From: Planctomycetaceae bacterium
GTDB lineage: Bacteria; Planctomycetota; Phycisphaerae; Sedimentisphaerales; UBA12454
DNA length: 64,000 bases
Assembly: GCA_021371795.1 (NCBI GenBank)
Contig: JAJFVK010000001.1
Coordinates: forward strand, 1 to 64,000
Direction of reading: 5' to 3'
Positions 1-64,000 of this stretch are shown here, in pieces. The notes below the pieces were generated by a model that saw only the letters and a list, made by a program, of their open reading frames with translations, did no database searches and was not told the DNA's origin. The number at the start of each line of letters is the position of its first letter. Position 1 is the stretch's first letter. The position numbers and the translations under genes were made by a program.

Positions 1-71
1 ACCAGTGGATCGCCGCCATTATCGAGTTGTTCAAAACGAGTTTGCCAGTCGAAAAGTCCGGAGAGCATCAT
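1..71 (-). mobile_element. 5' end of an IS5-type transposase gene, cut by the window edge
   Basis: On the minus strand an ATG at 69-71 opens a frame reading MMLSGLFDWQTRFEQLDN and on past position 1. An AAGGA ribosome site lies 6-10 bases upstream. The pattern 'LFDWQxRFEQLDxxGDPL' recalls the N-terminus of IS5-group transposases; this is recognition from memory of the family, and only 23 residues are visible. It marks the left border of the co-directional gene island that follows. Whether the element is intact cannot be judged from this window. Confidence 0.55.
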
Positions 72-446
72 AAGAAATCCTTTGCCAATGATATGAAAAA
101 CCGTAATTTACTTGTCAATGAGCTAACTATATCAAATGTGCAGCGAACTGCACGAAATTTTGTTAATTTTTAGAGATACCCTATAATAGTACACAACTAT
201 TTACGAAATAAGGTGTTGTGAAAATATTACTATTTTTGATTGCCCATTGCCCTTAAACTGCCCTTGAAATAATTTCCAGCAAGGTCAAAAACACCGGACT
301 TTGCAAGTTCTATCATGGTATTTTGGCGACCTACGAAAAACCGTCAGAACAGTGTGGTCTTGTCTCCAGAGCAGTTTACGAAAATTGGTGGAATTAATTT
401 TCATCTTTATTCTCTCGGCTATATCGGCATCGCTGTTCGCATCAGT
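72..446. other. Non-coding stretch between transposase start and DUF2934 remnant
   Basis: No convincing gene. The first ~110 bases are the leader of the leftward transposase. A possible outer end of that insertion sequence lies near 170-185 (AGAGATACCCTATAAT), but without the other end this is a guess. A small cluster of TGCCC words occurs at about 243-268. The plus-strand open frame at 315-539 and a 39-codon minus frame near 300-420 have no ribosome site and no recognisable content. Confidence 0.4.
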
Positions 447-632
447 TTATTTGTGAGGTTCATCTTTTCGAATCTCCCGTTCCGCCTGAAGCCAGTCCTG
501 AGCCGCGTGACCTTCACGATGGCCTTGCTGCTCATATAGTTCATAGGTCGCTTGGCGATCTACGGCTTCAAATCGGACGGTGTCTTGACTTTGACCGGAT
601 CGAAAATCCGATACGCGAGCAGTTTCACGCGG
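447..632 (-). pseudogene. DUF2934 domain remnant without a start codon
   Basis: The minus-strand frame reads TYELYEQQGHREGHAAQDW followed by LQAEREIRKDEPHK and a stop at 447-449. This matches the DUF2934 signature (YExxRQGxxxGH...DWxxAExE), a small domain common in stress islands. The frame is closed upstream by a TGA at 633-635, and no ATG, GTG or TTG lies between, so it has no normal start. It overlaps the end of the P-type ATPase fragment in another frame. It is either a decayed remnant or was once joined to the ATPase gene by a frame change. Domain identity is fairly sure; functionality is doubtful. Confidence 0.6.
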
Positions 633-1905
633 TCATTAACGAGGAACCACGCCAGTGCATATCCCCAAACGAACATCGCCCAGCCCCAGCCGAGGGGTGC
701 CATAAACATCCCATAAACCGCTATCAGCGTTGCCACGGTTTGCGTGCCGAGCACTGCTACCCATAAAATCCTCGCGGGGCGTATGTACCAGAACGGGCCT
801 CGCGTGCGCGTCAGAAAAATTGTCAGATGTCCCGCTACGGACAACTTCAAATACATAAGCGTCTGAATATGCGCACGGTCGAGATAAAAGACTCGTTCAC
901 TAAGATAAAACAAGCCAAAAGCAGAGACAACCCCAATGACGCCCAACACCGTGGCAATTCCCAATACCATACGCATATTCCAAGCTTCGGGCTTGTCCTT
1001 GTAATGAACATTGTCGTACGCAGTGGACAGGATGGCACCATCATTGAGCAGTGCCAGCATCACAATCATTACCGCTGTCAATGGATAAAAATAAAAACCA
1101 GAATCGCCAGTGTCATAAACAACAGCACACGCAGCGTCTCGGCGATGCGGTATATTGCGTAGCTGTTCATCCGCTGGAAAATTTTTCTGCTCTCCTTAAT
1201 CGCGTCAATAATCACCGACAGACCGGGCGTCAGCAACACAATGGAAGCTGCCGCACGCGCCGCGTCCGTTGCACCCGAAACGGCGATACCGCAGTCGGCC
1301 TTTTTCAAAGCCGGAGCGTCATTTACTCCATCGCCAGTCATACCGACGATATGGTTGCGATGCTGTAGGACATCTACAATGTGAAACTTGTGTTCTGGGA
1401 ACACCTGTGCAAAGCCATCCGCATTATCAATGGATTCAACTATTTCTGCGTTCTCTTGTTTTTTTGAATCGCCCAAGCTGCCCGCATCAAGGATATTTGT
1501 GCCCATATCTAATTTTTTGGCGGTTTCCTTGGCGATGGCCAGCGCATCGCCCGTCACCATTTTAATTTTCACACCCATATTGCCAGCGGTTGCGATTGTT
1601 GCCTTAGCATCTTTTCGCGGCGGGTCAAATAACGGCAGCACACCGACAAACTGCCATTGACCTTCACCATCAGCTCGCGCCACGCCCAGTGAACGAAAGC
1701 CGCGGACTGCAAATTCGTTGACTGCCTTATCGACGGCAGATTTCACATGACCTGCATTGGCAGATAAATTCAATATCACCTGCGGTGCTCCCTTGGTTAC
1801 CTTAAACTCCTTTCCATCCGTGCTTTTGACAGTGGCTTCGGTGCGTTTATGCACAGGGTCAAACGGCTGGAAATGGACGACCTGGTAATCTTTCAAGGCC
1901 TGATT
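560..1905 (-). pseudogene. P3A-type proton ATPase, 3' fragment with frameshift
   Basis: This is the C-terminal part of a plasma-membrane H+-exporting P-type ATPase. Visible are HFQPFDPVHKRTEA and KGAPQVIL of the nucleotide-binding domain, KMVTGDALAIAKET, the hinge motif MTGDGVNDAPALKKAD, and the P3A membrane region (SYAIYRIAETLRVLLFM). The reading frame breaks at about 1078-1081: the upstream frame ends FIFIH-stop and the family continues in the -1 frame as YPLTAVMIVMLALLNDG. The 5' part with the actuator domain and the DKTGT phosphorylation motif is absent; the frame instead abuts a GH130 fragment at about 1905. With both a missing 5' half and a frameshift, the gene is dead unless this is assembly error. 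Confidence 0.85.
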
Positions 1906-2173
1906 ATTTTTCAGGCCGCCGTTCGTAATCAGCTTCCGGCTCGAGCGCTATGCCGAGTCGTTCGACTCCGGAAGGGTCGCCTGCATCATTAAACCGAACA
2001 CGGGCGATGCTGATACGTGAATAATTACCCTTCGCGACGAGACGTGGAAAAAGATAAAGCCTTCCATCAGGACCGCGAACAGCAGCCTGATTCAGGATAC
2101 CTTCAGCCTCCAGCGGATTACCCGGCTCCGGCTCAATCACCAGCCCCAGTCGCTGCAACTTAAATTCACCCAT
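1904..2173 (-). pseudogene. GH130 glycoside phosphorylase, N-terminal fragment
   Basis: The 89-residue product shows the start of glycoside hydrolase family 130 (beta-mannoside / mannooligosaccharide phosphorylases): NPLEAEGILNQAAVR, LYLFPRLVAKGNYSRI and EPEADYER, the strands just before the family's GGVEDPR blade. Homology stops at YER, after which the DNA continues as the interior of a P-type ATPase in another frame, ending the product after four foreign residues. The fragment represents roughly a quarter of a normal GH130 enzyme and lacks the catalytic region. The junction near 1905-1912 looks like a deletion that fused two neighbouring island genes. Confidence 0.8.
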
Positions 2174-2205
2174 AAAAATCTTTCGTCTGGTTATGTTTTC
2201 TTATT

Positions 2206-2949
2206 TCAGTCTAAACAAGCTATTATTGTTTCGATAACCCGTTTTGTTTCATTGGGGCATCTAACCGGAATAGAAACAACACCTGCTTCTTCAGCCGGAT
2301 AGTCGTTGCCGCCAGGGAACAATGCATCGCCTATGAAAATCATCTCTTTCAATGAAATGCCGAGTATGTCTCGAAGTTTTCTAACCCCATAGGCTTTGTC
2401 AATTCCGGGCTTGGTAACATCAATGGATGTCGCGCCGCCCATTCGGACAGAAAACTCGGGGATAAAAGTGTCAAGGATTGCCTTTATCTTCTTCCGCTTG
2501 TTGAAATCTGCGTCCCATTTTTTCTTTTCTTCCAAAGGAACCTGCTGACCTAACGCGGAAAAAGTTATCTGGCTCCTCCTGTCTTCAATTGTTTCTCCCC
2601 AAACTTTTTCAACCTTGAAGCCTGCTGCTTCGAGAGCCTTCTTTAGAGAACTGATGATTTTTCCCTTTTCGTCCGTGGTGAAATCTTCTGAATATATCTT
2701 TTTCCAATCACCTGTATATTGGAAGAACTTTGTTCCACATGTAGGAAGGATGGATAGATTTTTCAGGCGTTCGTCATGGGGAAGATTGGAGATCACTTGC
2801 TTCTCAAACTGCAGCCAATCGCCTCCGGAAATCACGGCTACTTTGACGATGCCAAGAAGGTCATGCAGCAGTGCCGACATTTCAGCATCAAGAGACGATT
2901 TACTTTCGGCAAGTGTACCATCCAAATCAAAAACAATTAGTTTTTTCAT
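2206..2949 (-). CDS. HAD-IIB family sugar phosphatase / phosphomannomutase-like
   Basis: A complete HAD-superfamily protein (about 247 aa). Motif I, FDLDGTLAES, lies at the N-terminus, SGGD follows as motif II, and FIGDALFPGGNDYP near residue 210 is motif IV. The C2-type cap and overall length fit HAD-IIB proteins related to eukaryotic phosphomannomutase and sucrose/trehalose-phosphate phosphatases. The exact substrate cannot be read from the sequence; a hexose phosphate is likely given the carbohydrate genes around it. The start MKKLIVFDLDGT was chosen by family alignment; an ATG two codons earlier is possible and neither has a strong ribosome site. It is part of the co-directional island. 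Confidence 0.8.
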   Translation of the reverse strand: MKKLIVFDLDGTLAESKSSLDAEMSALLHDLLGIVKVAVISGGDWLQFEKQVISNLPHDERLKNLSILPTCGTKFFQYTGDWKKIYSEDFTTDEKGKIISSLKKALEAAGFKVEKVWGETIEDRRSQITFSALGQQVPLEEKKKWDADFNKRKKIKAILDTFIPEFSVRMGGATSIDVTKPGIDKAYGVRKLRDILGISLKEMIFIGDALFPGGNDYPAEEAGVVSIPVRCPNETKRVIETIIACLD

Positions 2950-2982
2950 TATCATTTGCAATATTTCTTTGTTTGTGAAAAT

Positions 2983-3210
2983 CTATGGGATTCTGCTATT
3001 TTCTGACGGCGCCTGCTGCGGCTGGATGCGAGGCCGCAATGACAAGTTATCGCTCAGCGCGTAATACGTGATGGCAGCTAACATCAAAACCAAGAAAATC
3101 CAAAAACTCCAGGTATGATGTATCCTTTTCCAGTAAGGCTTATCGTCATGATGCTTCTTGTTGTGATCCTGCTCTTCCTGTCGATGGAGATCGTGTTCGT
3201 TGCCTTTCAT
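2983..3210 (-). CDS. Small single-pass membrane protein, unknown
   Basis: A 75-aa protein with a hydrophilic, His/Lys/Asp-rich N-terminus (about residues 1-33), one predicted membrane segment (WSFWIFLVLMLAAITYYAL) and a polar tail. AAAGGA lies 8 bases before the ATG. It sits between phosphoketolase and the HAD-IIB phosphatase, all in the same direction. The cytosolic His-rich part could bind metal, but no family is recognised. The DNA encoding the last 20 residues contains GTCATTGCGG, a word typical of dispersed REP-like repeats, so the C-terminus may be repeat-derived. Confidence 0.6.
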   Translation of the reverse strand: MKGNEHDLHRQEEQDHNKKHHDDKPYWKRIHHTWSFWIFLVLMLAAITYYALSDNLSLRPRIQPQQAPSENSRIP

Positions 3211-3255
3211 TTTTTCTGTCCTTTCTTAATTAAATTTCCAATAATTCCGATGCGG

Positions 3256-5688
3256 TTATGTATTGGTATTCACTATCCATTTCCAGTTTCTGATTTCAGG
3301 CATATCCTGGCCATGCTTGTCGATATACAGTTTGTGCTCGACGAGTTTATCCTGCACCATCTGCTTGAGGCGGTCCCCTTTATCGCCCAACTGCGGCAGC
3401 CGATTTATCGCATCCAGTACCAGATGGAATCTATCAAGACCGTTTAAAACCGTCATGTCAAAGTACGTTGTGATGGTACCCTCTTCCTTATATCCGTGAA
3501 CATGCATGTTTTCATGGTTGGTTCGGCTGTATGTCAGTTGGTGAACCAGCGAAGGATATCCGTGGAATGCAAAAATGACCGGCTTGTCTTTCGTGAATAA
3601 TGTATCGAAGTCTTGATCGTTAAGTCCGTGCGGATGTTCCGTATTCGGTTCAAGTTTCATTAAATCGACAACATTGATTACACGTATTTTTAAATCCGGC
3701 AGATGTTTACGCAGGATGGACACAGCGGCCAAGCACTCAAGAGTTGGTACGTCACCGCAGCAAGCCATCACCACGTCCGGCTCGACGCATTGGTAGCTGC
3801 CTGCCCATTGCCATACACCGATGCCCTCGGTGCAATGCTTTACCGCCTCATCCATAGTCAACCATTGCGGTGCCTGGTATTTGCCTGCGACCACGACATT
3901 AACATAATGCCGACTTCTCAAACAATGATCCCCAACCGATAGCAGACAGTTGGCATCGGGCGGAAGGTAAACTCGCACGATAGAAGCCTTCTTGTTTACC
4001 ACATGATCGATGAAGCCAGGGTCTTGATGGGTAAAGCCGTTATGGGCTTGCTGCCAAACGTGCGAAGCGAGCAGATAATTTAGCGATGCTATTTTTCGCC
4101 GCCATGGTAATTCCGCAGTAACTTTCAGCCATTTTGCGTGCTGGTTGAACATCGAATCGATAATATGAATGAACGCTTCATAGCAGTTAAACAACCCGTG
4201 CCTTCCGGTGAGCAGATATCCCTCAAGCCAACCTTCACATTGATGCTCGCTTAACATCTCCATTACCCGGCCATCGGATGCAAGAAACTCATCGTTCTCT
4301 TTTGTTCGGGCTTCCCACTGCCGTTTGGTGACCTCGAAGACAGCATTTAACCTGTTGGAAAGCGTCTCATCGGGACCGAATATCCGGAAATTTCTTTGTT
4401 CCTTATTGAGCTTAATCACATCGCGCAGGAATTCTCCGAGCATATGTGCGTCTGATGCCTCAACCGATCCTGGAGATGGTACATCCACTGCGTATTTCCG
4501 AAAGTCCGGCATAATTAAATCGTGCAATAATAACCCGCCATTAGTGTGAGGATTGGCGCCCATTCTTCGCTCACCCTCGGGTGCCAGCTCTGCCAATTCC
4601 GGTATGAGATGTCCATCTTTATCAAAGAGTTCCTCTGCTTTATAACTTTTCATCCAGTCCTCAAGGAGCTTTAGATGACCGGGATGCTCGGAATCTACCA
4701 ACAACGGAATTTGGTGTGCTCGAAAAGTACCTTCGATTTGTAATCCATCGACAACCTTCGGTCCCGTCCAGCCTTTGGGTGAATTAAGGACAATCATCGG
4801 CCAGCGTGGTCGAGAGGCGTCATTTTTATTTCGCGCGTTATTTTTGATCTGCCGAATATTCTCGATGACCTCTTCCAAAGTTTCGGCCATGAGTTGATGC
4901 ATTTTTTCCGGGTCATCACCTTCCACAAAGTAAGGCGTCCAGCCGCAGCCCCGGAAGAATTGCTCCAATTCCTCATGCTCAATGCGCGCCGACACAGTTG
5001 GGTTGGCTATTTTATAGCCGTTGAGATGCAGGATCGGCAGCACGACTCCATCGGTTATCGGATTGAGAAATTTGTTGGACTGCCATGCCGTTGCCAGCGG
5101 GCCTGTTTCCGCTTCACCATCGCCGATGATACAGGCGACAATAAGCTCTGGATTGTCGAACGCGGCTCCGAAGGCATGACTTAGCGAATACCCTAATTCG
5201 CCGCCTTCATGAATTGAACCCGGCGTCGTCGGTGCAACATGGCTGGAAATACCACCTGGAAATGAAAATTGCTTAAACAGCTTTTTCAGTCCGGCTTCGT
5301 CTTGGGTGATGTTCGGATAAACTTCACTCCATGTGTCTTCGAGATAAACATTGCCCACAAGAGAAGGACCGCCGTGACCCGGGCCGGAGATATAAAACAT
5401 ATTCAGGTCGTACTCTTTAATGATCCTGTTCAAGTGTACATAAATAAAGTTCTGCCCCGGCGTAGTACCCCAATGTCCCAGCAGCATCGACTTCACATGC
5501 TCCGGCTTCAGCGGTTCTCGAAGCAAAGGATTGTCACATAGATAGAGCTGACCGACCGACAGATAGTTGGCGGCACGCCAGTAGGCGTTTATCTTTCGCA
5601 GCAAATCTGGCGACAACGGTTTGTCATTTTTATTTTTCTCTTCCTTTTTTACCTCAATATTCTTTTCAGATACTTTTTTTGTTTTCAT
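3256..5688 (-). CDS. xfp: Phosphoketolase (xylulose-5-P / fructose-6-P)
   Basis: A full-length (810 aa) thiamine-diphosphate enzyme of the XFP family. It cleaves xylulose 5-phosphate, and often fructose 6-phosphate, with phosphate to acetyl phosphate plus glyceraldehyde 3-phosphate or erythrose 4-phosphate. Seen: [19 protein letters not shown] near the N-terminus, [16 protein letters not shown], the TPP motif GDGEAETGP (about residue 189), [11 protein letters not shown] and the C-terminal [14 protein letters not shown]. The ATG at 5688 has AAGGAAA 8 bases upstream and is preferred to the one at 5706. It overlaps the preceding PRC-barrel gene by 23 bases, so the two are co-transcribed. The downstream enzyme acetate kinase survives only as a remnant at 8460-8591. 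Confidence 0.96.
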
Positions 5689-6460
5689 AACTATTTTCCT
5701 TTTCAATGGCAGTCAGTTCATCATCCCAGTATCCCTGGCGATTATAATGTAGATGCAGTTCGGTCTCATATTCCCGAGTTAGCAGAGACTCATCTGTGTA
5801 TTCCGGTGCCTGCTTGATGGTCTGGCGGGAAATACTGACGAATACTTTCGACTCGCTCCAACTAATATTACCAATCCATTTCGGTGAAATTAGGACTTTT
5901 TTACCCAGCCACCAGTTCCGTGTATCAATGATTAGATAACGAATCGCCCACGTCTCGTCATCTATTATAAAATCATCAACGTGGCCAATCTCGCCGTCTG
6001 TGGCTTGGACGTGATGGCCACTCACATCGTAAGTGCTGCGTAAATTGGGATTCCACGATTTTTCCTCTTTGGTGGGTTCTCTCCACATTTTACGGTCTCG
6101 CAAAATGTATGGATAAAGTCCCCACATGTATTGACCGCTCCAATACATCGGGTATCCATAATACCCATGGTAGGCATCTTCAAATTGTCGCGAGACGGGC
6201 TTGTCACTGTCCAGAGATGGACTGTCCTCAATCTGCTTTTTGGTTAAATCAATGGTGATATATTGTTCTTCTTTATTCACGGCGACCATTGCGTACGGGG
6301 AGATTAATACCTGTCTGCCCATAAGCCAGCTTCCTGTGTCGGCAACCAGATAACGAATCGTCCAGTGGTTATCATCGAAGTAGAATTCTTTGACCTTTCC
6401 TATTTCACCATCGAGGCTGTGCAATTTGTAACCTTTTAATGTTTTAGCTTTGTTTAACAT
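5666..6460 (-). CDS. Double PRC-barrel domain protein
   Basis: A soluble 264-aa protein with two PRC-barrel domains, about residues 8-80 ([24 protein letters not shown]) and 145-215 ([21 protein letters not shown]), joined by an aromatic, Tyr/Trp-rich linker. Each repeat has the typical xxxGxxIGxVxDFYFDDxxWxIRYLVxDT pattern. PRC-barrels are small beta-barrels used in photosynthetic reaction centre H subunits and RimM. The two-domain version is common in environmental stress islands, with unknown function. AAAGGATTACTATT precedes the ATG. Its 3' end overlaps the phosphoketolase start. Confidence 0.88.
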
Positions 6461-6567
6461 AATAGTAATCCTTTTATTTTTGAGTTTTGTTATTATTCAT
6501 ATTTCAATAAACAGGCTTAATTAAGTTTCTTTGTCATAGGATATAAGCCTCGTGTATTTTCGCCTTC

Positions 6568-6906
6568 TCAATGTTTACGCAAAAAACGCAGTTCGGTACG
6601 AAGATGCTCGACCTCGTCGAGCAGATCGAACATTGTTTTGAGCAAAGCTAAATCGAGGCCGTGAATGGTTCGCAAGTACTCGATTCGCCGAATGGTATAA
6701 ATTGCCTCTTCCGTGAATTCCATTACCCCGTACGGTGGTTGAACAATAGGTCGTACAAAGCCGTCACGGCAATATATAAGAATGAAACGGCGGGATACAC
6801 CCGCGAGATGTGCTGTCTCGTCGAGGCTGTATAAAACATTTGGTTTCGGTTGAAACAACTCTATTGCCAGAGATGGCTGGCTGTTCGTAACAAATCTTTT
6901 ATTCAT
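6568..6906 (-). CDS. cbpM: Chaperone modulator CbpM-like protein
   Basis: A 112-aa MerR-like winged-helix protein of the CbpM type. The sequence [24 protein letters not shown] is the MerR-like helix-turn-helix, followed by a helical tail ([35 protein letters not shown]) typical of CbpM/YccW regulators. CbpM binds the J domain of CbpA and blocks its stimulation of DnaK. The gene overlaps the upstream DnaJ/CbpA gene by 4 bases (ATGA), exactly the pairing expected for CbpA-CbpM. Confidence 0.85.
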
Positions 6907-7874
6907 AAAGGGCGCCTCGGGTTAAAAGTTGATTTTGCGGCCAATTGTTCCCATAGTATTTTTTGTTCCGGCGTCAGATTTACTGGAACCTGGATAGACA
7001 CGACAGCATACAGGTCACCCCGCATCCCGTTGCTCATTGGCAAACCTTTTCCACGTAAACGTAATTGCCGTTCAGCAATGGTACCAGTCGGTATTTTCAA
7101 GGATACCATTCCGTCCAAAGTCGGGATGTGGATGGTAACACCCAGCACCGCTTCCCATGGAGCCAGATCCAAATCGTAATAGAGGTCGGCACCGCGCACG
7201 CGGAAGTCCGGATGCTGGGCGAATTTTACCTTCAAATACAGATTTCCCGATTCACCTCCGCCAATTCCTTCCTGGCCTTTGCCCGCAAGACGAATGAGTT
7301 GTGCTTCCCGCACGCCAGGCGGGATTTTCACCCGCAAAGTCCGCTTGCCCAATTGTCCGGAGCGCGGATCGGTACGCTGCAAATTTATTGTACGTGTCGA
7401 ACCGTGCAAAATTTCGTCCAGCGTCACCAAAATGTCGGCCTCGATATCCTGGCCGCGATGGGCGATTGTCTCGCCTTCCATGCCATTCCCATTTGTTCGA
7501 CCAAAACCTTCGGATACACGACCGCGACTGCCGAAGAACTGCTCGAAAAAATCGCTGAAGCCTGTACCATCGAAATGGAATTCCGAAGCATCTCCGGAAC
7601 CTCCGCCAAATCCGCTCTGTGGCGGTGGCGGCTGCTGTCCCTGATGGTTCCAGTTTGCTCCCAACTGATCATATTTTCGCCGTTTCTCCGGGTCGCTAAG
7701 GACTTCGTTGGCCTCGTTGATTTCCCTGAATTTTTCTTCACCCGTAATCTTGTCTTTGGCAACGTCAGGATGATACTTGTGAGCGAGTTTGCGGAATGCC
7801 TTTTTGATTTCCTCGCCGTTTGCATCTCGAGCCACGCCGAGAACGTCATAGTAGTCCTTGAATTTAACGGGCAT
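6903..7874 (-). CDS. cbpA: CbpA-type J-domain co-chaperone
   Basis: A 323-aa Hsp40. The J domain is at residues 7-72 with the catalytic HPD at 35-37 (KYHPDVAKD). A Gly/Gln/Pro-rich linker ([15 protein letters not shown]) follows, then two C-terminal beta domains ([33 protein letters not shown]). No CxxCxGxG zinc repeats are present, so it is type II (CbpA-like) rather than DnaJ. It would stimulate DnaK ATPase and bind unfolded proteins. AGGAGG lies 5 bases before the ATG. It overlaps grpE by 11 bases and cbpM by 4, forming a tight three-gene unit without dnaK. Confidence 0.95.
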
Positions 7875-8463
7875 GATTGCCTCCTGGAGAATGACTCAAG
7901 TCATTTACAACAACCTTTGCCGGACGAAAGATTTTATCATTGCGGTAGTAACCACGCTGAATAACTTCGAGGATGGTCTGATCGGGTTGGCGTGGGTCAT
8001 GCCACACGGAAACAGCCTCGTGCCGGTGAGGGTCGAATGGCTTACCAATGTCCTCGACCGCCTCAATGCCGTGGCGGTGGAGCAACTGGCCAATCTGCTG
8101 CAGCGTCATCGTCACACCTTGATGCAACAACTCGGAAGAAATAGATTGCTCGGAAGCCATGGCAAGTTCGAGATTATCGAGAATGGGCAATAAGTCACGT
8201 ATGAAGGTTTCCTTTTCCACCGCAGCTTGTTGTTCGGAATCTCGCCGTGTGCGCTTTTGGAAATTGTCAAAGTCGGCGGCGAGGCGAATGTAATCGTTCT
8301 TCTGTGCGGCCAAATCCTTCTGGAGCATGGATAGGTCAGTCAATACAGCATTAGCAACTGAAGCGGACGGATGCGGTGCATCTGCCGAGCCTGGATGTTC
8401 AGGATTGATGGTTGGCACCTTATAGTTTCCCATTTGAAAGTCTTTTTTTTTCTGCGATTTCAT
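7864..8463 (-). CDS. grpE: Nucleotide exchange factor GrpE
   Basis: A 199-aa GrpE. A long coiled-coil N-terminus ([31 protein letters not shown]) leads into the four-helix and beta-wing region with [12 protein letters not shown] and [20 protein letters not shown], close to the family signature. It releases ADP from DnaK. GGAGGT stands 10 bases before the ATG at 8463; a second ATG ten codons in would also work. This is probably a second, island-borne copy, since the main grpE usually sits with dnaK; dnaK is not in the window. Confidence 0.93.
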
Positions 8464-8591
8464 AATGATATCACCTCCAGAATCCGTCGAAGCGAATCAC
8501 AGGCCTCGAACAACACGAATTTGATGCTCAATGAGCCGCCTTTGATCATCAGCACGTTAGTATGAGTCGATTTTGATGACTTGTTTGTCAT
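8460..8591 (-). pseudogene. ackA: Acetate kinase, N-terminal remnant
   Basis: A 43-codon frame reads HTNVLMIKGGSLSIKFVLFE then [14 protein letters not shown] and stops. This matches the first beta-strand and phosphate loop of acetate kinase (VLVINxGSSSIKFxLF...SLRRILEGxI). The conserved Asn of N-x-G-S-S-S-x-K is Lys and one Ser of SSS is Leu, and about 350 residues are missing. It starts inside the stop of the upstream HAD gene (ATGA) and ends in the grpE start region, so a deletion has left only the 5' stub between two intact operon genes. A short peptide may still be made by translational coupling, but not acetate kinase. Confidence 0.7.
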
Positions 8592-9214
8592 TTTGCAGCC
8601 TCCAATCCAAACGAAGCCAGTTTCGCACATGTGGATTTGTAATCCGTGTGACAAATACCTCTAATTCCCAGACCTTTTGCGACCTGGACAAACATCGGGA
8701 TGTTCTCAATATAGACTATCTGACTGGCAGGAACCTGCGCAATATCGAGTGCCATACGAAAGATATTCGCATCTGGCTTTCGCAAGTGGACGAAACAGGA
8801 GGAAATGAAAAAATCCACAAAACCATCAAGTTTGAACTTTCGAATCCGATACAAATTCAGCTCCCTTGCTTCGTTGCTGACAACAACAATCTTCAGCCCA
8901 TACCGCCCCTTAAGCCGGCGGACCAACTCGATCATTTCAGGATATGGCCTCGACTGGGCAAACATAAATTTCCTAAATTGAGCCAGTGTGAATAATCGTT
9001 TCTGATAAAACACCACGTAATTCAAGTATTCTTCCAGAGTAAGCTTGTCTATCTCATACGTATCTAATATCATATTATGTCTGTCGTTTATCTCTTTGAG
9101 ATTCAGACCAAATGTCTTTGCCGCCAGTTTGCGGGACACGTGCCCCAATCCGTCGGTGAGCAAAACGCCGCCGATATCCACAAACAACATAGTAATTAAA
9201 CTGCTATTTTTCAT
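8588..9214 (-). CDS. HAD-IA-like hydrolase
   Basis: A 208-aa HAD-superfamily protein. Motif I is LFVDIGGVLLTDG (Asp nucleophile, with Gly where phosphatases normally carry a second Asp), followed by a helical cap. VVVSNEARE is motif II, RKPDANIFRMAL motif III, and the motif IV region reads IVYIENIPMFV, where the usual acidic pair is partly changed (EN). These substitutions suggest altered or weak phosphatase activity. The ATG at 9214 has GAAGGAAG just upstream and is preferred over the far-upstream codon at 9277. Its stop overlaps the acetate kinase remnant start. Confidence 0.75.
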   Translation of the reverse strand: MKNSSLITMLFVDIGGVLLTDGLGHVSRKLAAKTFGLNLKEINDRHNMILDTYEIDKLTLEEYLNYVVFYQKRLFTLAQFRKFMFAQSRPYPEMIELVRRLKGRYGLKIVVVSNEARELNLYRIRKFKLDGFVDFFISSCFVHLRKPDANIFRMALDIAQVPASQIVYIENIPMFVQVAKGLGIRGICHTDYKSTCAKLASFGLEAAK

Positions 9215-9320
9215 TTTGCTTCCTTCAGCATAATCTTGCCACCCAAAGCGGCATTGGTTCTTCTTTAGTAAAACCACAGTTTCTTAACCACTTTCTTAAA
9301 CCGAGGCATCCGCTTTGGTT

Positions 9321-9938
9321 TTAAGAATGAGTTTCAAGCATTGCCAACGATTCAGCCATTTCGCTGCTTAATGAGTCGCAAGCCATACTTAACGTTTTGG
9401 CTAAACCGGAGTAATTATGCGGGACGATCGACTGCCGGAATTCTGATCTTTTTATAATTAGAACTTTCGCATTTTGCATATCTACAACTAACCATTGCGC
9501 AACAAGAAACAATTCCTTATCAAGGTTGCTATCAAATTTAACAATTTCTACAACTACCTGGTATCTAACAGAAATGGATGAATTCCAGGGATACAAAATA
9601 AATTTTGCATCCGGAAGAATATCTGCGAGATTTTCTCTAATCAGACGCGCCATTCCAAGGTCGAGAGATTCTGCCCAGCGGTCGAATTGAGCAAATTTAA
9701 GCATCTTTTCTTCATCCTGAGTCACAATTTGCGGCCTGTTCAGATATTCCGGGATTTTAACCGGCCCGACACCAATGACCACATCAGAAGCAATATTTAT
9801 TTTTTTATCTACCTGATTTTCATGGACAGCCTGAAGCATATAAAACCGCGGCGTCGGGCTATTTGGCACAGACATACAGCCGCTTAAAACCAAGGCAAGA
9901 CACATAACCACACAAGAATGAATAACAATTTGCTTCAT
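9321..9938 (-). CDS. ABC-transport auxiliary lipoprotein (PqiC/MlaC-like partner)
   Basis: A 205-aa lipoprotein: a signal peptide ending LALVLSGC (lipobox, Cys at about residue 21), then the DUF330 / ABC_trans_aux pattern (RFYMLQ, VVIGVGPVKIPEYLNRPQIV, WAESLDLGMARLIRENLADILP). Such proteins accompany MCE transporters (PqiC, and the auxiliary lipoproteins of other MCE operons) and are thought to link the MCE tunnel to the outer membrane. It is the last gene of a four-gene MCE operon: permease, ATPase, MCE protein, lipoprotein. Confidence 0.87.
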   Translation of the reverse strand: MKQIVIHSCVVMCLALVLSGCMSVPNSPTPRFYMLQAVHENQVDKKINIASDVVIGVGPVKIPEYLNRPQIVTQDEEKMLKFAQFDRWAESLDLGMARLIRENLADILPDAKFILYPWNSSISVRYQVVVEIVKFDSNLDKELFLVAQWLVVDMQNAKVLIIKRSEFRQSIVPHNYSGLAKTLSMACDSLSSEMAESLAMLETHS

Positions 9939-9939
9939 C

Positions 9940-10656
9940 TTATTCTCCTTTAAGTACTGGTTTACCCTTTAAAATAGCTTCCGGATGCTGCTCAAGATAT
10001 TCGGCAAGTAAACGCACTGATCGCATTGTCTGTTTTGTTTCTTGAAGCGTCTCCCGCAAATCGTAAAGGCTTCCCTGGAAATCGCTTGAATTCACCAATT
10101 TATCAATCCCTTTGGTTACAGCATCTATATTCTTTGCGATTTCTTTAATCGGTAATTCATTCATAATCTCAAAAATATCCGGAGAGATAGGAAGCGTCGG
10201 CAGCTCTGGATACTGACTCGGGAAACCACGCAGTTGAGCTGGTTTATCAGGATAAAAATCAAATGAAACCATAAGCTGGCCGGTTAAAAAACTTTTCACT
10301 TCAAGCTTCCCACGCAGACCAAGCGCAATCATCTTCTTCTCTCCGCCCAATTCCCTAAAACTAAAGGAACTCTTAATGCGACTATGTTCGAACTCGACAA
10401 TCACGGGAAGTATAACAGTCCCGGTCTTTGAGTTATAAATCAAGCTGATGTCTTTTACGGTACCGATACTGACTCCCCGAAATAAAACCGGGGCTCCTAT
10501 TGAAAGGCCTTCAACGGAACCGTCAAAATACAAAACGAATTTACTTGTCCGCTTGAAAAGTGCTCCCGAACCGAAAACCACTATTCCTATTATCAGCAAT
10601 ACTAATGCTGCTGTTACAAATAAACCAATCAATGTTTTGTTCGCTTTTTTACTCAT
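9940..10656 (-). CDS. mlaD: MCE-domain substrate-binding protein (MlaD-like)
   Basis: A 238-aa protein with one N-terminal membrane anchor (TLIGLFVTAALVLLIIGIVVF) and one MCE domain at about 35-120: KFVLYFDGSVEGLSIGAPV with FRGVSIGTVKDI. A helical C-terminal part contains FEIMNELPIKEIAKNIDAV and DLRETLQETKQTMRSVRLL. In the family it forms a hexameric ring in the periplasm that shuttles lipids between membranes. It overlaps the ATPase gene by 4 bases upstream. The C-terminal helix is longer than in E. coli MlaD and resembles PqiB/LetB-type helices. Confidence 0.9.
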   Translation of the reverse strand: MSKKANKTLIGLFVTAALVLLIIGIVVFGSGALFKRTSKFVLYFDGSVEGLSIGAPVLFRGVSIGTVKDISLIYNSKTGTVILPVIVEFEHSRIKSSFSFRELGGEKKMIALGLRGKLEVKSFLTGQLMVSFDFYPDKPAQLRGFPSQYPELPTLPISPDIFEIMNELPIKEIAKNIDAVTKGIDKLVNSSDFQGSLYDLRETLQETKQTMRSVRLLAEYLEQHPEAILKGKPVLKGE

Positions 10657-11426
10657 TGCTTAGCTCCCTGCGTTCCGGCTCTCGTTAAAAACTGGATAAC
10701 CCTGACATCCTTGGAATTAGCCAACAATATATTGGGGTCACCTGCAGCAATAATTGACTTGCTTTCCATATCAAGAAACACTGAATTATTCCCAATGGCA
10801 AAAATACTGGCGAGTTCGTGCGTAACAATAACTATCGTAGTGCCCAAATCATCTCTTAGTTCGAGAATCAAATCATCAAGCTTTCGCGCATTTATCGGGT
10901 CAAGCCCGGACGACGGTTCGTCAAAAAAAATAATATCAGGATCTAACGCGATTGCCCGCGCAAGGCTGACTCTTTTTCGCATACCACCGCTTATTTTCGA
11001 AGGAGAAAAATCCTCATATCCTTCCAATCCAACCAACGAAAGTTTTAGCGATACTACTTCCTGTATCTGTTGGCTGGATAACTTTGTATATAGTTGTAAA
11101 GGAAGCGCGACATTCTCCCCTACGGTCAAAGAGCTCCATAGCGCTCCGCTTTGATAAAGAACGCCGAAACGCCGCATAATATTTTTCTGCCCTATTTCAT
11201 CTTCATCCCAAAAACTTTTGTCGTTATACAAAACCTTACCCTTAGTCGGCGCCTTAAGGCCAATCAAACTCTTAAGCAAAGTGCTCTTGCCGCATCCGCT
11301 TACTCCCATAACAATGAAGATATCGCCTTTATTCACACTAAAGCTAAGGTTACGCATCACGGCGTGATTATTATACCCTAAATCAATATTCTTCACTTCA
11401 ATAACCGGACGCATTGTTGAATTCAC
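10653..11426 (-). CDS. mlaF: MCE transporter ATP-binding protein (MlaF-like)
   Basis: A 257-aa ABC ATPase. The Walker A motif GVSGCGKST lies at residues 41-49, the signature ISGGMRKRVSLARA at about 145-158, and Walker B with DIIFFDEPSSGLDP just after. An H-loop (IVTHELASIFAI) follows. GMRKR instead of GxxQR in the signature is the hallmark of the Mla/MCE ATPase subfamily. It energises the permease encoded 3 bases upstream. Confidence 0.95.
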   Translation of the reverse strand: MNSTMRPVIEVKNIDLGYNNHAVMRNLSFSVNKGDIFIVMGVSGCGKSTLLKSLIGLKAPTKGKVLYNDKSFWDEDEIGQKNIMRRFGVLYQSGALWSSLTVGENVALPLQLYTKLSSQQIQEVVSLKLSLVGLEGYEDFSPSKISGGMRKRVSLARAIALDPDIIFFDEPSSGLDPINARKLDDLILELRDDLGTTIVIVTHELASIFAIGNNSVFLDMESKSIIAAGDPNILLANSKDVRVIQFLTRAGTQGAKQ

Positions 11427-11429
11427 AAG

Positions 11430-12563
11430 TTATACTCCCAAAAATTGACAAATGAACGTAATAATTACAGTTGCAATCACAATACCAGTTATTCCAGTAA
11501 CCACTGCCGAGGTAGTTGCGATTCCCACGCCGGCTGCGTTTTTTTCGCACTCAATACCACGCAGACACCCGGCAACTGCAACGATTACGCCAAAAACAAA
11601 ACTGTGAATAAGCCCCACCCATATATAGCTAAGCTTTACGGCATGCTGGGTATGATTCAAATATTCTATCGGATTAAGATTAAGTACCCACACACTGATA
11701 ACAAAACCACCTAATATGCCCATGATATCCGCATATATGGTCAGGATCGGCATCATAATTACTAACGCCAGAATACGTGGTATGACCAAAAACTCAACAG
11801 GAGAAACACCTAACGTTTTAAGAGCATCGATTTCATCGTTTGCCTGCATCATTCCCAGCTCTGCCGCAAAAGACGCCCCGATGCGGCCGGATACAATAAT
11901 ACCAGTCATCACTGCCGACAATACGCGCACCATGCCAATTCCGACCATATCGGAGATATATATTTGAGCCCCAAATGTTTTAAGCTGTATCGCCCCGATA
12001 AAGGCAAGTATCATACCTACTAATAAACTTATCAAAGATACAAGCGGCAAACTATCGACCCCGCATCTCTGCACGATTAACATAAAATCGTCCCAGCGAA
12101 AATATGATTTACCTTTAACCATGTGGACTATAGAAACAGTGATATCCCCCAGAAAATCAACCCCCGAACGCAAGTTTTCGATAATTTGTAAAACTTTCCC
12201 TCCCAATTTTTCAAGAAATGACTCACTCGCCTTTTGAGGTGAAATATCTTTTTCAGATGTCTTTAAAGCCAACGAGAGCAGTTTCTGCGATTTCTCCGGC
12301 AGCCCTTCGCGAGCGACATGAATATCCTTGTCCTCACACTCCCTAATCAGCTTAAGCAAAAAAGAAATAAGCCCGCTGTCCCACTTTAACTCTTTTGAAA
12401 CACTAATATTAATTTCTGCGACATCCGGATGACTATCGAGTTGCGACGTGACCTCATCTGTCGAAAGAAGACCGGCGGAAATCTGCCAATCTCCGCTTAG
12501 TTTAATAAGAAGTGTTTTTGGTGTTGAATAATCAAAGACAAGTTTTTCCGGCAGTATACTCAC
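11430..12563 (-). CDS. mlaE: MCE transporter permease (MlaE-like) with N-terminal STAS-like domain
   Basis: A 377-aa protein. The first ~120 residues form a soluble STAS-like domain (LLIKLSGDWQISAGLLS, DVAEINISVSKELKWDSGLISFLLKLI). The MlaE permease follows, with five membrane helices and the family motifs LISLLVGMILAFIGAIQL, GRIGASFAAELGMM and EIDALKTLGVSPVEFLVIPR. The STAS part stands in for the separate MlaB protein of proteobacteria. The start is GTG at 12561-12563 with AAGG 9 bases upstream. It is the first gene of the MCE operon. Confidence 0.93.
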   Translation of the reverse strand: MSILPEKLVFDYSTPKTLLIKLSGDWQISAGLLSTDEVTSQLDSHPDVAEINISVSKELKWDSGLISFLLKLIRECEDKDIHVAREGLPEKSQKLLSLALKTSEKDISPQKASESFLEKLGGKVLQIIENLRSGVDFLGDITVSIVHMVKGKSYFRWDDFMLIVQRCGVDSLPLVSLISLLVGMILAFIGAIQLKTFGAQIYISDMVGIGMVRVLSAVMTGIIVSGRIGASFAAELGMMQANDEIDALKTLGVSPVEFLVIPRILALVIMMPILTIYADIMGILGGFVISVWVLNLNPIEYLNHTQHAVKLSYIWVGLIHSFVFGVIVAVAGCLRGIECEKNAAGVGIATTSAVVTGITGIVIATVIITFICQFLGV

Positions 12564-12580
12564 TTGATCGGCCTTAACCC

Positions 12581-12688
12581 TTATTTAACATGATTAATCG
12601 TATAAACCATTTCATTATCAATTCTAATATCTTCACCAAACAACTCAAGGCAGCGAATAATTGTCTTTTCTTCCGTCGATTGAATCAT
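12581..12688 (-). CDS. Short ORF (35 aa), possibly translated
   Basis: The frame reads MIQSTEEKTIIRCLELFGED then IRIDNEMVYTINHVK. It starts inside the stop of the alpha-glucan phosphorylase gene (ATGA overlap), so it could be translated by coupling, and ends 18 bases before the MCE permease start. No homologue is recognised. It could equally be the stub of a deleted gene, like the acetate kinase remnant in the same island. Confidence 0.3.
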   Translation of the reverse strand: MIQSTEEKTIIRCLELFGEDIRIDNEMVYTINHVK

Positions 12689-15228
12689 CGCTGCCACAAT
12701 ATTTGAGCGGCTTCCAGAGGAACCGCAACGCTGTCATAGTTCGGTATCACTCTGGCCGTATAGTCTGTCGCAGGCCGGGCTGCTGATACTGTTATGCTAT
12801 AGATGTAGCCTCTAATTGCACCAGCCAGTTGTTGACCTTGCTTCATCTCCTGCCTTACCGGACTGCCACCATTTATCCCATTCGCATAAAGTTCCACTCG
12901 AACCGCATTTGGGTCGATGTCGTCGATATAGACCTCAACTTTAAATGTGTGATGCTGTTCGTCAGTTTCAACTTTTGTTTCGCCAAAATGCACCGCAGCC
13001 CATTTTTGTTCGAGAGTATGTTTCCAATTTACCAGTTTTTGCCCCATTGCGCCTTTATCTGAAGCACGCATACGATAGGATATCGCAGATGGAAGGTAAT
13101 GCTGCTCGGTGTATTCCTGAACAGTGCTGGTGGCTGAAAAGCGAGGCGTTAACATTGCCATGCTTTCACGAATACGCGATACCCATGCTTTGGGAATTCC
13201 ATTTTCATCACGGTTATAAAATTCAGGAATCAACTCGCGTTCGAGCAGGTTGTAAAGTTCATTTGCTTCGACAGCATCCCATGCCGGGTCATCGCCATGT
13301 TCATGGCCGTCGCCAATCGCCCATCCAACTTCCGGTGTATATGCTTCAGCCCACCATCCATCCAGTTCCGACAGATTGAGTCCTCCATTGACAAGCACTT
13401 TCATTCCGCTGGTTCCACTGGCTTCCCATGGACGCCGCGGCGTGTTAATCCAGACATCTACTCCCTGTACCAGGTGTTCAGTCAAATGCATATCATAGTC
13501 GCTAAGGAATACCGCATGTGAACGCACCTCTGGCCGCCTGATAAAACGTATCCATTCCTGAATCAGTCGTTGTCCTTCCTGATCCTCAGGATGGGCCTTA
13601 CCGGCGATAATAAGTTGAACAGGACGCTGACTGTCAGTCAACAGGCCAAGCAATCGCTGCGGATCATGCAGCAGAAGATTCGGTCTTTTGTAGGATGCGA
13701 AGCGGCGTGCAAAACCGAGCGTTAATGCATTTGGATCAAATAAATATTTTGTATCGTCAACTATCTCGGACGATGCGCCTGATTCAGCGAGTTGCCGAGA
13801 CAGCCGCTGACGGGCATATTCAACGAGAGACTTACGGGCCACGGCACGAAATTGCCAGAGCCCGACATCGGAAATGCGGCGAATGTTTTCGCCCAGCGTT
13901 TCCTTTGTTCTCAGCCAACGGTCTTTTCCGCAAGACTGTGTCCAAAGTTCGTCGGCCGTCGCCGAATCCCAGGTTGACATATGCACCCCGTTGGTAACTG
14001 AACCGACAGGCACTTCATCTACCGGCCAGCGTGGAAATAAATGTTCAAAGAGATGGCGGCTGACTTCTCCGTGCAACCGGCTCACACCATTTACCGCTCC
14101 GCTTCCTCGTATAGCCAGATAAGCCATATTAAAAAATTCTGATGAGTCATTGGAATTTTGCCGCCCAAGAGCAAGCAAATCGTGGATTGGTATATTAAGC
14201 CTCTTGTCGGCATACCAGCCAAGGTATTGCTCGATAAGAGCTGGAGAGAAACGGTCAAAGCCTGCTGCTACCGGTGTATGAGTGGTAAATAGATTACCGG
14301 CTCGTGTAACAGCCAGTGCGACTTCAAAAGACTGACCTGTATCTTCCATAAAATTTCTTGCGCCTTCCAACACAGCGAAGGCAGCATGCCCTTCGTTCAG
14401 ATGGCATACCTCCGGCCGAATCCCGAGAGCACGAAGCAGCCGCCATCCTCCAATCCCAAGTATAAGCTCTTGTTTAAGCCGCAATTCAAACCCGCCTCCA
14501 TAAAGTTCGCTTGTAATTCCTCTATGAGCTGGAAAGTTCGCGGCATCATTAGTGTCTAACAAGTAAAGTTTAACTCTGCCGACCTGGACGTGCCATGCAC
14601 GCAGCCACACCGAATAACCAGGAAGCACGATTTCCAGCCGCAGCCATTCTCCATTTTCTTTCCGCAGAGGCGTAATCGGCAATTGCCCCGGGTCGTTATA
14701 CGGGTACAGTTCCTGCTGCGCTCCATCCTTATCAATCATCTGACGAAAATAGCCTTGCTGGTAAAGCAACCCCACACCGATTACCGGAACACCCAAATCG
14801 CTGGCGGCTTTGAGCTGGTCTCCTGCAACATTACCGAGGCCGCCTGAATATATGGGCAGAGCTTCGCTTAGCATAAATTCCATACAGAAATAAGCGACAC
14901 AGTTTAAAGAAGTTTGCGGATGAGTTTCCTGAAACCACGCAGGCGCTGCCGACTTGCGGCCCTTGAGTTCCAAAAGCTTATCCACTTCCCTGCGAAATTC
15001 GGTGTTGGCCAATAAGTTTTCAAGTTTTTCCCGTGAAACCGTTTGCAAAACAACCCATGGATTTTGTGCCAGTTCCCACAATTCAGGGTCGAGCTGTCTC
15101 CATACTTTGTCCTCATAATGGCTCCACGACCATCGCATATCCAGAGCAAGCTCGGCAAGAGAATCAAATCCATCCACTTCTGTTGGCAGAAAAGAGTATA
15201 GCTTGTTCACATGTGTTTGCTCGTTCAT
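12685..15228 (-). CDS. glgP: Alpha-glucan (glycogen) phosphorylase
   Basis: An 847-aa GT35 enzyme that releases glucose 1-phosphate from glycogen or maltodextrin. It has the N-terminal DUF3417 region (FDSLAELALDMRWSWSHYEDKVWRQL) typical of the alpha-glucan phosphorylase subfamily. Other motifs are YFCMEFMLSEALPIYSGGLG, HLNEGHAAF and TTHTPVAAG. The PLP site is EASGTSGMKVLVNGGLNLS, with the Schiff-base Lys at about 610. A C-terminal extension past the catalytic core (DEQHHTFKVEVYIDDIDPN) is a beta domain also found in this subfamily. It lies downstream of transaldolase with a 13-base gap, and feeds hexose phosphates towards phosphoketolase. Confidence 0.95.
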   Translation of the reverse strand: MNEQTHVNKLYSFLPTEVDGFDSLAELALDMRWSWSHYEDKVWRQLDPELWELAQNPWVVLQTVSREKLENLLANTEFRREVDKLLELKGRKSAAPAWFQETHPQTSLNCVAYFCMEFMLSEALPIYSGGLGNVAGDQLKAASDLGVPVIGVGLLYQQGYFRQMIDKDGAQQELYPYNDPGQLPITPLRKENGEWLRLEIVLPGYSVWLRAWHVQVGRVKLYLLDTNDAANFPAHRGITSELYGGGFELRLKQELILGIGGWRLLRALGIRPEVCHLNEGHAAFAVLEGARNFMEDTGQSFEVALAVTRAGNLFTTHTPVAAGFDRFSPALIEQYLGWYADKRLNIPIHDLLALGRQNSNDSSEFFNMAYLAIRGSGAVNGVSRLHGEVSRHLFEHLFPRWPVDEVPVGSVTNGVHMSTWDSATADELWTQSCGKDRWLRTKETLGENIRRISDVGLWQFRAVARKSLVEYARQRLSRQLAESGASSEIVDDTKYLFDPNALTLGFARRFASYKRPNLLLHDPQRLLGLLTDSQRPVQLIIAGKAHPEDQEGQRLIQEWIRFIRRPEVRSHAVFLSDYDMHLTEHLVQGVDVWINTPRRPWEASGTSGMKVLVNGGLNLSELDGWWAEAYTPEVGWAIGDGHEHGDDPAWDAVEANELYNLLERELIPEFYNRDENGIPKAWVSRIRESMAMLTPRFSATSTVQEYTEQHYLPSAISYRMRASDKGAMGQKLVNWKHTLEQKWAAVHFGETKVETDEQHHTFKVEVYIDDIDPNAVRVELYANGINGGSPVRQEMKQGQQLAGAIRGYIYSITVSAARPATDYTARVIPNYDSVAVPLEAAQILWQR

Positions 15229-15241
15229 AGTTTCTCTTTAA

Positions 15242-16345
15242 TTACTCTGATGACTTTTTTGTTAAGGCCTCCATCAGCTTGTCGAATGGTTCATTAAATT
15301 TTCTTACGCCTTCATTTTCGAGCTGCCCGGTAATCTTGTCGATGCTGATTCCGAGTTCCTGTAATTGTGCCATTACCAGGTTTGCTTGCTCGACATCCTG
15401 TTCAAGACGTGATTTCGGATCACCGTGATCACGGTAGGCATCTATGGTTTCAGGCGGGACCGTGTTTACGGTGTCTGGGCCGATTAGTGATTCAATGTAT
15501 TTTACATCACTGTAGTCAGGGTTCTTGGTACCTGTGCTGGCCCATAGAAGCCGCTGGACACGAGCACCTTTATCAGCCAGTTTATTAAATCTATCATCGC
15601 AGAATATTTCCTTGTATATTTGATAGGCCATTTTCGCACTGGCGATGGCAACTTGTCCATGCAACTTTTTTGCGATATCTGTTTTCTGGCTGTCTTGTGA
15701 GATGAGTTTTTCAAGCAGTGAATCCACCAATGCATCGATACGACTGACAAAGAAACTGGCCACCGAGGCTATATGTTCCACTGGCTTGCCTTGGGCAGCG
15801 CGCATTTCGAGACCTGCGATGTAAGCATCCGCAACCTGTCGATAACGAGGCAACCCAAAGAGCAGCGTTACATTGATATTGATTCCTTCGCTGATGAGTT
15901 GCTGAATGGCAGACAGACCATCGGCTGTCGCAGGAACTTTGATGAAAACATTTGGTCTGTTCAGTGCTGCCCATAATCGGCGAGCTTCCTCAATTGTGCC
16001 TTTGGTGTCATTTGCCAGATGAGGGTTGACCTCAAGACTGACATATCCGTCTATGCCGTTAGTTTTTTCATACACAGACCTGAACCCGTCCGCGGCGTTC
16101 TGTACATCGTGTTGGCTGATAGTTTCATAGATTGTTCTGACATCTTTTTTTTTAAGAGCCATATCACGAATGTCCTGGTCATAAATATTGCTTTCCGCTA
16201 TAGCCTTTTCAAAAATAGATGGGTTAGAGGTCATTCCCCGAAGTCCATCTTCATCTATTAAACGTCGAAGCTGGCCGCTTACAATTAAATCACGCCGGAT
16301 GTAGTCGAGCCAAATTGACTGGCCGAGCGTTTGCAATTTTTTCAA
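15242..16345 (-). CDS. tal: Transaldolase
   Basis: A 367-aa class I aldolase-fold enzyme that exchanges a dihydroxyacetone unit between sedoheptulose 7-P/G3P and erythrose 4-P/F6P. Seen: QSIWLDYIRRDLI, the substrate motif GMTSNPSIFEKAI near residue 38, and the Schiff-base lysine in VFIKVPAT (about Lys136). The length and N-terminal pattern fit the long transaldolase subfamily that is often fused to or partnered with phosphoglucose isomerase. The gene is 12 bases from rpiB upstream and 13 from glgP downstream, clearly one operon. With phosphoketolase and RpiB it makes a complete pentose/hexose interconversion set. Confidence 0.95.
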   Translation of the reverse strand: MKKLQTLGQSIWLDYIRRDLIVSGQLRRLIDEDGLRGMTSNPSIFEKAIAESNIYDQDIRDMALKKKDVRTIYETISQHDVQNAADGFRSVYEKTNGIDGYVSLEVNPHLANDTKGTIEEARRLWAALNRPNVFIKVPATADGLSAIQQLISEGININVTLLFGLPRYRQVADAYIAGLEMRAAQGKPVEHIASVASFFVSRIDALVDSLLEKLISQDSQKTDIAKKLHGQVAIASAKMAYQIYKEIFCDDRFNKLADKGARVQRLLWASTGTKNPDYSDVKYIESLIGPDTVNTVPPETIDAYRDHGDPKSRLEQDVEQANLVMAQLQELGISIDKITGQLENEGVRKFNEPFDKLMEALTKKSSE

Positions 16346-16356
16346 AGGATTATCTT

Positions 16357-16851
16357 TTATGATATTACCTCCTTGTGTTCCAATTCCACAACTTTAGCCA
16401 AGCGGTGCCGATGACGCGGAATATCACTAAACCGGGCATTCAAAAAAATTTGAACAAGAGACCACGCTAATTCAAAACCAATGATACGGCCTCCCAGGCA
16501 CATTATATTCATATTGTCGTCTTCCACACCTTGATGAGCGGAAAACGAATCCATAATCATTGATGCACGCACGCCTGCAACTTTGTTGGCAGCCACGCAC
16601 GCCCCTATTCCACTACCGCAGATAGCCAGACCTTTTTCTATCTCGCCTTTTGCCACTGCCTTTGCAAGCGGAATAACAAAATCCGGATAGTCATCTTCCA
16701 ACTCCAATTGATAAGCACCGAAATCTTTTACCGTGAAACCTGCTGCCTTGAGAGCAGTAATCAGTTTCTCTTTTAATTCAAATCCTCCATGGTCGGCTGC
16801 GACTCCGACGTGTTTCGGTGTTACTGTCAATATTGTCAGAGAGTCAGCCAT
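16357..16851 (-). CDS. rpiB: Ribose-5-phosphate isomerase B
   Basis: A 164-aa protein of the RpiB/LacAB family that interconverts ribulose 5-P and ribose 5-P. Seen: VGVAADHGGFELKEKL (phosphate and substrate site), DDYPDF, the catalytic Cys/Gly loop GLAICGSGIGACVAANKVAGVRA and NIMCLGGRIIG. It is the second gene of the island operon, directly before transaldolase. The first ~10 residues are an extension relative to most RpiB proteins. Confidence 0.94.
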   Translation of the reverse strand: MADSLTILTVTPKHVGVAADHGGFELKEKLITALKAAGFTVKDFGAYQLELEDDYPDFVIPLAKAVAKGEIEKGLAICGSGIGACVAANKVAGVRASMIMDSFSAHQGVEDDNMNIMCLGGRIIGFELAWSLVQIFLNARFSDIPRHRHRLAKVVELEHKEVIS

Positions 16852-16889
16852 TGGTATTCTTCTCTCTTAAAAGCAATTTTTGAATTATG

Positions 16890-17423
16890 TTAAACGTTAA
16901 CAGGTTCTGTATGATGCACATCAGATTCAATAGCTTCTGTGTCTTCGATAATTTTTTTGGCATTGGCCACCTCATCGGCTGTACCATGCGCAACTATAAC
17001 AAATTTGCCTGCCTTGATTGCGGTCTCATATTTCAACACGCTGTCTTTAGGAATGCCTATGCTGTAAAGCCCGGCACCTAATGCGCTAAGGCCTCCAACT
17101 ACGACAGCACCTTCCAGTGCTCCAACCAGCCATGCCACAAGTGGACCTGCAACCAAAATCGGCCCAAATCCGGGAATCATAAAAAATGCCGAGCCAAATA
17201 ATAGCCCCCAAATACCTCCCCAGAAAGCGCCAAGCTTGCCCCAATACTTTATCCGATCGCCCGTATTGTAGTATCCGATTACATGCTCGTCAGAATGATA
17301 GTCCTTGCCTACAATAGAAAGCATTTTCATGGCAAAGCCTGATTTCTGCAGTTCTTTGATGCCAGCTTCAGCTTCTGTGTGTGTGTTGTACACTGCAACC
17401 ATTGCATTTTTCTTTTCAGCCAT
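16890..17423 (-). CDS. GS17M/YflT-type general stress membrane protein
   Basis: A 177-aa protein. The N-terminal ~45 residues (AMVAVYNTHTEAEAGIKELQKSGF) fit the general-stress 17M/YflT domain. The middle has Gly/Ala-rich hydrophobic segments (WGGIWGLLFGSAFFMIPGFGPILVAGPLVAWLVGALEGAVVVGGL in short runs), probably membrane-inserted or a glycine-zipper. The tail returns to a beta-alpha fold (SVLKYETAIKAGKFVIVAHG). Homologues are common in stress islands; function is unknown. It is the first gene of the island's operon, with GGAGA 9 bases upstream. An IS4 element ends 69 bases before its ATG, so its promoter may have been altered. Confidence 0.75.
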   Translation of the reverse strand: MAEKKNAMVAVYNTHTEAEAGIKELQKSGFAMKMLSIVGKDYHSDEHVIGYYNTGDRIKYWGKLGAFWGGIWGLLFGSAFFMIPGFGPILVAGPLVAWLVGALEGAVVVGGLSALGAGLYSIGIPKDSVLKYETAIKAGKFVIVAHGTADEVANAKKIIEDTEAIESDVHHTEPVNV

Positions 17424-17491
17424 TATTTAATCTCCATAAAAATTATTTTCATTTTCGTTTTTCATTTTTCGCTCAATTTATCTTTACCAAC

Positions 17492-18819
17492 CAGTACTGT
17501 CCCATTAACTTGAGACCTAATTAGTATAACTATTTTAGATATACAATGTTACAACAAAAAACAACTGTTATCGATTTGAACGGGCTGGTATCCTGCGGTG
17601 AGATTTTATTATCACCAATCAGGAGTAGCACGGCCAATGAACAACGAACGTACAGTGTTTTCGCAAATACTCGATTTTATTCCAATGCATCAATTCAGAA
17701 CTTGCGTAAATCGATACAATGGCAACCATCGAGTAAAATCTTTTTCATGTTTCGATCAATATCTAACGATGGCATTTGCACAGCTAACTTATCGCGAAAG
17801 CTTAAGAGATATAGAAACCTGTTTAAACGCTTTACAAGGCAAGCTCTATCACTGCGGCTTTCGTGGAAAAGTTTCTCGCAACAACCTCGCCAACTCCAAC
17901 GAAAAAAGAGACTGGCGAATATATCACGACTTTGCACAGGTTCTCATTTCCAAAGCAAGACAGCTTTATGCCAACGAAGACTTCGGTGTTACATTGAAAA
18001 ACACAGTCTATGCTCTGGATGCAACCGTTATCGATTTATGCCTGTCGTTATTCCCATGGGCTCAGCACCGCCGGCACAAAAGTGCGATAAAGCTGCATAC
18101 ACTGATGGACTTAAAAGGCTCTATACCTACGTTTGTACGCATTACAAGCGGTGCGGTGCACGAAACTACCATCTTTCCAACGATACCTCTGGAGGCCTCT
18201 GCCATATATGTAATGGACAAAGGTTACACAGACTTCGAAACATTATACAGTTTTTCAAAGAGCAACTGCTTCTTCATTATCAGAGCCAAAAGAAATACAG
18301 TTTATTATCGCCGGTGTTCTCATCCGATAGACAAGAGCAGCAGCATAAGAAGCGACCAGACAATCCAATTAACCGGCCCAAAAACTTCAAGACTTTACCC
18401 GATACCACTGAGACGAATTACTTTTCGAGACGAAGAACAGCATCGTACTTTTGTATTTCTGACCAATCATTTTCAACTGGACGCATTGACTATTTGTCAG
18501 CTTTACAAACTGCGATGGCAGATCGAATTATTCTTCAAATGGATCAAACAACACCTGCGGATAAAATCTTTTTTCGGAACTTCCATCAATGCAGTCAAGA
18601 CGCAAATATGGATAGCTATCAGTGTTTATGTGCTTGTGGCGATAATCAAAAAGGAATTGAAGCTGGAGCGTTCATTACACGAAATACTCCAAATTATAAG
18701 TGTCCTACTTTTCGAGAAAACACCGCTAAAACAAGCACTTACGGAAAATTATTATGATTTTAAAGAGCAACAAAACTATAACCAACTGTCCTTATTCAAC
18801 TTATAATGGGACAGTACTG
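17492..18819 (+). mobile_element. IS4-family insertion sequence (complete)
   Basis: An approximately 1.33-kb element bounded by perfect inverted repeats of CAGTACTGTCCCATTA (17492-17507 and 18804-18819). If the true ends are TGTCCC..., the flanks GTAC/GTAC would be a 4-bp target duplication; because GTAC is palindromic this cannot be separated from a longer terminal repeat. One intact transposase gene fills it. It lies in an intergenic position upstream of the island's first gene and marks the island's right border. Confidence 0.85.
17637..18806 (+). CDS. IS4-family transposase (DUF4372 + DDE domain)
   Basis: A 389-aa transposase. The N-terminal DUF4372 domain reads MNNERTVFSQILDFIP and FSCFDQYLTMAFAQLTYRES. 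The DDE core follows: first Asp in ALDATVID, second in VMDKGYTDF, and Glu in the IS4 signature Y-2-R-3-E-6-K (YKLRWQIELFFKWIK). The start at MNNERTVF was chosen by family pattern, with AGGAG 11 bases upstream; a GTG 13 codons earlier is possible. No frameshift is seen, so it may be active. Confidence 0.93.
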   Translation: MNNERTVFSQILDFIPMHQFRTCVNRYNGNHRVKSFSCFDQYLTMAFAQLTYRESLRDIETCLNALQGKLYHCGFRGKVSRNNLANSNEKRDWRIYHDFAQVLISKARQLYANEDFGVTLKNTVYALDATVIDLCLSLFPWAQHRRHKSAIKLHTLMDLKGSIPTFVRITSGAVHETTIFPTIPLEASAIYVMDKGYTDFETLYSFSKSNCFFIIRAKRNTVYYRRCSHPIDKSSSIRSDQTIQLTGPKTSRLYPIPLRRITFRDEEQHRTFVFLTNHFQLDALTICQLYKLRWQIELFFKWIKQHLRIKSFFGTSINAVKTQIWIAISVYVLVAIIKKELKLERSLHEILQIISVLLFEKTPLKQALTENYYDFKEQQNYNQLSLFNL

Positions 18820-19045
18820 ATTGAAAATTGAAGATTGCAGAACTGAAAGAAGCAATATAAATCACCGGCTCTTTTACAAGTTAATATAGAAGTTTGGGAC
18901 GACGAGAACGAATAGTGAATAGTTAAGAGTGTCTTTTTAACGTTCAACATCGAACGTCCAACATTCAATATTGACGCTACGCGGTTTAAAAAAAATGAAT
19001 AGCATGGAACGCCGGTAGTTATCGCAAAAAAATAGGTGGCTGTCC
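18820..19045. repeat. Intergenic repeat debris after the IS
   Basis: No gene. The stretch contains a partial copy of the GAAGATTG palindrome module (18821-18837) and a GTTAAGAGTGT word (18920-18930). It also holds an imperfect palindromic run AACGTTCAACATCGAACGTC (18938-18957) and the word GGTGGCTGTCCCTAATTA (19036-19053) near the end of the next gene. All look like members of dispersed non-coding repeat families rather than genes. Confidence 0.5.
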
Positions 19046-19837
19046 CTAATTATTCAGTCTTCTTTTACAAGGTATTTGAGGATCATTGTAATCAAGCCAA
19101 GGTTTTATTACTGTTTTTGCTTCAACTATAAATTCATCAAGAGATAATTTTTTTAAGTAGCCTCCTGATCGCATCCCGTTTATGCCAACAATAATTATAC
19201 TTTTATTTGGCACCCAAAAGCCTACTCCTCCATCATTGGGATCTTTTATTGCTGGGAAATCTGAATCTATTTTTGATACAAGATCATTTTCTGCTCTAAA
19301 AATACCTCCTATTTTTACTGTATCTTGATCAAGATATTCTATTTGTAGTACTGGAACTTCATATGCATCTATTACTTCCAATGTGGATTCATCATAATAT
19401 TTACGAAAATAATTATTGGGATTTAGTACCCATTGATTATTAATCATTTTGGCAACTATTTTATTGTCCAAACTGGTTATTTTAGCAGAAACAAGGAGAC
19501 CCTCTTTTGTTTTTCTCAGAGAAAAATATACATTAGGCCCAAAAGGTTGTATGATTTGATTCAGCCCTGTAATTTTGATTATTTGCTCTCCAGACCTGTA
19601 CTGTATGCTATTTTTTTCATTGTTATTTATAGTATAAGAAACTTTTTGTTTTGGCTTTAACGCACCAAAGTTTTTTGGAGTTGGATCATAAAAAATTCCA
19701 ATAATAACTGACATGGTAGAAAGTATAATGAAGAAAATATTAAGGCGTCTTTTTGAAGAATCTTTTCTAGAATATAGTTGCCATATACTAATAATTAAGC
19801 ATATAACTGCAATTGAAAGTAAAATTACTTTTATCAT
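19046..19837 (-). CDS. Membrane-anchored hypothetical protein
   Basis: Not recognised. With the start at MIKVILLS (GAGAT just upstream) it is about 263 aa. There are two N-terminal membrane helices (VILLSIAVICLIISIWQL and IFFIILSTMSVIIGIF), then a ~200-residue hydrophilic domain rich in beta-like segments and Asn/Lys/Ile, probably outside the cytoplasm. The gene is visibly more AT-rich than the flanking genes, which suggests transfer. It stands alone between the IS and the DUF4239 gene. Confidence 0.65.
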   Translation of the reverse strand: MIKVILLSIAVICLIISIWQLYSRKDSSKRRLNIFFIILSTMSVIIGIFYDPTPKNFGALKPKQKVSYTINNNEKNSIQYRSGEQIIKITGLNQIIQPFGPNVYFSLRKTKEGLLVSAKITSLDNKIVAKMINNQWVLNPNNYFRKYYDESTLEVIDAYEVPVLQIEYLDQDTVKIGGIFRAENDLVSKIDSDFPAIKDPNDGGVGFWVPNKSIIIVGINGMRSGGYLKKLSLDEFIVEAKTVIKPWLDYNDPQIPCKRRLNN

Positions 19838-20009
19838 AACGAAATCTCTGTGAACTTCTGTGGCTAAATTAATAGCCAAAAGCTTAACGCCACGTACCAA
19901 TACTAAATATCAATAACTAATACAAATTATCGCATTTTGGTTTGGAATTGCAAGGCAAAAATCATACCTTATTTTTTGAAGATTTCTTGTTTAAACGGAT
20001 TCCATATAA

Positions 20010-20108
20010 TTTTTAATTTTTAATTATTAATGTTTAATTTTTAATTTTTAATTAAAAATTCAAAACTCAAAATTAAGAATTCTTCACTCTTAATTCTTCA
20101 CTCTTCAC
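20010..20108. repeat. AT-rich palindromic repeat cluster
   Basis: Iterated TTTTTAATT words form a near-palindrome with AATTAAAAATTC (about 20012-20062). CTTCACTCTTAATTCTTCAC with flanks follows at 20084-20108. The last part is the reverse complement of AGAGTGAAGA words found on the other side of the DUF4239 gene (21031-21050), so that gene is bracketed by inverted copies of the same motif. Confidence 0.6.
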
Positions 20109-20114
20109 TTATTT

Positions 20115-20876
20115 TTATCTTCCGAGTCTTTCGAGCGCGGTAGTGAGTGGGCCGGTTGAGGCCTGTATCATTCCGTCGAACGGCTTGCTGATATCCTCAA
20201 TCAGAAAAATCGCGGACGAAACCGACATTGCGCAAACGAGCAAAACAATAATCACCGTCGAATTGTACGGCGAAAACAAACCGCAGCTTACAAAAAGTAT
20301 CGTCAGCCAAAAAATAAGTATCACAAGCAGAGTCGCCGGCACAGTAACCTGCGACTGCTCCATCACGAGCCATCGCGACAGCATTAAATCGTTGCAAAGC
20401 TCCACCGCCTGGCTCTGAATCTGCGTTTGCGAAGCGGTCTGCGGCACAAGACTCCGCACGCCATCGAGCACAAGTTCCATTCCGACCGTTCTGCCGTTGG
20501 TCGGCATTTTCACAACTTTATTTTTATCTTTCACAGCCGAGCGTTCGACAATCGCCTGCAAAGTTGATTTCAAAATGACACGAGGCTCGTTGGCTTCGGG
20601 GCCGTAAATTTTCAAAACGCGGTCGAGCATAATAATTTTCGCACCGGATTGCGTGAACGCGGTGTTCGTCGAGTCCAGCGCATTTTTAGCCGAGCTAATC
20701 AGCAGACCCAAAACAAGAGCCGACAGCGTAGCGACAATCGCAATGCCGGTCTTCATCGCGTCTTTTGAGTCTTCACGCAAATGATGGTCAGGCAAAAGGC
20801 CGCGAAGATACATACCGAAAATCGCGCCGCCAAAAGCACATACGAAAGTTACTACACCGATTGTAATTGAGAACAT
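20115..20876 (-). CDS. DUF4239-family membrane protein
   Basis: A 253-aa integral membrane protein. An N-terminal pair of helices (ITIGVVTFVCAFGGAIFGMYL; GIAIVATLSALVLGLLISSAK) includes the conserved LxALVLGLLI and AF..SGAKIIMLDRVL patterns of DUF4239. A soluble helical centre follows, then two C-terminal helices (LVILIFWLTILFVSCGL; VIIVLLVCAMSVSSAIFLIEDISKPF). The family is distantly bestrophin-like and of unknown function. It is a single gene with repeat elements on both sides. Confidence 0.8.
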   Translation of the reverse strand: MFSITIGVVTFVCAFGGAIFGMYLRGLLPDHHLREDSKDAMKTGIAIVATLSALVLGLLISSAKNALDSTNTAFTQSGAKIIMLDRVLKIYGPEANEPRVILKSTLQAIVERSAVKDKNKVVKMPTNGRTVGMELVLDGVRSLVPQTASQTQIQSQAVELCNDLMLSRWLVMEQSQVTVPATLLVILIFWLTILFVSCGLFSPYNSTVIIVLLVCAMSVSSAIFLIEDISKPFDGMIQASTGPLTTALERLGR

Positions 20877-20929
20877 TTATTCAGCCTTTAAAAGCTAAAA
20901 GTGTAACTCGCAAAGGAGGAGATGTCAAT

Positions 20930-21050
20930 AAGAGTTAAAAACGAAGAGTTAAGAGTGTCCCCTCTGATTTTTCTTTTAAGTCCCCGTAAGGGGATTGTAA
21001 GAAGAAAAATCCTGAAGACTCGGGGATAAAAAGAACTAAGAGTGAAGAGT
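20930..21050. repeat. Composite palindromic repeat with CCCCTCTGA module
   Basis: AAGAGTTA-type arms enclose a hairpin module (20959-21025). It starts CCCCTCTGATTTTT and ends AAAAATCCTGAAGACTCGGGG, with an inner perfect stem-loop TCCCCGTAAGGGGA. The same ends occur at 33409-33458 and, inverted, at 51799-51849. It lies between the starts/ends of two minus-strand genes and has no open frame of note. Confidence 0.65.
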
Positions 21051-21112
21051 ATAAAAAAAATGGACAGTAAAAACTTTTACTATCCACTAACAACCATCAA
21101 CTAACGACTAAA

Positions 21113-21841
21113 TTATTTTCGTCTAATTTTGAAAAGCAAAATTCCGCCGGCGAGTATTGCGAGAGTAGAAGGTTCAGGAATAAACATCAGAGTACTATCC
21201 GGAGATGTACCCAAACCAAACACCGCAGAGTTCAAAACATCAGATTCAGCAAAACCTGTTACGCCGGAGAATGTAAACGTGATTGTATTCAAAACAAACA
21301 GCCTGTCGTTCAGACTCTGGGTCGCGACATCGCCGGCATAAATCGAGTAGTCTATTCCGCCGACAATGTTGCCGGGGAAATTATTTGTCATAGTCGAATT
21401 GCCGACCGTCCCCACGCCAAAGCCGAGATACGGATTGGCTGCCGCGTTGAACGCTGAAAAATACCATGTGTCGTCCTTTTTCGCGACGGCTTTTAAATCC
21501 GCATTGGCTGTTTGCAATGTGTCGGTTGAATTTTCATCCGTCTTGTAAACATCGCCGGTCGCAGACAGAAGCACAAGCTCCGGCCGCTGACCGATGCTGT
21601 TGTAAATGTCAAAATAATAACTGCTCAACAAATCGTCGGGACTGTTGGAGGCAGTCGTCGAGAGATTTGAAAGTCTGACCGTCAGTATGTCGCCGGAGAT
21701 TGCCATCTGCGATTCTAAAATCACCGCGTCGCCGGTAATTGAAACGCCTTCGACATGCTGAATGATGTTAGCTTCCGATTGAGCAGATAATAACATCAGC
21801 AATACAACGCAAAATACAGTTATAAACGCAATCTTTTTCAT
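21113..21841 (-). CDS. PEP-CTERM secreted protein (unknown fold)
   Basis: A 242-aa protein with an N-terminal signal peptide (IAFITVFCVVLLMLLSAQSEA). A beta-rich body follows, with residues such as ISGDILTVRLSNLS and LFVLNTITFTFSGVTGF that resemble cohesin/TNF-like exoproteins of planctomycetes. The C-terminal sorting signal is IPEPSTLAILAGGILLFKIRRK read as PEP motif, helix and basic tail. An exosortase would cleave the tail and anchor the protein at the surface. The exact fold is not recognised. Confidence 0.85.
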   Translation of the reverse strand: MKKIAFITVFCVVLLMLLSAQSEANIIQHVEGVSITGDAVILESQMAISGDILTVRLSNLSTTASNSPDDLLSSYYFDIYNSIGQRPELVLLSATGDVYKTDENSTDTLQTANADLKAVAKKDDTWYFSAFNAAANPYLGFGVGTVGNSTMTNNFPGNIVGGIDYSIYAGDVATQSLNDRLFVLNTITFTFSGVTGFAESDVLNSAVFGLGTSPDSTLMFIPEPSTLAILAGGILLFKIRRK

Positions 21842-22189
21842 AGCACAAAATCCGCTTGCGACTAAATGGATAGCACCACAAGCAAAAAAACATAAAATAT
21901 AGTTAGAAACGCAATCTTTTTAATGGTCTTTTCTGAAAAACCTAAACTCATCTTCGCTGCGGTGTCCATAAACAACCCCCTAACTGCTATTCATATTTAT
22001 GTTTATGTTTACATTGCAATGAAAACATACAAATTAAATTCGCAAATGCCAAATCGGACAGCATCAAAGTCCCATAAAGATTGAAGATTTAAGAATGAAG
22101 ATTGAAAATTATTATAAATATCCCGCCAAAGGCGTTCCTCAAATCTTCAATCTACAATATTCAATATTCATTTTTACAAGGAGCATATT
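21842..22189. repeat. Intergenic region with palindromic repeat copy
   Basis: Non-coding region between two divergent genes. At 22078-22170 it holds a modular palindrome: left arm AGATTGAAGATTTAAGAATG, core CCCGCCAAAGGCGTTCC with a GCC/GGC stem, right arm AATCTTCAATCTACAATATT. AAGGAG at the very end is the ribosome site of the ParB-like gene. No promoter stands out. Confidence 0.6.
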
Positions 22190-22816
22190 ATGACAAACGA
22201 AACGACAATTATCAGAATCCCATTGGAACAACTGCTTGTGCATCCGGAGAATCCTAACAGGATGAGCAAAGCGAATTTCGAGAAGCTCAAACTGCACATC
22301 AAAAAAACCGGCAATTACGAGCCGCTGATAGTCCGCAAGCATCCGGAGCGTGAGTACTTTTTCCAAATCATCAACGGCCATCACCGCGCAGAGGCGTTAA
22401 AGCAAATCGGCGCAAAGACCGCTGACTGTATTCAGTGGGACGCTGACGACAACCAAGTACGGATTTTATTAACGACGCTGAACCGGCTCGGAGGCAAAGA
22501 CGAATTGAGTATGAAAATCGAAATCATTAAAAAACTTTCAGAAAAATACAACAGCAAAGAGCTTAGTAAATTACTGCCGGACACAAAACAAGTCATTGAA
22601 AAACTTAAAAATATTACCAAGCCTCTGGAGAATTTCACGGCCGATGTAAAGGCGTATCTGCAAACGCTGGTGTTCTTTCTTACCGATGAACAACTAAAAA
22701 TCGTTCAAAAAGCAGTCTCAAAAACAGCCAAAAACAGCTCAAAAGCCGCGAAAAAAGCCCTTGCGATAACAAAAATCGCCTCAGAATGGTTAAATTTTAT
22801 CGAAAAGGAGGGATAA
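22190..22816 (+). CDS. ParB-like (ParB/Srx fold) protein
   Basis: A 208-aa protein. The N-terminal ParB N-domain reads IRIPLEQLLVHPENPNRMS, YEPLIVRKHPERE, FFQIINGHHRAEALKQIG and ADCIQWDADDNQVRILL. The GHHR motif is the CTP/nucleotide-binding GxRR-like box seen in phage-type ParB domains. No central HTH of chromosomal ParB is evident; the C-terminus is Lys-rich helix. AAGGAG precedes the ATG. The next gene follows after 4 bases and resembles a terminase small subunit, so a phage-derived DNA-handling role is more likely than chromosome segregation. Confidence 0.82.
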   Translation: MTNETTIIRIPLEQLLVHPENPNRMSKANFEKLKLHIKKTGNYEPLIVRKHPEREYFFQIINGHHRAEALKQIGAKTADCIQWDADDNQVRILLTTLNRLGGKDELSMKIEIIKKLSEKYNSKELSKLLPDTKQVIEKLKNITKPLENFTADVKAYLQTLVFFLTDEQLKIVQKAVSKTAKNSSKAAKKALAITKIASEWLNFIEKEG

Positions 22817-22820
22817 AACT

Positions 22821-23234
22821 ATGTCGATAACAAAAAAACACACCAAAATAATAGATGAATGGGTTCAAAATGAAGTGGATGAAACTGAATTAATCCAGAA
22901 ATACCGGATTTCTTTTAAAAAACTCTCAAAATTACTAAATTACAAACAAACTAAGGATGAAATCGATGGCAGACTCGAAGTTGCCAAAAAACGAAGCCAA
23001 CTGTTAATCGCAAAATATCTGCCAGTCGCAACGGCGAAATTAATCGAACTGTGCAACAGCGACAATAACGAAACCAGCAGAAAAGCCTGTATGGATTTAA
23101 TCAAAGAAGAATTACAAGAAAAATTCGCAGAACCCATAACTCAAACAGAAGCCCAGGAACCCGCACCAAAAATCGACAATGAAACAGCCTCGACAATTCT
23201 GGCAGTGCTTGCGGAAAAGAAAAAAAGGCCGTAA
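22821..23234 (+). CDS. Small helical protein, terminase-small-like
   Basis: A 137-aa, highly charged helical protein. Residues 1-55 (KIIDEWVQNEVDETELIQKY) could form an HTH. The centre (AKYLPVATAKLIELCNSDNNETSRKACMDLI) resembles the repeat seen in phage small terminase or phBC6A51-type proteins, where 'xARKACLDII' is common. The tail is Glu/Pro-rich. It is co-transcribed with the ParB-like gene. The assignment is tentative; an unpaired large terminase lies at 31857-33320. Confidence 0.5.
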   Translation: MSITKKHTKIIDEWVQNEVDETELIQKYRISFKKLSKLLNYKQTKDEIDGRLEVAKKRSQLLIAKYLPVATAKLIELCNSDNNETSRKACMDLIKEELQEKFAEPITQTEAQEPAPKIDNETASTILAVLAEKKKRP

Positions 23235-23279
23235 AAAGATTTCAGCGGTCTTGAATGCAAAATTAATTGAACAAACTAC

Positions 23280-23326
23280 TTGATTTAGTCGAATAAATAA
23301 TAGTATAATGCATACGGAGGTATGCA
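23280..23326 (+). promoter_or_regulatory. Promoter and palindromic operator/hairpin of the Panacea module
   Basis: A -35 box TTGATT (23280-23285), 18-base spacer and perfect -10 box TATAAT (23304-23309). Directly after is a perfect 7-bp inverted repeat TGCATAC-GGAG-GTATGCA (23309-23326) whose loop and right arm contain the Shine-Dalgarno GGAGG of the next gene. It may be an autoregulatory operator, an mRNA hairpin hiding the ribosome site, or both. Confidence 0.75.
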
Positions 23327-23330
23327 CACT

Positions 23331-23873
23331 ATGCCGAATAAAATCATTAAATTCCAATATGACGCCGAAAAAGCCAAACAGGCAGTCCTGTGGATGTTGT
23401 ATAAAAACAATGGCTCAATGGACAAACTCCAATTAGTAAAATTGTTTTTCCTTGCCGACAGAGAACATCTGGCAAAATATGGCAGGCCAATTATCGGCGG
23501 CACCTATTACACTATGAAGTATGGCCCAGTATGTTCAGAATTGAAAGATGCTATAGACAGGTTCCTTGACGGCAGTTTAGTTTTAGATGCAAAGCATAGA
23601 TTAGTTGCGAATGAAAAAACTACCACAGATTGGCTGTCTGAATCAGACTTGGAAGTACTGGACGACATTTATAAAAATTACGGTCATACCGACCCCTTTA
23701 GGCTAAGTGATATAACCCATAATCTTGAAGTATATAAAAAACACTGGCCGCCTAAAGAAGGACAACGGGAATTAATTCCTTACGAGGATTTTTTTGCCGA
23801 CTTAGATGACACCGCTAAAAAAATGCTCGAAATCATTTACGATGAGCAGGATGCATGGGCAGATTTTAGTTAA
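23331..23873 (+). CDS. Panacea-domain (DUF4065) antitoxin-like protein
   Basis: A 180-aa protein of the Panacea/SocA-like family. Seen: AEKAKQAVLWMLYKNNGSMDKLQLVKLFFLADREHLAKYGRPI and the signature YYTMKYGPVCSELKDAID (in short runs), then an acidic helical C-terminus. Panacea proteins are promiscuous antitoxins that neutralise many unrelated toxins. The ATG at 23331 is chosen because GGAGG lies 10 bases upstream; the ATG at 23322 is only one base from it. The stop overlaps the start of the next gene by one base (TAATG), the usual layout of a toxin-antitoxin pair. Confidence 0.88.
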   Translation: MPNKIIKFQYDAEKAKQAVLWMLYKNNGSMDKLQLVKLFFLADREHLAKYGRPIIGGTYYTMKYGPVCSELKDAIDRFLDGSLVLDAKHRLVANEKTTTDWLSESDLEVLDDIYKNYGHTDPFRLSDITHNLEVYKKHWPPKEGQRELIPYEDFFADLDDTAKKMLEIIYDEQDAWADFS

Positions 23874-24316
23874 TGGATTCATCTGATGATCTAAAATTTC
23901 GAGCTGTTTTTACTCAAGGTGGAGCATTCAGAGCAAAACTCACCGAAGATGGTAGCAGAAAAACTCGATATTATTTTGTTCTCAATTCTAATCCTCAAGC
24001 CGATGAATTAACAATTCTGTCAACTAGTACAACACAATTTGACTTACATAAAAATTGTAATGGTGGAGATGACATTCACATCCCACTTTCACCAAAAGAC
24101 TACAAAGAGTTTACTGAATACTGTTTAATATGTTGCAACAGACCTAAACAGTACAATAAGGAAAATTTGAAAAAACAATTAAAAAAACAAAAGTGGGAGC
24201 TATTGCCCGCCTTGCCAAATGAACTGCTGCAAAAAATTCTTCACGGTATTGCAAAAAGCAAGGTAATTCCGCCGATTTATAAAAAAATGATATTACCGGA
24301 AGAAAATAATATATAA
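23873..24316 (+). CDS. Candidate toxin partner of the Panacea protein
   Basis: A 147-aa protein with no firm family match. Its first half looks like a small beta barrel (FRAVFTQGGAFRAKL; KTRYYFVLNSNPQADELTILSTSTTQFD), which recalls PemK/MazF-like SH3 folds (xxHYFVVLN...P..DE..LLV..TS). The second half is helical and Lys-rich (KENLKKQLKKQKWELLPAL) and contains a CLICC cluster. It is translationally coupled to the Panacea antitoxin. The toxin role is inferred from context and the weak fold resemblance. Confidence 0.55.
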   Translation: MDSSDDLKFRAVFTQGGAFRAKLTEDGSRKTRYYFVLNSNPQADELTILSTSTTQFDLHKNCNGGDDIHIPLSPKDYKEFTEYCLICCNRPKQYNKENLKKQLKKQKWELLPALPNELLQKILHGIAKSKVIPPIYKKMILPEENNI

Positions 24317-24460
24317 CAACTAATCACTGTAGTAATTCAAATCGCAATTGTCATTACGAAGAATAAAAAAAGCACCGCTGCGCTGATGTTAATTGTAAAC
24401 GAGTGGACGAACAGGACTGAAGAGCGAAAATTTGTTTAGGAAAACAGAGTCGTAAATAAC

Positions 24461-24488
24461 TTGACAAAACAAAAGCAAGTGATACAGT
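24461..24488 (+). promoter_or_regulatory. Sigma-70-type promoter of the LamG gene
   Basis: TTGACA (24461-24466), a 16-base spacer and TACAGT (24483-24488), 51 bases before the GTG start. The remaining non-coding stretch from 24317 has no gene; a short word CAATTGTCATTACGAAG at about 24347 resembles a decayed REP-type repeat. Confidence 0.65.
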
Positions 24489-24539
24489 ATCTCTTGAATA
24501 CATATTCAAATATTGAACGTTATTTTAGGAGAGTTAACT

Positions 24540-26369
24540 GTGAAACCAAATCTATCAATTTCGTTTTTAGCAATTCTTGTGGTCTGTGGTTTTGCGTCAG
24601 CAGCGGGTCTTGTCGCGAACTGGACGTTCGACGAAGGCAGCGGCACAGTCGCAAGCGATTCAGCGGGCGGTTACAACGGAACGATAGTCGGCGCAACCTG
24701 GGCAGAAGGCGTAATTGGCGGAGCGCTGGACTTCAACGGTGTAAGCGATTATGTTGAAGTTCCTCACAATGCCAACCTGAACATCACAGGCGACATCACA
24801 ATAGCTGCGTGGGTTTGCTTTAGACAAGGCGGCACCGGTACAGGCGGCAGCCAATGTATCGTTACAAAATGTCTGGGCAGCGGAGCTACATATAATCCAT
24901 ACGATTTCAGAACCAATGTATATGTTGACCCGACATTGACAATGGTCAGAGCCAGTAAATACAAATTTCAGGGACAAAACAGTAATTTGGCCATTTCATT
25001 AAACGAATGGCACCACGTTGCCGTAACGGTTTCTGGCAGCTATTCCACCTTTTATGTGGATGGCATTGCAACTTCAAGAACAGGCTATGCATTTCCTACT
25101 CCGGCAGGCAACACCAGACCATTGTATATAGGCAGAAGAGATGATGGAATGTATTTCAACGGACTGATTGACGAAGTCAGCATTTATGATTACGCACTCG
25201 ACACGAACGAGATTGCCGAGCTTTATAACGAAGCAACGGCGGCAAGCTCCATCAGTGACCACTTCGACGATGGTGTACTCGACCCGGCATGGAACATAAC
25301 TTACAACAACGCTTCCGGCTGGACTTACACTGAAAGCGGCACAAATCTCACCGTTACAGGCATTACATCGCCAGTTTCATACGCATGGAATGATGTGTTC
25401 CTTACACGTGATTTTTCTGCGCCGGGAGATTTTGAAATAAACACAAAAATATCATGGGATTCAGGAAGAGTCTCCTCTGCTATGCAAACGCTGTACATCC
25501 GAGCATATTCCGGCACAAAAATCGTCGTCGAATCCGGATATTGCGATGCGTGGATAGCACACAGAGGCGGAAAAGTCGCAAAAATTGAATCCAATTATAT
25601 TTACAATTGTCAAATGAACACTCTTCCTGTGGCAGGTACTGCCGAAATCACTATGAAAAGGGAAAATGGTTTCGCTACCATCTTTTGGGACAACGCCGCG
25701 ATTTTAACAGGCTACAGCAGTTCGCCGATAGATAAGGTAGAATTGATTTTCTCGAAATATGTTTATCCACGTTCGACTTTTGGCAGCTTGTCTGTCGATT
25801 ATATCAACGCGGTCGCCGGTCAGACTGCAGTTTTGGACAACATTGAAATCGTTGGGCCGAATTCCGTAGCGGAAGAATCCGACACGCAGTACAAGGTTAC
25901 CGGCTATTACAGCGACGGCACAAGCGGTGATGTAACCGCGGACGCGAACTTCACAATTAATTCAAACCAGTTCGCTTTCATCGATGCAAACGGATTATTA
26001 ATGACCGAAAGACTCTATCGGCCGAGCGAAACCTGCACTATCAAGGCCGATTGCAAAGGACTTGCCGCGAAAAAGCAGGTCAGCATTTATCCGGTCTGCG
26101 ATGGCAATGAATGTACCAAAAAGCAACTTGCGAAACGCAATCTCGCAGACGCAATTGAAATCAAACAGGATATAGTAGCCCAGCTCAATCACGCCAGAAA
26201 AATTGAAACGGCGACTTATCAGATGTTGGGAAAGATTGGCATGAAGCCGAAGGATTCAATAAAGACACGCATTGAAATACTGGCGGCAATCACTTACGAA
26301 TCATGGGCATGCAGGAAAATCGATGATTCTATCGGCTTCCTTGAAAACGCAAACCAGTTGATAAAATAA
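24540..26369 (+). CDS. Secreted LamG-domain protein
   Basis: About 609 aa. The GTG at 24540 is used because AGGAG lies 8 bases upstream. A signal peptide (ISFLAILVVCGFASAAG) is followed by a LamG/concanavalin domain at about 20-225 (VANWTFDEGSGTVASDSAG, ALDFNGVSDYVEVPH, WHHVAVTVSGSYSTFYVDG, LIDEVSIYDYALD). A second beta-sandwich (FDDGVLDPAWNIT, resembling DUF1349), an Ig-like/Big2 segment (YKVTGYYSDGTSGDVTADA) and a C-terminal helical region follow. No PEP-CTERM tail is seen. It probably binds or handles polysaccharide outside the cell. It has its own promoter and terminator. Confidence 0.85.
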   Translation: MKPNLSISFLAILVVCGFASAAGLVANWTFDEGSGTVASDSAGGYNGTIVGATWAEGVIGGALDFNGVSDYVEVPHNANLNITGDITIAAWVCFRQGGTGTGGSQCIVTKCLGSGATYNPYDFRTNVYVDPTLTMVRASKYKFQGQNSNLAISLNEWHHVAVTVSGSYSTFYVDGIATSRTGYAFPTPAGNTRPLYIGRRDDGMYFNGLIDEVSIYDYALDTNEIAELYNEATAASSISDHFDDGVLDPAWNITYNNASGWTYTESGTNLTVTGITSPVSYAWNDVFLTRDFSAPGDFEINTKISWDSGRVSSAMQTLYIRAYSGTKIVVESGYCDAWIAHRGGKVAKIESNYIYNCQMNTLPVAGTAEITMKRENGFATIFWDNAAILTGYSSSPIDKVELIFSKYVYPRSTFGSLSVDYINAVAGQTAVLDNIEIVGPNSVAEESDTQYKVTGYYSDGTSGDVTADANFTINSNQFAFIDANGLLMTERLYRPSETCTIKADCKGLAAKKQVSIYPVCDGNECTKKQLAKRNLADAIEIKQDIVAQLNHARKIETATYQMLGKIGMKPKDSIKTRIEILAAITYESWACRKIDDSIGFLENANQLIK

Positions 26370-26390
26370 TATCAGCAATGAAAAATCCAG

Positions 26391-26421
26391 AGCCCTGACC
26401 TAAAAATCAGGGCTTTTTTTT
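26391..26421 (+). terminator. Rho-independent terminator
   Basis: A perfect 8-bp stem, AGCCCTGA (26391-26398) with TCAGGGCT (26407-26414), and an 8-base loop followed by a run of T (26414-26421). It ends the LamG gene. Confidence 0.9.
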
Positions 26422-26458
26422 AATTGCATATTTCAGCATATACTATAATTTAAGGCTG

Positions 26459-28009
26459 ATGAATAAAGCCTATTATAAATTAATGCTTCTTTTTGCTGTC
26501 GTGGTTTTGGCGTTTTTGTCGCTGTATCTTTTTGCCGCCAGTATGAGCAAGGCAATGAGCAGCGATGAACAGATGTACTGCACAGGCGGATACTTAATAA
26601 GCAAAGGCCTGATGATTTACCGCGATTTTTCTTATGCCACACAATTGCCCTATCACCCGCTTTTGTGCGCAGCGGTTTATAAACTGACCGGCACAACGCA
26701 TTATCTTTTGGCCGCTCGGCTGATTTCCATTGCTTTCGATATATTCATTATTATCTGCATATTCAGTACATTCAGGAAAATTTTCGCTGAATATTATTTT
26801 TCAGGAACGCTGCTGGGACTGGCGGCATGCACGCTGTTTGTGTTCAATCCTTTCGTGTCGTATTTGCTGGGCGTTGCGTGGAACCACGATATGACGCTAC
26901 TGTGCATTGTGTTGAGTTTCAGGATTTTCATCGGCGAAAAACATAACACGATGCGAATATTCACAATCGCTGCCCTGCTGACAATCGCCGTCTGGACAAG
27001 GGCGACAAGCGTTTTTATTATGCCGATTTTCCTTGCAATGGTTATTGCAAAGACACGAAGTAACAATATTATTATCAACTCCGCGCGGGCTAAAGCCCAC
27101 CCTACATCCACATCACTCCTCGCAATAACACTTGGCGTGATTGCTTTCAGTATTGTGCCGGTTTATATTGCAATTGCAAGCGGACGGGCGTTTTTTGTGA
27201 ACATCTTTTTGGTATCGATGCTGCACGGCCAATTGCTACACGACCTTCATATCGCCTATGACAAAAGTTATCTTACGATTTGGGCTTTAAGAAATTTTGA
27301 CTCCTCATTTCTGATAATGACTGCGGTTTTTATTTGTTTCTGCGTTTTTGTTTTTCGCAAAAAAATTACTATCACTCAAAAAACAAATGCCCTGCTTGCT
27401 TTTCTGCTTCTGATTACATCGTTTATCATTACGTATTTTCCGCCGACGATGTGGAAACAATATTTTGGAATACCTGTAATTTTTATAATTATTGTTATGG
27501 GATTCGGATTATTGTATTTACGAACCACGGGCAGTTATAAAATTTGCGTTGCGATTTTTGTCGCGCTGTCATTGGCGACAATGATTTCACAAAAGCCCAT
27601 CTCTAAAATTTCAAAATGTTTATCGCCGGACAACTGGACGCCAATAAAGATTCATAACATCTCAAAACAAATCGTCGCGACCGCACAGGACTCCAAAACG
27701 ATTTTGACACTTTCGCCCTTGTACGCGATTGAAGGCGGCGGGCAGATATATAACGAATTGTCGGCGGGAGTTTCCGCGTTCCGAGTCGCTGACAAACTCT
27801 CCGCAACCGACAGAGCCGTTACGCATACGGCAGGCTTGAAAGAATTGCCTAAATTAACAAACGCTAAACCAGCAGGCGCGATAGTTATTGGGCCGGAACT
27901 GACAAGGTTCGACAAAATCGACTTAAAGAGCATTGTGCCTCCTGATTGGCAACGAATCGACTGCGGCAACTCAAGCGTTCATAATTTCTTTCCACCAAAA
28001 GGGTTATAA
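26459..28009 (+). CDS. GT39-like membrane glycosyltransferase
   Basis: A 516-aa polytopic protein with about ten or more membrane helices. After the first helix comes SSDEQMYCTGGYLI, the acidic DE motif typical of GT-C enzymes (PMT/ArnT/GT39, lipid-phosphate sugar donors), then YRDFSYATQLPYHPLL. The C-terminal ~120 residues are soluble. It probably transfers a sugar from a polyprenyl-phosphate donor to a lipid or protein outside the membrane. AAGG precedes the ATG and a TATAAT lies at about 26445. Its partner and acceptor are unknown. Confidence 0.75.
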   Translation: MNKAYYKLMLLFAVVVLAFLSLYLFAASMSKAMSSDEQMYCTGGYLISKGLMIYRDFSYATQLPYHPLLCAAVYKLTGTTHYLLAARLISIAFDIFIIICIFSTFRKIFAEYYFSGTLLGLAACTLFVFNPFVSYLLGVAWNHDMTLLCIVLSFRIFIGEKHNTMRIFTIAALLTIAVWTRATSVFIMPIFLAMVIAKTRSNNIIINSARAKAHPTSTSLLAITLGVIAFSIVPVYIAIASGRAFFVNIFLVSMLHGQLLHDLHIAYDKSYLTIWALRNFDSSFLIMTAVFICFCVFVFRKKITITQKTNALLAFLLLITSFIITYFPPTMWKQYFGIPVIFIIIVMGFGLLYLRTTGSYKICVAIFVALSLATMISQKPISKISKCLSPDNWTPIKIHNISKQIVATAQDSKTILTLSPLYAIEGGGQIYNELSAGVSAFRVADKLSATDRAVTHTAGLKELPKLTNAKPAGAIVIGPELTRFDKIDLKSIVPPDWQRIDCGNSSVHNFFPPKGL

Positions 28010-28159
28010 TCCCGCTTTCAACTTCGACGCTTATTCTTAAAACGCCATTTTTCTGCAATATTTAAAAGTCGTAAACGTCTTATACTATATATGTTACCAG
28101 ACGATAATTCCGTACACTAAACGGTGACAGAATATATTTATTGGAAAGTTAAAGGACGT

Positions 28160-28783
28160 ATGAGAACAATAGGGTATAGGGTACAGGGAACAGGGTACAG
28201 GCAATATTGCACAGGTTTTACATTAGTTGAACTGCTTGTAGTGCTGTCGATAATCGCGATGCTGATGGGCATTTTAATGCCTGCACTCGGCGCCGCCCGC
28301 AGAAGCGCGTACAAAACCGGCTGCAAACAAAACCTCCACGGCTGCGCGGTCGCGTTCAGAATGTACCTCGATGAAAATCGCAACACAATGCCGATAATAT
28401 GGAACATGCCGTATTCAACCGTACAGGGCGACGCAAATTCCGTAGCACTTTATCCGTGTATGAAAAAATATCTAAGCGGACCGGAAGCACTCAAATGTCC
28501 TGCCGACAAATATCCTGAAAAGGGAACATCATACTGGAAGGAAGAAGGCTCGAGTTACGAGTATAACGAACATCTGGGCGGTCGGAAAATTGAAGATGAC
28601 TGGTTCGCCAAGAGATTCGGCACAAGCGAAGTTTGGATGCTGCACGATTATGAGGGCTTTCACGGTAAAAAAATAAACTCCGGCGGCGAAAGAGATATGC
28701 GAGACAGTAGTCAATATTCTCTTGGCTCATTTATGTATCTTTTTGCGGACACTTTAGTCGCCGACAGAACAAGGGGTAAATAA
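28160..28783 (+). CDS. Pseudopilin-type protein with N-terminal methylation motif
   Basis: About 207 aa. The prepilin signal is CTGFTLVELLVVLSIIAMLMGILMPAL (cleavage after G, F at +1, E at +5), followed by the ARR..A...CKQNLHG region common to planctomycete type II secretion-like pseudopilins (H-X9-DG relatives). The ATG at 28160 with AAAGGA upstream is preferred. Its first 17 residues (MRTIGYRVQGTGYRQY) are encoded by a tandem GGGTACA-type nucleotide repeat (28169-28201). The next gene overlaps by one base. Confidence 0.8.
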   Translation: MRTIGYRVQGTGYRQYCTGFTLVELLVVLSIIAMLMGILMPALGAARRSAYKTGCKQNLHGCAVAFRMYLDENRNTMPIIWNMPYSTVQGDANSVALYPCMKKYLSGPEALKCPADKYPEKGTSYWKEEGSSYEYNEHLGGRKIEDDWFAKRFGTSEVWMLHDYEGFHGKKINSGGERDMRDSSQYSLGSFMYLFADTLVADRTRGK

Positions 28784-29445
28784 TGGCAACGTTAGCGGGA
28801 AAAATGAAAAAACCAGAACCAAACAAAAAGAAAATTATAATAATTGCCTCCGTAATTGCCGTTGTTTGCCTTTCTGCTGTCGGCGGATTGTACATGGCTT
28901 TCGGCGGCGATGACGATGAATTCGGCGGAAGACGGCCAAGGTTCCACGACGCGAATCTGCCGGACATGCGTAAGCAATCCTACGATGATGTCGTTGTGTA
29001 CAAGAACAGCGACAAATATAAAAAGCTCTCGCAGCAGGAACAGATGATGTACTCGATGATGACGCACAGGCAAGTCGAGAAGCATAATATGGAAACCTAT
29101 TTTACACTGCCGAAAGAACAGCAAACCGCGTTTCTCGATAAAGTGATTGATGAAATGCAGCAGAACATGAAAAACATGCAGCAGATGCCGCGACCTGAAC
29201 GCCGCAGAGACGCAAACGAACCAAACGACCCGAACGCACAGAAACGTCGGGAAGAACGTCAGGCACAACGCAACAATCCGTCGAATATACGTTCGAGGAC
29301 TGAACGTGGCACTGCACTGGAGCGTGCGCAACGGTCGCAATTTATGCGTGCAATGCAGCAGAGAATGCAGCAGCGCGGAATCAGTATGCCGAGAATGGGT
29401 GGTGGCGGCGGTCCTGGTGGCGGCGGAGGACGCGGTGGAAGATAA
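28783..29445 (+). CDS. Membrane-anchored low-complexity protein with RGG-like tail
   Basis: 220 aa, unrecognised. A basic N-terminus (KKPEPNKKK) is followed by one membrane helix (IIIIASVIAVVCLSAVGGLYMAF). A charged helical region is rich in Gln and Met (QEQMMYSMMTHRQVEKHNM, MQQNMKNMQQMPRPERR). The tail is an Arg/Asn/Gln-rich disordered segment ending GGGGGPGGGGGRGGR. Its ATG overlaps the stop of the pseudopilin gene (TAATG), so the two are probably co-expressed and may work together at the membrane. The tail could bind nucleic acid or polyanion, which is only a guess. Confidence 0.7.
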   Translation: MATLAGKMKKPEPNKKKIIIIASVIAVVCLSAVGGLYMAFGGDDDEFGGRRPRFHDANLPDMRKQSYDDVVVYKNSDKYKKLSQQEQMMYSMMTHRQVEKHNMETYFTLPKEQQTAFLDKVIDEMQQNMKNMQQMPRPERRRDANEPNDPNAQKRREERQAQRNNPSNIRSRTERGTALERAQRSQFMRAMQQRMQQRGISMPRMGGGGGPGGGGGRGGR

Positions 29446-29618
29446 GCAACCTTAAATCCGAAATCCTAATATCTAAATTCGAACCCCCGATTAGATGGAT
29501 TTAATTAAATAATATTAACGAACCATCTAACGGGGCAGGCAAATCCGAATTACCAAAATTAAAATATGCCAAACAGAAACTTGTTGACGCAATAACATTT
29601 TTAGTATTTATTGTTATT
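29446..29618. repeat. Intergenic region with imperfect inverted repeat
   Basis: No gene. CCCCCGATTAGATGGATTT (29484-29502) pairs imperfectly with GAACCATCTAACGGGG (29520-29535), an A/T-rich spaced palindrome that could end the upstream operon, although no T-run follows. The rest is AT-rich leader for the lipoprotein gene. Confidence 0.4.
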
Positions 29619-30197
29619 GTGAAAACTTTTGTATTACTTATCCTTGTTCTGCCTTTTCTTTTTTTAGCGTCTTCGTGCAAATACGCAAATGACAAATCTC
29701 TTTCTAAAATTGTCAAACAGGAGATCGACAGGTATCCAGAACAAAGACTTGTCGATATTTACAAGACTTTCTTTCAGGGATTTTTCGGGCCGGCTCATTT
29801 AATTTCTGACGCGAACGCTGCGAGGAATTATATCAGGCAGGAGCTTGCCGAAGCCGACGATTTTGAGGATTACGATTATTGTCCGCTTCCGCCGAGCGGA
29901 AAATTTACGCGTGCGAATCTGAAACTTATCAAAGACGGCAAAGTTTCTATCGAGGATTTAACAGATGCACTTGTCAGAAGCGCAAAGCCGGTCAGCAAAA
30001 AGGACATTCAGCAGTGGAAGCGGATTTGGCCGAGAATTTTGGCTGAAATTAAAAAGCAAAAACCTGATATGTCGCAATTCCAACAGGACAAGGAATACAT
30101 TAACGCCCTGCTTGCGAAAAATGAATATGTCGTCCACCACAGCGAAGAATTCATCGCAAAGTACCATCCGCATTACAGAGTAGTATCCAAAAAGTAA
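29619..30197 (+). CDS. Hypothetical lipoprotein
   Basis: A 192-aa protein starting with GTG. The signal peptide VLLILVLPFLFLASSC has a lipobox-like ASSC with Cys at about residue 20. The mature part is mostly helical: IVKQEIDRYPEQRLVDIYKT, FFQGFFGPAHLISD and HHSEEFIAKYHPHYRVV. The FFGPAHLI and YHPHYRV segments recall a family of uncharacterised bacterial lipoproteins, with no known function. It is a stand-alone gene. Confidence 0.7.
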   Translation: MKTFVLLILVLPFLFLASSCKYANDKSLSKIVKQEIDRYPEQRLVDIYKTFFQGFFGPAHLISDANAARNYIRQELAEADDFEDYDYCPLPPSGKFTRANLKLIKDGKVSIEDLTDALVRSAKPVSKKDIQQWKRIWPRILAEIKKQKPDMSQFQQDKEYINALLAKNEYVVHHSEEFIAKYHPHYRVVSKK

Positions 30198-30252
30198 TTA
30201 AAAGCTATTTTGGCATTGACTTGTTGTCTAAAAAGGCTTTGTATCTTTTTTC

Positions 30253-30282
30253 TTTACAAGCAAATTCTCAATACGGTACAAT
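30253..30282 (+). promoter_or_regulatory. Promoter of the PAS-LuxR gene
   Basis: TTTACA (30253-30258), 18-base spacer, TACAAT (30277-30282). This would give a ~210-base untranslated leader before the ATG at 30502. The leader contains an imperfect hairpin (CGTAAGGCAGGTG at 30330-30342 with CCACCCTTACG at 30352-30362). Confidence 0.5.
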
Positions 30283-30501
30283 ACTTAATTGGTAAAAGTC
30301 GTTGGCTTGGGATGCTATAAAAAGATGCGTAAGGCAGGTGTAAGTTTAGTCCACCCTTACGACCTCGTTTCAGCATGTCTTTTCTGCGCTTCTATCCTGA
30401 CATTAAAATGGCCTTTTTTATTTGGTTTTTACTACGATTTAGTGTATTATAAGGGTAGTAAGCTAAAATGGGGGTTGTCTGTTAGACAGGATAGGCAATT
30501 T

Positions 30502-31500
30502 ATGAGTAGAAAAAAATCTGCAACGCCCAAAAGCTGTTTTTGGGATGAATCAAAGAACTGTTATTTGCGACTAATTGAAAATTCGACAGATGTATTTTAT
30601 CTGATAGACGCCAAAACAAGTGAGGTTAAATATGTCAGTCCGGCTTCAACAGCTATCAGCGGTTTCACGCCTGAAGAAGTAATAAAAATGGGTTTTGAAG
30701 GAACACGCCAAAGATTCCATCCTGACGACCTGGAAACCATAGATTATAAAATCAGGGATATACTTACGCAAAAAAAACAGCCGAAAAATTTTGACGGATA
30801 CCTCGAAAAACGATTCCGGCATAAGGACGGCCACTGGGTATGGTTCGGCATAAGCAGGAATTTCATGGTTGATAAGAATGGTGAAATCGAAGCGATAGTC
30901 GGCACAATCCGCGATGTTACCGAAGTAAAAACGTTACAACAAAAATTAGAAACCTCATTGAATAATTACAAAGCTCTGTACAATAATGCCAGAGTAGCAT
31001 TATTCAGAACTCAAATCAGCGATGGTAAGCTGCTGGAATGCAATGAAGCGCTGGTAAGAATACTCGGTTATGAAAACCGGCAGGAATGCCTTGTGCATCA
31101 CAAATCAACAAATTTCTACGCAGACCTGAAACGCCGGTCCGAACTGTTGGCTGTTTTAAATGAAAAGGGATACATTGATAATTTTGAGATAAAAGCCAGA
31201 CGATTGACCGGCGAACTTTTCTGGATGAGAGTGTCCGCCGCGATAAATCGAGATGAAAACTATATGGAGGGTGTAATGTCTGACATCACCGCGTATAAAA
31301 TATTGACCAAAACAGAAAATGACATCCTCGCGATGGTAATGGAAGGCAAAAGCAATAAACAAATCGCCGCCGAGTCGCTGCGTTCCATCCGAACGGTCGA
31401 AGAACACCGCGCTAATATAATGCGAAAATTGGGGGCGACAAATCTTGTGGAACTGACGCAAAAAGCGATAAATTATGGTGCCGCAGTGCAAAAAATATAA
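30502..31500 (+). CDS. PAS-PAS-LuxR transcription regulator
   Basis: A 332-aa protein starting MSRKKSATPKSCFWDE; AGGATAGGC lies upstream, and earlier codons in the same frame encode no recognisable sequence. It has a PAS domain (SPASTAISGFTPEEVIKMG; KDGHWVWFGISRNFM; IVGTIRDVTE as PAC) and a second PAS (YNNARVALFRTQISDGKLLE...ILGYENRQE; MEGVMSDITAYK). A LuxR/FixJ-type helix-turn-helix (SNKQIAAESLRSIRTVEEHR, KLGATNLVEL) follows. There is no receiver domain, so it is probably a one-component sensor, with signal unknown. Confidence 0.88.
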   Translation: MSRKKSATPKSCFWDESKNCYLRLIENSTDVFYLIDAKTSEVKYVSPASTAISGFTPEEVIKMGFEGTRQRFHPDDLETIDYKIRDILTQKKQPKNFDGYLEKRFRHKDGHWVWFGISRNFMVDKNGEIEAIVGTIRDVTEVKTLQQKLETSLNNYKALYNNARVALFRTQISDGKLLECNEALVRILGYENRQECLVHHKSTNFYADLKRRSELLAVLNEKGYIDNFEIKARRLTGELFWMRVSAAINRDENYMEGVMSDITAYKILTKTENDILAMVMEGKSNKQIAAESLRSIRTVEEHRANIMRKLGATNLVELTQKAINYGAAVQKI

Positions 31501-31856
31501 AAAAAATATATATTTTCAGCCAAAACCCTGTTTTCCGGTATAAAAACCGGTTCCTAACCTCTTCCCCGTATTTACCACAATTGAATATATGTAAAACTCT
31601 CGTTACAATCGTTCGTGTTGATGGGTTGGGGGCAGAGAGATTTTTGCCGGTGCCGCTTCAGCGGAAAGGTACGAAGACGCATCAGATTATCGGATGCGAT
31701 AAAAGTTGTGCTCGCAACATAGGGCATAAGTGGAAGCAAAGGCTGTTCTGATGAGCCAGAGTTTGGTTCTATTCTCTGGTAAATCAAAGCAGCTTTTTTG
31801 TTAGTTAAGGTTATCTCTAAAAATAGCATCCGATGTCATTTTTTTTAGAGAGAACC
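31501..31856. other. Non-coding stretch with two hairpins
   Basis: No credible gene. A perfect CCGGT-ATAAAA-ACCGG hairpin at 31537-31552 may end the PAS-LuxR transcript, though no T-run follows. At 31813-31855, TCTCTAAAAA and TTTTTTAGAGA form an inverted repeat just beyond the terminase stop and could be its terminator on the minus strand. The 85-codon minus frame in between has no ribosome site or known content. Confidence 0.45.
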
Positions 31857-33320
31857 TTAATATCTCCTGTCTTTGGCAGTTCCCATACAATAATAATTCA
31901 TAAAGAAATACCGCAGCGCATCTATCGGATGGTCGTACACACCGTCTTTCTGCGGCGTTTCAATCGAGCCGCTGACAGGATAATGATAACTCTGCATCGC
32001 TTCAATCAATCTGCCGCAACGGGGATTCACAACGAAATTGCTTTTGCCGTCGCCGGTTCGCAACGCCCTTCTGACAAGTTCAACACCGTCGAGTATCGCG
32101 CTTTTTCTAAAACGAAGTTTTACGCCCGCTTTGCGCAACTGACTGACAGGACTTGTGCCCGTAACATCATTCACGCCAACACCGGCAGGATCGCAAAATG
32201 TCATAATTACATTGCTCTCGCTGTACGGCTTTCTATTTTTAATCTCCTCGGCGTGCGCATCAATCGTCTTTCTGCTCTGAATATACTCGTCAATGACCCT
32301 GATTGTTCCGCTGCCATCGACCTGAATCCACAGGCAAACAAACGGATTTACAAAACCAAAATCAATCGTCCGATACAGCGGTAAATCAGGATTATATTCC
32401 ACAGGCGCGATATGAATATTCGGCTTGAACTCCGCGAACACTACATTCTCAAGCGAAGGCGTTAAACAAAGCATTTCAGATTCAAACGCCGCCCTGCTGC
32501 AACGCCGCATTTGTGCAATTACATCATCTATTTTTAAATAGCCTTTCGCCCGCCTTGCAACGCCTCGGCAGTCATCGTTCAGCGGACATTGACCGCACGA
32601 ACGGTCTTTGCAGTTTTCTATCACTTCCCAGATACACCATTTGAAAATTCTGATTTTGCTTTCCTGCGATTTGCCGACAAGCTCGTGCATAATGCCGAAC
32701 GGCTGGTGCATTGTGCTCAAGGTTTCCATCGCGGCGACAATACCATTATTCGTTTTGGTTGTGAATTTCGCAGCTTCAAAAATCTGCTTTTTGAAAAGCT
32801 CAACTTCATCGCAGCGAAGTTTGTGGATATGACTGCCGCGAACCGAAGCCATTGATTGCGTCAGTACTTCGACATTTGAGCCATTCGTAAAAATACATTT
32901 ATCTTTTTTCTCATCCGCGATAAATTCTTCAAAGCCGTTGTACACAAAGCCAAGCAGATAATCATACATCCGCTGCGCCTGTGTCTGACTGCCGGCAAGG
33001 ATTCGCGTTTTGCAGCCGGGCTTGAAAATACTGTCTAAAAGAGTCGCGGCCGCGGCAAGATAAGTTTTTCCGCCGCCACGGCCGGCCCAGACGACACAAT
33101 CACCGCTTGCGCTGCCGTCAAAATCGCTGTTGAAGCTGTGCCATAAATAATCCATTGGTGAATCGTGAGCGGGACAAATTTTCGAATCGCTGACGTTCAA
33201 ATCCAGACATACTGAAAGATAATTTTTCAAATCGGCGCGCGTTTTCGGCCTGTGCTTTTTTATTGATTGAAAAATCCTGTTCGCTTTTGAAATACGTCGC
33301 GGCGATAAAGCAGTAGTCAT
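31857..33320 (-). CDS. Orphan phage-type terminase large subunit
   Basis: A complete 487-aa packaging motor protein. Walker A is WAGRGGGKTYLAAAA at about residue 85 and Walker B-like LRCDEVELF. The RNase H-like nuclease domain has acidic residues in YRTIDFGFVNPF, VIMTFCDPAGVG and YDHPIDALRYF. Between the domains is a four-Cys motif (CKDRSCGQCPLNDDC: C-4-C-2-C-5-C) that could bind zinc or an iron-sulfur cluster. No portal, capsid or tail genes are near. The small-terminase-like and ParB-like genes lie 9 kb away. It is next to rnpB, a conserved chromosomal gene. It could be a prophage relic or a domesticated packaging enzyme. Confidence 0.9.
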   Translation of the reverse strand: MTTALSPRRISKANRIFQSIKKHRPKTRADLKNYLSVCLDLNVSDSKICPAHDSPMDYLWHSFNSDFDGSASGDCVVWAGRGGGKTYLAAAATLLDSIFKPGCKTRILAGSQTQAQRMYDYLLGFVYNGFEEFIADEKKDKCIFTNGSNVEVLTQSMASVRGSHIHKLRCDEVELFKKQIFEAAKFTTKTNNGIVAAMETLSTMHQPFGIMHELVGKSQESKIRIFKWCIWEVIENCKDRSCGQCPLNDDCRGVARRAKGYLKIDDVIAQMRRCSRAAFESEMLCLTPSLENVVFAEFKPNIHIAPVEYNPDLPLYRTIDFGFVNPFVCLWIQVDGSGTIRVIDEYIQSRKTIDAHAEEIKNRKPYSESNVIMTFCDPAGVGVNDVTGTSPVSQLRKAGVKLRFRKSAILDGVELVRRALRTGDGKSNFVVNPRCGRLIEAMQSYHYPVSGSIETPQKDGVYDHPIDALRYFFMNYYCMGTAKDRRY

Positions 33321-33358
33321 AAAAGTTCCTTAAAAAAAATGAAAAAAGGGGATGTAAC

Positions 33359-33490
33359 AATTGAAGATGGAAGAATGAAGATTGAAGATTGTTTATTCGC
33401 AAATTCTTCCCCCTCTGATTTTTGCGTTCAAAGAGCAAAAATCCTAAAGATTCGGGGGTCTTCGACAATCTACAATCTTCAATTTTGAAT
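33359..33490. repeat. Modular palindromic repeat with CCCCTCTGA core
   Basis: Left arm AATTGAAGATGGAAGAATGA and right arm ACAATCTACAATCTTCAATT are imperfect reverse complements. Between them, at 33409-33458, is a 50-bp hairpin module CCCCCTCTGATTTTTGC...GCAAAAATCCTAAAGATTCGGGGG. The region lies between the divergent terminase and rnpB genes. Confidence 0.75.
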
Positions 33491-33576
33491 CAGGCGGGTA
33501 TTATACCATAAAGAGGGCTAAAAATCAAGTATAAAGCGTTGAAAAGGGTATTTTACGCAAAATTAACAATGAAAAA

Positions 33577-33605
33577 TTGCACATTTTTGCAAAATAGCGT
33601 ATAAT
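33577..33605 (+). promoter_or_regulatory. rnpB promoter
   Basis: TTGCAC (33577-33582), a 17-base spacer and perfect TATAAT (33600-33605), about 10 bases before the inferred 5' end of RNase P RNA. Confidence 0.85.
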
Positions 33606-33615
33606 TACAATGATG

Positions 33616-33996
33616 AAAATTTGTCCGTTGCGTCGGGCGACCGTCCAGTGACATTTAAATGTCGCTGGGAGGAAAGTCCGGGCAGAACAGGGCGCGGTGA
33701 TGGCTAACGGCCACCGATTTGAGAAATCAGATAAGGGAAAGTGCAACAGAAAATAAACCGCCTTCGGGTAAGGGTGAAAAGGTGCGGTAAGAGCGCACCG
33801 CGATTGCGGCGACGTAATCGGCACGGCAAACCCCACCGTCTGCAAGGCCAAGTATGCTGAAATGCTTTGCCCGAGCGTTACTTCAGCGGGTAGGCTGCTT
33901 GAGCCTGTGAGCAATCGCAGGCCCAGATAAATGGTTGCCTCTCATCTTAACAGGTGAAAGACAGAACCCGGCTTATAGACGCACCGGACAAATTTT
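33616..33996 (+). ncRNA. rnpB: RNase P RNA (type A)
   Basis: The catalytic RNA that trims tRNA 5' leaders. The closing helix P1 pairs AATTTGTCCGTTGCGTC at the 5' end with GACGCACCGGACAAATT at the 3' end. Conserved core sequences are present: GAGGAAAGTCCGGGC near 33670 and ACAGAACCCGGCTTATAG near 33961-33978, with GGTAAGAGCGCACC and GGCAAACCCC in between. The length (~380 nt) and layout fit bacterial type A. Confidence 0.97.
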
Positions 33997-34000
33997 CATA

Positions 34001-34798
34001 TTATTTTCTTTTCCTTAAAACAGCCAAACCAAAACTCAACATCAATATTGTCGTCGGTTCAGGTATCGCAATAAAATCCTGCGGAGAAACAAAATTATCA
34101 GAAAAACGAATCCTGTCGATAAGGCCGTTCCAAACTTCATAAGAAGAGCTTCCCATATGTGAACCAATCAGCAACAGGCCGGTATCGCCTTCCGGCACAG
34201 CGCCGCTAAGATTCACAAACACCGTGGCAATAGGGTCAACTGAATCAAGATACATATTCAATATGCCTTCGCCGGCGTCATAAGCAATCGCATAATGGTG
34301 CATTTGGCCATCGGTTAGAATTTCCTTATAATCATCATAGCTCATCCACGGGCCGCCATTGTCAATGTGCCAGTGCGGCGGAGCGGAGGTACCATCGTTA
34401 ACCCCTGAACCCCAATAAACAAACGCTTCATCCGGTATGACATAACCGATCAACGGCTGCCAGTACCACGGGTCGGAATGAAGGCTCGTAATCGCTTCGA
34501 TTGTGAAACTGCCGGTGAGCAAATTTCTGGCGACAATGGCGGACTGAATATATTCGCAAAGGCCGCCTTTAACCAAACGAAGCATACCATTTGAAGTATA
34601 ACCGGCATTGGCGATGTCATCGGCGTAGCCCATTTCATAATTTGTAAAGCCGAAGAGAGTGCCATCGTTGCCGTTGCCTGATGAGTCGATCGCCACCGTA
34701 TCGTCCGACTCATCGAAACAATAATCCGCGATAACCGCGGCCATTCCAGAGCTGCCGGCCATCAGAAGAACTAACAATGCCACAGATAGAGATTTCAT
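34001..34798 (-). CDS. PEP-CTERM protein with LamG domain
   Basis: 265 aa. A signal peptide (LSVALLVLLMAGSSGMAA) is followed by a LamG/concanavalin-type domain (DYCFDESDDTVAIDSSGNGNDGTL, FTIEAITSLHS, HHYAIAYDAGEGILNMYLD, LLLIGSHMGSSSYEVWNGLIDRIRFSD) and the sorting tail IPEPTTILMLSFGLAVLRKRK (PEP, helix, basic end). It probably binds glycans on the cell surface. Its stop lies only about 5 bases from the 3' end of rnpB, convergent. It is the last of seven PEP-CTERM genes in a row. Confidence 0.9.
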   Translation of the reverse strand: MKSLSVALLVLLMAGSSGMAAVIADYCFDESDDTVAIDSSGNGNDGTLFGFTNYEMGYADDIANAGYTSNGMLRLVKGGLCEYIQSAIVARNLLTGSFTIEAITSLHSDPWYWQPLIGYVIPDEAFVYWGSGVNDGTSAPPHWHIDNGGPWMSYDDYKEILTDGQMHHYAIAYDAGEGILNMYLDSVDPIATVFVNLSGAVPEGDTGLLLIGSHMGSSSYEVWNGLIDRIRFSDNFVSPQDFIAIPEPTTILMLSFGLAVLRKRK

Positions 34799-34827
34799 TG
34801 TCGTCTCCTTTCAATAAAAACTTCTTC

Positions 34828-35940
34828 TCAATTGTTTTTGTTTATTTTTTTTCGGCGAACAAAACCCAAAACGCCGAGACCCAACAGACAAATCGTTGCA
34901 GGTTCGGGAACAGGTATCATATCAAAACTTGCGGTCGTTGTATCGAATTCGAGCTGGAGCGGAAAACCAAGTTCGTCTTCAGCATCCACCAGCGGATTTA
35001 TTCCGCGAACCGTGAACTCCGAAACGCCTGCGCCGAGCAGTGATACAAAATCAACACTGTCGCCTGCGCCAAACGTGCCGAGCGAGACTCCGTTTACCAA
35101 CACTTGCATCGCGGCATCAAAGCCGGTTGGAAATGCACCGATTTTTGTGAACAGCGAACCGGAAGTCATTTGATATTCAAATTCGCTCACGAACGGCGGG
35201 TCAAACCAGTAACCGCTTTGCGCATTGGCGAACGAAAAACCGCCGCCCTGAATTTCATCATCCGGCAAAATCGCGTATTCCTGAATCATACCACGATATA
35301 AATCCGGCGAATATTCGAGATGGCCGATAAGGTCAAGCGACAGCAAAATGCCGGACTGATTGGAGCTAAGGTCGCTTACGCTTTTAAGTTCCAAACCAAC
35401 CGTCGAAGTTTTTGGTATTTCGAGAATTCCACCGACAACGCCTGTGCCGCTGATGCCGCACTGCTGAAGAATTTGGCCGGTAGTCATATCACGAACGACA
35501 AGCGTTCCTTCGCCGAACGCACCGGTCAGACCATACTGCTGCTTGTAGTTTCCGGAATCGTACTGGTCAAATCTGTCAATCACCACGCGCACGGGAACAG
35601 TTTGGCCGGCAACGCCGGTGCCGGACAAGCCAGCGGTAAATCGTCCCCACGATGAATAATAAGGATATTCCTGCCACACTACCGCCGTGCTTGTCATTAC
35701 CCTCAAACCAGAATAAAAAGTACTCAAAGCATTGTGCATTCCCCAGTTAATATTGCCCCAGTAGGTGAATGTTTCTTCTTTCCATCCGTAAGAACGAAGG
35801 GCTTTGGTATAGCGGACCGTGTTCTCGTAACTACTATTAAGTGAATTCCACGTCGGCCCCGCTGCCGCCACTGCTTGTACGGAATTGGCAAAAAATCCCA
35901 ACAGCACCACAACCAAACATACAAAAATTACTCTCTTCAT
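34828..35940 (-). CDS. PEP-CTERM secreted protein, large, unknown fold
   Basis: 370 aa. The start at 35940 has AGGGAG 7 bases upstream. The signal peptide is VIFVCLVVVLLGFFANSVQA. The long mature part is rich in Gly, Thr, Ser and aromatic residues (FTAGLSGTGVAGQTVPVRVV, GTLVVRDMTTGQILQQCGI). The tail is VPEPATICLLGLGVLGFVRRKK. The body is probably all-beta; no known domain recognised. Only 29 bases separate it from the next LamG gene, so they may be co-transcribed. Confidence 0.85.
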   Translation of the reverse strand: MKRVIFVCLVVVLLGFFANSVQAVAAAGPTWNSLNSSYENTVRYTKALRSYGWKEETFTYWGNINWGMHNALSTFYSGLRVMTSTAVVWQEYPYYSSWGRFTAGLSGTGVAGQTVPVRVVIDRFDQYDSGNYKQQYGLTGAFGEGTLVVRDMTTGQILQQCGISGTGVVGGILEIPKTSTVGLELKSVSDLSSNQSGILLSLDLIGHLEYSPDLYRGMIQEYAILPDDEIQGGGFSFANAQSGYWFDPPFVSEFEYQMTSGSLFTKIGAFPTGFDAAMQVLVNGVSLGTFGAGDSVDFVSLLGAGVSEFTVRGINPLVDAEDELGFPLQLEFDTTTASFDMIPVPEPATICLLGLGVLGFVRRKKINKNN

Positions 35941-36233
35941 AATCATCTCCCTAATTTTTGTTTCTATTTCTTCTTCTAATTAGAACAACTCCGAGCAGAT
36001 AAATCCTAATATTCGCCCACAAATACGATAGAGTTTAACTAATTGTTACTAAAAAGAGGATTGAACTCAAAATTGCATAAAAACAAAAACGATGTGTTAT
36101 TTCCACTATCCTTCTTTGTACCCATAACTTCTTTCTCCTATGTTAGAATAATTATGATTATTCCGTCACACAGCAGCAAACCACGAAGTTAAGCATAAAT
36201 TGTTTTTTTCGTCTTGTCCACCAAAATTATTTT
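35941..36233. other. Non-coding, AT-rich spacer
   Basis: Contains the ribosome site of the gene to its left and probably that gene's promoter (AT-rich, several TATNAT-like words on the minus strand). No gene, clear promoter or strong hairpin is evident. Confidence 0.4.
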
Positions 36234-37361
36234 TTATTTTCGCCTTCTCCGGGACGAAAAAAAGAACATTCCCGCGGCAATCAGCATCGCAGTTGTCGGC
36301 TCCGGAACCTGCCAAAGCACCGCATGATAAGTGCCTGCATTACTATCATAAGCATAACCTACGACATTGCCCAAAGAATCGATTGATTCGGCGTAAGATG
36401 ATGTATAATTACTCGATAAAAACGAATGCAAGTCAACAAAATTGCCCACAGAACTATTCCAAAGCAAAGCGTGATGTACGCCTGTGGCTGTAGTTCCTTC
36501 GCCGACCTGTTGTTTGCCATTGGTTGCATAAGCGCCAGAAGCTTTAAAACCATCAGGATTCAAATCAATATAACTTGCCGCTGAACCGCTCCAAAGAAGT
36601 GCGTGGTCGCCGGTACTGCTGGTTCCATAACCAACCTGCTGCGAACTGCTGATGCCCAATGCGTAAGATGCGCTGTAACCGGTAATCGGATGCAAATCGA
36701 CATAACCGCTCTTTGTTCCGCTCCAAAGTATTGCGCGAAACTGATTGCTCGTTGCAGTGCCTGAACCATAACCAACCTGCTGCGAACCATTTGTTGCATT
36801 TGCAGCGGAACTTGTAAAACCAATAGGATTCAAATCTACAACGCTCGCCGATGTTCCGCTCCAGAGCAGCGCGTGGTCGCCGGTACTGCTTGTGCCGGAG
36901 CCAACCTGCTGCGTACCGTTAATACCATACGCTATGGATGAAATGTAACCGCTCGATGGATGCAAATCGACGTAACTGCTGTTTGTTCCGTTCCAGAGCA
37001 TCGCATGAGATTTATTGGTAGTTGAATAAAATGCCGCACCGGCCTGCTGCGAACCGCTTATTGCGTAACCATAAGAATTTACGTAACCGCTTGCCGGATG
37101 TAAATCAACATAACCCAACGCAGAACTATTCCAAAGTAGTGCGTGCTTTATTCCGCCTGTGGTGCCGTAGCCGACCTGCTGCGAACTGCCGCTGCCCTTG
37201 CCTCTTGTGTTGATAAATCCCGCAGGATTCAAATCAATTACCGTATAACTGACAGCCTGCACAACGGTGCAAGATAAACATCCAAAGATAAAAGACAGTG
37301 CTAAAATTTTGCGGAATGTTTCCCCGATTCTTTTTTCACTGCGCCAATTTGCATTCGACAT
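36234..37361 (-). CDS. HAF-repeat PEP-CTERM protein
   Basis: 375 aa. A signal peptide (LALSFIFGCLSCTVVQA) is followed by seven tandem repeats of ~46 residues. Their consensus is HALLWSGTxxSYVDLxPxxG then xxSxAYAIxGxQQVGxGTxxTG, which matches the HAF extracellular repeat family (six- or seven-bladed propeller-like). The tail is VPEPTTAMLIAAGMFFFSSRRRRK. DNA of the repeats is also conserved, which suggests recent duplication. GGAG lies upstream of the ATG and a TATAAT box lies on the minus strand at 37428-37423. The function of HAF proteins is unknown. Confidence 0.92.
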   Translation of the reverse strand: MSNANWRSEKRIGETFRKILALSFIFGCLSCTVVQAVSYTVIDLNPAGFINTRGKGSGSSQQVGYGTTGGIKHALLWNSSALGYVDLHPASGYVNSYGYAISGSQQAGAAFYSTTNKSHAMLWNGTNSSYVDLHPSSGYISSIAYGINGTQQVGSGTSSTGDHALLWSGTSASVVDLNPIGFTSSAANATNGSQQVGYGSGTATSNQFRAILWSGTKSGYVDLHPITGYSASYALGISSSQQVGYGTSSTGDHALLWSGSAASYIDLNPDGFKASGAYATNGKQQVGEGTTATGVHHALLWNSSVGNFVDLHSFLSSNYTSSYAESIDSLGNVVGYAYDSNAGTYHAVLWQVPEPTTAMLIAAGMFFFSSRRRRK

Positions 37362-37536
37362 TGTGAGTTTTCTCCGTAAAACAAATTTTGCCTATCTGAT
37401 TAGCCAAAACATTGATTGCGGAATTATACCATATACACACCCACACACATACAGTTTTTCTACTGTTGTTTTTCTTTATACACCACTCCTATGACCGCTG
37501 CGAAACTTTACCGAGCAGGCAAAACAGGTAATTTAA

Positions 37537-38232
37537 TTATTTCTTTTTTGCCGCTGTAAACAACATTCCCAACGCAAGAATCGCAATCGTTGCCGGTTCG
37601 GGAATAACGGCCAATGCTGCAATTTCTCCAGCAGTGAGCGTGCCGCTGAAAATATACAAATCGTCGATATTGCCATTAAAGTATTCTCCATGATAACTGA
37701 ACTGGCAACCCAGCCTTGTGTCGCTGCCGCCGGTAGTCATTCCGATAGAACCGAAGGTTTTAATCAGAGAACCATCAACGTACAATCGCGTGTCGACACC
37801 TTTCGTAACTGCGTAGTGATGGACAAGCCCGTCACTCGGAAACGGAACGCCGGTAGATGTCAAGTTGTCGCCAATTCGGAAATTGTGCGATGGGTCAGTT
37901 CCTACATAAAAGCCTGGGCCGCCGGAATATCCCTGCGAGATAATCTCCGTCCAGGTTGTCTTCGGTGAAAGTTCCTGTGCAAAAAAGGCGACAGAAAAGT
38001 TGCCGGTCGTTGGAATTATATGCTGGCTGAACTGGACATAGTCATTAACGCCGTCCAAATTAAGTTTCCCGAGCGAAACTGATGCTCCATTTAATAGCGT
38101 CCCGTTTGCGGCACCGACTAAATCGATAACGGCAGAGCCGTCAAACGTGTAGTGATGAAGCGCCGAGGCAGCATAAGCCCCTGTTGCAAAAAGCAGCCAC
38201 ATTCCAACTATGATTTTTACTTTTACCTTCAT
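37537..38232 (-). CDS. PEP-CTERM protein with LamG domain
   Basis: 231 aa with the start at MKVKVKIIVGMW (AGGGAGGG just upstream); earlier codons in the frame have no ribosome site. Signal peptide, then a single LamG domain (LHHYTFDGSAVIDLVGAANG, LNLDGVNDYVQFSQ, FSVAFFAQE, HHYAVTKGVDTRLYVDGSL, FNGNIDDLYIFSGTL), then the tail IPEPATIAILALGMLFTAAKKK. It is smaller than its LamG neighbours. It is probably a surface glycan-binding protein. Confidence 0.9.
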   Translation of the reverse strand: MKVKVKIIVGMWLLFATGAYAASALHHYTFDGSAVIDLVGAANGTLLNGASVSLGKLNLDGVNDYVQFSQHIIPTTGNFSVAFFAQELSPKTTWTEIISQGYSGGPGFYVGTDPSHNFRIGDNLTSTGVPFPSDGLVHHYAVTKGVDTRLYVDGSLIKTFGSIGMTTGGSDTRLGCQFSYHGEYFNGNIDDLYIFSGTLTAGEIAALAVIPEPATIAILALGMLFTAAKKK

Positions 38233-38283
38233 AATATTTCCCTCCCTTGAGATATTGTTCTTTCTCAACAAAATCTTACTCAT

Positions 38284-38892
38284 TTAAAAAACTCTGCTTT
38301 TTCGCAGCATTATTCCGCCGATGCAGAGCAATGCAATCGTCGCCGGTTCGGGAATCACTTCTGCCGCCAGCGAATAATTTCTTCCTCTTCCGCCATCGCC
38401 CATATCGGAGGACGGAATAATTCCGTTGATTGAAACATCATGGGCAGTAGTAGGCCAGTTGAGCGAGTAAATATAGTTCCCATTTTCAACATAATCAAAA
38501 ACTATTGACCGCTTTGCCAAATACGTCGGGCCGTTATAGTGAAACCCCAGCATATCGCCGGCCTGAATATCAATCTGTTGTGTTTCGGCAACAGCTAATG
38601 TAACGCTGCCGGTGCTTGAAAGCGTAAAAACATTTTGCCCAATCAGTTGATAGCCGCCTGATACAGGTCTGAAAACCTGCAGCTTGACATAATTGTCAAC
38701 CATAACAGGAGAGACATACAAGTACCATTGCGAGATTTTACCGCTTATCTGCGAAGGCATACCGGTATTAATAAAAGTTATTGACCACGCCTGGTCAACC
38801 TGACTGCGATAAACCGCATCGTCGCCCCACATAACGCCATACGATACGGTACTTAATACCATTAGTATAATGACCGTTAATAACTTTCTCAC
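38284..38892 (-). CDS. PEP-CTERM secreted protein, unknown fold
   Basis: 202 aa: signal peptide (LLTVIILMVLSTVSYG), a beta-rich body (ISQWYLYVSPVMVDNYVKLQVFRPV, LIGQNVFTLSSTGSVTLAVAETQQIDIQAGDMLGFHYNG in pieces) and the tail IPEPATIALLCIGGIMLRK. The 'QIDIQAGDMLGFHY' stretch is typical of small all-beta planctomycete exoproteins of unknown function. It is part of the PEP-CTERM cluster. Confidence 0.85.
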   Translation of the reverse strand: MRKLLTVIILMVLSTVSYGVMWGDDAVYRSQVDQAWSITFINTGMPSQISGKISQWYLYVSPVMVDNYVKLQVFRPVSGGYQLIGQNVFTLSSTGSVTLAVAETQQIDIQAGDMLGFHYNGPTYLAKRSIVFDYVENGNYIYSLNWPTTAHDVSINGIIPSSDMGDGGRGRNYSLAAEVIPEPATIALLCIGGIMLRKSRVF

Positions 38893-38915
38893 AACACTTC
38901 CTCCTAAAAAACCAC

Positions 38916-39545
38916 TTACAATCTTTTTCTTGCGTACAATAATATGCCAAACCCAAGCAGCACAATCGTCGTCGGTTCGGGAACAAATGAAATATCATCG
39001 AGAGCAAAATCATTGCCGGGACTTCCGTTATTGCCGGTGGTTTCGCGGATAATTATTGCCGCAGCAACCGCACTGCCGGAATTCCAAACTTCAGTAAACT
39101 CCCGCCATTCGGAGGTGTTTGTCGGAACCTCATAATTGCCTATAACCGTGCCGTTTATTTCGAACTGCACATTGGAATATATTCCATAGAGATATATTTG
39201 CGCTATCCATGCGGAGAAAGTATAATCGGTATTTTGCGTAACGGCGACAGTTTCGCTCCAGCAGATTCGTCCTGCACCGCCGCCTGCGCCGCCTGAAGCA
39301 TCAATCATCATCATATTTCCGCTGCCGCTTGTATGGTCGCCAATGGAAACATAACCGCCATCCCAGTCATCAGGATTTGTACCTACATAATAAAGCCATG
39401 GAGATGTACCGCTCGGATTGTAGTGATACTCCGTCGTATAACCATATACGCCCTGCTCGAAATCGCCGTTGACAATCAAATTCGCATTTACGTTGCAGAC
39501 TGTCATAACTAAAATCGCAACTACCGCCAAAAACTTTGTTCTCAT
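38916..39545 (-). CDS. PEP-CTERM protein with carbohydrate-binding-like domain
   Basis: 209 aa. The start at 39545 has GGAGG upstream. After the signal peptide (FLAVVAILVMTVCNVNA) comes NLIVNGDFEQGVYGY, a typical opening of DUF642/CBM-like jelly-roll domains. TDYTFSAWIAQIY, VQFEINGTVIGNYEVP and FALDDISFVP follow, then the tail PEPTTIVLLGFGILLYARKR. It probably binds polysaccharide. No catalytic residues can be assigned. Confidence 0.87.
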   Translation of the reverse strand: MRTKFLAVVAILVMTVCNVNANLIVNGDFEQGVYGYTTEYHYNPSGTSPWLYYVGTNPDDWDGGYVSIGDHTSGSGNMMMIDASGGAGGGAGRICWSETVAVTQNTDYTFSAWIAQIYLYGIYSNVQFEINGTVIGNYEVPTNTSEWREFTEVWNSGSAVAAAIIIRETTGNNGSPGNDFALDDISFVPEPTTIVLLGFGILLYARKRL

Positions 39546-39576
39546 TTTTTCCTCCATAAATTTTTTATAACAATGT

Positions 39577-40272
39577 TTATTTTCTTCTGCGTAAACTCAA
39601 GATTCCAAAACCAAGCAGCGCAATCGTCGCCGGCTCCGGAATAACTGTAATTGTCAATTCCAGTCCAAGCATATCGCCGAGATTTCCGCTTTCGCTTATC
39701 GATGTAAACAGAAGGTCTATCGTTTGTCCCTGCTCGATTGCGAAAGTTAAAACGCCGGCGCCGCCGGAGCCTTGCAAAAACAGAACGGGAGTAGCTGACC
39801 CCTGATTGCCATTCGAATAAAGCGTTCCGCCGGCAATGTTTGCGCCATCATATCGCAAATTCCAACCCATCGTCCGGTTGTAAAAATCTGTGGTCCACAC
39901 CGCACCGCTGATTGTTACGATTCCGTCTTCAGGACTTGTCCAGCGGACAAATGTAACGTTCGAACCGGTACGGTCATATTCCGCTCCGTGCATATAGACG
40001 ACGCCGTCGATATCACTCTTATACCAAACCGGAACGTGAGCGTTTAACTGAAAAACCTGGTCTGCCCAGGCATTTTGACCGTTGCCATTATTAAGGTAAT
40101 CGGATTGATTGATGGTGAATAAACTGGTTGTGTTTTTGTACAGCGACCAAACTCCCATTGGATTAACTATATCGCTCCAGTCATTCGCAAGATTGTACAC
40201 TGCCGCATTAGCTGCGCTAACTGCACAGACAAACGCTAACAATACGACTCCCACAGACAATAACTTCCGCAT
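39577..40272 (-). CDS. PEP-CTERM secreted protein, first gene of the cluster
   Basis: 231 aa: signal peptide (LLSVGVVLLAFVCAVSAANA), a beta-rich domain (YNLANDWSDIVNPMGVWSLYK, VVYMHGAEYDRTGSNVTFVRW, GIVTISGAVW, GGAGVLTFAIEQGQTIDLLF) and the tail IPEPATIALLGFGILSLRRRK. 'Y-L..D-WSD..NP.G.WS' recalls a planctomycete exoprotein family seen next to other PEP-CTERM genes. AAGGAG lies 8-10 bases before the ATG. Confidence 0.87.
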   Translation of the reverse strand: MRKLLSVGVVLLAFVCAVSAANAAVYNLANDWSDIVNPMGVWSLYKNTTSLFTINQSDYLNNGNGQNAWADQVFQLNAHVPVWYKSDIDGVVYMHGAEYDRTGSNVTFVRWTSPEDGIVTISGAVWTTDFYNRTMGWNLRYDGANIAGGTLYSNGNQGSATPVLFLQGSGGAGVLTFAIEQGQTIDLLFTSISESGNLGDMLGLELTITVIPEPATIALLGFGILSLRRRK

Positions 40273-40525
40273 GTTTCCTGCTCCTTAAAACAAAAAAAAT
40301 GCTGATAAACATTCAATCGCTACAAACAGGAAAAAAGAAATGATAAATAGACGCGCACGCACGCCAACAACTTCCTTCGCCCTGTCCAGAGACCCAAACA
40401 AGTAAATCCAAGTCTCCACTCCCAAGGGGACATTTTATGCCATAAGTCCTATAAAATTCAAGTTAAAAATAGAACAAATTGGCAAATCCGGTAAAATCGC
40501 TCGCAACTATTTACAAATAAATAGC
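40273..40525. other. Non-coding region before the PEP-CTERM cluster
   Basis: This should hold the promoter of the PEP-CTERM genes (minus strand). No good -35/-10 pair and no sigma-54 box was found. The minus strand carries a purine-rich, GC-richer segment (about 40340-40435) with a possible weak hairpin. Nothing else is supported. Confidence 0.35.
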
Positions 40526-41968
40526 TTATGTACCCAAATCAGCTTCAACAGCCGGAACATTAGGCATAGTGCCCGGCAATGTCGGTACTTTTTCGATTAC
40601 TCGCATCGTTTTCCATTTGCCGGACAGAAAACGCAGCAGGAACAAAATCGCCAGCGCACAAACATACCCCGCAAGCGCAGCCCATGCGACATACAGCCGA
40701 GCCTGCCCCTGCAAATGAGTTACCGCAAACCAACTTGGAATAACCATAATCAGCCAGTTGAGCCAGATTGAGCGGTACATTACGTATTTTGTATCGCCTG
40801 CGCCTTTTAACGCAGCGGAAAAAATAATATTACCGGTATCGAAGATGCAGTAGAAGCTCACGAAATAAAGCAGCGTTTTCGCGATTGGTCTGATTGCGTC
40901 CATCTGCTCTTTCAAAGCGCCGAGTCCGAACGGCAGCATAAACAAATCCGGCACAAGCCAATAACTGGCAGCAATGACAATCATATAACCGAACGTCAGC
41001 TTCGCAGCCGACCATGTAGTCTTCTGCGCAATGTGCGGTTTTTCAGCGCCTATTGCCCTGCCGACAAGAATGCTTGTCGCCATACCGAAACCAATCATCG
41101 GCATAAACGCCAGCATATTAATTTGAAATACCATCGATGAAGCCGCGAACGAAACAGCATCGATTCTTCCGATGAAAACAACAAACAGCGTAAAACCCAA
41201 AACATCGAGCATAAACTGCACGCCACTCGGAAAGCCGTATTTCATCAGTCTGCCAAAAAGCTCTTTGTCGAAACGGTTGTTGAGCGTTCCGAATTTTTCA
41301 CGATAACTCGGCCACAGGAAAATCACAAAATAAATCACACACGATACAACATTCGCAAGTATCGTCGCTACTGCCGCGCCGGCCACGCCCCATTTCGGAA
41401 AACCAAAATGCCCAAAAATCATCGCGTAATCGAACACGACATTGATGATTGTTTTAAGTAAATTAATCCACATCACGACCCACGTTTTGCCTCTGCCGGT
41501 CAGGAAGCAGGAAATCGCCGAATCGAGAATGCCGGGCATTGCGCCCAAAAGCATAAACCTGTAATAGGTCAGTTCATATTCGTTAATCGGCGGCTTATGG
41601 CCGATTAGAGCTATCAAAGGTTTGTCAAACAAAGCAAACCCAGCCATCATCAGACCGGCTGCGAACGCGAAATATGCGCTCTGCCAAATCGCAGGGCCGA
41701 TTCGATGCTGCATTTTCGCGCCGTCATACTGCGAAACGAAAGTGCCCGCGTAAGTGGCGGTGCCGAGAAACAGACTGAACGGAACAAAACTTAAAACGCC
41801 GCCCATCATCGCTCCGCTCATCGCGTCGCGGTCGAACCACATCAGGAACATACGGTCAACGAACATTTGCACCGTCATCGCAGAAGTGCTTAATATCAGC
41901 GGAACCGCGATTTTAAACACTTCGCTGCATCCGCCTTCGTTCATATTTTTGTCAGTTAAATTTTCCAT
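40526..41968 (-). CDS. MATE-family efflux transporter
   Basis: 480 aa with the start MENLTDKNMNEGG; the 38 codons before it are made of the AT-rich repeat and have no ribosome site. There are twelve membrane helices with MATE hallmarks: FKIAVPLILSTSAMTVQMFVDRMFL, a second half starting LFGRLMKYGFPSGVQFML, and MIGFGMATSILVGRAIGAEKP. It exports cationic drugs or metabolites by Na+ or H+ antiport. It is a single gene, divergent from the HI0933-type gene. Confidence 0.92.
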   Translation of the reverse strand: MENLTDKNMNEGGCSEVFKIAVPLILSTSAMTVQMFVDRMFLMWFDRDAMSGAMMGGVLSFVPFSLFLGTATYAGTFVSQYDGAKMQHRIGPAIWQSAYFAFAAGLMMAGFALFDKPLIALIGHKPPINEYELTYYRFMLLGAMPGILDSAISCFLTGRGKTWVVMWINLLKTIINVVFDYAMIFGHFGFPKWGVAGAAVATILANVVSCVIYFVIFLWPSYREKFGTLNNRFDKELFGRLMKYGFPSGVQFMLDVLGFTLFVVFIGRIDAVSFAASSMVFQINMLAFMPMIGFGMATSILVGRAIGAEKPHIAQKTTWSAAKLTFGYMIVIAASYWLVPDLFMLPFGLGALKEQMDAIRPIAKTLLYFVSFYCIFDTGNIIFSAALKGAGDTKYVMYRSIWLNWLIMVIPSWFAVTHLQGQARLYVAWAALAGYVCALAILFLLRFLSGKWKTMRVIEKVPTLPGTMPNVPAVEADLGT

Positions 41969-41983
41969 TGGTCGTATATAATA

Positions 41984-42112
41984 CAAATTAAATATCAAAA
42001 TGTAAAAATCAAAATGACAAATCAAAATGCAAAAATAACCCGCAGTTGGTCTCATTTTGAATTTTAAATTGTCATTTTGCATTTTAATTTTTGATTTTTG
42101 ATATATAATTCA
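41984..42112. repeat. Long AT-rich palindrome between divergent genes
   Basis: The left half (ATATCAAAATGTAAAAATCA, then ATGACAAATCAAAATGCAAA) is largely the reverse complement of the right half (TTGTCATTTTGCATTTTAAT, then TTTTTGATTTTTGATATATA). The two surround a short CCCGCAGTTGGTCTC centre (42040-42054). It belongs to the dispersed non-coding repeats and occupies the promoter space of two genes. Confidence 0.8.
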
Positions 42113-42145
42113 TTCAACACATATATAATTTCAGATTGGTTAATT

Positions 42146-43378
42146 ATGGTAGATACTGACATAGCAATAATTGGGGCCGGGCCTGCCGGAATGCTGGCGG
42201 CAATCACCGCGGCTCAAAACGGCGGAAAAGTCGCACTTTTCGAGGCAAATACCTCCGCTGGCAGAAAACTGCTCGTTACAGGCGGCGGCAGGTGTAACCT
42301 CACTCACGCCGGCAAACCAGACGAGATAATAAAGACTTTCACGCCTTTCGAGCGGTTCGTTCGCCACTGCATTTACGAATTTCCGCCGACAAAGGTAGTG
42401 GAATTTTTCAAAGACCGCGGCCTGGACAGCGCACCCGACGAAGACAACTGCGTTTTCCCAGTTACAAATTCCGCTTCGGATGTTAATAATATTCTGCTTG
42501 CCGAATTGCAAAAAAATGATGTACAAATTTACTACGGCAAAAAAATTCAGACCATCACAAGAGAAAATGATTTGTTTATTATCCCCTGCGGGAAATTTAC
42601 CGTTTCAGCGAAATCACTAATCATCGCAACCGGCGGCGTAAGCTGGCCGCAGACAGGTTCGACCGGCGACGGGTATAAATTCGCCTCGGCGCTCGGCCAT
42701 AAAATTGTCGAGCCGATTGCTGCGCTGGTTCCGCTGATAGCGGACGAAAAATTCTGTGTCGAGCTTGCCGGATTGGGACTCCCAAAGGTTTCGATAAGCT
42801 GCAAGATAAATAACAGGAAATTCACATCGACCGGCGCAATGCTTTTCACGCATCACGGAATCGGAGGCCCTGCTGTCTTTGATTTGAGCAGAAATGTCGC
42901 CGGCATTTCGGGAAATAATTACAAAGTATCAATCGATTTTATGCCGGAAATAAAAGCTGAAGATTTAGACAAAAAACTTACCAAGCTTTTCGCCCAAACG
43001 CCAAAGCGGAGTGTCGAGCAGATTATGTCGCAATTCTTCTCCAAAGCGATGGCGAATATAATCTGTCAGCAGAGCGATATTTTGAAAACGCCCGCAGGAC
43101 AGGTAAATAAAAAATCACGTCAAAATCTCGTTGAAACTTTGAAAAATTTTCCGCTGACGATTACTTCCACACATGAAATAGAACGTGCAACGGTTACTCG
43201 CGGCGGAGTCGATACCGCCGAGATTGACAGCAAGACGATGCAGTCCAAAATCGTCAAGGGCATGTTCTTTGCCGGCGAGGTAATGAACGTTGACGGCCCC
43301 TGCGGCGGATATAATCTACAATTCGCGTTCGCAAGCGGTTTTATAGCTGGAAAATCATCTGTGGAGATGCTAAAATAA
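42146..43378 (+). CDS. HI0933/YhiN-family flavoprotein
   Basis: A 410-aa NAD(P)/FAD-dependent oxidoreductase. The dinucleotide motif IAIIGAGPAGMLAA is near the N-terminus, with VTGGGRCNLTHAGK following. ATGGVSWPQTGSTGDGY lies in the middle, and GEVMNVDGPCGGYNLQFAFASG at the C-terminus. These are all family signatures. The biological substrate of the family is unknown. The start MVDTDIAIIGAG is chosen by alignment; there is no ribosome site at the upstream codon. It is followed after 28 bases by a hypothetical protein and then trxB. Confidence 0.9.
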   Translation: MVDTDIAIIGAGPAGMLAAITAAQNGGKVALFEANTSAGRKLLVTGGGRCNLTHAGKPDEIIKTFTPFERFVRHCIYEFPPTKVVEFFKDRGLDSAPDEDNCVFPVTNSASDVNNILLAELQKNDVQIYYGKKIQTITRENDLFIIPCGKFTVSAKSLIIATGGVSWPQTGSTGDGYKFASALGHKIVEPIAALVPLIADEKFCVELAGLGLPKVSISCKINNRKFTSTGAMLFTHHGIGGPAVFDLSRNVAGISGNNYKVSIDFMPEIKAEDLDKKLTKLFAQTPKRSVEQIMSQFFSKAMANIICQQSDILKTPAGQVNKKSRQNLVETLKNFPLTITSTHEIERATVTRGGVDTAEIDSKTMQSKIVKGMFFAGEVMNVDGPCGGYNLQFAFASGFIAGKSSVEMLK

Positions 43379-43406
43379 GGTATTCAAATAATAAATAAGG
43401 ATTAAT

Positions 43407-44750
43407 ATGGTAGATGGTGCAAAATTAAGACGATTCGGTGTCGATAAGCTCGCGTTTTTGATTCTGCTGATTATTGGGATGGGCATTGCGCAGTTTGTTA
43501 TTTCATCAAGGACGACGTTTGAGCTTTCCGAGGCGATAAAGCTCAAGGGTACAGGCCTTGAAGTTTCGCTGCCGAAATCGGGAAACTGGAAACAAATCAC
43601 GAACGATTTTACTTATATTGAAAGGGAATTTCGCCTTGCCTCACAATTGCCAATCAGCAGCGATTCGGGCATATCGGTAATTTGGCGATATTTCCTGCTT
43701 CCTTCAAATGAATCGGCATCCGAAAAATTTGAGCAGTATGCCACAGGCCTGCAGGGACACATCGTTTCGTCCGGCACAAAACAATTCGGCCAATTCAATT
43801 TCGACTTCGCAAAAATTGAAGCAGGCACTCTGACCACTTTCATCGGAACAACAGTTTTGCCGAACGACAGAGTCCTGACTCTCGAAGTCAGCCAAAAAGG
43901 CACAGGCGTCGAGCTTGCGGAGAATGTTTTCAAGACGCTGCTTGCCTCGGCTAAATATTACGATGAAAATTCGTTCGCAAAAGGCGCCGAGTTCCTCAAA
44001 AAATTCAAGACAACTTTTATGCCGTCCCTTGCCGACGACGACTTGACCGGACAGATTATTTCGGATTACTTCCGAATAAAGGATGCTTCTGGTAATTCCA
44101 TCGGTTTCACTACCGATTCGCTGAATTACACTGCCGAGCCGAACGACAATTACAACCTGACGCTGTCATCGCTTTTTTTCTTTAGCCCTTCGTCAAAGAC
44201 GCTGGCCGAACAGTCTTGTTTTCGTTCGGACATGAATTTAACTATTTTCGAATGGCTCGTGAAAGAAGGCGATTTGCAGGCCAACCGTCAGCAGACGATT
44301 CGTCTTGTGCTTGACTCCAACAGCATTATCACAATCGAAAAATCAGGACGTATTCAGCAGCTTCTGTTCACGAACATTATGATACCGGAATGTTTATTTG
44401 ATATGATAGTAGCCGAGTTTCTCAAAAGCGATTACGATACAATTTACGTCGAAGCGATACTTTCCGACGGCAGACTTGCACCGGTGCTATTGTCGAGAAT
44501 TAAATCGTCTGAAACCGCTGCGCTGCCGGAACGCTCCGCTGCACAGGCCGATTTTTTCGGCGAGTTTGTCGCAACCCACAAATGCTATTATGACGGCAGC
44601 GGACACCTTGTCTCGTCTGATATTCAAAGCGGTATATCATATCGGCGTGAAAGAACCACAAGAGCTTCCATCTTCGCGGACTTCCCGCAGTGGCTCACAA
44701 AGATTCAGAAGATGGAACAATCTCAAAACGTGAAAAAAAAGAGCAAATAA
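43407..44750 (+). CDS. Membrane-anchored hypothetical protein
   Basis: 447 aa, not recognised. A short cytoplasmic start is followed by one membrane helix (LAFLILLIIGMGIAQFVIS) and then a large, probably extracytoplasmic alpha/beta domain. Segments include GTGLEVSLPKSGNWKQI and VIWRYFLLPSNESASEKFEQ. The tail is basic (KKKSK). There are no Cys pairs or catalytic motifs. It lies between two flavoproteins, 16 bases before trxB, and the three probably form one operon. Confidence 0.75.
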   Translation: MVDGAKLRRFGVDKLAFLILLIIGMGIAQFVISSRTTFELSEAIKLKGTGLEVSLPKSGNWKQITNDFTYIEREFRLASQLPISSDSGISVIWRYFLLPSNESASEKFEQYATGLQGHIVSSGTKQFGQFNFDFAKIEAGTLTTFIGTTVLPNDRVLTLEVSQKGTGVELAENVFKTLLASAKYYDENSFAKGAEFLKKFKTTFMPSLADDDLTGQIISDYFRIKDASGNSIGFTTDSLNYTAEPNDNYNLTLSSLFFFSPSSKTLAEQSCFRSDMNLTIFEWLVKEGDLQANRQQTIRLVLDSNSIITIEKSGRIQQLLFTNIMIPECLFDMIVAEFLKSDYDTIYVEAILSDGRLAPVLLSRIKSSETAALPERSAAQADFFGEFVATHKCYYDGSGHLVSSDIQSGISYRRERTTRASIFADFPQWLTKIQKMEQSQNVKKKSK

Positions 44751-44766
44751 CCAAAGGATTGTAATT

Positions 44767-45729
44767 ATGGCGGACAATATTTACGACAGTATAATCATCG
44801 GAGCGGGCCCTGCCGGTTTGGCGGCGGCTCTTTACAACGCAAGAGACAGATTTAAAACACTCGTACTAGAAAAATTCTTCCCCGGCGGACAAATCATCAA
44901 CACCGACAGAATTGAAAACTATCCGGGCTTTGAAAATATCTCCGGCCCCGACCTTACCGAGAAATTAAAACAGCAGGCCGAGAAATTCGGTGCGGAAATA
45001 AAAACAGAAGAAGCGCAAAAGCTGACAAAACTGCCGGACGGTAATATCGAGATAAACTGCGGCAAAAAGACGTTTATAGGCAAATCCGTGATAATCACCT
45101 GCGGAAGCAGTTATCGCAAACTCGGCGTGCCAGGCGAGGAAGAATTCCGTAACGCAGGCGCAGGCGTGAGCTATTGCGGCACGTGCGACGCTCCGTTTTT
45201 CAAGGGCAGGAAAGTCGTCGCAGTCGGCGGCGGAAACACCGCTGTCGAAGAAGCGCTTCATGTCGCAAAATTCGCAGCCGAACTTACTCTCGTCCACAGA
45301 CGTCAGGAATTTCGCGCAACGCCCATCCTGGTCGAAGAACTTATGCAGAGCGTTTCGCCAAAGGGAAATATTAAACTTCAGCTCGATTCGGTTGTAACAG
45401 CGATTGAAGGCAATAAAAAAGTTGAAAAGGTAAAAGTTAAAAACGTAAAGACCAATGCGGAGGAGTACATTCCCTGCGACGGCATTTTTATTTTCGTCGG
45501 CACTATTCCCAACACTGACTTCTTAAAGGGATTCGTGGATTTAACAGACGATGGTTTCATTAAGTGCGACCAGGGCAATCTGCGAACGAAAGTTCCCGGC
45601 GTTTTCGTAGCCGGCGACTGCCGAGTCGGAGCGGCTATGCAGTTAGCCACCGCTGTCGGCGATGGTGTCAACGCGGCTATTCTGATGAAACAATACTTCC
45701 GCGATGTAAACTGGTGGAGTAAACCGTAA
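44767..45729 (+). CDS. trxB: Thioredoxin reductase
   Basis: A 320-aa flavoenzyme reducing thioredoxin with NADPH. FAD motif IIGAGPAGLAAALYNARDR at the N-terminus, redox-active CGTCDAP (about residue 137), NADPH motif VGGGNTAVEEALH, and C-terminal GDCRVGAAMQLATAVGDG. The length fits the low-molecular-weight type. It is the third gene of a likely operon. Confidence 0.95.
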   Translation: MADNIYDSIIIGAGPAGLAAALYNARDRFKTLVLEKFFPGGQIINTDRIENYPGFENISGPDLTEKLKQQAEKFGAEIKTEEAQKLTKLPDGNIEINCGKKTFIGKSVIITCGSSYRKLGVPGEEEFRNAGAGVSYCGTCDAPFFKGRKVVAVGGGNTAVEEALHVAKFAAELTLVHRRQEFRATPILVEELMQSVSPKGNIKLQLDSVVTAIEGNKKVEKVKVKNVKTNAEEYIPCDGIFIFVGTIPNTDFLKGFVDLTDDGFIKCDQGNLRTKVPGVFVAGDCRVGAAMQLATAVGDGVNAAILMKQYFRDVNWWSKP

Positions 45730-45730
45730 A

Positions 45731-45843
45731 ATCGAAGATTGTCGAAGACCCCTTTGGGGTAGATGGAAGAATGAAGATTTGAAAAAAAACGCCTTCGGCG
45801 AATTTTATAAAACAATCTTCAATATTCAATCTTCTATCTTCAA
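45731..45843. repeat. Modular palindromic repeat between convergent genes
   Basis: Arms ATCGAAGATTGTCGAAGACC and ATTCAATCTTCTATCTTC flank two nested hairpins, ACCCC-TTT-GGGGT (45748-45760) and CGCC-TTC-GGCG (45790-45800). It lies between trxB and gltA, where it may also act as a bidirectional terminator. Confidence 0.75.
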
Positions 45844-47238
45844 TTATCTTTTCGACGTTTTTACATATTCGCGTTTTTCAGCAATGCACTTATACGCCGG
45901 GCGAATAATTCTTCCGCCGCTGACGATTTCTTCAATCAAATGAGCGCACCAGCCGGTAATTCTCGCAACCGCGAAAAGCGGAGTAAAAAGCGAAGTCGGT
46001 ATGCCGAGCATTCTGTAAACAAAGCCTGAATAGAAATCAACATTCGGACAAACTTTCTTGTCGGACTTCTTTATCTCTTGGAAAATTTCCGGAGCGAGCC
46101 GTTCAACCATCGAATACAAATCGTATTCCCAACCAAGTTCTTTCTCTTTTGCAAGTTTTTGAGCCTGGCCTTTGAGCAATTCGGTACGCGGGTCGGAAAT
46201 CGTATAAACCGCGTGACCCAAACCGTAAATCAAACCGCTGCCGTCGAATGCCTCCTTTTTGACAATTTTCGTAAGATAATCGGCAACCTGATTTTCACTT
46301 TCGATATTCTTTACGTTCTGCTTGATGTCTTCCATCATCTGAATAACCTGAATATTCGCACCGCCGTGTTTGTAGCCTTTGAGCGAACCGATAGCCGCGG
46401 CAATCGCAGAGTAAACATCCGTATCAGCGGACGTAACGACGTGCGTTGTGAACGATGAATTGTTACCGCCGCCGTGTTCAGCGTGCAGAACAAGGCAAAG
46501 GTCGAGCAAATCGGCTTCCATCTTTGTGAATTTTTTGTCCGGCCGAGTCAGCATCAGGAAATTTTCCGCGGTCGAGAGCTTCTCGTCCGGCGTGTGAATA
46601 TAAAGACTTTCGCCGTCATAGTAATGCGATTTGGCCTGATAGCCGTAAGCGGCAAACGTCGGAAATCTTGCGATTAGGCCTATGCACTGACGCAGAACAT
46701 TTTTCAGCGAGCGGTCTTCGGGCGTTTTGTCATACGAATACGCCGCCAGAACACTTCGCGCGAGTTTATTCATAACATTATCGCTCGGCGCTTTGAGAAT
46801 CATATTTTCCGCAAAGCCGTCAGGCAGTTTTCTGTTTTTGCCGAGCAGGTGCGTGAATTTCGTTAAATCTTTTTTCTTCGGCAGTTCACCGAACAAAAGC
46901 AGGTACGCTGTCTCTTCAAAGCCGTGGCGTTTTTCTTTTTGAAAGCCCTCGACCAAATCTTCGATTTCGATTCCGCGATAGCGCAGTTTGCCCGGCACAG
47001 CGACTTTTTCTTTTTCGTTGATGATATAGCCGTGCACATCGCCGATTTCGGTCAGGCCGACGAGCACACCGGTACCATCGGAGTTGCGCAGACCGCGTTT
47101 GACGTCGAATTTAACGAAAAGCTGCGAGTCGATTCGGTTGCTTTCCTTCGCGAGCCGAGCTAATTCTGTCAAAAACGGGTCTTTGGGCGTCTTTTCCGGC
47201 ACAATGCCTTCAATATCCGGAGTTCTTGCGTCTGCCAT
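45844..47238 (-). CDS. gltA: Citrate synthase
   Basis: 464 aa; condenses acetyl-CoA and oxaloacetate in the TCA cycle. Seen: KLRYRGIEIEDL, the first catalytic His region LHAEHGGGNNSSF, the second KGYKHGGAN, and the catalytic Asp in PNVDFYSGFVYRMLGIP. The N-terminal ~55 residues are an extension also present in longer bacterial citrate synthases. It is a single gene with its own promoter (47303-47331) and a hairpin in its leader. Confidence 0.95.
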   Translation of the reverse strand: MADARTPDIEGIVPEKTPKDPFLTELARLAKESNRIDSQLFVKFDVKRGLRNSDGTGVLVGLTEIGDVHGYIINEKEKVAVPGKLRYRGIEIEDLVEGFQKEKRHGFEETAYLLLFGELPKKKDLTKFTHLLGKNRKLPDGFAENMILKAPSDNVMNKLARSVLAAYSYDKTPEDRSLKNVLRQCIGLIARFPTFAAYGYQAKSHYYDGESLYIHTPDEKLSTAENFLMLTRPDKKFTKMEADLLDLCLVLHAEHGGGNNSSFTTHVVTSADTDVYSAIAAAIGSLKGYKHGGANIQVIQMMEDIKQNVKNIESENQVADYLTKIVKKEAFDGSGLIYGLGHAVYTISDPRTELLKGQAQKLAKEKELGWEYDLYSMVERLAPEIFQEIKKSDKKVCPNVDFYSGFVYRMLGIPTSLFTPLFAVARITGWCAHLIEEIVSGGRIIRPAYKCIAEKREYVKTSKR

Positions 47239-47254
47239 TTGTTCACCTGATTAA

Positions 47255-47331
47255 ACATGAAATCACTTAAAAAAAACGCCTCATCACACGATAAGACGGC
47301 ATAATATAATGAATAAGGATGTTTTATGCAA
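47255..47331 (-). promoter_or_regulatory. gltA promoter and leader hairpin
   Basis: Minus-strand promoter: TTGCAT (47331-47326), 17-base spacer, TATATT (47308-47303). Downstream in the leader is an imperfect hairpin, GCCGTCTTATC with GATGAGGC (about 47300-47277), followed directly by a run of T. This has the shape of an attenuator terminator, though the stem has bulges. Confidence 0.55.
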
Positions 47332-47408
47332 GATTTTCTTATTTTAAACTCTCGGGCTGCTGTGCAAAACTCTCATTTTTTCTTCTAAATCACAAAATAG
47401 TTCCAGGG

Positions 47409-47437
47409 TTGACTTATCCTGCCTTTTCTGCGATACT
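47409..47437 (+). promoter_or_regulatory. efp promoter
   Basis: TTGACT (47409-47414), a 17-base spacer and GATACT (47432-47437), 40 bases before the efp ATG. It is divergent from the gltA promoter. Confidence 0.65.
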
Positions 47438-47477
47438 TACGGCCAAAATGAAAGTGTGTTTTTTAAAGGTCTAACGA

Positions 47478-48032
47478 ATGAAGGCAGCAGAAATGAAAAA
47501 GGGGCAATCCATCAAATGGGATGGCAAGCTCTACATAATTATCGATTTTGAACACGTCAAGTGCGGCAAAGGCGGCGCGATTTTCCAGACAAAGCTCAAA
47601 AGCATTACCGACGGCCTGATTGCCAACGCGCGTATCCGTTCGGAAGAGTACATCGAGGAAATTAATCTTGATAAAAGAAAATATGAATATCTGTATTCCG
47701 AGCCGACCGGCCATGTGTTAATGGACATGGAAACGTTCGACCAGATTACGCTAGATAACGACGCTTTCGGCGACGGAAAAAAGTATCTGCTGCCGAACAC
47801 TGAACTGCTCGTAAGTTCGTATGAAGGCAAGCTGATTTCCGTAGTCCTGCCGAACAGCGTTGACCTCAAGGTTACGGACTGTCCGCCGGAAATTAAGGGC
47901 GCAGCAGCGACAGGCCAAAAGAAAACCGCAACGCTGGAAACAGGCGCCGTCGTGTATGTTCCAACGTTCGTTAAAGTTGGCGATGTCGTCCGTGTCGATA
48001 CGCGAACAGGCGATTACGTTACAAGAGTTTAA
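47478..48032 (+). CDS. efp: Elongation factor P
   Basis: 184 aa, relieves ribosome stalling at polyproline. It has the three-domain EF-P pattern: MKKGQSIKWDGKLYIIIDFEHVK, then the tip loop CGKGGAIFQTKL with the modifiable Lys at about 31. EYLYSEPTGHVLMDMETFDQ and the C-terminal GAVVYVPTFVKVGDVVRVDTRTGDYVTRV follow. The loop normally reads PGKG; here the Pro is Cys. No EF-P modification enzyme is in the window. The promoter lies just upstream; secA follows after a repeat-containing gap of 63 bases. Confidence 0.95.
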   Translation: MKAAEMKKGQSIKWDGKLYIIIDFEHVKCGKGGAIFQTKLKSITDGLIANARIRSEEYIEEINLDKRKYEYLYSEPTGHVLMDMETFDQITLDNDAFGDGKKYLLPNTELLVSSYEGKLISVVLPNSVDLKVTDCPPEIKGAAATGQKKTATLETGAVVYVPTFVKVGDVVRVDTRTGDYVTRV

Positions 48033-48033
48033 A

Positions 48034-48092
48034 ATAATCCGCCGAAGGCGACTCCGCAATTTTGATTTTTGATATTTAATTTTTGAATTGAT
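48034..48092. repeat. Short repeat module between efp and secA
   Basis: CCGCCGAAGGCGACTCCGC (48040-48058) has a GCC/GGC stem like the cores of the other palindromic repeats. It is followed by an AT-rich TTTTGATTTTTGATATTTAA tail resembling the element at 42060-42112. It may also serve as a terminator or pause site between the two genes. Confidence 0.5.
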
Positions 48093-48095
48093 TAT

Positions 48096-51000
48096 ATGGC
48101 AAGTGCATTTAATAAGTTTCTCGTAAAAATCTTCGGCTCACGCAACGAAAGGCTCGTCAAGGGTTATATGTCAACGGCTCTTGCGGCCTGCGAATTCGAG
48201 GAGCAAATCAAAACGCTGACCGATGACGCTCTGACGGCAAAGACGCAGGAGTTCAAGGCCAGACTCGCCGGCGGAACAAACCCAGGTGATATTCTGCCTG
48301 AAGCGTTTGCGGTCGTTCGCGAAGCGGCTCGCAGAAGCGTTAATATGCGGCACTTCGATGTCCAACTCATCGGCGGCAATGTGCTATATGATGGCAGAAT
48401 CGCTGAAATGGCAACCGGCGAAGGCAAAACTCTCGTCGCAACCCTTGCGGCATATCTTGTGCACCTGACCGGCAAAAAAGTCCACATCGTTACAGTCAAT
48501 GATTATCTGGCAAAACGCGACAGCGAATGGATGGGGCCGATTTATACAACATTAGGCCTGACAGTCGGCGCGATTCAGGCCGATATGGACACATCAGGCG
48601 ATGAACGCAAAGGGCAATACGCCTGCGATATAACTTACGGCACAAACAACGAATTTGGTTTCGATTACCTGCGCGATAATATGAAAATCTCCGCCCAGCA
48701 GCTCGCACAGGGCCCGCTCGAATACGCGATTATCGACGAAGTTGACTCGATTCTTATCGATGAAGCGAGAACGCCTTTGATTATCTCCGGCCCCGCTTTC
48801 GACGATGTCAGCAGATACAAAAAAGCTGACGGCGTCGCCCGCAAACTCATCCAAATGCAAAGCGAGTACGACCGAATCAAAACGCAGCTTGACAACGCGC
48901 ATAAAACTCTCGCAAACGCGCAGGGCGAATTGTCAGATGCGAAAAAATCGAAAGATGACGAAAGAGTACATAAAGCACAAACCGTTATCGATAAAAGCAA
49001 AGAAGAAATCGCAAGTGCAGAGACAAAACTCGAATCCGCAAAACAATATTACGAAGTGGAAATCGACCGCAAAAGTGCGCACATGAACCACGACGGCACA
49101 GGCGCTGCACAGGATTTAGTCGGCGTAGGTTCGTTCTTTGTCGGAGCGAATACCGAGTGGAAACACCTAATCGAGCAAAGCCTTCGTGCTCACGCCGTTT
49201 ACGAACGCGAAAAAGATTACGTCGTAATGGATGGAAAAGTCGTAATCGTCGATGAGTTCACCGGCCGATTAATGCAAGGCAGACAGTGGTCAGACGGCCT
49301 GCATCAGGCCGTTGAAGCAAAGGAAAACGTTCAGATAAAAGAAGAATCACAGACGCTTGCGACAATAACGCTGCAAAACTTTTTCAGACTTTACGAAAAA
49401 ATCGCGGGAATGACCGGCACAGCCATTACCGAAGCAGATGAATTTTCGCAGATATACAAACTTGAAGTCATTACGATACCGACAAACAAACCATGCGTCC
49501 GAGACGACAAAGAGGATATGATTTATAAATCGCTGCACGAAAAATTCAACGCGATAGTCGATGAAATCAATCTGGCAAGCCAGTCCGGCAGACCGGTTTT
49601 GGTCGGCACAATCAGCGTCGAGAAAAGCGAAGCGATATCGAACGCGCTTACGAAAAAATACGGCCTGGAACACGAAGTGCTAAACGCAAAGCAGCACGCA
49701 CGTGAAGCGTTGATTGTCGAAAAAGCAGGCCATCAGCACACCGACCGCCGCGGCAATCTTTGCGGAAACGTTACAATCGCGACAAATATGGCAGGTCGCG
49801 GAACGGATATTAAATTAAGTCCGAGCGTACTTTTCCAGGTCGCAAAAACCGAAACTATTGAAGACGAAAAAGTCTTCACACTCAAGCAAGGCGGAACCGA
49901 TAAAGAGATAACGTTTAAATCTTCTGAGCCGCTTGCGAACATCTTTCAGGTCGAGAAAAAAGACCCGCAGCAAGTAGGCGGTCTGCATATCGTCGGCACA
50001 GAGCGCCACGAATCAAGAAGAATAGATAATCAGCTTCGCGGCCGAGCCGGTCGTCAGGGCGACGCTGGCTCAAGCCAGTTCTTCCTGTGTTTCGATGACG
50101 ACTTGCTGAAAATATTTTCGCCGGAATGGACGGTAAAAGCTCTTTCGTGGGTCGGCTGGGAAGAAGGAATGCCGATTCAGAACCGTCACATCAGTAAAGG
50201 CGTAGAAAAAGCACAGAAAAAAGTTGAGCAGCGAAACTTCGAGGCACGAAAAAGCCTGCTCGAATACGACGAGGTAATGGACTACCAGCGTAAAACTTTC
50301 TATTCGCGCAGAAGACAGGTAATCGAGGGCAAAGGCTTAAAGGAAGTTATCACCGCGATGCTCGAATCGACCGTTGATCACGCGGTCAGCGATATTCTGT
50401 CGGAAGGCTACCGGTTCAAAGCGATTTCAGAATGGGCGAAAGTCGCGTTCGGTGTCGATGTCAATCCCAAACGTTTCGACGGCCTTGAAGTTGAAACCGC
50501 CGAAGAGCTGATTAAGAAAATCGCCAGAAACGAAGCATCGAACAATATTTCCGTAACACTCGGCGAATATCTCGAAGACTTCGACGACAAAAACACGTGG
50601 AATATCGAATCGCTTGTAAAATGGGCTATGACTGCGTTTAGTGTGAATCTTTCCGGCAGTAAAATTCGCCAGATGACCGCAGAGGAAATCGAGCAGAATT
50701 TGAAAGACGCCGCAGCCGAGCAGATAGATAAAAAAGATTGTTCGCCTTTACAATCATTCCTCGACACTGAATTTTCAACCAGAACATTCACAAACTGGGC
50801 TGCGAACAAATTCGCAATTAAGCTCGAACCGGACGAACTGAAAGGATTAAGACCGGAGCAGATTTACGAAAAACTTATCGAGCAGGTTCGCGCACGTTAC
50901 GCCAGACGCGAAATAGAGTACCCCGTCGAGTTCGCGATGAGTATGACATACCGCCCCGACGGAATAAACGTTTATGCGTTTGAAAGCCTGTCGCGATGGA

Positions 51001-51761
51001 TAGCGGACAAATTCGGAAAAGTAATGACGGTCGGCTATCTTCAGGACACCGCGCCGCACGTTGTGCACGCCGAGCTTATGAAAATCAGCGAAGAATACTA
51101 CACCACAGGCCTTGAAAAGGAAATCGACGAAAAAATCGCTGCGTTAAACGCAGAACAGCTTCTTGAATGGGCGAACACAAGATTCAGAGCAAATCTGAAA
51201 AAAGATGAACTTGTGTTTAGCAGTCGTCGGCACGACGACTCGTCAGCGACCGGTAACATAAATTCCGCTAAGGAAAAACTGGTCGAAGTCGGCAAAAATT
51301 TCCTGCGAACAGAGCTTACGGAGTTGGAAAAATATGTCCTGCTGCAATTCTACGACACCGCGTGGAAAGACCATCTTTATTCGATGGACAGGCTCAAGGA
51401 AAGCATCTTTATGCGTGCGTACGCTGAAAAAGACCCGAAGATTGAGTACAAGACCGAGGGCTTTAGAATGTTCTCCGATATGCTGGACTTGATTGAGGAT
51501 AAAGTTACGGACACGATTTTCAAAGTGCGTCTTGAAGCAGGCACAAGGTCAAGAAATGTTTTCCAGGCCGGCAAAACACAGCACGCCGAAGTGAACCAGT
51601 TCGAGATGTCCGAGCAGCAAAGAGCGGCGGCACAGGCTCCGCAGGGTGAAGCGGCAAAGGTCAAACAGATTGTGCACGACAAACCGCGAGTCGGCCGCAA
51701 CGACCCGTGTCCCTGCGGCAGCGGCAAAAAATATAAAAAGTGCTGCGGACAAAACGGCTAA
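48096..51761 (+). CDS. secA: Preprotein translocase ATPase SecA, enlarged
   Basis: 1221 aa against about 830-900 in most bacteria. The motor is complete: Walker [10 protein letters not shown] (about 105), [17 protein letters not shown] (about 212), MTGTA (about 438), NMAGRGTDI and [11 protein letters not shown] (about 645). There are two insertions. A ~75-residue charged coiled coil (about 257-330, [20 protein letters not shown]) lies where other SecAs have a short variable loop. Five ~60-residue repeats with a Trp at 780, 843, 901, 968 and 1025 follow pattern L-x-x-W-A-x-x-x-F...L...I. They occupy the helical-wing position and resemble repeated copies of it. The C-terminus has the zinc motif [14 protein letters not shown]. 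No strong ribosome site precedes the ATG. Confidence 0.97.
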
Positions 51762-51766
51762 TAAAA

Positions 51767-52138
51767 AATTGAAGATTGAAGAAGGAAGAATGTCGCAGCC
51801 CCCCGAATCTTTAGGATTTTTGCTCCTTGAACGCAAAAATCAGAGGGGGAAGATTTAAGGAACGCCTGCGGCGGAGTATTTATAAAAATCTTCAATCTAC
51901 AATCTTAAATATTCAATTCCCTGGTGTCTTTGTGGCTATGTCTTTTTAATCCATCTGCGTCGAAAAACGCCGCGGATTCTATCCGTAAATGAAAGCCCCA
52001 TTCTTTGCGTAGATGCCGAAAAATCTATATTTCGTAAGTCTTTCGATTTTGTTTTTTGTTTGAATAGCGAAGAGATAAACAGCACAAATGAAATTTTTAA
52101 ATTTTCAATCTTAAATCTTAAATCTTCAATTTGTTTCA
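51767..52138. repeat. Modular palindromic repeat plus non-coding spacer
   Basis: 51767-51918 is a composite palindrome. Left arm AATTGAAGATTGAAGAAGGA and right arm AATCTTCAATCTACAATCTT surround an inverted copy of the 50-bp CCCCTCTGA module (51799-51849) and a GCCTGCGGC core (51870-51878). The remainder to 52138 has no believable gene; the 67-codon minus frame at 51936-52139 begins in another stretch of AATCTTAAATC repeat and has no ribosome site. Confidence 0.7.
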
Positions 52139-52720
52139 TTATCGCACTATCGCAGTTTTAGTTGCCGCAAGCAGTCTTTCGCCCGTCAGCGTATCAATCT
52201 GCCTCTGGTTAAACAACTGGTGTCTTTCCATAATTTCAGGAGCGTCGTTATAATATTGTTTAACCGCGTCGATACCGCCCTCGGCCAGCCCTTGAGTTTT
52301 ATAATCGACATCCAAAAGCCATCGGCTCATTTCGTCGTTCTGTTCCGCGGGAAAAATCAAAACTGTTACAAACTTATCATCGCTGTACTTTGCCAGATGT
52401 ACTTTCGCCTGTGTCGGCGGAGCGGTTGCAATCGCAGCGTTTACCAATTTTTTATAATCGGTTCTTGCGGCTGTTTCATCCGATTCATAGAAGAACATTC
52501 CAGTTTCAAGCTGAAAGATTCCATTCGGCACGCCTTTGAGTTCCATTTTGCCGTCAGCGTAAGCCCTGTAAATTTTATATACTTTGATATCCTGGAACTT
52601 TTCGCTTTCCAAAAGCTCGGCCACTTCTTCAGCCGTAAAGCCGACACCGCTGTGCCCGCCAAAATCAACTACATAAAGTCCCGTATATCTGTCCGCGTTT
52701 TTTATTTCCGGTAATTTCAT
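52139..52720 (-). CDS. Hypothetical protein
   Basis: 193 aa, soluble, not recognised. It opens KLPEIKNADRYTGLYVVDFGG and contains GFTAEEVAELLESEKFQDIKVYKIYRAY (in two runs) and a C-terminal helical region ending GERLLAATKTAIVR. No catalytic motif is visible. The gene is 63 bases from tyrS, same strand, with REP-type DNA between, so it may or may not share its transcript. Confidence 0.7.
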   Translation of the reverse strand: MKLPEIKNADRYTGLYVVDFGGHSGVGFTAEEVAELLESEKFQDIKVYKIYRAYADGKMELKGVPNGIFQLETGMFFYESDETAARTDYKKLVNAAIATAPPTQAKVHLAKYSDDKFVTVLIFPAEQNDEMSRWLLDVDYKTQGLAEGGIDAVKQYYNDAPEIMERHQLFNQRQIDTLTGERLLAATKTAIVR

Positions 52721-52727
52721 TTATTCA

Positions 52728-52776
52728 CCATTGTCATTGCGAGGGAGTCCTTAGGGACGACCGCGGCAATCTCATT
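52728..52776. repeat. REP-like dispersed repeat
   Basis: CATTGTCATTGCGAGGGAGT (52728-52747) ... CCGCGGCAATCTCATTTT (52761-52778). This is the widespread 'GTCATTGCGAGG...GGCAATCTC' type of intergenic repeat found in many bacterial genomes; the ends CATTGCGAGG and GCAATCTC are partly complementary. Confidence 0.6.
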
Positions 52777-52783
52777 TTAAAAT

Positions 52784-53989
52784 CTATCCTACTATTAATT
52801 TCGCAAATTTAAGTTTTCCCGCACGAACAATCATACCGTTTGCCGGCGTGATTGATTTATTCGGGTCTGTAATTTTTTCGCCGTCAACGCTCATTCCACC
52901 GCCTGCGACAAGTCTTTTCGCCTCGCCGCCGCTTGCGACAAGATTGCACATAGTCAGCAGTTTAGCGGCTGTTACAGCTTCACCGGCGATTTTAACCTCC
53001 GGCATATCCTGCGGCAATTGCTTCTGTGCGAAAACACTTTCAAACTCTGCCGCCGCCGCTTCGCCCGTCGCCTCATCGTAAAATTGTTTTATTATTGTCT
53101 TGCCCAAAAGTACTTTCGCCTGTTTCGGATGCGTTTTTTGCGAATCAACAAGCTCTTTGATTTTATCAGTCGGAATATCCGTCAGCAGCGTGTAATAATT
53201 TTCCATCATTTCATCGCTGATGCTCATAACTTTTCCGAACATATCTTTTGGTGAATCCGTTACGCCGATGTAGTTGCCTTTTGACTTGCTCATCTTCTGT
53301 ACGCCGTCAAGTCCGACAAGTATCGGCATGGTAATTACAATCTGCGGCTTTTGATTATTGATTCTCTGTAAATCTCTGCCGACAAGATTATTAAACGTCT
53401 GGTCAGTTCCGCCCAGCTCGACATCGGCATTTACCATAACGGAATCATAACCCTGCATCAGCGGATACAAAAATTCATGCATACTAATCGCATCGCCTGC
53501 CTTGTAGCGAATTTCAAAAGTATCGCGTTCGAGCATTCTTGCGACGGTCATTGAACTCATGAGTTTTATAATTTCCGCAAGTCTTAAATCGGCGAGCCAT
53601 TCGCTGTTCGGCCTGACCTCGAATTTATCAGGCGATGTATCGAGAATTTTGCCTGCCTGATCAATATATGTTTTCGCGTTTTTATCAATTTGTGCGCCCG
53701 AGAGCATCGGCCTTGTGGCGTTCTGACCCGTCGGGTCGCCGATACGCGCGGTGTAGTCGCCGATAATCAGAACGGCCTTGTGCCCCATATCCTGAAACTG
53801 CCGCATCTTCCGCATAACGACCGTGTGTCCCAGATGAATATCCGGAGCCGTCGGGTCCATACCGAGTTTTACACGAAGCTGACGTTTTTCATTCGCCGCA
53901 TCAGCCAAACGCTGCACCAGCTCATTTTCGCTGAAAATCTCAACTGTTCCGCGTTTTAACTGCTCTGCCTGCTGTTTACAATCTATCAT
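52784..53989 (-). CDS. tyrS: Tyrosyl-tRNA synthetase
   Basis: 401 aa from MIDCKQQAEQL; the 17 codons before it are not conserved. It charges tRNA-Tyr. Class I motifs: HIGH-type DIHLGHTVVMRKM near residue 52 and KMSKSKGNYIG near 225, with GGTDQTFNN and GDYTARIGDPTGQ. The C-terminal S4-like RNA-binding domain is present (MSVDGEKITDPNKSI). It is of the TyrRS type with the longer linker. Not linked to dtd by operon spacing (150-base gap). Confidence 0.96.
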   Translation of the reverse strand: MIDCKQQAEQLKRGTVEIFSENELVQRLADAANEKRQLRVKLGMDPTAPDIHLGHTVVMRKMRQFQDMGHKAVLIIGDYTARIGDPTGQNATRPMLSGAQIDKNAKTYIDQAGKILDTSPDKFEVRPNSEWLADLRLAEIIKLMSSMTVARMLERDTFEIRYKAGDAISMHEFLYPLMQGYDSVMVNADVELGGTDQTFNNLVGRDLQRINNQKPQIVITMPILVGLDGVQKMSKSKGNYIGVTDSPKDMFGKVMSISDEMMENYYTLLTDIPTDKIKELVDSQKTHPKQAKVLLGKTIIKQFYDEATGEAAAAEFESVFAQKQLPQDMPEVKIAGEAVTAAKLLTMCNLVASGGEAKRLVAGGGMSVDGEKITDPNKSITPANGMIVRAGKLKFAKLIVG

Positions 53990-54143
53990 AATTAGAAAAG
54001 CCTTCAAAACCGTGTATTTTACTCGAAATGTGGTTTTCAATCAAGAATTGATTTTCAGACAAAAACCGCCTCCAAGAAACAAAGACACCAAATTATATAG
54101 CTATATTTATAATATCTTTTCTTCGTGCCTTAGTGCCTACAAT
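53990..54143. other. Non-coding spacer with AT palindrome
   Basis: Holds the tyrS leader and a repeat-like stretch (54055-54140) with the perfect palindrome ATATAGCTATAT (54098-54109) and the dispersed-repeat words AAAGACACC and TTCGTGCCTTAGTGCCT. No gene seen. Confidence 0.4.
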
Positions 54144-54593
54144 TTAAAACAGGCGTTTGCTGTCTAACAGAAAATTAATCGGCCCATCGTTTGAAGCCGT
54201 TACATCCATATCAGCCGCAAAGATTCCTTTTTGAACATTCAGCCCCTCTGCTTTTATAAGTTCGCAAACTCGCTCATAGAGTTTTTCAGCAATCGCAGGT
54301 TCAGCCGCCAAATCAAACCCCGGCCGTCTTCCTTTTCTGCAATCGCCATAAAGCGTGAAATTACTGACTATAAGAATTTCTCCTGCCGCGTCTTTGACAT
54401 TGAGATTCATTTTTTGATTGCCGTCTTTGAAGATTCGCAGATTGACTAACTTATCCGCAATGAAAACAGCATCGGATTCATCATCGCCCTTGCCAACGCC
54501 GAGATAGACCAGCAGCCCGGCGTTTATCTGCCCGACAATCCGGCTATCAACCGTTACGCTTGCTTTCTTAACTCGCTGTACTACCGCTCGCAT
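54144..54593 (-). CDS. dtd: D-aminoacyl-tRNA deacylase
   Basis: 149 aa, a normal length for Dtd. It removes D-amino acids and glycine wrongly attached to tRNA. Motifs: MRAVVQRVKKASVTVD at the start, LVYLGVGKGD, the active-site SNFTLYGDCRKGRRP (SQFTLYGD type with Asn for Gln) and the cross-subunit NDGPINFLLDS. It lies 3 bases from the SMR gene. Confidence 0.95.
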   Translation of the reverse strand: MRAVVQRVKKASVTVDSRIVGQINAGLLVYLGVGKGDDESDAVFIADKLVNLRIFKDGNQKMNLNVKDAAGEILIVSNFTLYGDCRKGRRPGFDLAAEPAIAEKLYERVCELIKAEGLNVQKGIFAADMDVTASNDGPINFLLDSKRLF

Positions 54594-54596
54594 ATT

Positions 54597-54914
54597 TTAG
54601 TGTGCTGCTTTCAATAAGACTACGCCGAAAACAACCAGAACGATTCCCAAAAATCTTAGCATATTTATTGCGTCATTAAAGAAAGCAATACCGATAAGAA
54701 ATGTACATACTGCTCCGATACCCGTCCATACGCTGTATGCCGTTCCGATTGGAATGTTTCTTTGCGCGATGTATAAGAAGTATCCGCTCAAGGCCATCGT
54801 AACAACCGCGAATGAAATCCACAAAATTTTATGTGCCGTCATCTGCGCCAGCTTGAATCCCAATGGCCAGCCGACTTCAAACACCGCCGCTATTAATAAA
54901 TATATCCAACTCAT
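54597..54914 (-). CDS. sugE: SMR-family transporter, SugE/Gdx type
   Basis: 105 aa starting MSWIYLLIAAVFEVGW; four membrane helices. The essential Glu lies in FEVGW (Glu13), and NIPIGTAYSVWTGIGAV is the Gdx (guanidinium exporter) pattern rather than the drug-exporting EmrE one. The usual KxSxGFT-like segment is changed to KLAQMTAH, so specificity is less certain. The genes overlap in operon style with dtd. Confidence 0.85.
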   Translation of the reverse strand: MSWIYLLIAAVFEVGWPLGFKLAQMTAHKILWISFAVVTMALSGYFLYIAQRNIPIGTAYSVWTGIGAVCTFLIGIAFFNDAINMLRFLGIVLVVFGVVLLKAAH

Positions 54915-55025
54915 ATTCCATTTTCCCTGATGGCATTTTATACGATACTTTTCCAAACTTCATCCATAAAATATCTGTTTAATCCGTGATTAATAATCAG
55001 TTCGTTCGACGCGCAATTAAAAAAT

Positions 55026-55065
55026 ACCCGTGGTATTAGTGGCTATATCCGCGGGTCATTTTTTG
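55026..55065 (-). terminator. Hairpin terminator between rluD and the SMR gene
   Basis: ACCCGTGG (55026-55033) and CCGCGGGT (55049-55056) form an 8-bp stem around a 15-base loop, with a run of T on each side (ATTTTTT read leftwards, CATTTTTTG rightwards). It would end transcription from rluD on the minus strand; in that orientation one C-A mismatch weakens the stem, while on the plus strand it pairs fully with one G-U. Confidence 0.5.
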
Positions 55066-55203
55066 TTTTTTTTGTGATTTTCTGTCGTTTCTATGTTGAT
55101 TCACTGCAATTTACCAATTCTGTTCGGCACTATTTTTGCTTATCTTGAAAGATTTTATATTTTATACTTGCGCCATCCTGATTTCTTGTTTTAATTAGCT
55201 TTC

Positions 55204-55299
55204 ATGAAACAAGAAATTGCCATTGATGTAAACCAATCGCTCATAGTGCGAAGCAAAAAGACAAACCGCAAAACTGCCGGAAAACAATCAGCCCTTTAG
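55204..55299 (+). CDS. Very short basic ORF (31 aa), doubtful
   Basis: Reads MKQEIAIDVNQSLIVRSKKT then NRKTAGKQSAL. It lies in an otherwise empty 370-base gap and overlaps the 3' end of the pseudouridine synthase gene in opposite direction. No ribosome site is seen. The composition (Lys/Arg-rich) and clean frame make it worth noting, but evidence for a gene is weak. Confidence 0.25.
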   Translation: MKQEIAIDVNQSLIVRSKKTNRKTAGKQSAL

Positions 55300-56319
55300 T
55301 TTTCTATACTTTCTCAATTCCTCAAGAATATTCTTCATATCGTCGGCCATTGGCGCCTCGAAAAGCATCCTCTTCATCGTTGTCGGATGAGTAATCTCAA
55401 GCTGCCACGCGTGAAGCGCAGGCCTGTTTATCAGCGGTTCCTGCGGACAGGCTTTTTTATCCTCAAGCTGCCACGGATACACGAATCTTCCGCCGTACAT
55501 TTCATCGCCGATTATCGGATGTTTCAAATATGACATATGAACGCGAATCTGATGCGTTCTGCCGGTCTTGATATTTACCTTCACCAGAGTATAGCCGCGA
55601 AACTTTTCAATGTTCTCATAGAACGTTATCGCTTCTTTTCCGATTTCAGGCCGAACAGCGAACCGCTCACGTATAAGCGGATGAACAGCCAAAGGCTTAT
55701 TAATGCAGTCTGCGTCCGGTTCAGGTGTGCCGTGAACAATCGCAAGATAAAATTTTCTCGTCTGTCTGTCCTCGAATTGTTTTGCAACCCGCCAGTGCGC
55801 GGTTTCATTTTTGGCAATGACAAGACAGCCGGTAGTGTTACGGTCGAGACGATGAACTATGCCGGGACGAAAATCTTCGCTGCCTTTGGATAATTGTTTC
55901 TGATGAAACGCAAGAGCGTTTACCAGCGTTCCTGTTTTATAACCCCTTGCCGGATGCACTATCAGATTTGCCTGTTTATTGATGACGAGAATATCATCGT
56001 CTTCATACATAATATTCAGAGGAATATCTTCGGGGATATATTCCTTCACCGGAGGAGGCGGCAGGATTACATCAATACTGTCGCCGGTAGAAACTTTCGT
56101 GCTGGGCTTTACAGGTTTGCCGTTGATGGTTACAGCCTGTTCGTCAATCAGTTTTTGAAGCATTGTCCGGCTGAAATTGCTGAATCTGCCGGCAAGATAT
56201 TTGTCCAATCTGCGAACTGTGATATTTGTACCGACTTTAAGCGTCAGACGCTCTGCGCCTTCGGTATCAATTACTTCATCCTGATTGTTCGGTTCGTTTA
56301 AATTTTCAGGCGATTCCAT
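55288..56319 (-). CDS. rluD: RluD-family 23S rRNA pseudouridine synthase
   Basis: 343 aa. N-terminal S4 domain (RLDKYLAGRFSNFSRTMLQKLI), then the RluA-type catalytic domain with GIVHRLDRNTTGCLVIAK carrying the catalytic Asp, and RTHQIRVHMSYLKHPIIGD at the C-terminus. It isomerises uridines in the large-subunit rRNA; the exact sites cannot be assigned (RluD or RluC type). The start abuts the preceding TPR gene's stop (no spacer), so they are co-translated. Confidence 0.93.
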   Translation of the reverse strand: MESPENLNEPNNQDEVIDTEGAERLTLKVGTNITVRRLDKYLAGRFSNFSRTMLQKLIDEQAVTINGKPVKPSTKVSTGDSIDVILPPPPVKEYIPEDIPLNIMYEDDDILVINKQANLIVHPARGYKTGTLVNALAFHQKQLSKGSEDFRPGIVHRLDRNTTGCLVIAKNETAHWRVAKQFEDRQTRKFYLAIVHGTPEPDADCINKPLAVHPLIRERFAVRPEIGKEAITFYENIEKFRGYTLVKVNIKTGRTHQIRVHMSYLKHPIIGDEMYGGRFVYPWQLEDKKACPQEPLINRPALHAWQLEITHPTTMKRMLFEAPMADDMKNILEELRKYRKLKG

Positions 56320-57114
56320 TTATTCTGGCTTATTGGAATCCGACTTCGGAGCGGATATTTTCGTTACATCGACAGGGCCTTCGAGTTTGAGCGGGCCGGG
56401 CCTTTTAATCTCTTTTGCCGGCGGCATTATTTGAATCGGCGCCTTTGCGAAAACAACCTGTCTCTGATTATCGCTCATTGTATTTACACGAACCTGTGCT
56501 CGTTCCTGATATGTAGTGCCTTTGTAACTCGGCTCATCGACCAGAGTTTGGTAAGCTTTTTTAGCTCCGGCAAAATCGCCGATTTCTTCAAGACAAAGAC
56601 CTACTCCATATTGAGCCATCGCGGCGACCTGTGGGTCTGCCTTTGCTTTTACCAGAGCCTCTTCATAAATTTTCTGTGCCTGTTGGAACTGGAATTTGCG
56701 AACGTCCGGCTCGGCCGCTGTAAGTCTGTAATGCAGGTCGGTGCGTAACGCTTCGGCCTGTTTAACCATCGCCAGTGCCGCAAGAACAGGGTTATCAGTT
56801 TCGGCTGCCGAATTTTTCAGCGTATTGGCGGTGGTCTGGAATAAATCAGAAACGCCCATTCCCTGTGTCTTACCCTGAATGACGGCCTGTTTCTGCATAC
56901 CAAGCTGTTCGATAGTCGAGGTAATCATCGCGTTTTTCTCGTTCCAGACACGATGTTCTCTGCTGTAGAAAAAGACTGTATATGCGACCAGAGCGATTAC
57001 TACAACAACACCGATTATAACGGTGGTCATATTTTCCTTCAACCAGGCCGGGAAATTCACAATCCAGTCTGCCAGTTCATTTGTCGCTAATTCGTGCCGA
57101 CGTTCTGATTTCAT
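56320..57114 (-). CDS. Membrane-anchored TPR protein (YfgM-like)
   Basis: 264 aa. A cytosolic start (RHELATNELADWIVNFPAWLKEN) precedes one membrane helix (TVIIGVVVVIALVAYTVFFY). A periplasmic helical domain with at least two tetratricopeptide-like repeats follows (FQQAQKIYEEALVKAKADPQVAAMAQYGVG, LEEIGDFAGAKKAYQTLVDEP in pieces). The tail is Pro/Lys-rich. The architecture is like E. coli YfgM, which links the SecYEG translocon to chaperones, but the similarity is at the level of layout. It is directly followed by rluD. Confidence 0.78.
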   Translation of the reverse strand: MKSERRHELATNELADWIVNFPAWLKENMTTVIIGVVVVIALVAYTVFFYSREHRVWNEKNAMITSTIEQLGMQKQAVIQGKTQGMGVSDLFQTTANTLKNSAAETDNPVLAALAMVKQAEALRTDLHYRLTAAEPDVRKFQFQQAQKIYEEALVKAKADPQVAAMAQYGVGLCLEEIGDFAGAKKAYQTLVDEPSYKGTTYQERAQVRVNTMSDNQRQVVFAKAPIQIMPPAKEIKRPGPLKLEGPVDVTKISAPKSDSNKPE

Positions 57115-57249
57115 CGTTTAACCTTTCTAAATTATATAGCAAGTTCAGCAATTATAACCATTTAGCTTTTGACTTGCAATAAAAGATTTACATACTAAAA
57201 TTGCGGTCAGTTCAAAGAATTTATACTTAATAATACAGGAAAAATCCAG

Positions 57250-59064
57250 ATGTTTCGTAAAATTCCGTTTTCCCTGCTCTTGTGCACCTTTATTTCCGTG
57301 TTTTCAGTCATTTGTTTCGCAGAAATTGACAAATCCAGATATATAACCATCGACGAAATCAAGCCCGGAATGGACGCCTACTGCCTGACGGTCTATCAGG
57401 GCGTTGAACCGGCAAAATACAACCTGAAAGTCGTGTCTGTCGTCCGAAATGCCACGCCGAACAAAGACTTGATTCTTGTTATCGGAACTGACGAAGCATT
57501 TATTCATTCCGGCGCGGTCGCCGGATGCAGTGGTTCACCTGTCTATATTAATGGCAGACTTGCCGGCGCATTGTCTTCCGGCTGGGCTTGCGGCAAAGAC
57601 CCTCTCTATGGCGTAACACCAATCAAAGAAATGCTCGAAGTCGGCACACACCAGTTTCTCACAGACGCCTCCGCCTGCTCGGCACTGGATTTCACAAAGC
57701 CAATCAGCCTGAAAGAATCATATAAACAGTTAATGGCCCGAAAACCGACACAGCAATTATCCGGCGGGATGACTAATCTTGCCTACCCGATAACCACTAA
57801 CTTACCGCAATCGTCATTTTCAAATTTTTCCGGCGTTTTTGAGTCGACAGGTTTCATTCCTGTTGCCGCGGGTTCTGCTTCTGGTGCAGCGGATTCAGCG
57901 GAATACAATGACGTTTCACTCAAGCCCGGTGGAATACTCGCCCTGCCGCTTGTTTCCGGCGATATAGACATATCCGCAATCGGCACTGTAACAGAAGTCG
58001 CTGACGGCAAAGTTTATGCGTTCGGCCACAGTATGCTCGGTCAGGGGCCGATTGACTTGCCAATGGCAACAGGCCGCGTGCACACCGTCGTCGCAAGTAT
58101 TGTCCAGTCTTTCAAACTCTGCCAGCCGCTGGAAATCAAAGGCGCTTTGTATGCGGACGAATCGAGCGCTGTCGTCGGCTCAATCGGCAGACAGGCCGCG
58201 ACGATTCCAATACACATCAAAGTTGACAGATTCAACGACAAGGTTCGCGAGTATGACTGTAAAGTAGCGGTGCATCAGTTCTTCACACCGATGCTTGCCG
58301 GTGCCTGCATTGGCGGAGCCGCAACAATGCTTGGCGATTTGCCGGCTGAAAACGCAGTAGAATATAAAGCCCGCATCGGCATCACAGGTTACGATGCAAT
58401 TGAGTTTAAAAATTTCTCAAGCTCAAATGATATACAGGATTTTTTATCCGACGCCGTTGGCGCGTTGAATATCATAATGAACAATCCGTATGACAGACCG
58501 CAGATTACTTCGCTTGACTTCGAAATAAAAATAACGCCGCGAAATATGGTTTCACATATATGGAGTTTCGAGTTGTCGCAGACAGAAGTAAAGCCCGGCC
58601 AAACCGTTACCGCGACGATTACGATTGAAACGTTCCTCGGCAAAAACGAAACATACAAAACAGATTTTACAATTCCGTCCGACACCCCTTCAGGCATTTA
58701 TACGCTTACCGCAGGCGGATTCGAGGAATATATGATGTTCCTGAACAGATTCGCACCGTACAAATTTATGCCTGAAAATTTTCCGGGTATGATAAAAGCC
58801 GTCAACGAAATCGGAAATATCAAACGCAACAGTCTTTATGTTATGCTCGGACTTCCCGCTTCCGGAATCGCTATTGAAAATTCCTCGCTTCCGAATCTGC
58901 CGGTTACTAAATCGCTGCTGCTCAAGAACGACAAACGCACTTTGTCGGTGCAGCCCGGAGCGGAATGGATTGAAAGAATCATACCTGTCGAAACCGTTGT
59001 TCTCGACAGTAAGGAAATTATGATTAAAGTTGAAAAAGACAGAACTGATACGGAGACATATTAA
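57250..59064 (+). CDS. Secreted S55-type (SpoIVB-like) serine peptidase
   Basis: 604 aa. Signal peptide (FSLLLCTFISVFSVICFA), then the S55 domain: IKPGMDAYCLTVYQG, DLILVIGTDEAFIHSGAVAG, the nucleophile box GCSGSPVYINGRLAG (Ser at about 94) and FGHSMLGQGPIDLPMATGR. This is the wider SpoIVB peptidase S55 family found in planctomycetes and related phyla outside sporulation. The C-terminal ~200 residues form a beta domain (VKPGQTVTATITIETFLG). Its stop overlaps the next gene's ATG by one base (TAATG). Confidence 0.85.
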   Translation: MFRKIPFSLLLCTFISVFSVICFAEIDKSRYITIDEIKPGMDAYCLTVYQGVEPAKYNLKVVSVVRNATPNKDLILVIGTDEAFIHSGAVAGCSGSPVYINGRLAGALSSGWACGKDPLYGVTPIKEMLEVGTHQFLTDASACSALDFTKPISLKESYKQLMARKPTQQLSGGMTNLAYPITTNLPQSSFSNFSGVFESTGFIPVAAGSASGAADSAEYNDVSLKPGGILALPLVSGDIDISAIGTVTEVADGKVYAFGHSMLGQGPIDLPMATGRVHTVVASIVQSFKLCQPLEIKGALYADESSAVVGSIGRQAATIPIHIKVDRFNDKVREYDCKVAVHQFFTPMLAGACIGGAATMLGDLPAENAVEYKARIGITGYDAIEFKNFSSSNDIQDFLSDAVGALNIIMNNPYDRPQITSLDFEIKITPRNMVSHIWSFELSQTEVKPGQTVTATITIETFLGKNETYKTDFTIPSDTPSGIYTLTAGGFEEYMMFLNRFAPYKFMPENFPGMIKAVNEIGNIKRNSLYVMLGLPASGIAIENSSLPNLPVTKSLLLKNDKRTLSVQPGAEWIERIIPVETVVLDSKEIMIKVEKDRTDTETY

Positions 59065-61250
59065 TGAAAAAAAGTTTCGCTATTATACTTCTTGCCGCAG
59101 GCGTTTGCTCTGCGGTTACCAGTAAAACCGTCAAGCACAAATCTCTCGAAGATTTCCAAAACGGAAAAACTGAAAACACCGTCATAAGTTCTCACGGCGC
59201 TATTTCGTTGGCCTGCGCAACGCAGCTTCTTGCCAAAGATTTCAACGATGTCTGGACGATTAATTCCATCGTATGCAAAAATGAAAAGACTATTTTCATC
59301 GGCACAAGTCCAAACGGCAGGATTTTCAAATACGACAACGGCAAAGTTACCTGCATATATCCACAGGAAACACCCGCCGAGCCGAACGCCGCAAAGGGTG
59401 CCCGCACGCATCTGACCAATGAGCACATTTTCAAACTTGCTCTGGATTCAAAAGACAACCTGCTCGCTGCCGTCAGCGGTGAAAAAGGCAAACTAATGCG
59501 TTATAACGGCAAAAAGTTTGACACCATTTTCGAGTCGAACGATTCGCCGTATATTTTCGCGATTGCCTTCGACAAAAACGAAAATATTTTTCTTGGCACA
59601 GGCCCCAAAGGCCATATCTGGCGGCTCGACAGCAAGGGCAAAAATCCGCAGATTGTTTACACTTGCCAGGACAAAAACGTGCTTTGCCTTGCAATCGGCA
59701 AAGACGGCTCTTTATACGCCGGCACTGACACAAGAGGTTTGATTTACAAAATCAACATCGAAAAGAAAACCGCGTCCGTTCTTTACGACAGCGACGAAAA
59801 TGAAATAAACGATTTGCTCTTCGACCCGGCCGGCAATCTTTACGCGGCCACAACTTCGTACAAATCGATAAAAGCGCAGTTAAGAGGCGCAAGGGAAACC
59901 AAAAGACCGTTCGCTATGGGCAAACCGGAACAGGAAATAACAGAGGAACCTGTTGAAGACGGCGCTTACGACGCATCTGAAGCACTGAAAATCTCGAACA
60001 CGCCGAAAGACGGCGACGACGAAAGCAAGCAACTGCCGCCCGGAATGGAAAGAGGCAAACAATCGACCGCAAGTCATATATATAAGATTGACTCGAACGG
60101 ATTCGTTACAGACGTGTTCAGCCGTAACGCGGTATTTTTCAAAATGTGTTTGCAAAACAGCGAAATTCTCCTCGGCACAGGCAACAAAGCGGAACTGTTC
60201 AGCGTAAATCCGAAAACGGAAATTGAATCCCTCATTTACGAAGACACAGATGCTTCGCAGATAACTGACATTGTGAAATTTGGAGACGATGTGATTTTCG
60301 CGACCGCAAATCCTGCGAAAATTATAAAATTAAAATCGACTTTCGCGCAGACAGGCAATTTCCAATCCGACCTCATCGACGCGGGCCAGCCCGCGATGTG
60401 GGGAAAACTGCAAATCGAGGCAGATATCCCTGTGAACACAAAAATTATGTTAAGTGTAAGAAGCGGCAATGTCGGCGATATGAACGACCCGACTTTTTCG
60501 CTCTGGACAGAGCCGGTAAAGATTTCCGGTGCGACAGACATTTTGGTTCCGCTGGCAAGATTCTGCCAGTACAAGCTGATTCTTGACGGCAAAGAAAACG
60601 CAACGCCTGTCGTCCACGGTGTCGCGGCCGCTTTCGCAGTTCCAAACCTCGCGCCGAAAATCGCTGAAATATTAATTGAAAAAGGCACGAAAAAAGACGA
60701 GCCGGGAATTTTAAAAATCAGCTTCAAGCCCGAAGACGACAATATGGACAAGCTGGCGTTCAATATTGATTTCAGAAAAAAAGACCGCAAGCTGTGGATT
60801 AATATTGAAAAAGACCTCGACAAACCGAAGCTCGACTGGGACAGCAAAACCGTTGAGGACGGCATATATGAATTTAAAATCACCGCTTCGGACAAATTCA
60901 GCAACAACGCCCAAACCGCCCTTACAGGCTCACGAATCAGCGATTCGGTTATCGTGGACAATACAGCTCCTGCCATCGAAAAATTTCAGTTGAAGACCGA
61001 AGGCAAATCTGCGATGCTTACTATTAAGGCCGCCGACCAGTTAAGCACGGTAAGCAGTTTGAACTTTACAATCGACAGCAATGTCAACTGGAACAATGTG
61101 CTGCCGGACGATTCGGTCTGCGATACATTGAGCGAAGACTTCACGATAAAGACAGACGATTTGGAAACCGGCCGGCACATTATCGCCGTGAAAATTTCAG
61201 ACGCTGAAGAAAATACGATGTACAAAACTTTTGAAGTTGAAATTAAATAA
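59064..61250 (+). CDS. Secreted beta-propeller / Ig-like protein
   Basis: 728 aa. Signal peptide (FAIILLAAGVCSAVTS). Residues ~50-450 are repeated propeller blades (IFIGTSPNGRIFKYDNGKV, IFLGTGPKGHIWRLDSKGK, LYAGTDTRGLIYKINIEKK) of the NHL/SMP-30-like type, interrupted by an acidic low-complexity insert (~275-345). The rest are beta-sandwich, Ig-like domains (ISFKPEDDNMDKLAFNIDF, DNTAPAIEKFQL). A scaffold or sensor of unknown ligand. It is translationally coupled to the S55 peptidase, and the fumarase-alpha gene begins right after its stop, so the three form a tight operon. Confidence 0.8.
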   Translation: MKKSFAIILLAAGVCSAVTSKTVKHKSLEDFQNGKTENTVISSHGAISLACATQLLAKDFNDVWTINSIVCKNEKTIFIGTSPNGRIFKYDNGKVTCIYPQETPAEPNAAKGARTHLTNEHIFKLALDSKDNLLAAVSGEKGKLMRYNGKKFDTIFESNDSPYIFAIAFDKNENIFLGTGPKGHIWRLDSKGKNPQIVYTCQDKNVLCLAIGKDGSLYAGTDTRGLIYKINIEKKTASVLYDSDENEINDLLFDPAGNLYAATTSYKSIKAQLRGARETKRPFAMGKPEQEITEEPVEDGAYDASEALKISNTPKDGDDESKQLPPGMERGKQSTASHIYKIDSNGFVTDVFSRNAVFFKMCLQNSEILLGTGNKAELFSVNPKTEIESLIYEDTDASQITDIVKFGDDVIFATANPAKIIKLKSTFAQTGNFQSDLIDAGQPAMWGKLQIEADIPVNTKIMLSVRSGNVGDMNDPTFSLWTEPVKISGATDILVPLARFCQYKLILDGKENATPVVHGVAAAFAVPNLAPKIAEILIEKGTKKDEPGILKISFKPEDDNMDKLAFNIDFRKKDRKLWINIEKDLDKPKLDWDSKTVEDGIYEFKITASDKFSNNAQTALTGSRISDSVIVDNTAPAIEKFQLKTEGKSAMLTIKAADQLSTVSSLNFTIDSNVNWNNVLPDDSVCDTLSEDFTIKTDDLETGRHIIAVKISDAEENTMYKTFEVEIK

Positions 61251-62102
61251 ATGCGAACTATTTATTTTGAAAAAATTGTTTCCGAAGTCGAAAAGCTCTG
61301 CCGCACGGCAAGCATCGAGCTTCCGCAGGATGTTTTAGCCGCTCTGCAAAATGCCGAGAAAACCGAAACGCACACAGGCGCGAAAAAAATCCTGAACCAG
61401 CTCATCGAAAACGCTAAAATCGCAAAAGAGCAGAAAATTCCGATTTGCCAGGACACCGGCCTTGCGGTCATATTTATGGAATTGGGCAATCAGGTAAAAA
61501 TTGAACCTGACGACAAAACCATTATCGACGCGATTAATCAGGGCGTCGAGAACGGCTACAAAAATGGCTTCCTGCGTAAAAGCGTCGTCGCAGAACCATT
61601 GCACGACCGCAAAAACACCAACACAAATACTCCCGCGATTATCCACACGGACATTGTACCCGGCGACAAAATCAAAATCACATTAATGGCAAAAGGCGGC
61701 GGCTGCGAAAACAAAAGTCAGTTCAAAATGTTCCTGCCGACCGACAGCGCAGACAAAATTTCCGAATGGGTTGTAAAAACAGTCGGCGACGCCGGCGCTG
61801 ATGCCTGCCCGCCGTTTGTAATTGGCGTAGGCCTTGGCGGTAATTTCGAAGAATCGGCTCTGTTGAGCAAAAAAGCTCTGACAAGAAAGCTGGACTCGAA
61901 AAACGCCGACCCGTTCTATGCGGATATGGAAAAGCAGATTTTGGAAAAGACTAACGAACTTGGCGTCGGCCCTGCCGGTTTTGGCGGAGACACTACCGCT
62001 CTTGCCGTACTGATTGAAACTGCACCCTGCCATATCGCCTCGCTGCCTGCCGCCGTGAATATCGAGTGCCACGCACACCGCCACGCTTCGATTAAAATTT
62101 AA
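61251..62102 (+). CDS. Class I fumarase / tartrate dehydratase alpha subunit
   Basis: 283 aa, the N-terminal half of an iron-sulfur hydratase (FumA/TtdA type). The cluster cysteines lie in CQDTGLAVIF, GGGCENKSQFKMF and VNIECHAHRHA. It needs a beta subunit to complete the active site; none is encoded in the window. It would interconvert fumarate and malate (or tartrate and oxaloacetate). Its ATG directly follows the stop of the propeller gene. Confidence 0.9.
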   Translation: MRTIYFEKIVSEVEKLCRTASIELPQDVLAALQNAEKTETHTGAKKILNQLIENAKIAKEQKIPICQDTGLAVIFMELGNQVKIEPDDKTIIDAINQGVENGYKNGFLRKSVVAEPLHDRKNTNTNTPAIIHTDIVPGDKIKITLMAKGGGCENKSQFKMFLPTDSADKISEWVVKTVGDAGADACPPFVIGVGLGGNFEESALLSKKALTRKLDSKNADPFYADMEKQILEKTNELGVGPAGFGGDTTALAVLIETAPCHIASLPAAVNIECHAHRHASIKI

Positions 62103-62179
62103 GATAGAAGATTGAAGAATGAAGATTTGAGGAACGCTTTCGTCACAATCTTCAATCTACATTCTTCAATATTCAATTT
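62103..62179. repeat. Modular palindromic repeat between convergent genes
   Basis: Left arm AGAAGATTGAAGAATGAAGA and right arm AATCTTCAATCTACATTCTT enclose a short GGAACGCTTTCGTC core. It is the simplest copy of the family and sits between the fumarase and rsmA stops. Confidence 0.75.
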
Positions 62180-62187
62180 ATTAGTGG

Positions 62188-63075
62188 CTATTTATGTAAT
62201 ATCTCGTTGCAAAGATTCGCCATTGAAATGTAATTTTCCGCCGTTAATTCTTCCGGCCTGTGATGCGGCTCAACGAAAGACCTCGTGAAAATATCTTCCC
62301 AGTGATGAACATTTGCAAGCTGCCCATCGGCGTATTTGACACAAGCTCGCATCATTTTCCGCCGGTGCCCCATAAACAAATTTACCGTCTCTTTTAAGAG
62401 CGGCACATTATGAATTAAAGCGACTTTTGCCGGGTCCCTGTCGAATCTGATAATCGCGGAATCAACCTGCGGTTCCGGCCAGAAAACCTTCGGTGAAAGT
62501 TTCCGCAGCATTTTGCACTGCCCCATCGCTGAAAGAAGAATGCTTAAAATTCCGTAATCATCGCTGCCCGACCTTGCCGCCATTCTATCTGCAACTTCCT
62601 TCTGCACGGTAACAATCATAGAGTTTGCGACAACGCTGCCGTCCAAAAGATTCAGCATCACAGACGAAGCGGCGTTATACGGAAGATTCGCTACAAGGAG
62701 AATTCTGCCGCCGGTTTGGTCGTGAGCCTTTTTGAGTTTTGCAATCACATCGTGGTTGATTGTGTTTTTATTTTCGAGAACATCGGCGATAATAATTTCG
62801 AAATTATCATTATCGTTATACAACTGTTCCGTCAGCGGTCCCAATACCTCGTCGCACTCGACAGCAATAACTTTGCCGGCTCGTTTGATAAGTTCACCCG
62901 TCAGCGAACCGGTTCCGGTTCCGACTTCAAGAACGACATCGTTTTCGGTAATTCCTGCGTTTGTCAGCAAAAATTCCATCAGGTTAAGGTCGATGAGAAA
63001 GTGCTGCCCAAGCCGTTTATTCGGCTCAACGCCCGCACCCGCCAGCAACCTTTGTATTTCCGTTTTCGTCTGCAT
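62188..63075 (-). CDS. rsmA: 16S rRNA dimethyladenosine transferase RsmA
   Basis: 295 aa. Motifs: NKRLGQHFLIDLNLM, SAM site LEVGTGTGSLT, catalytic motif IV NLPYNAAS, and VDSAIIRF. It methylates two adenosines near the 3' end of 16S rRNA. It starts 10 bases after pdxA, the common bacterial pdxA-ksgA order. Confidence 0.95.
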   Translation of the reverse strand: MQTKTEIQRLLAGAGVEPNKRLGQHFLIDLNLMEFLLTNAGITENDVVLEVGTGTGSLTGELIKRAGKVIAVECDEVLGPLTEQLYNDNDNFEIIIADVLENKNTINHDVIAKLKKAHDQTGGRILLVANLPYNAASSVMLNLLDGSVVANSMIVTVQKEVADRMAARSGSDDYGILSILLSAMGQCKMLRKLSPKVFWPEPQVDSAIIRFDRDPAKVALIHNVPLLKETVNLFMGHRRKMMRACVKYADGQLANVHHWEDIFTRSFVEPHHRPEELTAENYISMANLCNEILHK

Positions 63076-63084
63076 AAATTTTAC

Positions 63085-64000
63085 TTAGTGTACATTCGTG
63101 TTAATTCGTGGTTCTACTTTTCTTTCAGAATTTTGCCTTTTCGTTCGTGCCATTTCGATAGCGAGTTTTATCGCCGCTTTCATACTTGATTCGTCCGCTG
63201 CGCCTTTGCCGGCAATATCGAACGCTGTTCCGTGCGCAGGCGATGTGCGAATAATCGGCAGCCCTATTGTAACATTAACCGCGTCTTTAAACGCCAATAA
63301 TTTCACCGGTATCATTCCCTGGTCGTGATACATCGCGATAACGCCGTCGAATTCACCGTTGGCCGCCTTTGCAAAAAGCGTATCAGCCGGATAAGGCCCG
63401 GAGCATTTGATACCCATTTCCTGTGCGATTAACATTGCCGGACTTATAATCCGCTGCTCTTCATCGCCGAACTGTCCGTTCTCTCCCGCGTGCGGATTGA
63501 GCGCAGCGACAGCGATGTGCGGATTTTTGATGCCGAAATATTCCTTCAGCGCAGTATTGAGCAAATCGATAGGCTCGTAAACGCTTCCGATTGTGAATTT
63601 GTTTTTGATATCTGAAATCGCAATATGAATTGTCGCAAGCGCAATCTTCAAAGGCCCTGCCGCGAACATCATCGCCTTTCTCGGCGTTTTACATTGTGCC
63701 GCCAGCAATTCTGTATGCCCCGGCCATTCCGCACCTGCCAGATTCCAGCTTACCTTGCTGATTGGCGCAGTAACAACCGCGTCGATGATTCCCGCCCTTG
63801 CCGCTTCGATTGCATCGGTACAGAACCGCAGCGATGCTTCGCCGCCCGCTTTGCTCGGCCCGCATTTTGCGGACATAGGAATCGAGTAATCGTCATAATC
63901 GGCGAGAATAATATTACGCGGAAAATCTCTGTTGATTTTTTCATGCTGACATCTGCCCCAGAACGGCTCGATTTCCGCTTTGTCGGCTGCATATTCCAGA
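63085..64000 (-). CDS. pdxA: 4-hydroxythreonine-4-phosphate dehydrogenase, cut by the window edge
   Basis: The open frame runs from its stop at 63085 past the right edge (the ATG at 63876 is internal; the upstream frame reads EPFWGRCQHEKINRDFPRNI). The metal-binding histidines are in WPGHTELL, NPHAGENGQ and YHDQGMIPVK. PdxA is an NAD-dependent step of vitamin B6 synthesis. Only about 305 C-terminal residues are visible. Confidence 0.94.
   Translation of the reverse strand, partial: LEYAADKAEIEPFWGRCQHEKINRDFPRNIILADYDDYSIPMSAKCGPSKAGGEASLRFCTDAIEAARAGIIDAVVTAPISKVSWNLAGAEWPGHTELLAAQCKTPRKAMMFAAGPLKIALATIHIAISDIKNKFTIGSVYEPIDLLNTALKEYFGIKNPHIAVAALNPHAGENGQFGDEEQRIISPAMLIAQEMGIKCSGPYPADTLFAKAANGEFDGVIAMYHDQGMIPVKLLAFKDAVNVTIGLPIIRTSPAHGTAFDIAGKGAADESSMKAAIKLAIEMARTKRQNSERKVEPRINTNVH

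Follow-up and report, generated by a model that had tools for sequence, protein, structure and literature searches.

A block of seven PEP-CTERM genes in a variable slot between rnpB and a MATE transporter gene in a Planctomycetaceae genome

A row of genes whose products share a C-terminal sorting signal and little else raises the questions of which enzyme serves them and how they came to stand together. The window analysed here, a 64,000-nucleotide stretch of a Planctomycetaceae bacterium genome, contains at positions 34001–40272 seven consecutive minus-strand open reading frames of 202–375 amino acids, each with a PEP motif, a hydrophobic stretch and a basic end at its C terminus. All seven proteins score above the 16-bit cut-off of the PEP_CTERM model TIGR02595 (18.4–24.0 bits); PF07589 also matches all of them, its cut-off of 20.7 being passed by three in the protein scan and by six in the genome scan. 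Each protein has a hydrophobic segment, a candidate secretion signal, near its N terminus (best 12-residue hydropathy of 2.19–3.48, with start codons picked partly by the same hydropathy). A tail profile, trained on tails of this genome from other contigs only and run against window ORFs of at least 60 amino acids, retrieved 8 of 238 at E ≤ 1: the seven block genes and a gene outside the block (21113–21841, minus strand), which encodes a similarly tailed surface protein of the XDD4 family of exosortase-dependent proteins (NF045504, 132.9 bits, cut-off 40).

The bodies in front of these tails have the composition expected of PEP-CTERM proteins, rich in Ser, Thr and Asn and poor in Cys and basic residues: 10.4% Ser, 7.7% Thr, 5.7% Asn, 0.4% Cys and 3.4% Lys plus Arg, compared with 5.8, 5.7, 4.4, 1.2 and 11.8% in 20 other, hand-picked window proteins. 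Comparison of the seven bodies with one another yielded no match at E ≤ 1 × 10−3 (best E of 0.16), and no named PEP-CTERM subfamily exceeded its cut-off for any of the seven proteins. The original prediction of neighbouring, mostly unrelated proteins with a common sorting tail is thus borne out. A 49-nt repeat family (D2) in the block corresponds to the tail-coding stretch.

Read in the direction of transcription, the block begins with P7 (39577–40272, 231 amino acids, TIGR02595 19.8 bits), whose body has matches in 3 of 161 genomes of the order, its own included, as in all such counts below. P6 (38916–39545, 209 amino acids from an ATG with a ribosome site, 22.2 bits) was predicted to be DUF642-like and instead matches CBM_4_9, itself below cut-off (23.7 against 25.9 bits), with body matches in 6 of 161 genomes. 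P5 (38284–38892, 202 amino acids, GTG start after AGGAGG, 19.3 bits) has a near-orphan body found in 2 of 161; single-sequence structure models of P7 and P5 were poor (mean pLDDT of 46.9 and 35.8 for the pair). The predicted LamG fold is present in two proteins, P4 (37537–38232, 231 amino acids, 18.6 bits), with a LamG/concanavalin-like body (PF13385, 64.0 bits), and P1 (34001–34798, 265 amino acids, 18.4 bits; PF13385, 37.2 bits). These two bodies are uninformative on descent because they match so widely, P4 in 128 and P1 in 63 of the 161 genomes. P3 (36234–37361, 375 amino acids, 24.0 bits) displays the clear internal repeats of the HAF type proposed for it, although TIGR02913 remains below cut-off (18.1 against 22.65). 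P2 (34828–35940, 370 amino acids, 23.4 bits) has body matches in 5 of 161 genomes. A P2 relative from a different family of the order (41%) lacks the PEP tail. Among the P2 relatives in G143, G138, G133 and G093, the first two carry a dockerin-like C-terminal stretch where the PEP tail would be; as Pfam Dockerin_1 scores 14.3 bits (cut-off 22.9) in one of these and nothing in the other, exchange of tails is mentioned here as no more than a side remark. The bodies of P2, P5, P6 and P7 found no match in six other genomes of the genus and six of the family, and PDB sequence searches with P6, P4 and P2 returned one believable, weak match, P4 to 4qvs (E of 2 × 10−4).

The exosortase expected to display these proteins was predicted to lie outside the window. 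A search of the genome (97.95% complete, 28 contigs) found a single match, on another contig (C7:4795–5580; PF09721, 184.5 bits; TIGR02602, 140.8 bits against 105.55). Residues C211, R256 and H277 are invariant across nine aligned exosortases, out of 32 matches; we take this Cys, Arg and His to be catalytic. The enzyme is of no named type among those listed, scoring 144.2 bits against the XrtA model TIGR03109 (cut-off 208) and at best 156 of 425 (XrtW) against the others. Its neighbours, comprising a Poly_export/SLBB gene, a TPR gene, an EpsI-like DUF3485 gene (21.9 bits, under the cut-off of 26.1) and an AAA/Wzz gene (Wzz 24.2 against a cut-off of 25.5), mark a polysaccharide-export locus. 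An exosortase was also found in all 20 relatives examined.

The genome has about 60 PEP-CTERM genes, and eight same-strand arrays with gaps of less than 1,500 nt account for 31 of these. This count derives from 62 matches, 10 of them below the Pfam cut-off and several of these retained, after removal of an ABC-transporter-like match judged by eye (C8:168814) and a duplicate frame with two motifs. The idea of one exosortase for this cassette holds in so far as the genome has a single match; since that enzyme would have to serve roughly 60 tails, the block is not its special set. Uniform random placement of 60 genes on 2.85 Mb never put seven within 6.3 kb in 20,000 runs (largest group, five), a test that is silent on the cause of clustering. 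On their own, the seven genes are ordinary for an exosortase/PEP-CTERM system: the block is a standard set of known kind, and what is new is its chromosomal position.

That position is bordered on one side by rnpB, encoding class A RNase P RNA (33625–33991, plus strand; RF00010, 291.6 bits), whose end helix extends to 33999, one base from the P1 stop codon, and on the other by a MATE-family transporter gene (40526–42082, minus strand; PF01554, 136.2 bits). The rnpB and MATE genes are neighbours on one contig in all seven genus members compared, every assembly being in several contigs. The interval between them contains seven PEP-CTERM genes here (G000), two unrelated ones in G001, two in G005 and a radical-SAM gene in G006, so occupancy of the slot is not limited to PEP-CTERM genes; it is empty in G002, G003 and G004. 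The original term 'cassette' fits in the sense of a slot whose content varies among relatives, but not as the exosortase's private set. Bodies of slot proteins from different species match one another at a best E of 0.36, never over more than 23 residues. Relatives of one slot protein from G005 are encoded in arrays of G002 (E of 1.9 × 10−40) and G037 (E of 6.4 × 10−37), and such genes therefore do occupy other arrays.

The segment between the MATE stop codon and P7 (40273–40525, minus strand) is a leader conserved in G001 and G005, with a core at 40329–40474 and a promoter-like TTGAAT-18-TAAAAT at 40461–40432. It precedes unrelated genes in three of the four occupied slots, those of G000, G001 and G005. 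Alignment of the three leaders gives 92 invariant columns, compared with a mean of 49.6 and a maximum of 73 for 60 random triplets, and a profile of any two finds the third (E of 4.6 × 10−4 for G000, 2.3 × 10−7 for G001 and 4.5 × 10−5 for G005), the next place in the 0.91 Mb searched having an E of at least 5.5. Pairwise scores are weaker than those of the set, being reached by 1 of 300 shuffles for G000–G001, 5 of 300 for G000–G005 and 1 of 300 for G001–G005. RNAalifold on the three sequences returns 20 pairs, 4 of them changed on both sides (−9.09 kcal/mol); three sequences being too thin a basis, we claim no conserved RNA structure. Because the MATE tree pairs G000 with G001 (0.997) and G004 with G005 (0.989), the leader appears to have been present in the common ancestor of these genomes and to have been lost in G004; the tree represents one protein, with G002, G003 and G006 unplaced (supports of 0.274 and 0.441).

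Across 140 sequences (0.91 Mb), including loci around this genome's own PEP-CTERM genes, the leader was found at the rnpB–MATE slot alone, and we therefore reject a regulon-wide role. No common upstream motif emerged from a search of the block genes. A scan for sigma-54 sites in the 200 nt upstream of PEP-CTERM genes, using a −24/−12 consensus and taking in coding sequence inside arrays, gave a best score of 7.54 against 7.46 for shuffled sequence, with none of 59 reaching 10 of 12; a PrsK/PrsR/RpoN regulon of the proteobacterial kind is unsupported. Nor does anything tie the PAS-LuxR gene at 30289–31500 to the block as its regulator, because its relatives, near terL in G001 and G003, sit where the slot has two and no PEP-CTERM genes, respectively. 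Intergenic gaps of 175 and 293 nt point to as many as three transcription units, P7–P4, P3 and P2–P1, so the block may not act as one unit.

We consider it probable that the block is a set of seven exosortase substrates in a variable rnpB–MATE slot whose leader has been kept while the genes behind it were replaced. PEP-CTERM sets count among the fastest evolving in the literature, and since their bodies evolve fast some of the apparently unrelated slot genes could be diverged homologues. An old, shared content that has merely diverged past recognition, with no replacement, would account for the leader common to G000, G001 and G005; we nevertheless regard it as unlikely, given that gene number differs (7, 2 and 2), that the between-species comparison found only the short, insignificant matches described above, and that domain matches differ, most of them being weak. 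Moreover, a PEP-CTERM body can stay recognizable: P3 is 54% identical to a relative beside gltA in G003, a genome whose MATE protein is 66% identical to that encoded here.

Other explanations of the block are judged improbable. Insertions commonly target genes for structural RNAs, and a mobile element or island inserted recently at rnpB could have delivered the seven genes in one piece, in keeping with the empty intervals of G002–G004 and with variation on both sides of rnpB, the far side carrying other large genes in G004, G005 and G002. Against this, neither an integrase or transposase among the listed ORFs nor a long flanking repeat was noticed within 31400–42300, block G+C (0.44–0.49) resembles that of the neighbours (0.39–0.47), and the leader appears older than the block. 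The terminase gene beside rnpB (31857–33320) probably does not mark a prophage border: homologues 72–75% identical over 479–489 residues adjoin rnpB in G001, G003 and G007, the last from another genus, so the gene looks resident rather than recently phage-derived. Growth of the array by one-gene duplication, followed by body replacement between a conserved signal sequence and tail, has a precedent in the array at C21:96248, where tails resemble one another (0.60) more than they do those elsewhere (0.42), and in the arrays taken together (0.502 within arrays, 0.394 between them; 0 of 2,000 shuffles); yet in the present array tail similarity is 0.39 both within the array and to the genome's other tails, and its seven bodies are without kinship. 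The genes are unidirectional, but an integron-like cassette array was rejected, as their spacing within the operon-like parts is 23–51 nt and the intergenic regions showed no recurring repeat.

Under the preferred reading, in which genes are exchanged behind a retained leader, each block protein would be secreted via Sec and stay anchored in the inner membrane through its C-terminal helix until the single exosortase cuts at or near PEP. The mature Ser/Thr-rich protein would then pass to the surface of the cell or into the exopolysaccharide matrix; there the LamG and CBM-like bodies may bind glycans. The slot would keep its leader and promoter-like site, from which the block may be expressed, as the protein genes behind it are swapped. 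A further, tentative possibility is that the rnpB–MATE junction acts as an expression slot, in which a fixed promoter and leader would drive whichever surface-protein genes are present, so that the PEP-CTERM coat could change between species by gene swap behind one control region, with one exosortase sorting all. The substrate set in its own slot looks like fast-changing surface-protein equipment of ordinary type. The locus ties a well-known yet poorly understood sorting system to a site where substrate sets differ between close relatives. Its natural series of 7, 2, 2 and 0 genes between the same flanks makes it possible to test how a PEP-CTERM set affects matrix, adhesion and niche, and the regulation of the conserved leader is likewise testable.

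The system agrees with the PEP-CTERM/exosortase (EpsH) system of Haft et al. 2006 (PMC1569441) in its putative signal segment and PEP, helix and basic end, in low-Cys, high-Ser/Thr bodies mostly without known relatives, in dozens of substrates per exosortase and in an exosortase that adjoins an EpsI-like gene within a polysaccharide locus. Haft et al. assign more than 65% of PEP-CTERM genes to operons of one gene preceded by long upstream stretches, unlike the 31 of 60 found here in same-strand arrays, and describe a sigma-54 type site for proteobacteria only, which is without enrichment here. With the gene-turnover hotspots beside core genes treated in 'The chromosomal organization of horizontal gene transfer' (PMC5635113), the slot shares fixed core flanks and accessory content that varies between relatives; unlike those hotspots, three of its four occupants belong to one functional class, PEP-CTERM proteins, behind a common upstream leader.

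Between the RNase P RNA gene rnpB (33625-33991; Rfam, 291.6 bits) and a MATE gene (40526-42082) lie seven consecutive open reading frames, all on the minus strand and spanning 34001-40272. In the direction of transcription these are P7 (39577-40272), P6 (38916-39545), P5 (38284-38892, with a GTG start), P4 (37537-38232), P3 (36234-37361), P2 (34828-35940) and P1 (34001-34798). With start codons picked by ribosome site and hydrophobicity, all seven have a hydrophobic start, for which the starts were thus partly chosen, and a PEP-CTERM end. Each passes the TIGR02595 cut-off, and a tail profile built from PEP-CTERM proteins encoded on other contigs of this genome matches just these seven and 21113-21841 among the 238 window ORFs, bearing out the original prediction of seven neighbouring PEP-CTERM genes. 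The folds it named fared unevenly: P1 and P4 have LamG bodies, the HAF-type repeats of P3 fall below cut-off and DUF642 is absent from the Pfam matches of the window proteins. P6 has a CBM_4_9-like body, also below cut-off, and the bodies of P2, P5 and P7 are of unknown kind. Within the block, body-to-body similarity reaches at best E 0.16 over 33 residues. Intergenic gaps of 175 and 293 nt suggest up to three transcription units. Read by eye, the P3-P2 gap holds a 28-codon small ORF (36039-36125, minus strand) after a ribosome-site-like AGGAG, a candidate remnant or leader peptide.

The seven proteins had been expected to share one exosortase encoded outside the window. A single exosortase was found in the genome (2.85 Mb, 28 contigs, 97.95% complete), at positions 4795-5580 of contig C7, so this is not a genome without the enzyme. 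It passes the general model TIGR02602 and reaches the cut-off of none of the named exosortase types whose models were scored. A Poly_export/SLBB gene precedes it, and after it come a DUF3485 gene (EpsI-like, below cut-off), one of TPR type and one of AAA type, the last with a weak Wzz match. Cys211, Arg256 and His277, which we take to be the catalytic residues, are invariant among nine aligned exosortases, and an exosortase was found in all 20 relatives examined besides the source genome. The 62 PEP-CTERM matches of that genome (52 above the Pfam cut-off) reduce to 60 genes, 31 of which sit in eight same-strand arrays with spacing below 1500 nt. The P1-P7 block is one of the two largest arrays, both of seven genes. 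Elsewhere in the genome, one 448-aa frame (C13:269979-271325) has two PEP-CTERM motifs, one of them internal, and is possibly a fusion of two substrates. The genus member G002 has 16 PEP-CTERM matches on one strand in an array reaching a contig end (C26:118342-132413); by eye, many members have similar starts (MKKLI..C) and tails, and several bodies are unrelated.

In all seven genus members examined, rnpB and the MATE gene are neighbours on one contig; MATE identities of 75-83% link the window to its genus mates G001, G004 and G005. The order terL - rnpB - MATE - FAD - 43k - trxB - gltA is kept in the fetched stretches, with insertions at several points; the G006 stretch covers just rnpB, MATE and FAD. 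What lies between rnpB and MATE differs. The source genome has its seven PEP-CTERM genes, G001 two (L078, 7822-8415 and 8441-9097), G005 two (L082, 10311-11051 and 11266-12009) and G006 a radical-SAM/B12 gene (L083, 820-2358). G002, G003 and G004 have none, with 16, 24 and 65 nt, respectively, between the rnpB and MATE matches; in G002 the distance is 7 nt when counted from the MATE stop. When slot protein bodies were compared between species, the best match had E 0.36 and the longest covered 23 residues. For one of the two G005 slot proteins, clear relatives occur in PEP-CTERM arrays, one in G002 (E 1.9e-40) and one in G037 (E 6.4e-37). In G007, from another genus, homologues of the window's 28 kb genes come after rnpB, and the genes beside MATE are, by eye, of nad type, so the junction may be particular to this genus.

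On the other side of rnpB, a phage-type terminase large subunit gene (terL, 31857-33320, minus strand) adjoins it in the source genome, G001, G003 and G007, and lies about 4 kb away in G004 and G005. These relatives are 69-75% identical; no further phage gene was noticed right beside the window copy, which is perhaps a domesticated terminase. This side also varies, with a large M6-peptidase/beta-propeller protein in G004 (L081:10617-14426), a propeller/RCC1 protein in G005 (L082:13093-16494) and, judging by eye, in G002 a similar protein accompanied by two kinases and one response regulator (L079:434-8499).

The 253-nt leader between the MATE stop and P7 (40273-40525) aligns with the same interval of G001 and G005. 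In this alignment 92 columns are invariant, whereas 60 first-order random triplets average 49.6 and never exceed 73. Pairwise similarity is modest, the scores being reached by 1, 5 and 1 of 300 shuffles (source-G001, source-G005 and G001-G005). A stronger test is a profile of two leaders searched against 0.91 Mb, with copies in overlapping loci set apart: in all three cases the left-out leader was the best match outside the training leaders (E 4.6e-4 at 40329-40474 in the source genome, 2.3e-7 in G001 and 4.5e-5 in G005), the next other place scoring E 5.5 or worse. The leader contains a promoter-like pair (40461-40432), and the G006 interval shares this promoter block with the source genome (local score 39, reached by 0 of 300 shuffles). 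Its similarity to G005 is weaker (8 of 300), and none was seen to G001 (108 of 300). A tree of the single MATE protein pairs the source genome with G001 (support 0.997) and G004 with G005 (0.989), placing G002, G003 and G006 weakly (0.274 and 0.441). Given these pairings, the simplest history would put the leader in the common ancestor of these four, with loss in G004 and changing genes behind it.

Body searches for the six proteins other than P3, with signal and tail removed, covered 161 genomes of the order, the source genome included in each count. P7 bodies occur in 3 (best-scoring other, 28% identity), P5 in 2 (the other at E 9.9e-4), P2 in 5 and P6 in 6 (best others 41% and 40%, each in a family other than that of the source genome); none of the four has a match in the 12 other genus and family genomes. 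The LamG bodies of P4 and P1 match 128 and 63 genomes. A narrower search for P3 gave a relative with 54% identity in G003 and a weaker match in G002; each sits next to gltA, 8-9 kb away from the slot. Such scattered occurrence is compatible with either acquisition from other parts of the order or loss from most members. No mobility gene was noticed among the ORFs around the block and no long repeat at its borders, and its base composition is unremarkable. Farther off, 17546-18806 (plus strand) holds, by eye, a transposase-like gene in two overlapping long frames of 402-403 aa. In other families, proteins related to the P2 and P7 bodies (L115:4949-6211, L120:3052-4638 and L119:1160-2557) lack the PEP tail and end in what we label a dockerin-like stretch, with weak Pfam support. 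This hints that sorting tails may be exchanged; a further relative of P7, found in G048, has the PEP tail.

In the accepted model, Sec exports PEP-CTERM proteins, their tail helix holds them, the exosortase processes them and they are then passed outside. P1-P7 would follow this route, and the LamG and CBM-like bodies would bind glycans of the matrix, the export genes for which lie next to that of the exosortase.

The exosortase/PEP-CTERM system itself is known. Haft et al. 2006 (PMC1569441) had earlier reported as many as 65 PEP-CTERM genes in a single genome, bodies lacking relatives and gene sets that vary between close species. In open-licence literature, judged by titles and openings, we found no paper describing an rnpB-MATE slot with a leader and changing PEP-CTERM genes; what is new, as far as searched, is the mapped slot with a shared leader and differing content.
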